DNA of 21,939 bases, taken from IMG/VR virus record IMGVR_UViG_3300042863_000196, positions 1 to 21,939 of that record. One strand, written 5' to 3'. The DNA comes from a virus. The translations under genes were made by a program, and so were the position numbers. Position 1 is the first letter of the stretch; every line of letters begins with the position of its first letter. The notes under the pieces are model-generated. The model was not told the origin of the DNA and did not search any database. It saw only the letters and a program-made list of their open reading frames with translations. Of the stretch, positions 1-21,939 are shown piece after piece.

Positions 1-46
1 AGACATGTTTAGAACCTTTCATTAAGTAGCCCGACCTAGTGCCGAA

Positions 47-66
47 CATGAGAGAATTGTCTCATG
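47..66 (+). other. Perfect 7-bp hairpin
   Basis: CATGAGA (47-53) pairs with TCTCATG (60-66) around a 6-nt loop. It is the first clear element of the structured left-end region. There is no T-run after it, so it is not an intrinsic terminator. Confidence 0.6.
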
Positions 67-94
67 AATTAGGCAAGGAGTCAAGTACCCAAGC

Positions 95-111
95 CGTACG
101 ATTATCGTACG
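95..111 (+). other. Perfect 7-bp hairpin beside a short direct repeat
   Basis: CGTACGA (95-101) pairs with TCGTACG (105-111) around a 3-nt loop. It is followed by two copies of ACGCTCAG at 109-116 and 119-126 and by a 5-bp hairpin at 126-138. The dense packing of separate stems is what one expects of a folded RNA. Confidence 0.55.
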
Positions 112-555
112 CTCAGCCACGCTCAGGAGATAGTCTCCCAGCGCATATTCCCCCCCAACACAAACCCCAAAATTTCGGCGCGCTCGCCCGTAAACGGGCT
201 CGCGGTAGACCCTCGGCGGTACTTAAATCGCGGAGCGTTACTAAAACCCTCAAGCCCACAGGCAGGGCATAGCCCTCAGGCTACAAGCCAAAGACTTATT
301 CGTCTAAAGGCTCGAAAAGAAAAAGGCATCGAGTCGCTTGGGGCGACCCCAGTGCTTATTACTCCCGCTGGTCGTATATTACACTATCCCGTTACAATAT
401 TTTTCCAGTATTTACGGGGGAAATGTCCGTATTATACATATAAGTTAGTGAAGTACATCACATTTGCTAAATTACACCGTTCGAATTCCCGTTTTGAACG
501 GGTTAGTATATATAGACGAACGACTCCTACAGAGTGAGTCTATCTTAAATGTGAG

Positions 556-615
556 TGGGTGGCTGAGACAGCCGAAACGATAGTGTAGGCTGGCTTGATG
601 CCAGCCACGAACCCA
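556..615 (+). other. Candidate three-way RNA junction before terL
   Basis: TGGGT (556-560) can pair with ACCCA (611-615), closing two internal hairpins: GGCTG/CAGCC at 561-573 with a 3-nt loop, and GGCTGGC/GCCAGCC at 588-606 with a 5-nt loop. The result is a compact three-way junction. An alternative fold pairs 559-564 with 603-608, so switching between folds is possible. It lacks the T-loop and acceptor features of a tRNA. Confidence 0.45.
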
Positions 616-626
616 GGGGTTAGCGA

Positions 627-644
627 GGCTCGCACAGGCGAGCC
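627..644 (+). other. GC-rich 7-bp hairpin just upstream of the terL leader
   Basis: GGCTCGC (627-633) pairs perfectly with GCGAGCC (638-644) around an ACAG loop. The following bases are GAGCGATAAAGGGG, with no T-run, so it is not a Rho-independent terminator. It could form the 3' edge of the structured RNA, or protect or space the terL leader that follows. Confidence 0.55.
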
Positions 645-680
645 GAGCGATAAAGGGGAGTTTTATACAAGGGGTTTAAT

Positions 681-687
681 GGAGGGG
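681..687 (+). promoter_or_regulatory. Ribosome-binding site of terL
   Basis: GGAGGGG lies five bases before the ATG at 693 and fixes this start. Together with the lack of coding signal upstream, it marks 693 as the first gene of the module. Confidence 0.8.
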
Positions 688-692
688 TTATA

Positions 693-2567
693 ATGGCTGC
701 TAAAGGCGGTAAAGAGCACCACAATGTAGTCGCTCTCAGAGAGGCAAAGGCAAAAGTTTTAGATTTTGTCCGCCAAGGTTTAGATATTACAGATGCATTA
801 GCAAGGGCTGAACGTAAGCCAGATGTCATGAAGGACTGGCGCAAAGACCCAGCCTTTATGAGAGAACTTGAGAAGGCCCGATCAGAGGGCGAAAAGACTT
901 TAAGTATAGTTACAGGGGATGCCAAGTTCAAAATTGGCTTTGAGGAGTTCAGCCGTGAGTTTCTTGACTCGCCGATTTTCCCACATCACAGGTCTTGGAT
1001 TGATGTGCTCGAATCAAGGGAACCTTCCTACCTTCACCCGTCGATGGTCTATGACGCTGCATCTAAAAAGCGTCTGCTTATCAACGTCCCACCCGAGCAT
1101 GCGAAGTCGACGGTCATCACGGTCAACTACTGTGTGTACCGAATCGCCATGGACCCCAACATTAAGATCACCATCGTTTCCAAGACTCAGGAACGTGCTA
1201 AGGAATATCTTTACTCGATCAAGCAACGGCTAAGCCACGAGCGCTGGTCGAAGTTACAGGCAGTCTATGGATCTGCAGGGGGTTGGAAAGAGGATGCGGA
1301 TACTTGGAAGGCTGATCGCATTTACCTGTCTCGTGATTCTACCGAAAAGGATCCGACGGTGCAAGCGCTCGGAATTGGTGGCCAGATTACTGGCGCCCGT
1401 TCCAACCTCATCATCCTGGACGACGTTGTTACGACTTCAAACGCGCATGAGTGGGAGAAGCAACTCCTCTGGCTCCAGCGAGATGTAGTCACCCGTCTGG
1501 GTGATAACGGTAAGTTGCTGATCGTAGGCACACGTATCGCCGCTAACGACCTCTACCGAGAGATTAGAAACCCTGAGCACTGGACTGGTGGCAAGTCACC
1601 GTTCACCTACCTTTCAATGCCAGCAGTACTTGAGTTCGCAGATAAGCCAGAGAACTGGGTTACCCTGTGGCCTAAGGCACAGATCCCTTGGGAGGGCTCA
1701 GATGAAGACATTCTTCCAGATGAAGATGGGCTCTACCCTAAGTGGGACGGCGGCGCACTGTTCCGCAGGCGTAGCGAAGTCAGCCCTAGCGCCTGGGCGC
1801 TGGTATATCAGCAGCAAGACGTACAAGAAGACTCAATCTTTGCCCCTGTCTGTGTACAAGGTTCGATCAATAGGATGCGAAAGCGTGGCCCCCTAAAGGC
1901 TGGTAGCGCTGGACATCCTAGTGAAAAGGGATCTTGGTACACCATCATGGGTCTAGACCCTGCTATGACTGGTAATACAGCAGCAGTGGTTATGACAGTA
2001 GATCGTTACAGTCGCAAAAGGTACATCCTTGACGTAGAAAATATGTTTGATCCTACTCCTCAGAAGATCCAGAAGTTAATTCAGGACTGGGTTGAGAAGT
2101 ACAGACCACAGGAATTAAGAATTGAAACTAACGCTCATCAGAAAGCATACGCTTTAGATGATGATCTACGTCAGTATCTAGCCTCTACAGGAGTTCGCTT
2201 CTCGAGTCAGTTCACTGGTAAGAACAAATGGGATACACAGTTTGGTGTAGCCGCTATGTCAGGTCTCTTTGGGACCATGCGTGGTACTTCTTTTAATAAC
2301 GACAACCTCATGGAACTTCCAGCAGTGGAAGGTTCGGAGGGCATTAAGGCTCTGATCCAGCAATTAATAACCTGGGAGCCTAATACTAAAGGCAAGACCG
2401 ACTGTGTGATGGCGCTCTGGTTCTGTGAACTACGTGCCAAAGAAGTTATCTCAATCGGTAGAACCAATCAGAGCCATATACCCAACAAGTGGGCAACTCG
2501 TAAACAACAACAAGAACGCTATGTACTCAATGTCAATGACTATGAGTTTGGTGAGGAACAGGAATAA
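693..2567 (+). CDS. terL: Terminase large subunit with N-terminal HTH extension
   Basis: This is the ATPase-nuclease motor that pumps DNA into the prohead and cuts the concatemer. Of the 624 residues, 133-140 (PPEHAKST) are the Walker A variant, 239-244 (LIILDD) the Walker B strand, and 275-281 (LLIVGTR) the coupling motif. The RNase H-like nuclease shows its acidic residues at D422 (MGLDPAMTG), E478 (LRIETN) and D570 (KTDCVMALW). Residues of about 20-62 form a predicted helix-turn-helix followed by W49 and DPAF, a pattern seen in small terminase subunits, and no separate small-subunit gene is visible nearby. The length is at the long end for the family, consistent with that extension. The stop codon lies two bases before the portal start, the usual packaging order. 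Assignment is by motifs and context. Confidence 0.96.
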   Translation: MAAKGGKEHHNVVALREAKAKVLDFVRQGLDITDALARAERKPDVMKDWRKDPAFMRELEKARSEGEKTLSIVTGDAKFKIGFEEFSREFLDSPIFPHHRSWIDVLESREPSYLHPSMVYDAASKKRLLINVPPEHAKSTVITVNYCVYRIAMDPNIKITIVSKTQERAKEYLYSIKQRLSHERWSKLQAVYGSAGGWKEDADTWKADRIYLSRDSTEKDPTVQALGIGGQITGARSNLIILDDVVTTSNAHEWEKQLLWLQRDVVTRLGDNGKLLIVGTRIAANDLYREIRNPEHWTGGKSPFTYLSMPAVLEFADKPENWVTLWPKAQIPWEGSDEDILPDEDGLYPKWDGGALFRRRSEVSPSAWALVYQQQDVQEDSIFAPVCVQGSINRMRKRGPLKAGSAGHPSEKGSWYTIMGLDPAMTGNTAAVVMTVDRYSRKRYILDVENMFDPTPQKIQKLIQDWVEKYRPQELRIETNAHQKAYALDDDLRQYLASTGVRFSSQFTGKNKWDTQFGVAAMSGLFGTMRGTSFNNDNLMELPAVEGSEGIKALIQQLITWEPNTKGKTDCVMALWFCELRAKEVISIGRTNQSHIPNKWATRKQQQERYVLNVNDYEFGEEQE

Positions 2568-2569
2568 CA

Positions 2570-4312
2570 ATGGCATTAGATATTGAAAGAATTGCTAAAC
2601 GCGTTGAGAACCTCAAGCGTTTGCATTCTGATCGTGACTATCGCATGTCACAAATTCAGGCTGTTCGCAAGGGTAACATCGTTGGTATCTTCCCTGATAT
2701 GTTTCCTGAGGGACTTCCATACTCAATGGTTGCTAACTTTATTGACGTTGCAGCCCGCGATCTTGCAGAAGTTCTAGCCCCACTCCCATCATTTAACTGT
2801 GGCGCAGTCAAAGTTACAGATGCCAAGGCTCGTAAGTTTGCTGATACACGCAGCATGATTGCCAACAACTATGTTGCTCATTCACGACTTCAGTCACAAA
2901 TGTACTGGGGAGCAGACTGGTACTTCTCATACGGATTCTTGCCAATCCACATAGAGCCAGATTTTGAGGGTGGCATTCCTTTCATCCGTGTTGAAGATCC
3001 AATGGGATCTTACCCAGAGTTTGATCGTTTTGGACGTTGCGTAGCATACGCTAAGCGTTACAAGAAGACATCTAATGAACTTGCACATGAGTTCCCAGAG
3101 TTTGCCAACAATATCCTTGGTCGCTTTGGTGAGAACACAGGCAATGACATTGAACTTATCAAGTACATGGATAAAGACCAGACAGTTCTCTATCTACCAA
3201 ACAATAATAATTTAATTCTTAGCACCGTAAAGAATCCTCTTGGCAAGATGACTGTGCGTATTGCACGTCGTCCTGGCATTGATGATGAACCACGCGGTCA
3301 ATTTGATGACGTAATCTACGTACAAATGGCTCGTGCACGTTTCGCTAACTTGGCAATGGAAGCGGCTGAAAAGTCAATCCAAGCGCCACTTGTTGTACCT
3401 AGCGATGTATTAGACCTGCCTATGGGTCCTGATGCAGTTATCCGTACAACTCAACCACAAGGTGTCGGGCGTGTCCGTTTGGACATTCCCGCTGCTGCCT
3501 TTCAGGAGCAATCAGCACTCCAATCAGAATTACGACTTGGTGCTCGATATCCTGAGGGTAGAACTGGAAACATTGACGCAAGTATTATTACTGGTCAAGG
3601 TGTCCAGGCGCTACTTGGTGCTTTCGACTCTCAGATTAAGGCTGGTCAAACCATCCTTGCTGAGGTGTTCGAGGATGTCATTCAATTAGCGTTTGAGATG
3701 GATGAAGTTCTTTTCGACAAGGAAAAGAGTGTTAGAGGAACAGCACAGGGTACGCCGTACGAGTTAAAGTACATGCCAAGCAAGGACATAAAAGGCGACA
3801 CTTCTATTGAAGTTCGTTATGGCTTGATGGCTGGATTAGACCCTTCACGTGCATTGATCTTCTCACTACAAGCACTAGGTGCAGACCTTGTATCCAAAGA
3901 CTTTATTCGTCGAGAACTACCATGGAATGTTAATACAACCATGGAAGAAACACGCATTACTGTAGAAAAAATGCAAGAGAATCTCACTCAGGCCATTACA
4001 GCAACTGCACAAGCAATTCCTGCAATGGCAGCGCAAGGAGCAGATCCTTCACCGCTTATTAAGAATATTGCTGATGTGATTGATCGCATCACTCGGGGAG
4101 AAAACATACAGGATGCTGCGTTGGCAGTGTTCACGCCGCCACAGCAGCCTGAACAACCAGCCCAGCCAGAGATGGCTCCACCAGGCACACAAGGCCCAGT
4201 TGAGCAGGCTCCCCAATCCCCAGCCGCTCCTGGAGAACCTTCTGGTGGAGTCCCTCAACAAGCAGGACCACCAGCAGATTTAGCAACCATGTTAGCAGGA
4301 CTAGGAGGATAA
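2570..4312 (+). CDS. Portal protein
   Basis: This protein would form the dodecameric ring at one capsid vertex through which DNA enters and leaves and to which terminase and connector bind. At 580 residues it is of usual size for this role. It directly follows terL, two bases after its stop. The N-terminal half is a mixed alpha/beta body rich in aromatic residues; about residues 325-380 (ELRLGARYPEGRTGN, then GVQALLGAFDSQIKAGQ) resemble the stem and clip helices of podovirus-type portals. The last 60 residues are rich in proline, glutamine and glycine and are probably disordered, perhaps a contact for the giant protein or scaffold. An AGGAGG near its 3' end serves the next gene. Function is assigned from position, size and overall character rather than from a catalytic motif. 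Confidence 0.88.
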   Translation: MALDIERIAKRVENLKRLHSDRDYRMSQIQAVRKGNIVGIFPDMFPEGLPYSMVANFIDVAARDLAEVLAPLPSFNCGAVKVTDAKARKFADTRSMIANNYVAHSRLQSQMYWGADWYFSYGFLPIHIEPDFEGGIPFIRVEDPMGSYPEFDRFGRCVAYAKRYKKTSNELAHEFPEFANNILGRFGENTGNDIELIKYMDKDQTVLYLPNNNNLILSTVKNPLGKMTVRIARRPGIDDEPRGQFDDVIYVQMARARFANLAMEAAEKSIQAPLVVPSDVLDLPMGPDAVIRTTQPQGVGRVRLDIPAAAFQEQSALQSELRLGARYPEGRTGNIDASIITGQGVQALLGAFDSQIKAGQTILAEVFEDVIQLAFEMDEVLFDKEKSVRGTAQGTPYELKYMPSKDIKGDTSIEVRYGLMAGLDPSRALIFSLQALGADLVSKDFIRRELPWNVNTTMEETRITVEKMQENLTQAITATAQAIPAMAAQGADPSPLIKNIADVIDRITRGENIQDAALAVFTPPQQPEQPAQPEMAPPGTQGPVEQAPQSPAAPGEPSGGVPQQAGPPADLATMLAGLGG

Positions 4313-4313
4313 G

Positions 4314-4565
4314 ATGGCACCGCGTAAGAAACCAGTCAAGAGAACAACGGTAAAGACTGTACGCGATGAGTCTTATTCAAAATTAGAACGCTATTGTATT
4401 GCAATGAATGAATACTACAAAGCACTTCGCGTTGCAGGATTTCCTACAGACGTGTGTATGACAGTTATGATGGATCGCAGTTCATGGCCTGACTGGATGC
4501 TTCCAGAAGATTTGCCAAACAAAATCGCTCCACTCGAGTATATTGATGACGAAGATGAGGACTAA
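4314..4565 (+). CDS. Small structural-module protein, unknown function
   Basis: I do not recognise this 83-residue protein. It starts with a basic stretch (APRKKPVKRTTVK), has a helical middle containing C28 and C48, then a PDWMLPEDLP segment, and ends in the acidic tail DDEDED, so its charge runs from positive to negative. AGGAGG lies just before the start, and the gene follows the portal stop by one base and precedes the next gene by two. Its place between portal and giant virion protein suggests an assembly factor or minor head protein, which is inference. Confidence 0.85.
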   Translation: MAPRKKPVKRTTVKTVRDESYSKLERYCIAMNEYYKALRVAGFPTDVCMTVMMDRSSWPDWMLPEDLPNKIAPLEYIDDEDED

Positions 4566-4567
4566 AA

Positions 4568-4996
4568 ATGTCGAATGTTGCACCTATATCAGGAGTCGGA
4601 AAGAACGCTAAGCGTACTGACCGTGGCATGGTCCAGAAGATTCAGCGTAACGCTAAGATTCAAAATGCATCAGGCGGAGCATACGGACAACGTGCGGAGA
4701 TGCAGAGTATTGCATCAGGAGCACCAACAGCACCTACAGCAAGTTCTGTATCAGCAGGCGCACCTGCGCCAGCAATGCCATCTGTTCCAACAGTAAACGC
4801 ATTTGCTCCAGGCACACAGGGAGCACCTCTTTCAAGCGGTGCAAAAGGTGGACCTGGTGTTGACGATACAGCACAGCAAACACCAGTTGATTCTTTTAAT
4901 CCTGATTCTATGTTTATCCGTGCATTGTATGCCGCTAACCCAGAGTCTCGCCAGTTAATGATGATGGTAGAAGCATATAACGAACTGGAATCTTAA
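4568..4996 (+). CDS. Ala/Pro/Gly-rich low-complexity protein, unknown function
   Basis: This 142-residue protein is unfamiliar. Residues of about 10-40 are basic (KNAKRTDRGMVQKIQRNAK). The middle, about 55-100, is a low-complexity linker of alanine, proline, serine and glycine. The last 30 residues (DSMFIRALYAANPESRQLM and onward) look like an amphipathic helix. This looks like a flexible tether between two short binding segments, fitting a chaperone or adaptor for loading the giant protein encoded next; that role is inferred. Its TAA overlaps the ATG of the next gene in TAATG, so translation is probably coupled. Confidence 0.82.
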   Translation: MSNVAPISGVGKNAKRTDRGMVQKIQRNAKIQNASGGAYGQRAEMQSIASGAPTAPTASSVSAGAPAPAMPSVPTVNAFAPGTQGAPLSSGAKGGPGVDDTAQQTPVDSFNPDSMFIRALYAANPESRQLMMMVEAYNELES

Positions 4997-7900
4997 TGGC
5001 TGATAATCTACAAGCCATTCTCGAGGCTAGAAAAAACTCGTATCAGACAATGATGCGTTATTCAATGAACTCATTGTCTCCAGATGCACTAACTAATTTT
5101 AATACAATCACCCAAAAATATCCTGGGATGAGCAACGATCTAGTTGTATCTATGGTTCGTCAGGGATTGACTGCAGATACTCCTGGAATCAATAAGATAA
5201 CAACCATTGACGGTATTGCTGCACTCAAAGCAGACGCATTTAACGTAGATAAAATCAAAAAGAGCGTAGAACCTGATCGTGGATTCCTTGGAACCATCCA
5301 GGCTGGACTCAAAGAAGGCATCTACGATCCATTTAAGGGTTTAACTCGTGGTCTTTTTGCTACTCTTCGTTTACCTTACGATGCGCTAACACTTACAACA
5401 CGAAATGCACTAGCGCTTTACCGCGGAGAAGACATTTCTGCAGGAGAAATGCTTCAAGGTGCTTGGTCCGAAGCAACTGCTTTTGGTTCTTTAATAAGAA
5501 ATTTTTCAAATCAAGGTTCTGGATTCTTTGTTGGACCAAAAACCAAAGCAGGAAAAGCACAGATTAAAGCCATGGGTAAGTACGGTCAGATTAATGGGCA
5601 ATCTTACACCATTGGCCGCCACATTTTCAATGGCGTTGGAATGAATCCAGAAGAAAATGCATATAAGGTTTTATCTGGAATTGTAGATGCTACGCTTAAC
5701 GTAGGTTTAGATCCATCTATCTGGTTTGGACCTGGCGCTGTAGGTAAGATTCTTACACAAGGTAAAAAAGCAACAACTTTAGCAAGCGATGTCATGCAGT
5801 ACAACAAGATTGGAATGACTCAACTTGAAAGAGAAGCAGCAGAACTTCTTGAAAAAGAAGGCAAAATTGTAACAGATAAGATTACAAAAAAGATTTCTTC
5901 ACCTTACAAGCGTGTTGCAAAAGACGTTAAGAAAAAAGAAGATGAAATTATTGCTATTGAAAAGAAGATCGTTGATACGCAAATCAGAACTGCTCGTAAA
6001 CTATTAAACTTTGAAACTCTTAATGCTGCTCGATGGACATCACTGCCAGCAGATGATGTTTCTAAGCAGGCTCTTTCTGATAAAAGTATTTCTGAGTGGT
6101 TTGTAGCCAACCCTAAGACTCAAACAGGCGAACTGTCTGATGCAATGTCTTTGTTGTCTGCAGATATGAAAAATACTGGTGGATTCTTTGATGGGTATAT
6201 TCTTCTTGATGAGATTCCACAATATGGCAAGGTTAGCGCTGGAGCGCATTACCTAGACGAATACGCAGTCACAGCAAATGACGCAGATAAATTTAATTTA
6301 CTTGATCTGGCTGACGACTTCACAAAGGCTGACGAAGCAACACGCGCAGCAGAAGGTCTTCGCCGTGCTCAATTAGCAGATCGTTTAGATGCACTAGGCA
6401 AGAATGCAGCAGACCCAGAGTTTAGAGTATACAACGAACTAGCAACTAGACTTCGTGACGAAGCAGCAGCACTTGATGGATTCACAGGATCTTTGTTTGT
6501 TGTTGGCGATGAATTAGCAGCAGGAAAAAGCCTTGGCGCTCTTCTTGGTGAGATTTCTGCACTAAAGAACCCAGCAGTAATGTCTAAGGTCTCAGAACTT
6601 GTAGAAGACATCTGGAAGGTTGATGGATTCACCAACATTCGCTCCATCTATGGTGGAACTGGTGGAGTTGCAATTACAAATACAGCGCGAATTGCAGCCA
6701 CACGTGCTGAAATTGGTATCGCAGCATCAGAGTTTGCAGATCCTACCAACCTAGGACCCAACGTTCTTAGACTGCTACAGTCACTTAAAAAGCCTCAAGA
6801 TGAATTGGCTGTCCGACAGAATGAATTTGATGATCTATTAAATAGACAATTAGACCTTGAAGATAAAGAAAAGTGGTTTAGCCTCCTACGCGAGAAGGCA
6901 AACGGAGATCCAGATATCCTAAGAGAGTTGATTGCAGATCCTAAGGCAAAAGGTCTTAAAGATTTGCTTAAACTAGAAGCAGAACTTGCAGAGAAATCAG
7001 TTTACAGAGAATCTATTCTAGCAAGTGCTGGACTTACAGATGGCTTTATGGGCAATGTTCTTGATACACCGAATATGACCGAAGCGGTTAAATTTATGCT
7101 TGGGCGTCAGTTTAAGGTAGTTGCTGAGATTGTTGCTGGCGAAAAAGACGTAGTTAAACTTCGCAACCTATTTAGACGTAAATTAGACGATAGAGTTATT
7201 AAAGAACTTTCTTTGGCTACGACAGTAGATGACGTTTATAGAATCTTGTTAAATCAAGTAAACAGCGGTGCAGATCTACTTGCAGTTAAAAAGGCTGTTG
7301 GAACTGGTCTTAAAATTGCAGCCAACCCAGTTGCTCGCTTAGTTCCAGGTGTGAACCTCAACGCTATTCGTATGTCTGAGAAGGTTAATCAAGCATTCGG
7401 TCGTTTCTATGTTCGATCTACAGCACTTAATCTTAACGATCTCACAGCGTTAAATACTGGCGTTGAAGACTGGATGAGTTCTATTCTTACCGTATCTCGA
7501 TTTGGTGGAATGATTAGCAAAGCAACACGAGAAAGAGTTATTGCTGACACACAGAGAGCAATCTTTGCTGCTGAAACTCCCGCTGAACGCGCTGCTGCAG
7601 TCCATAATGGTGTCGGTAAGTTGCTAGATGAAGTTGCTAGCGCAATTGGTGCTGACAAAGAAGGCATTGCTAAACTTAAAGAGAGCATTAAAATCTCTGG
7701 TAGAGATGATGTTCTTGTATCAAATTACTCTCTTGAACAAGCACTTGCTAACGGTGGTGGCGGTGTTATTGAAGCAGGCGGAAAGACAGTTCGCTTAACA
7801 AAGGGAATGCTTGAAAGTCAGTTGGTTAGAGATGTACTCAATCTCCCAGATTCACGTGCAGTAACCAAGTCCCTTATGGATTTTAAGACTAACGTTCCAT

Positions 7901-10827
7901 TGTATGGCAAAGCACGATCAACTAGAGTTCTTCTTGAAGAAGCAGGAGATCTCTGGCGTACAGCGCAGTTGGTGGGTCGTTTTGCCTATATCATGCGTAA
8001 CGTAGGAGAAATGCAAATGCGCCAGTTCCTATCTGGCCATAACAGTTTATTTAACAACCCTATTGGTTTCATATCTATGATGATTGCCAACCCAGAAGGT
8101 AACTGGGCTCAAAGAGCGTTATCAAGCAAGAGCAAACTTGGCGTAAACGCTATGGGTCAGTTCTTTAAGTCTACAGATGCAGAGGTTCAGTTCTCTGAAT
8201 CTATTATTTCTTATCAGGCTATAACACGTCGTGGTAAAGATTCGACTGCAGACTATGGTGCTCCTGGAAGAAAGCCAACAAGTATCTTTAGAACATACAA
8301 TGTTGTAGATTCTACAAGCGAAGACTACTTACAGGGTCTTGCCTGGACAATTAATAACTTCTCATCAGACAAGTTTATTCCAGATGTAATCCGCGTAATG
8401 CAAGCGGGAACACCAGAAGCACAAGTTCAGTATGTTGATGATCTAATTGATACATTCGACGAACCAGGTAATAAGTTAAGAGAGTTCCTATCAGCAATCT
8501 ACAACGACAATGATGGAATGAACGAATTACTTCTTATTAATCCTTTCAAAGAAACTGGACCTGGTGTTGTAAAAGCAAACATCAATAAAGACAACCTCCT
8601 TACTTACCTATTTGATGCAAAGCAACCTAACACAGTTATTGGACAAATTGATCTTCTTGCTGGTCAAGGAGCACAAAGAGATCTAGTTCTTTCTATCCTA
8701 CGTGATGGAGAGGCGGCTGTTACAGTGGGTGGCAAGTTAGTTACCATAAGACCACCATACGCTCGAAGAGGTTTGACATCAGAGCAAGTCATTGCTGCGG
8801 AAAAGAACTTTGAAAAGCAAGTTGCTGCAATCTTTCAGCCAGCGCAGATGGTTGGTTCACGTGTACGCGTGTACAACGAGAAGGTAGTCTTTGAAGGCAC
8901 TACGTCGGCAGCAAAGCAATTTACAGAATGGTTCTTTGGTCTAGCGGCAAGAATGGAAAGTAAATTTAACTTTGGGCCTGAGTTTCAGGCTAGTTACTGG
9001 GACTTTGCAGCCTCACATGCAGATATGCTCAGCACGGATGATCTGATTACCTTGCGTAACAATGCTAACAAGGCTTTTGCACCTACATCTGAGGGTGGAA
9101 AAAAGATTATTGGTAGAGTTCCAGCACCATTACGCGTTATCAATAATACGCTCAAGCAGCGACTAAAAAACCCTTCTTACGTCCACAAAGGTGGAGCAAC
9201 GCTAACAACAGTCGACTCTCTCGCAGCACAGCAGGCATCTAAGCATGTAGAAGGCTTGTTCTATAACGCTGCTAAGCAGAAACAGTGGGCTAACGCAGCC
9301 CGTCTAGTAGCACCGTTTGCTCAGGCTCACTACAACACCATCGGCAAGTGGGGAGAACTTATGTTCTCTAACCCAGTTCCTATAATTAAGTTTGCTAAAG
9401 CGTTTGACGCTCTTACAAAAGAAGGCTCAAACGTAATCTACGATATTACTGGTATGACCTATGATGATAACCAAGGATTCCTTTACAAAGATGAAATGTC
9501 TGAGGATCTAAAGTTTAAGATGCCTCTTGTTGGTAATTTTCTTGGTGCTCTTGCTGGTAGAAACATTAATGCAAAAGATGCTCTGCAAATAACTGCACCA
9601 GTACAGTCTTTGAACCTTGCATTTGGTTCTGTTAGCCCTATATCTCCTGGTATGGGACCTGCTATGGTTGCTGCGTATACGCTAAGTGGACGCGATAATG
9701 CATTTGGTCCAGTAGATGATCTTCTTAGAGATATTGTTACACCATTTGGTGAGCCTAAAACTGCAACAGATATTATATTTCCAGCGTGGGCAAAGAAAAT
9801 TACTAACGCTTTCTTTGCTGATAATGCAGCAACACAGCGTGGAGTTAAAGACTTTGCTTCGTATTTAGCGTCTACTGGTGACTATGGTGATAACCCATTT
9901 GCTAGTGATGAAGCAAGAAATCAATTATTTAGCGACGCAGAAAAAATGGCTAAGTGGGCAAATGTTGTGGGTGCTCTATTCCAGAGTATCTCTCCAGCAA
10001 CTCCTATACAAGAAGTTTTGCTGAGTATTAAGAACCCTAATAATAAGCAAAACTTTATGACTATGGCTATGCTTTATAAAGAGTGGGATACACTCAAGAA
10101 CCGTCATCCTGGAGATAATGCAACAGCAGCGGCTAAGTTTGCTGAGAAGTTTGGTCATAAGAACATCCTAGTTGCTATCAGCAACACCACACCAGGAACC
10201 TCTGGTACTGCAGATGCATGGACATTCTTGAATAACAACCCAGATGCTGTGAGCAAGTATGCCACTCCATCTGGAGATGTTATTCCTTACTTCTTCCCTG
10301 GCGGAGAGTATGCAATTAAGTATACTAACTGGCAGAAAAAGATGGGTGCTCGTCGTCAGATGTCCACCGCAGAGATAGCACAAGAGGCAGAAGGCATGGT
10401 TTACGCCATGCTCAAGGGCCAACTTGCTGAGCAACAGATCGCTGGTCGTTACACTGATTTCTGGTATAACGAGCAGATTGCTATCCTTAACAAGCAGTTT
10501 GGTGGCGCTAAGCCAGTAGATGCAATTGTAACTGGTATCCAGGACGAGAAGATAGCAACAGTTGGTCGGGCAATTGAAGACCCAATATTCCAATCATCTT
10601 CCATTTACGAAGAAACGGTTACATTCTACAAGCAGTTTGATGAGTTTAGAAAAGTTCTTAATGATCTAAAGGTTTCAAACTATGCAGAACTATCATCTAA
10701 GGGCGGAGTTCCAACACTTATGCGTGATGAACTTGTTGCTTTAGGAGAAACATTAATGACTAACAACCCTGAATTCTCCCGTATGTACTACGGTGTATTT
10801 GCAGGTATATTAAGAGAGGCTAAATAA
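4996..10827 (+). CDS. Giant 1943-residue virion protein (probable internal or ejected protein)
   Basis: This uninterrupted gene fills a quarter of the window. I recognise no enzymatic motif: no transglycosylase, peptidase or RNA-polymerase signature is evident. Visible features are an N-terminal helical segment (residues 1-60), a lysine/glutamate-rich probable coiled coil at about 292-338, a second at about 599-635, a glycine run at about 919 (NGGGG), and a hydrophobic glycine/proline-rich stretch at about 1510-1565 that could insert in a membrane, though no clear transmembrane helix stands out. Very large proteins in phage head-tail modules are often packaged in the head and ejected with the DNA, as T7 gp16 or the N4 virion polymerase. 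That, or a tape-measure-like role, are the main options. It overlaps both neighbours through TAATG, so it is co-translated with them. Confidence 0.9.
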   Translation: MADNLQAILEARKNSYQTMMRYSMNSLSPDALTNFNTITQKYPGMSNDLVVSMVRQGLTADTPGINKITTIDGIAALKADAFNVDKIKKSVEPDRGFLGTIQAGLKEGIYDPFKGLTRGLFATLRLPYDALTLTTRNALALYRGEDISAGEMLQGAWSEATAFGSLIRNFSNQGSGFFVGPKTKAGKAQIKAMGKYGQINGQSYTIGRHIFNGVGMNPEENAYKVLSGIVDATLNVGLDPSIWFGPGAVGKILTQGKKATTLASDVMQYNKIGMTQLEREAAELLEKEGKIVTDKITKKISSPYKRVAKDVKKKEDEIIAIEKKIVDTQIRTARKLLNFETLNAARWTSLPADDVSKQALSDKSISEWFVANPKTQTGELSDAMSLLSADMKNTGGFFDGYILLDEIPQYGKVSAGAHYLDEYAVTANDADKFNLLDLADDFTKADEATRAAEGLRRAQLADRLDALGKNAADPEFRVYNELATRLRDEAAALDGFTGSLFVVGDELAAGKSLGALLGEISALKNPAVMSKVSELVEDIWKVDGFTNIRSIYGGTGGVAITNTARIAATRAEIGIAASEFADPTNLGPNVLRLLQSLKKPQDELAVRQNEFDDLLNRQLDLEDKEKWFSLLREKANGDPDILRELIADPKAKGLKDLLKLEAELAEKSVYRESILASAGLTDGFMGNVLDTPNMTEAVKFMLGRQFKVVAEIVAGEKDVVKLRNLFRRKLDDRVIKELSLATTVDDVYRILLNQVNSGADLLAVKKAVGTGLKIAANPVARLVPGVNLNAIRMSEKVNQAFGRFYVRSTALNLNDLTALNTGVEDWMSSILTVSRFGGMISKATRERVIADTQRAIFAAETPAERAAAVHNGVGKLLDEVASAIGADKEGIAKLKESIKISGRDDVLVSNYSLEQALANGGGGVIEAGGKTVRLTKGMLESQLVRDVLNLPDSRAVTKSLMDFKTNVPLYGKARSTRVLLEEAGDLWRTAQLVGRFAYIMRNVGEMQMRQFLSGHNSLFNNPIGFISMMIANPEGNWAQRALSSKSKLGVNAMGQFFKSTDAEVQFSESIISYQAITRRGKDSTADYGAPGRKPTSIFRTYNVVDSTSEDYLQGLAWTINNFSSDKFIPDVIRVMQAGTPEAQVQYVDDLIDTFDEPGNKLREFLSAIYNDNDGMNELLLINPFKETGPGVVKANINKDNLLTYLFDAKQPNTVIGQIDLLAGQGAQRDLVLSILRDGEAAVTVGGKLVTIRPPYARRGLTSEQVIAAEKNFEKQVAAIFQPAQMVGSRVRVYNEKVVFEGTTSAAKQFTEWFFGLAARMESKFNFGPEFQASYWDFAASHADMLSTDDLITLRNNANKAFAPTSEGGKKIIGRVPAPLRVINNTLKQRLKNPSYVHKGGATLTTVDSLAAQQASKHVEGLFYNAAKQKQWANAARLVAPFAQAHYNTIGKWGELMFSNPVPIIKFAKAFDALTKEGSNVIYDITGMTYDDNQGFLYKDEMSEDLKFKMPLVGNFLGALAGRNINAKDALQITAPVQSLNLAFGSVSPISPGMGPAMVAAYTLSGRDNAFGPVDDLLRDIVTPFGEPKTATDIIFPAWAKKITNAFFADNAATQRGVKDFASYLASTGDYGDNPFASDEARNQLFSDAEKMAKWANVVGALFQSISPATPIQEVLLSIKNPNNKQNFMTMAMLYKEWDTLKNRHPGDNATAAAKFAEKFGHKNILVAISNTTPGTSGTADAWTFLNNNPDAVSKYATPSGDVIPYFFPGGEYAIKYTNWQKKMGARRQMSTAEIAQEAEGMVYAMLKGQLAEQQIAGRYTDFWYNEQIAILNKQFGGAKPVDAIVTGIQDEKIATVGRAIEDPIFQSSSIYEETVTFYKQFDEFRKVLNDLKVSNYAELSSKGGVPTLMRDELVALGETLMTNNPEFSRMYYGVFAGILREAK

Positions 10828-12095
10828 TGCCAGTAACTCAAGATCAAGCCGCAAAAATCCTTGGTATATATAGCGATCCAACAAATCCTTTTGTATTATT
10901 TGCTCAAACAACTGATCCAGTAAGAAAAGCAGGATATCTTATGGATGTCCAAAGATTCATGGGTGCAGATTTTGCTGAGATGCAAGCATTGCTCCGTAAG
11001 TCTGGATTAAGCAAATCATCAACTCCTCTAGGAGTTGGGGTAATTGGACTGGATGAGTCTGCTGCTATTGAGAAGATTATTCTTGCTTCTATATCAAGCC
11101 AACTGCCTCCACTTGACTTTCTAAAAGCATACAACAGTACTGTTAAGGGTCCTGCTGGACCTAAGCAGCCAGATACAACCACAAGATATACCAAGCAGAT
11201 CCAAACAGCACTTCAATTCAAAGATCTTGGCGATGCTCGTCAGTATTATAACAATGCTTACTTTACAGCATTTGGTCAATTCCCAGCCCCAGAACTAGAC
11301 AAGAAGTTCCAGGATTCATGGAATACACAGGTTAAGCAACAGAATCAACCTACAACTACTTCTGGCAAAACAGAGTTTGCTCCAATCTATGACACTAAGA
11401 GTAAGCCAGTTATTGACCCTAAGACCAAGAAGCAAAAGGTTGATCAGTTTGGCAATAAAGAATTCTCTAGTATTAAAACTGTTAATGGTGTCAAGCAGTA
11501 TAAAACTGTAACAACTGGAACATCCACCGCACAGGGTGAAGGATTCACAGCCGAAGAACAGACACAGTTCCTTTCTGACTTTCTTGTAGAGAACTTCCCA
11601 GAAGAACAGTGGAATGTAGATGACATTGGTGGTTCTGCAAAAACCATTTACGATACAATTAAGGCATATCACACAGGTAACTATGATGTTGCCCCTGACT
11701 TTGCAACAGTTTCTCCGCTCATCAAAAACCTTCTTTCTAATCCTGATGAAAAGGTTCAGAGCGAACTCTACAATCAGTACATAGCAGAGATTCAGGCCAA
11801 GTCTGGTGGCCGTTTTATGGCTATTAAGAACTCCCTCAAGCCAGGTGAAACAGCAAGTAAGTATGTTGCTCCAGTCTTAGAGCAGTTGTCTGCCGGTCTT
11901 GAGACTAACATCGGAATCAAAGATCCTCTTGCAGTGCAGGTTCTTAACTTCAAAGATGATAGTGGTGAGTACAGAATACCAAACGATTTCGAGATGCAAC
12001 AGATTATAAGGAACGATAAGCGTTACGAATCTACATCAGCATCAATTAATACAGCAGTTAATATGGCTCAATCACTAAAGAATGCACTGGGGTAA
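10827..12095 (+). CDS. Hypothetical virion-module protein, 422 aa
   Basis: This protein is not recognised. It is soluble-looking and rich in lysine, glutamine and threonine. The first 100 residues look helical (QDQAAKILGIYSDPTNPF, then a leucine-rich segment). Residues of about 175-230 form a low-complexity Thr/Lys/Gln region, and the C-terminal third is again helical, ending in AQSLKNALG. There is no signal peptide or membrane span. It starts inside the TAATG at the end of the giant gene and ends two bases before the next gene, so the three are probably made in fixed ratio and may act together, for example as internal core or ejection proteins. That is inferred from layout only. Confidence 0.85.
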   Translation: MPVTQDQAAKILGIYSDPTNPFVLFAQTTDPVRKAGYLMDVQRFMGADFAEMQALLRKSGLSKSSTPLGVGVIGLDESAAIEKIILASISSQLPPLDFLKAYNSTVKGPAGPKQPDTTTRYTKQIQTALQFKDLGDARQYYNNAYFTAFGQFPAPELDKKFQDSWNTQVKQQNQPTTTSGKTEFAPIYDTKSKPVIDPKTKKQKVDQFGNKEFSSIKTVNGVKQYKTVTTGTSTAQGEGFTAEEQTQFLSDFLVENFPEEQWNVDDIGGSAKTIYDTIKAYHTGNYDVAPDFATVSPLIKNLLSNPDEKVQSELYNQYIAEIQAKSGGRFMAIKNSLKPGETASKYVAPVLEQLSAGLETNIGIKDPLAVQVLNFKDDSGEYRIPNDFEMQQIIRNDKRYESTSASINTAVNMAQSLKNALG

Positions 12096-12097
12096 TC

Positions 12098-13420
12098 ATG
12101 GCTGTCAACAAAAACACTAAAACCCCACCAAAAGTACAAACCGTAGAAGAAAAATTACTTCCTAAACTTAATGTTCTTTTAGAGAGCATGAAAAAGAATC
12201 TTGCTGATATATACATTTCGCAGGGTCTAAATGCTGATGGAACTAAAAAGCCAGAACCAGTTGTTACCAGAACTCAGAAAATGCAAGAAGCACGTGCTTT
12301 AGCAGCAGGATTGACACTTGAAGAAGCCATAGGCAACCCTATATTTAATAAGGCAGTAGAGCCAACAGCACCTGCAGGATTCCGTTATGCATGGATCGGT
12401 GGCACTGAAACTGGACAGTGGAGACTGTATGCGAACACAGGTGGCACAGGAGTAAGTGCAAGCGGATCCAATGTTGGTGATACTCCAACTGGCACACCAT
12501 CTACAAGCGTAGATGTTCTAAAGGCGTTACTCAAGGCCCAAGGATTATCATCAAAGATACTTGATTCATCAACAACATATCTTAACTCTTTGCTCAAAGA
12601 AAACATTGACTACGATAATGCTATTGCCATATTCCTAAATACTAAAGAATACACACTCAAGAATGGAACAAAGTTAACATCACCATTCTACTCAGAGTAT
12701 GGATATCTCAATGAGGGTCTTGCTACCCCTAAAGAAGCAAGCGAACTATTTAACGCTGTTGAAGGCTATAAGGGTATTCAACAGAAGTATGGTCTGAGCG
12801 ATAAATACCTAAGCACAGACTCACTTAAGAACTATGTTAAGAATAACGTCACAGTCCTTGATCTTGATGAACGTGCTAATGCTGCACGTTTGGCTGCTAT
12901 TCAAGCAGATCCAGCAAAGACAGACGCTCTTATTAAGTTAGGTTACATTGCCACTAAGGAAGGTCTACAAGACTTCTATCTTGATTCAAAGATCGGCAAA
13001 GAACAGTTAGAGATCAACAGAAATACTGGAGCATTTGTAGCCGAGGCTATTCGTCGCGCTGGTACTGGTATCTCAACAGCCCCTGGTCAGATCGAAGGCA
13101 TGAAGGCTCTTGCTGCAACTCTTACAAGTAAGGGTTACACAGAGGCTCAGATCGCTCAACTTGCAACTACTGGATTTGAAGAGATCGGAAAGACTCTTGA
13201 GCCACTGATTAAACTAGAGAATATCTATGGAAACGAAGCAAACAAGGAAGCCATCCAAAAGGATCTACAAACAGAAGAGTTCCTAGGAATGGCATCTGAA
13301 CTGCGTAAGCGCCGTAAAGAGCAAGAAGAACTTGCCTTCCAGCGCAGGTCAGGCACTATTGGTGCTAACCGCGCTTCGGGTGGTTCTCTAGGTACACGTT
13401 CCACACTCGGAACAATATAA
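12098..13420 (+). CDS. Hypothetical virion-module protein, 440 aa, with basic helical C-terminus
   Basis: This protein is not recognised. The N-terminal 60 residues are lysine-rich and helical. Residues of about 84-130 hold a glycine/threonine-rich linker after a small motif (PAGFRYAWIGGTETGQWRLY). The rest is helical up to a strongly charged segment around 395-425 (LRKRRKEQEELAFQRR), then a Gly/Ser tail. The motif AGFRYAWIGG...W could be a small beta hairpin. It is the last gene before the 115-base structured gap and so may end the first transcriptional block. The start sits in GTAATCATGGC, a junction that recurs twice in the basic-protein island. A minor head or core role is inferred from position. 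Confidence 0.85.
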   Translation: MAVNKNTKTPPKVQTVEEKLLPKLNVLLESMKKNLADIYISQGLNADGTKKPEPVVTRTQKMQEARALAAGLTLEEAIGNPIFNKAVEPTAPAGFRYAWIGGTETGQWRLYANTGGTGVSASGSNVGDTPTGTPSTSVDVLKALLKAQGLSSKILDSSTTYLNSLLKENIDYDNAIAIFLNTKEYTLKNGTKLTSPFYSEYGYLNEGLATPKEASELFNAVEGYKGIQQKYGLSDKYLSTDSLKNYVKNNVTVLDLDERANAARLAAIQADPAKTDALIKLGYIATKEGLQDFYLDSKIGKEQLEINRNTGAFVAEAIRRAGTGISTAPGQIEGMKALAATLTSKGYTEAQIAQLATTGFEEIGKTLEPLIKLENIYGNEANKEAIQKDLQTEEFLGMASELRKRRKEQEELAFQRRSGTIGANRASGGSLGTRSTLGTI

Positions 13421-13427
13421 AAGAATT

Positions 13428-13468
13428 CCATTGGACCTATCGGCCCCAATGGTGTATAAGACCGATAG
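13428..13468 (+). promoter_or_regulatory. Candidate H-type RNA pseudoknot in the leader of the scaffold-capsid genes
   Basis: Stem 1 is CCATTGG (13428-13434) with CCAATGG (13446-13452). Its loop carries CTATCGG (13437-13443), which pairs perfectly with CCGATAG (13462-13468) downstream of the stem. Two perfect 7-bp stems are linked by loops of 2, 2 and 9 nt, dimensions suited to a classical H-type pseudoknot. It lies in the 115-base gap between two structural genes, about 70 bases before the scaffold start. Possible roles are mRNA stabilisation, translational control or processing. A promoter-like sequence overlaps it, so it may be present only in read-through transcripts. Confidence 0.55.
13431..13460 (+). 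promoter_or_regulatory. Possible sigma70-like promoter for the scaffold-capsid block
   Basis: TTGGAC (13431-13436) and TATAAG (13455-13460) are 18 bases apart. The -10 hexamer matches TATAAT at five of six positions and the -35 matches in its TTG. The gap is the only place between 693 and 15236 with room for a promoter. It competes with the pseudoknot reading of the same bases. Confidence 0.3.
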
Positions 13469-13479
13469 TACGAGCCAAC

Positions 13480-13503
13480 TTGGATCCTCTTCCAATCTTG
13501 AGG
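13480..13503 (+). other. Second, weaker hairpin or pseudoknot
   Basis: TTGGA (13480-13484) pairs with TCCAA (13491-13495) around a 6-nt loop, and CCTC in that loop (13486-13489) can pair with GAGG (13500-13503). GTACG (13468-13472) and CGTAC (13504-13508) could bracket it. With 4-5 bp stems this is weak alone, but it adds to the structure of the same leader. Confidence 0.3.
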
Positions 13504-13535
13504 CGTACGACAACTACTAACAGAGAGAGGTTGCT

Positions 13536-14015
13536 ATGAGCAACAACCGCGACAACATCAACTGGGATATCGAAGACGAAGATGACGAGGATTATACCCC
13601 GACATACGACAACGATACGGATCTAGTAAAGAAACTCCGCAAAGCGCTAAAGGCCGAGCAACGCAGAGCAAAAGAACTAGAGACCAACCTAGGAGAACTG
13701 AGTAAGACTCAGAAAGAGCGGATTCTAAAAGATGTTTTTACATCCCGTGGAGTCAACGCAAAGATAGCAGCATTTGTTCCAAATGACATCGAAGCAACAG
13801 AGGAAGCAATTTCCTCATGGATCGACGAGTATGCCGACGTGTTCGGTATTCAACAGGATTCTCCAAAGGTATCTAAAGAAGATATCGCTTCAATGCAGAA
13901 GATGAACAATCTGCTAACTAATGCAGAAGCACCAGGGGCCTCAGATGATATTGCAAATCGACTATCGAATGCATCTTCCGAGGAAGAAATTTTAACAATT
14001 CTCAGCGGTCAATAA
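13536..14015 (+). CDS. Scaffold-like assembly protein
   Basis: This 159-residue acidic protein directly precedes the capsid gene, the normal place for the scaffold that templates prohead assembly and is then lost. Residues 1-30 are very acidic (DIEDEDDEDY). About 30-68 are a charged coiled coil (KKLRKALKAEQRRAKELE, then LGELSKTQKERI). About 70-110 read LKDVFTSRGVNAKIAAFVP, then an acidic segment ending in DEYADVFG, a pattern I associate with scaffold-like proteins of actinophages. The C-terminus is Asn/Ser/Glu-rich. GAGAGG lies five bases before ATG. It is shorter than many scaffolds but plausible; a capsid-associated chaperone is the alternative. Confidence 0.75.
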   Translation: MSNNRDNINWDIEDEDDEDYTPTYDNDTDLVKKLRKALKAEQRRAKELETNLGELSKTQKERILKDVFTSRGVNAKIAAFVPNDIEATEEAISSWIDEYADVFGIQQDSPKVSKEDIASMQKMNNLLTNAEAPGASDDIANRLSNASSEEEILTILSGQ

Positions 14016-14032
14016 ACCGCAAACTAACCAGA

Positions 14033-14038
14033 AAGGAG
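14033..14038 (+). promoter_or_regulatory. Strong ribosome-binding site of the capsid gene
   Basis: AAGGAG, within GAAAGGAGATATCAG, lies ten bases before the ATG at 14049. It is among the best Shine-Dalgarno matches in the window and resembles the leader of T7 gene 10, as expected for the most abundant virion protein. Confidence 0.7.
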
Positions 14039-14048
14039 ATATCAGCCC

Positions 14049-15236
14049 ATGGCCGATGTCTTTACAAATTCCACGTCTGGGTTAGGTTCCAATCTTGTAA
14101 CTATGGCGTACGACAAGTTGATCGAACTCAACTTGCGTTCAACACCACAGTTCCGCGCAATCGCAGACAAGAAGATCGGAAACCCAACTCACGACGGTTC
14201 TTCAATCCGTTTCCAGTTCTACAACGATATTGCTGACACCACAATCGCTGGTGCAACACTCGCTGAAACTGTAGATCCAGATGCAGTAGCAATGCCAGCA
14301 ACTACAACCCTAGATGTCGCACAGACAGAACTAGGTCGCGTAGTTATCCCAACACGTAAGTTGTCACTTATGTCTCTCTCAGATGTTGATCCATGGATTG
14401 CTAACGCAGTTGCGTTCAACATGGCAACAACACTAGATAACGGTATCTCTGCCATCCTAGATGCAGGTACAAACGTTATCCGTGAATCTGGTGGAGCACT
14501 TTCAACAACTGCTGCTAAGTCAACAATTGACACAACAGATACATTCAAGGGACGCGACGTACGCTACGCAGTAACTAAGTTACGCGCTGCAAATGTTGTC
14601 CCACGTGGCGGAATGTATGTTTCATACATCCACCCAGAAGTTTCACACGATCTCCGCACAGAGACAGGAAACAACATCTGGCGTACACCACATGAGTACC
14701 AGAACGTCGGCCCACTCCTTGCAGGAGAACTCGGCGCATGGGAAGGTGTCCGTTTCATCGAGACACCACGCATGACAAACACAGTATCAGGTAAGGCACT
14801 AACAGCACTCGCAACTGCTCCAGCAGTAAGCGGAGTCTCAGGTGAGTTCACAATCGTTGCAGCAAACGCTGCATTCGGTGGTCTTGCTGAGGTTGGAGAT
14901 GCAATCTCTGGAACTAACGTAGGTTCTGGTGCTTTGATTACAGCAATCTCAGTTGGCGCAACAAACACTACATTCACAGTGTCTGTCGCTAACTCAGGAA
15001 CTGTTGGAACAAACACACTTACAGTTACTCCAAAGGCACGTGTTTACAACACCTACGTACTCGGACAGCAAGCACTTGCTGAGGCAGTATGGAAGGAACC
15101 AGGCATTGAGTTTGGTAACGTTGTAGACAAGTTGAACCGCTTCCGCCCAGTCGGCTGGCACGGTATCATCAACTGGTCAATCTACCGTCAAGAGGCGCTA
15201 TACCGCATCGAGACTGCTTCATCAGTTCGTCCATAA
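14049..15236 (+). CDS. Major capsid protein, N4 gp56-like, with extra beta domain
   Basis: This 395-residue protein forms the icosahedral shell. The family is suggested by residues of about 188-240 (GMYVSYIHPEVSHDLR, then WRTPHEYQNVGPLLAGELGAWEG, then VRFIETPR) and by the C-terminal segment 333-350 (YNTYVLGQQALAEAVWKE), the order expected of N4 gp56-type HK97-fold capsid proteins. Between the two, about 248-327 form a Gly/Ala/Thr/Val-rich beta segment (GDAISGTNVGSGALITAIS, then NTTFTVSV) like small Ig-like or tail-fibre modules, which may project from the capsid surface as a built-in decoration. Most asparagine and tyrosine codons end in C, consistent with high expression. It follows the scaffold by 33 bases and is followed by a strong hairpin. 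Confidence 0.9.
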   Translation: MADVFTNSTSGLGSNLVTMAYDKLIELNLRSTPQFRAIADKKIGNPTHDGSSIRFQFYNDIADTTIAGATLAETVDPDAVAMPATTTLDVAQTELGRVVIPTRKLSLMSLSDVDPWIANAVAFNMATTLDNGISAILDAGTNVIRESGGALSTTAAKSTIDTTDTFKGRDVRYAVTKLRAANVVPRGGMYVSYIHPEVSHDLRTETGNNIWRTPHEYQNVGPLLAGELGAWEGVRFIETPRMTNTVSGKALTALATAPAVSGVSGEFTIVAANAAFGGLAEVGDAISGTNVGSGALITAISVGATNTTFTVSVANSGTVGTNTLTVTPKARVYNTYVLGQQALAEAVWKEPGIEFGNVVDKLNRFRPVGWHGIINWSIYRQEALYRIETASSVRP

Positions 15237-15252
15237 TCTAAGTAATTAGACG

Positions 15253-15280
15253 GGTGGGTAGGGGGCAACCCCTACTCATC
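15253..15280 (+). other. 12-bp hairpin with GCAA (GNRA) tetraloop after the capsid gene
   Basis: GGTGGGTAGGGG (15253-15264) pairs with CCCCTACTCATC (15269-15280), with two G-U wobbles, around the loop GCAA. There is no T-run after it (AGTAAAACGG follows), so it is not a standard intrinsic terminator. A GNRA-capped stem just 3' of the most expressed gene would suit a barrier to 3' exonucleases or a processing site. The wobbles and GNRA loop favour the + strand RNA. Confidence 0.7.
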
Positions 15281-15303
15281 AGTAAAACGGCTTAGGAGGC
15301 TAT

Positions 15304-15555
15304 ATGACATACAGATTCACAACTCCAACAGTGAGTGAAGGTCCATTAGGGGAAGGCCCACTATTTAGCCGTTACCGCCTTACAAGAGGCGTTAGCGTCA
15401 TTAAAATTGATGGGGAATATTATGAGTTGCGAAACCCTTCTACTGAGGAGATAGCAGAGGCGCAAGCCTTCTATCTGGGTGGTATCACCTATGACGTGAC
15501 AGAAGAAGAAAAGGCTGGCCTAGAGGCAGCAGGATACACAGTGGAGACAGTATGA
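15304..15555 (+). CDS. Small acidic protein next to capsid, unknown function
   Basis: This 83-residue acidic protein has AGGAGG four bases before its ATG. It contains FSRYRLTRGVSVIKIDGEYY followed by a helical, glutamate-rich second half. Short proteins of this style (basic-aromatic beta hairpin plus acidic helix) are often found beside capsid genes of actinophages, but no function can be assigned. It is the only complete gene in the window ending in TGA, which overlaps the next ATG in ATGA, so the two are translationally coupled. A minor head protein or head-completion factor is possible. Confidence 0.85.
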   Translation: MTYRFTTPTVSEGPLGEGPLFSRYRLTRGVSVIKIDGEYYELRNPSTEEIAEAQAFYLGGITYDVTEEEKAGLEAAGYTVETV

Positions 15556-15866
15556 AACATTGGGAACATCATCCAGATCCGATAGATGGTTGCTTTGGTT
15601 GCAAGGCACTAGGGCTACAGATGAATGCAGGGGACGCTTCCTCACAGAAGCAGACAAGTAACAAGAAGTGGGAAGGCGAACTACAAGCCTACCGCGATGC
15701 AAGGGCTCAGGGTATCCAGCCAGCAGGTACATCCATGAAGAAGATTCAAGAGGCTCGTAGAGCATCTGATGCTATGGGTAAAGCCTATGACGCTAATACC
15801 ATGCCCAGCACAAACATTATCCAAAACAAGACAGTATCCAAACTAAGCGAAGTAGGAGCAATCTAA
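15552..15866 (+). CDS. Small protein with His/Cys (zinc-knuckle-like) N-terminus
   Basis: This 104-residue protein begins HWEHHPDPIDGCFGCKALGL. Histidines 3, 6 and 7 and the CFGC pair (C14, C17) could bind a zinc ion as a short knuckle. Similar N-termini (His, then CFGCK) occur in small actinophage proteins near the structural genes. The rest is a lysine/arginine-rich helix (EGELQAYRDARAQGIQPAG, then KKIQEARRASDAMGKAYD) with a polar tail. It overlaps the previous gene by 4 bases and the next by one. A nucleic-acid-binding or assembly role is inferred; metal binding has not been shown. Confidence 0.85.
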   Translation: MKHWEHHPDPIDGCFGCKALGLQMNAGDASSQKQTSNKKWEGELQAYRDARAQGIQPAGTSMKKIQEARRASDAMGKAYDANTMPSTNIIQNKTVSKLSEVGAI

Positions 15867-16015
15867 TGCCAAAAGTAGGAAAAAAAGAATTCCCATACAC
15901 TGCTAAGGGAATGGCTATGGCCAAGATGGAAGCCAAGAAGACTGGCAAGAAAGTAGCAAAAAAGAAGACTGCTAAAAAGAAGCCCGCTAAGCGCGGACTA
16001 TTCGGCGGTAAGTAA
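15866..16015 (+). CDS. Tiny lysine-rich protein, 49 aa
   Basis: The start ATG overlaps the previous stop in TAATG. The 49 residues contain 17 lysines and one arginine against two glutamates. Residues 1-20 (PKVGKKEFPYTAKGMAMAK) match a type of tiny protein common in environmental phages, and 24-43 form a KK-A/T-KKK repeat like a histone H1 tail. The C-terminus is GLFGGK. It could bind DNA, RNA or acidic protein surfaces such as the scaffold. Nothing shows which. The gene is coupled on both sides and its composition matches the following genes, so it is very probably real. Confidence 0.85.
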   Translation: MPKVGKKEFPYTAKGMAMAKMEAKKTGKKVAKKKTAKKKPAKRGLFGGK

Positions 16016-16017
16016 TC

Positions 16018-16311
16018 ATGGCTATAAAGAAAACTGTTGCAAAGAAAACTGCTAAAAAGAAAACCGTTAAGCCAGAAGGAACTCTCACTTATATACCAAA
16101 TGATGTGTATAAGACAAAGTTTACAATTGATGAACAAATAAAATTTAACAAATTACCTAAAGGGACTCTTTTTGCTTTACCTAAAGGTGTAAATGCAAAA
16201 GACTTATCCCCAGCGCAAAGAAAACAAATGCAAGCGCGTAGAGTTTTAGATCGTCAACGTACATTAGCCCGCGGCGCAAACATCATTCGTCGCAAAACGT
16301 TAGGAAAGTAA
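16018..16311 (+). CDS. Small basic protein with KK-A repeat N-terminus, 97 aa
   Basis: The first 18 residues (AIKKTVAKKTAKKKTVKP) are a histone-tail-like basic repeat. A more globular part follows (LTYIPNDVYKTKFTIDEQI, then KLPKGTLFALPKGVNAKDL) and then an arginine-rich helix (QRKQMQARRVLDRQRTLAR). The basic tail may be a fused version of the previous 49-residue protein. It starts in GTAATCATGGC, two bases after the previous stop, with no strong Shine-Dalgarno site beyond GGCGG, so re-initiation is likely. The function is unknown; nucleic-acid binding is plausible from charge. Confidence 0.85.
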   Translation: MAIKKTVAKKTAKKKTVKPEGTLTYIPNDVYKTKFTIDEQIKFNKLPKGTLFALPKGVNAKDLSPAQRKQMQARRVLDRQRTLARGANIIRRKTLGK

Positions 16312-16313
16312 TC

Positions 16314-16484
16314 ATGGCAGGTATGAAGAAGGCTTCACCTAAGCCAAAGACAACACCTACGCCAAAGGCTACTCCAACATTAACTTGGCAGCAACGCCAG
16401 CGTAAGGCAGAAGCAGATCTTCTAAAGAAGCGCAAGGCTGAGGCTAAGAAAAAGGGTTCTTGGCCAAACTACTACACTAACTAA
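16314..16484 (+). CDS. Tiny basic Pro/Thr-rich protein, 56 aa
   Basis: The 56 residues start AGMKKASPKPKTTPTPKAT, a Pro/Lys/Thr tail typical of disordered nucleic-acid-binding regions. A short helix (WQQRQRKAEADLLKKRKAEA) and a terminal SWPNYYTN follow. The start sits in the same GTAATCATGGC junction as the previous gene. The tryptophan and Tyr-Tyr end could dock on a partner. The function is unknown. It is accepted as real because it keeps frame, composition and spacing with its neighbours. Confidence 0.75.
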   Translation: MAGMKKASPKPKTTPTPKATPTLTWQQRQRKAEADLLKKRKAEAKKKGSWPNYYTN

Positions 16485-16493
16485 GAGAAGAAC

Positions 16494-16889
16494 ATGACCT
16501 ATACAAAACCTGAGTTAAGAGAACGAATTAAAGATCGCATTATGGCGAGTTCTCAAGGTGGTAAGCCAGGTCAGTGGTCTGCTCGTAAAGCGCAGTTAGT
16601 TGCCCAAGCCTACAAAAAGGCAGGTGGTGGCTACTCAGGTAGCAAGACCACCAAACAGAAGTCTTTGTCTAAATGGACAAAGGAAGAGTGGGGAACCAAG
16701 TCTGGTAAACCTAGCACTCAAGGATCCAAGGCAACAGGAGAACGCTACCTTCCCAAGAAGGCACGTCAGGCTCTATCGGCCAAGGAGTACGCAAAAACAA
16801 CTGCAGCCAAGCGCAAGGGAACTTCACAAGGCAAACAGTTTGTAAAACAACCAAAAACGATAGCAAAAAAAACCTCAAAATACAGATAA
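16494..16889 (+). CDS. DUF5872-like small basic protein
   Basis: This 131-residue protein reads TKPELRERIKDRIMASSQG, then GGKPGQWSARKAQLVAQAYK, then a Lys-Ser linker with LSKWTKEEWGTKSGKPS, then GERYLPKKARQALSAKEYA, then KRKGTSQGKQFVKQP. This order matches my memory of the DUF5872 family in viruses and environmental phages. Its function is unknown. The conserved tryptophans and PGQWSARK suggest a folded, perhaps nucleic-acid-binding, unit. The upstream AGAGAAG is a modest ribosome-binding site. Family naming is from recall, not a search. Confidence 0.85.
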   Translation: MTYTKPELRERIKDRIMASSQGGKPGQWSARKAQLVAQAYKKAGGGYSGSKTTKQKSLSKWTKEEWGTKSGKPSTQGSKATGERYLPKKARQALSAKEYAKTTAAKRKGTSQGKQFVKQPKTIAKKTSKYR

Positions 16890-16904
16890 AGGGAAGGTAA
16901 CAAA

Positions 16905-17255
16905 ATGGCAAGAACAACATCAAGCATGACAGATGGCGGCGGACCAGCAAAGAAAGCAAAGGCCGTTGTAAGTCAAGCAACAATCAATCGTATTAAGCAA
17001 GACGGAATGTCTGCTGCTCTTAAAAAGGCAGCGGTTTCAGCAAACAAAGGCACAAACGCTTCATATGTTGAAGGTGTAAAGCGTATGTACGGTGCAGACC
17101 GTCTAAAGGCAGCAAAGGTAAAGTTGGTTTCTGGAGGACAACCTGCAGGATACCGTAATAAGGCAGCACAGTATTACAGCGGACAGCCTGCTGGATACCG
17201 CAACAAGGCATCGCAAGCACCAAAGGTTCGTGACCGCGGATCAATGTCGCGTTAA
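16905..17255 (+). CDS. Small basic protein A with SQATI domain and 15-residue tandem repeat
   Basis: Of 116 residues, about 25-67 (VSQATINRIKQDGMSAALKK, then YVEGVKRMYGADRLKAAK) form a motif repeated in the protein encoded at 17987, so the two are paralogues. Residues 78-87 and 93-102 are two copies of GQPAGYRNKA, a 15-residue period. The N-terminus is Thr/Ser/Gly-rich and likely flexible. GGGAAGG upstream sets the start. The function is unknown. High charge and small size group it with the other proteins of the island; the VSQATI...KRMYG motif may be a short helical bundle. Confidence 0.85.
   Translation: MARTTSSMTDGGGPAKKAKAVVSQATINRIKQDGMSAALKKAAVSANKGTNASYVEGVKRMYGADRLKAAKVKLVSGGQPAGYRNKAAQYYSGQPAGYRNKASQAPKVRDRGSMSR
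17136..17210 (+). repeat. Two-copy 45-bp coding repeat
   Basis: GQPAGYRNKA is encoded at 17136-17165 and again at 17181-17210, a 45-base period. The copies differ mostly at third codon positions (for example CGTAAT against CGCAAC), so the repeat is old enough to diverge while the peptide was kept, which argues for selection on the peptide. Confidence 0.8.
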
Positions 17256-17261
17256 TTAATT

Positions 17262-17318
17262 ATGGATACTAGGCTAAAGCGGGTAGGAGTATCTGGCTAT
17301 AACAAGCCTAAGCGGTAG
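17262..17318 (+). pseudogene. Truncated copy B' of the gene at 17710
   Basis: An 18-codon frame, MDTRLKRVGVSGYNKPKR then TAG, repeats the start of the 91-residue protein at 17710. Bases 17286-17314 are identical to 17734-17762, and homology ends at AAGCG. Before that run the copies differ at codons 2, 3, 4, 5, 7 and 8, four of six differences being silent. It has no Shine-Dalgarno site and is the only frame ending in TAG. It is most likely a recombination remnant; a genuine 18-residue peptide is possible but less likely. Confidence 0.75.
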
Positions 17319-17358
17319 CAAGAAAAACAAAAAACTGTAGATAAAAAGGATAAATAAA

Positions 17359-17706
17359 ATGGCAATTAAGAAAAAGATTGATATAATGCCTAGACCCACC
17401 AAGGCCGAACAGGCTCGGGCTATCGCTCAACAAAAGGCATACGACAAACTTAAGACAATACAGAAAGAACAAGCCCGCGTTGCAGACAGGAAAGCAACAC
17501 CGTCATTCCAGTCAACCTCACGTAACTATATACAAAGTCGTATTGCATCAAAAAGTGAAAAAGATAAACTTAGTCTGGAAAAAGCGCGCTCTAGAGACAA
17601 GAAATCTAGAGCACTGAAAAATGCTGGCGTTAAGCCAAACGCAAAGCCAAAAAATCCAATGGGTCTTAAAAAAATGAACTTAGACACAAAGGCAAAAAAG
17701 AAGTAA
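17359..17706 (+). CDS. Small lysine-rich helical protein C, unknown function
   Basis: This 115-residue protein begins AIKKKIDIMPRPTKAEQARA and continues as long charged helices (QQKAYDKLKTIQKEQARVAD, then SEKDKLSLEKARSRDKKSRA) to a basic tail ending KAKKK. It could form a coiled coil and bind nucleic acid. AAGGAT upstream supports this start over the internal methionine at 17383. It separates the truncated B' from the intact B, as if inserted between them. It is not recognised. Confidence 0.82.
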   Translation: MAIKKKIDIMPRPTKAEQARAIAQQKAYDKLKTIQKEQARVADRKATPSFQSTSRNYIQSRIASKSEKDKLSLEKARSRDKKSRALKNAGVKPNAKPKNPMGLKKMNLDTKAKKK

Positions 17707-17709
17707 ATA

Positions 17710-17985
17710 ATGGACCCACGATTAAAGCGAGCAGGAGTATCTGGCTATAACAAGCCTAAGCGCACACCGACTCATCCTAAGAAGTCACACGTAGTTGTGG
17801 CTAAAGAGGGCGGGAAGGTCAAGACTATCCACTTTGGTCAACAGGGAGTTAGCGGCTCTCCCCGTAAAACGGGAGAGTCGGCATCCTATGCTGCTCGACG
17901 TAAGTCTTTTAAGGCTCGTCACGCAAGTAATATTTCAAAAGGAAAAATGAGTGCCGCATATTGGGCAGATAAGGTTAAGTGGTAA
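17710..17985 (+). CDS. DUF6321-like small protein B
   Basis: The 91 residues include DPRLKRAGVSGYNKPKRTPT, then HPKKSHVVVAKEGGKVKTIH, FGQQGVSGS, YAARRKSFKARHASNI and SKGKMSAAYWADKVKW. From recall this matches DUF6321, a short family of aquatic phages with unknown function. The conserved HPKKSHVVVAKEG and FKARHA parts look like a small beta-alpha fold with histidines and basic residues, so nucleic-acid binding is plausible but unproven. A truncated copy lies 448 bases upstream. The start is three bases after the previous stop, with no strong ribosome-binding site. Confidence 0.88.
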   Translation: MDPRLKRAGVSGYNKPKRTPTHPKKSHVVVAKEGGKVKTIHFGQQGVSGSPRKTGESASYAARRKSFKARHASNISKGKMSAAYWADKVKW

Positions 17986-17986
17986 C

Positions 17987-18511
17987 ATGGCAACTAAAGC
18001 CAACAGAAGCATCAAGGTTTCGCAAGCAACCATTGATAAGATTAAGAAGCAGGGAATGTCTGCCTCCCTCAAGGCAGCGTCATCAAATAATTCTCCTGAG
18101 TATCGTGAAGCACTCCGCCGTATGTATGGCGATGCTCGTGTAGCAAAGGCAACAGCATCAACAAAGCCATCATCTTCTGGTCGCTATGTTGGATCAATGT
18201 TCGTACCTGATAAGGCTCCTAGCACAAGAACTGCATCAACATCGTATTCACCAGCACCAATGAGCGCAGAAGCCAAGGCTAAAGCGGCTGCTGCTGGAGC
18301 AGCAAAAAGAAAAAATAAGTCACCTAACGGCACTTTGACACCAATTCAATTAGCCCAGCAACAGGCTTATCAAAGTCAATACAATTACAAGCCTACGCCT
18401 ACTGCTAGTACAGCAGCACAGAAAGCAGCAGCAGCAAAGAAGAAGGCTGAGGCAGCAAAGCGTCGCGCAGCAGCAGCAGCAGGACGCGCTTCTAGCGCAC
18501 GTACTCACTAA
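17987..18511 (+). CDS. Basic protein A' with SQATI domain and histone-like Ala/Lys tail
   Basis: I chose the ATG at 17987, one base after the previous stop; the in-frame ATG at 17951 would overlap the previous gene by 35 bases. Of 174 residues, about 10-50 (VSQATIDKIKKQGMSASLKA, then YREALRRMYGDARVAKA) are a paralogue of the protein at 16905. The middle is Ser/Thr/Pro-rich. The C-terminal 35 residues (QKAAAAKKKAEAAKRRAAAA then GRASSARTH) resemble the tail of histone H1-like or bacterial Hc1-type DNA-condensing proteins. A DNA-binding role, perhaps on packaged DNA, is inferred from composition only. It ends the basic island; the connector gene follows after 14 bases. Confidence 0.85.
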   Translation: MATKANRSIKVSQATIDKIKKQGMSASLKAASSNNSPEYREALRRMYGDARVAKATASTKPSSSGRYVGSMFVPDKAPSTRTASTSYSPAPMSAEAKAKAAAAGAAKRKNKSPNGTLTPIQLAQQQAYQSQYNYKPTPTASTAAQKAAAAKKKAEAAKRRAAAAAGRASSARTH

Positions 18512-18525
18512 TTAAAGGACGTTAA

Positions 18526-19431
18526 ATGACAACCACCTATACCAACATGATAGATGAGGCACTCCTCAACCTATCTGGTTATACAATGAGGCAGGATCGT
18601 AGTACCCACCTTACACAAGAAATCAGCGCATCTGGCCTAACTCTTAACTTGGCTGATGTATCTAATATTGGTAAAGGTGTTGTCGAGATTGATGACGAAC
18701 TAATCTGGATTGATGCTTATGATCGTGTGTCTAATACTGCTACTATTGCTCCGTATGGCCGAGGCTATAACGGAACTACAGCAGCGGTACACACGGTCAA
18801 CTCTCGTGTAACTGTTGCTCCTACCTTTCCTAAGGCAGTAGTTAAGAAAGCAATCAACGATACAATTGACGCAGTATTTCCTCAACTGTTTGCAGTTGGG
18901 GTTCATGTGTTTAACTTTAACTCTGCTAAGACAACCTATAGCCTACCAGAAGAGGCTGAGACTATCCTCTACGTCTCATGGCAACCAACAGGTTCTACCG
19001 AAGAATGGATGCCTCTTCGTAACTGGCGTCATGATCCTCTTGCAAACACCACAGCATTTACATCAGGTAACAGCATTTCAGTCTACGATGATGTACAACC
19101 AGGTCGCAAGGTTCAGGTTCGCTACACCAAGAAGCCAACCACTCTTACAGCATCTGCAGGTTCTGCAGTATTTGAAACAGTCACAGGACTTCCATCATCA
19201 TGCAAGGATGTCATCCTTTACGGAGCATCATACCGCCTATCGTCATTCATTGACCCAGGCCGACTCAACTATTCATCTGCAGAAGCAGATAACGCGGATA
19301 CAAAGATCCAGTATGGCTCTGGTGCTTCAACAGCACGATTCATGCTTGGACTCTATCAGCAACGGCTTAACGAAGAAGCAGGCAAACTTCGTGATGTTTA
19401 CCCCACCCGAATCCACTATACGAGGTACTAA
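18526..19431 (+). CDS. Head-tail connector or tail-adaptor-like protein
   Basis: This 301-residue protein begins TTYTNMIDEALLNLSGYTMR. Residues of about 30-95 are a beta unit (ASGLTLNLADVSNIGKGVVE, EIDDELIWIDAY, then PYGRGYNGTTAAVHT), and a mixed region (AVVKKAINDTIDAVFP) and beta strands (GRKVQVRYTKKP) follow. The C-terminal helical part (PSSCKDVILYGASYRLSSFI, then LYQQRLNEEAGKLRDVYPTR) resembles adaptor proteins that dock below the portal. Position between head genes and tail fibre fits this. Its N-terminal beta unit resembles that of the fibre encoded next. AAAGGA precedes the start. It could instead be a tail tube or collar protein. Confidence 0.72.
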   Translation: MTTTYTNMIDEALLNLSGYTMRQDRSTHLTQEISASGLTLNLADVSNIGKGVVEIDDELIWIDAYDRVSNTATIAPYGRGYNGTTAAVHTVNSRVTVAPTFPKAVVKKAINDTIDAVFPQLFAVGVHVFNFNSAKTTYSLPEEAETILYVSWQPTGSTEEWMPLRNWRHDPLANTTAFTSGNSISVYDDVQPGRKVQVRYTKKPTTLTASAGSAVFETVTGLPSSCKDVILYGASYRLSSFIDPGRLNYSSAEADNADTKIQYGSGASTARFMLGLYQQRLNEEAGKLRDVYPTRIHYTRY

Positions 19432-19434
19432 TCA

Positions 19435-21357
19435 ATGACAGTCCGCAGATACTCCTCCATCTCCCAAGAGACATCACTCGTCTCAGCGCTCAACGCAACT
19501 GCAACTACAATGGTAGTCAACTCAGCAGCGGTACTAGGCAGCATCACACCTGCTGCTGGTGAGCGCTTTACTCTCGTTCTTGATCCAGATACAGCCCTTG
19601 AAGAAATTGTCTATGCGGTATCACCTAGTTCTCCTTCTAGCACAACGATAACAATTATCCGTGGTGTTGACGGAACTGGTACAGAAGGTGTCACTGGTGT
19701 CGCTCACTCAGCAGGAGCCAAGGTTCGTCACATGGCTATCGGTGTTGACTTCCGTGAAGCCAACCAGCACATTGAGAATACAACAACTGCACACGGAATT
19801 ACTCTTGCCAACATAGTCAAGACAACTGACACTGGCACAGTGACTAGCACAATGATTACAGATGGCACAATTGTTAACGCTGATATCAACGCTAGTGCGG
19901 CAATTGCAGATACTAAGTTAGATACAATCTCTACAGCAAGCAAGGTTTCTAACTCTGCAACTACTGCAACCTCAACCAACACAGCCTCAGCAATCGTAGC
20001 CCGTGATGCTTCAGGTAACTTCACTGCTGGCACAGTTACAGCAAATCTTACAGGTAACGTTATTGGTAACGTCACAGGTAACGTCACAGGTACTTCTGGT
20101 TCTACAACAGGTAATGCTGCTACAGCCACAGCCCTTGCCACAGGTCGCACATTCCAACTTACTGGAGATGTTGAAGCAAGCGGAGTTACCTTTGATGGGA
20201 CTGGCAACGTAAGCCTTACAACAGTCATTGGTACTGGAGCAATCGTCAACGCAGACGTTAACACATCTGCACAGATTGCCTATGGCAAGTTAAATCTTAC
20301 CAACTCAATTGTTAATGGTGATATTAATGCATCTGCTGCTATTGCCCTATCTAAGTTGGCTACAGACCCCTTGGCACGTGCTAACCACACAGGCACACAG
20401 ACAGCATCTACTGTCTCAGATTTTGATACACAGGTTCGCACTTCCAAGGTAACAGACCTTGCTGCACCTACTGGTTCATTCTCAATGAATAGCCAGAAGA
20501 TTACATCTCTTGGTACACCAACATCGTCTACAGACGCTGCAACCAAGGCTTATGCAGACCTAATGATTCCTCTGACTCAAAAAGGTGTTGCAAATGGTGT
20601 AGCAGAACTTGATGCTGATGGACTTGTACCAACGCACCACTTGCCAGCGCTATCTATTACCACTACTCAAGTAGTGTCATCTCAGGCAGCAATGCTTGCA
20701 TTGACTGCTCAGACTGGTGACGTTGCAGTTCGTACAGATGTCAACAAGACATTTATCCTTACAGCAACTCCAGCGTCTACACTTGGTAACTGGCAAGAAC
20801 TTCTCACCCCAACAGATTCCGTTTTATCTGTTGATGGTCTAACTGGTGCAGTGAATCTATCCTCTACTTATGCAACAGTTGCAAATGCAGCCAACAAGTT
20901 ACCTCTAGCAGGTGGCACTATGTCTGGTGCTATTGCTATGGGAACCAACAAGATTACAGGCGTTGGAGACCCAACCAGCGCACAAGATGTAGTAACTAAA
21001 AATTATCTTGATACGGTAGTCCTTGCTCCGTCTAACTTAACTGGTCCAATTACATCCGTGGGCGCAGCAACTAGCGTTGCAGCCCAGACTGGTACTGGTT
21101 CTACTTTTGTAATGAATACAAGCCCTACGCTTGTAACTCCTGTGCTGGGTGTGGCTACTGCTACATCTATTAACTCAACAACAATTCCATCAAGCAAGAC
21201 TTTGGTTGCTACGGACTCTACTCAATATGTAGTTCCCAGCCAGACTGGTAACTCAGGTAAGTATTTAACCACAGATGGAACAACTTCTTCTTGGGCTGCA
21301 GTAAATGTAAGCGCAATTGACGACAACTATATACTCGCTCTTATGGGCGCAATCTAA
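19435..21357 (+). CDS. Tail fibre / receptor-binding mosaic protein
   Basis: This 640-residue, Thr/Ala/Gly-rich beta protein is a modular tail fibre that should contact the host surface. Residues of about 15-105 form an attachment beta unit (EEIVYAV, then TIIRGVDGT and VAHSAGAKVRHM). Then come three copies of a 17-residue motif (IVNADINASAAIADTKL) at 146-162, 270-286 and 292-308; a GNVxGNVTGNVTG stretch at 207-219; two copies of an ITSLGTPTSSTDAATKAYAD-type unit at about 349-375 and 500-526; and NGVAELDADGLVPTHHLP at about 387-404, known from many fibres. The C-terminus ends DNYILALMGAI. No peptidase or depolymerase motif is seen, and the tip may lie in later proteins. It starts three bases after the connector stop. 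Confidence 0.88.
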   Translation: MTVRRYSSISQETSLVSALNATATTMVVNSAAVLGSITPAAGERFTLVLDPDTALEEIVYAVSPSSPSSTTITIIRGVDGTGTEGVTGVAHSAGAKVRHMAIGVDFREANQHIENTTTAHGITLANIVKTTDTGTVTSTMITDGTIVNADINASAAIADTKLDTISTASKVSNSATTATSTNTASAIVARDASGNFTAGTVTANLTGNVIGNVTGNVTGTSGSTTGNAATATALATGRTFQLTGDVEASGVTFDGTGNVSLTTVIGTGAIVNADVNTSAQIAYGKLNLTNSIVNGDINASAAIALSKLATDPLARANHTGTQTASTVSDFDTQVRTSKVTDLAAPTGSFSMNSQKITSLGTPTSSTDAATKAYADLMIPLTQKGVANGVAELDADGLVPTHHLPALSITTTQVVSSQAAMLALTAQTGDVAVRTDVNKTFILTATPASTLGNWQELLTPTDSVLSVDGLTGAVNLSSTYATVANAANKLPLAGGTMSGAIAMGTNKITGVGDPTSAQDVVTKNYLDTVVLAPSNLTGPITSVGAATSVAAQTGTGSTFVMNTSPTLVTPVLGVATATSINSTTIPSSKTLVATDSTQYVVPSQTGNSGKYLTTDGTTSSWAAVNVSAIDDNYILALMGAI

Positions 21358-21375
21358 CAGAAAAGGTAGTAACTA

Positions 21376-21678
21376 ATGGCTACAACATCAAAGGCTCTCT
21401 TTAGAGGAGCAGCAGCAACATCAAACACAACTCTATACACAGTACCGTCTGCAACCACTACGGTTGTAACTAACATTGTGGTATCAAATACAGCAGCATC
21501 TGCTGCAACGTTTGACTTATCACTTGACGGAGTACAGATATTTAATGACGCTGCTATCGCAGCCAACTCATCTGCCTTTTTTGACTTAAAGCAGGTACTT
21601 GTTGCAACTGACTTAATTGAAGGTTTAGCATCAGCAGTAACAGTAAACTTTCACATTAGCGGAGTGGAGATTTCCTAA
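21376..21678 (+). CDS. Small beta-rich fibre-associated protein
   Basis: The 100 residues alternate hydrophobic and Thr/Ser/Asn residues (TTLYTVPSATTTVVTNIVVS, then ATFDLSLDGVQIFNDAAIAA, then SAVTVNFHISGVEIS), which suggests a beta sandwich. Small proteins of this type often follow tail fibres in phages as tip, cap or accessory virion proteins. AAAAGG upstream is the likely ribosome-binding site. Its TAA overlaps the next ATG in TAATG. The exact role is unknown. Confidence 0.82.
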   Translation: MATTSKALFRGAAATSNTTLYTVPSATTTVVTNIVVSNTAASAATFDLSLDGVQIFNDAAIAANSSAFFDLKQVLVATDLIEGLASAVTVNFHISGVEIS

Positions 21679-21939
21679 TGGCTATTAATGTATTTCCTAT
21701 CCCATCATCTGCAGCAGTAACCCCTACGGGGTGGACTGCTGGCGTTGCTGGCACATTTGATTTATCTAGCACATTGGCTGCTGGCACTTATCTTATTAAA
21801 ACAGATACAACCCAGACAATGACAATTTCATTGCAAGATGCAACTGGACATACTTTCAGCGGTACTATTCGTGGTGGTTCAGGATTTATTTCAGTTCCTG
21901 TTGCTGTCACTAAAATCGTTATTCCAAGTGGTCTTACAT
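21678..21939 (+). CDS. Beta-rich virion protein, cut by the window end
   Basis: 87 codons are visible with no stop before the edge. The sequence (AINVFPIPSSAAVTPTGWTA, then FDLSSTLAAGTYLIKTDTTQ, then FSGTIRGGSGFISVPVAVTK) is beta-rich with regular Thr/Gly turns and resembles the previous protein in style. It is probably another fibre-tip or accessory virion protein. It is translationally coupled to its upstream neighbour. The C-terminus and true length cannot be seen. Confidence 0.78.
   Translation, partial: MAINVFPIPSSAAVTPTGWTAGVAGTFDLSSTLAAGTYLIKTDTTQTMTISLQDATGHTFSGTIRGGSGFISVPVAVTKIVIPSGLT

Follow-up and report, generated by a model that had tools for sequence, protein, structure and literature searches.

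A conserved block of tandem G.A hairpins upstream of terL in the probable genome-end region of an uncultured freshwater phage family

The window analyzed here, an entire IMG/VR record of 21,939 bases classed as linear, begins with 692 bases that are dense in hairpins and precede the gene for the terminase large subunit (terL). Comparison with related contigs resolved this stretch into several parts: a promoter and operator that face left, a probable terminal repeat, a possible promoter for rightward transcription and, in front of terL, three hairpins (P6, P7, and P8) that form a block. It probably holds the genome end of a podovirus that is related to the Streptomyces Beephvirinae and carries direct terminal repeats, and P6–P8 are almost certainly selected to fold as a single strand, as judged from aligned sequences. 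As an explanation of the whole we favor, at a probability of roughly 0.4, a genome-end and control region in which P6–P8 would act as folded DNA in end processing or packaging. Phage genome-end and control regions are of a known kind; what appears to be new is the conserved hairpin block with its tandem G.A modules. The features are as follows (a slash in an edge motif marks the edge).

4–6, minus strand: start codon of a divergent leftward gene whose body lies outside the window (homologous ORF starts in L004, L066, and L069; aligned upstream ends)
56–84, minus strand: sigma70-like leftward promoter TTGACT-N17-GACAAT, position conserved in relatives
95–111, either strand: operator-like perfect palindrome CGTACGATTATCGTACG; some relatives have different palindromes there
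127–139, plus strand: left-edge motif GGAGATA/GTCTCC, predicted left genome end at G133 (conserved GCAGATA/GTCnCCC; contigs beginning at the same GTC; Beephvirinae genomes start GTCCC)
133–386, plus strand: inferred direct terminal repeat of about 254 bp (homology to Beephvirinae repeats; contig edges)
331–349, plus strand: hairpin P1, GTCGC..GCGAC, followed by conserved CCCCAGTGCTT (relatives' alignment)
356–377, plus strand: site of hairpin P2, 5–7 bp with a 3-nt loop in relatives (23 different perfect stems), degenerate in the window
381–391, plus strand: right-edge motif ACACTA/TCCC, probable right end of the repeat (near-invariant TAnACTnTC in relatives; repeat edge at the homologous place in Beephvirinae)
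391–417, plus strand: conserved AT-rich stretch AATATTTTTCCAGTATTTAC (relatives and Beephvirinae)
448–461, either strand: dyad P4, GTGA-N6-TCAC, a CRP-like site by analogy
478–500, plus strand: hairpin or dyad P5, CGTTCG/TGAACG (relatives' alignment)
493–513, plus strand: near-invariant motif TTTGAACGGGTTAGTATATAT with candidate –10 TAGTAT at 504–509 (relatives and Beephvirinae)
513–542, plus strand: hairpin P6 with a tandem G.A module (518–519 against 536–537), covarying
588–606, plus strand: hairpin P7, 7 bp, covarying
622–650, plus strand: hairpin P8 with a tandem G.A module (625–626 against 645–646) and G-runs on its flanks (616–619 and 655–658), covarying
693–2567, plus strand: terL (phrog_38, E 1.5e-70; Terminase_6C)

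A structured, non-coding region between divergent genes

The hairpin density of positions 1–692 that a sequence-only reading had pointed out is real. Perfect stems (loop 3–9) of 7 bp or longer numbered four, compared to a mean of 0.185 and a maximum of 2 in 200 dinucleotide shuffles, and those of 5 bp or longer numbered 13, compared to 3.33 (maximum 8). The minimum free energy of the plus strand was –245 kcal/mol (z = –6.8), and the minus strand reached z = –5.7. The four 7-bp stems do not form one structure; only 588–606 and 627–644 belong to the conserved structure, while 47–66 and 95–111 lie outside it and are operator-like or due to chance. Stem 47–66 was rejected as a conserved hairpin, as it overlaps the leftward promoter and is not kept in relatives.

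Both small open frames (39–272 and 352–537) are interrupted by stops or frameshifts in relatives such as L006, L066, L003, L022, and L020; the region is therefore not coding, as the doubts raised earlier about these frames had anticipated. Neither a tRNA nor an Rfam family was matched in the window at gathering score, in line with the impression that no RNA family was visible, and at E values up to 10 the window and its relatives (including L055) gave chance matches only, with GOLLD and ROOL absent from the matches listed. Identity with either of these RNAs, to which the sequence-only reading had compared the region, was thus not upheld.

Rightward of this region follow terL, the portal gene (2570–4312) and genes for a 1943-aa protein, a scaffold-like protein, the major capsid protein and tail-like proteins. 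In relatives with longer upstream sequence the leftward gene starts at the window's beginning, so that 7–692 represents the entire divergent intergenic region, and the same arrangement of leftward gene, intergenic region and terL is present in related contigs. The scan for TerL relatives gave at least 599 encoding stretches among the matches listed, from which 80 contigs were kept; a repeat of the scan returned mostly identical contigs. Within the region, 328–660 form a conserved core and 230–328 are hypervariable. As GTDB genomes contained no TerL or capsid relatives, they gave no link to a prophage or host. The nearest named phages are the Streptomyces Beephvirinae (TerL about 45% identical), of which Abafar was described as a podovirus (PMC11536984). 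Genes of the adjacent leftward operon code for an amidoligase-like product and for one weakly resembling glutamine amidotransferases (L066:1167–2624 and L066:286–1131, minus strand), perhaps a peptide- or surface-modifying pair.

Genome end, terminal repeat and control elements

Exact direct terminal repeats of 253–276 bp that begin with GTCCC were present in six of the seven Beephvirinae records examined; in the Abafar record the repeat is placed differently and measures 396 bp. The right edge of the repeat in six records, GAGTG/AGTCCC, lies 370–403 nt before terL, and the blocks around it follow the same order as in the window: GACCC..GTT, the edge, an AT-rich block ending in CATAAATAC, a GTGAC/GTCAC dyad and GGGTATATATATA. 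Manuel, FlowerPower, Immanuel3, and WRightOn share with the window this block order, hairpins before terL, and a gene-free stretch between divergent blocks directly upstream of terL. They differ in the low TerL identity, in a much longer left gap to the next gene and in P6–P8, which were not found in the Beephvirinae by a covariance model of these hairpins (R1).

In the window's own family the left-edge motif is conserved as GCAGATA/GTCnCCCAACACAAACC, the spacing between left-edge and right-edge motifs is 168–253 nt in 15 relatives, and the edge motifs lie at a distance from terL that matches the Beephvirinae type. Three independent contigs (L177, L039/L091, and L135) begin exactly at the left-edge GTC, as assembled contigs rather than read-level ends, and four (L003, L008, L030, and L046) begin at CACAAAC, ten bases after it. 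Homology and contig edges together thus place a terminal repeat probably at about 133–386. A cohesive-end site at 133 is a possible alternative, since two left-side contigs stop 6 and 15 nt past the left-edge GTC. Identical end bases were also observed in two near-complete contigs (123 and 127), resembling an assembly-graph overlap, and circular-graph contigs exist, which are compatible with several end types.

About 33 of 74 contigs (starts of L002–L081) have an end in the 700 nt that precede terL, a clustering beyond what one genome end explains; hypervariability or poor coverage of hairpins may be added causes. The motif C[AG]ACACAAAC (minus strand GTTTGTGTYG; window 156–165) occurs in four to six copies per genome in leftward intergenic regions (L375–L436), with tandem, iteron-like copies spaced 10–15 nt apart some 900 nt to the left of position 133 in the window. 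These copies could be origin iterons or stoperator-like sites.

The motif TGAACGGGTTAGTATATAT was found in one copy per locus, 141–215 nt before terL (641 nt in two of them), across about 150 partly overlapping terL loci. In the Beephvirinae the CRP-like dyad reads TGTGA-N6-TCACA, is present in two copies and lies upstream of the candidate rightward promoter; dyads of the P4 type suggest that a host activator of the CRP/FNR family is used.

Covariation and pairing in P6–P8

Covariation was assessed in an alignment (A1) of 52 non-redundant sequences anchored on P6–P8, the structure comprising 22 pairs in three hairpins. Paired combinations made up 97.9% of the cells, and 18 of the 22 pairs were doubly substituted. 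Doubly changed cells numbered 204, compared to 54.6 in shuffles, and none of 500 shuffles was as high. When pairing partners were slid, about 30% remained paired, a control biased towards the P6–P8 structure since this was drawn from the same sequences. The best eight of 6105 column pairs all belonged to the structure (E < 0.02) under a tree-aware null in which parsimony substitutions were re-placed on the tree in 300 simulations, a procedure of our own and not R-scape. The sequence-only reading had proposed covariation among aligned homologues as a check, and it is strong in these hairpins. A first MAFFT alignment of the full region gave a single significant pair with the P6–P8 pairs already top-ranked, because the variable hairpins were misaligned; anchoring on P6–P8 mended the signal. 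The covariance model R1 recovered further members, among them, weakly (20–29 bits), the clade with 63% TerL identity.

P6 and P8 each contain a tandem G.A internal loop whose GA/GA is invariant in all 52 sequences. The same two-strand loop is used in both in permuted form, as 5'-stem-GA-RC-G..A-GY-GA-stem in P6 and as 5'-A-GY-GA-stem-GA-RC-GA in P8, and the R:Y pair covaries in each. A similar arrangement was seen by eye around P7 in one subclade. Stem and loop lengths of P8 vary, with loops mostly of 3–9 nt. We found no description of this hairpin block in a limited literature search, nor is it in Rfam. A long-range helix CCCC(346–349):GGGG(616–619) suggested by RNAalifold involves invariant columns only and is not claimed. 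The G-runs that flank P8 are equal in length in 58 of 71 sequences (r = 0.79), and A1 columns 154 and 191, within these runs, covary without Watson-Crick pairing (E 0.023).

The pairs are unexpectedly strict. Among the 1120 cells of P6–P8, 1095 were Watson-Crick, 2 were G-U (probably misaligned), none was A-C and 23 were other combinations; the P2 stems gave 135 Watson-Crick pairs and neither G-U nor A-C. In comparison, G-U accounted for 34 of 414 pairs (8.2%) in 20 tRNAs of phage Manuel and for 356 of 2798 (12.7%) in terminator-like hairpins from all loci on hand (2383 Watson-Crick, 59 A-C), a set that includes unrelated contigs from short-pattern matches and in which many of the hairpins are perhaps not genuine terminators. 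Because the cells are not independent, we attach no P value to this contrast, large as it is. G-U at the frequency usual in structured RNA is thus missing from P6–P8, and its near-absence speaks against an ordinary RNA and leans towards folded single-stranded DNA.

Possible functions of the hairpin block

In the preferred reading the region would be laid out, from left to right, as leftward promoter and operator, repeat at about 133–386, AT-rich and activator-like stretch, P6–P8, and terL. Both edges of the repeat would be terminase cut sites; when concatemers are processed, one strand would become exposed at the end of the genome, P6–P8 could then fold as DNA, and in this form they may guide how the repeat is duplicated or how the terminase of the adjacent gene begins packaging. 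DNA hairpins are favored because G-U is lacking, also in P2 within the inferred repeat, and because the block lies by the genome end and terL. Against this, the three hairpins are not part of the repeat but sit between it and terL, where a leader RNA must exist if transcription starts upstream. We consider DNA and RNA evenly balanced as the folded molecule; given DNA, a role in end processing or packaging is fairly likely. Less likely than not is a narrower version, an array of hairpins next to the genome end that the packaging or end-replication machinery of this large freshwater podovirus family would read as folded single-stranded DNA, recognizing them by shape, with tandem G.A modules and with arms whose sequence is free while their pairing stays strictly Watson-Crick. 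We identified no protein that is known to recognize hairpins of this kind in DNA. Phages of the T7 type have a direct terminal repeat with signals by the terminase locus, and a hairpin-forming sequence was proposed in duplication of their repeat. The window resembles them in its probable repeat, terminase-side signals and hairpins, but differs in its conserved multi-hairpin block with tandem G.A.

The main rival, which we consider almost as probable as the preferred reading, is that P6–P8 form a structured, cis-acting 5' leader RNA of terL or the late operon, made from a promoter at about 480–515 and serving, for example, processive antitermination, control of terL translation or mRNA stability, while P1, P2, and the repeat would be separate DNA features. 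In its favor, the hairpins follow a candidate –10 (TAGTAT, or in L014-type sequences TATACT) and precede the terL start; TATA[ACG]T is retained by the Beephvirinae at the corresponding position; in L134, L190, and L106 the predicted +1 is where the arm of P6 starts; and covariation with tandem G.A internal loops is typical of RNA. However, G-U is virtually absent even in the A-U-rich P6, where its cost to an RNA would be small; the P6 arm overlaps the predicted start in the window itself, a conserved –35 is absent and promoter prediction gave none at about 480–515. The put RNA of HK022 consists of two hairpins and acts as an antiterminator leader in E. coli phages, a nascent RNA that lets RNA polymerase pass terminators in cis; as in the window, its hairpins precede a long phage operon at the 5' end, but this parallel leaves the intolerance of G-U unexplained. 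Double-stranded operator dyads bound by dimeric regulators with rapid divergence from phage to phage would account for the strict Watson-Crick symmetry, for palindrome 95–111 and dyad P4, which fit well, and for the near-constant 3-nt center of P2 (19 of 23 stems have a 3-nt loop). As an explanation of some or all hairpins they are nevertheless improbable, since a dimer site would hardly tolerate the variable stem and loop lengths of P8 and since both P6 and P8 are broken by conserved G.A mismatches in all 52 sequences.

A single large trans-acting RNA of the GOLLD/ROOL type would suit the length, hairpin density, covariation and the phage and freshwater setting, and one of these large structured phage-associated RNAs was first known from lakes. 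We regard it as very improbable, as Rfam models remained unmatched up to an E value of 10, the region is broken up by a promoter, an operator and probable genome-end features, 230–328 is hypervariable, the suggested long-range helix depends on invariant columns, and covariation supports only short local hairpins. Of the dedicated long RNA proposed earlier, a non-coding, structured and covarying sequence conserved in many phages is borne out; one RNA that fills 650 bases is not supported. The pRNA of phi29 also links a structured nucleic acid with the packaging motor of a podovirus, but the window has no Rfam match and a different terminase and genome-end type. An N4-like virion RNA polymerase with DNA-hairpin promoters was considered for the short stem and loop of P2; the 1943-aa protein encoded after the portal (4996–10827) gave no match in Pfam, PHROGs or PDB sequences; this protein is probably an ejection protein, with a virion RNA polymerase as the other candidate. 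Also set aside was a rolling-circle single-strand origin, whose TAGCG-type box bears some resemblance; a literature search brought no support.

P6–P8 represent a structural element that is conserved next to the terminase gene in an abundant family of uncultured freshwater phages and has no Rfam entry, and they combine strict Watson-Crick covariation with invariant tandem G.A in an unusual way. They would be either a rare example of functional hairpins that covary as DNA where a phage genome ends, or a leader RNA exceptionally intolerant of wobble pairs. The analysis also predicts the genome ends and the terminal-repeat length of the family, and as the genome-end layout is common to the cultured Streptomyces relatives, that part can be tested in the laboratory.
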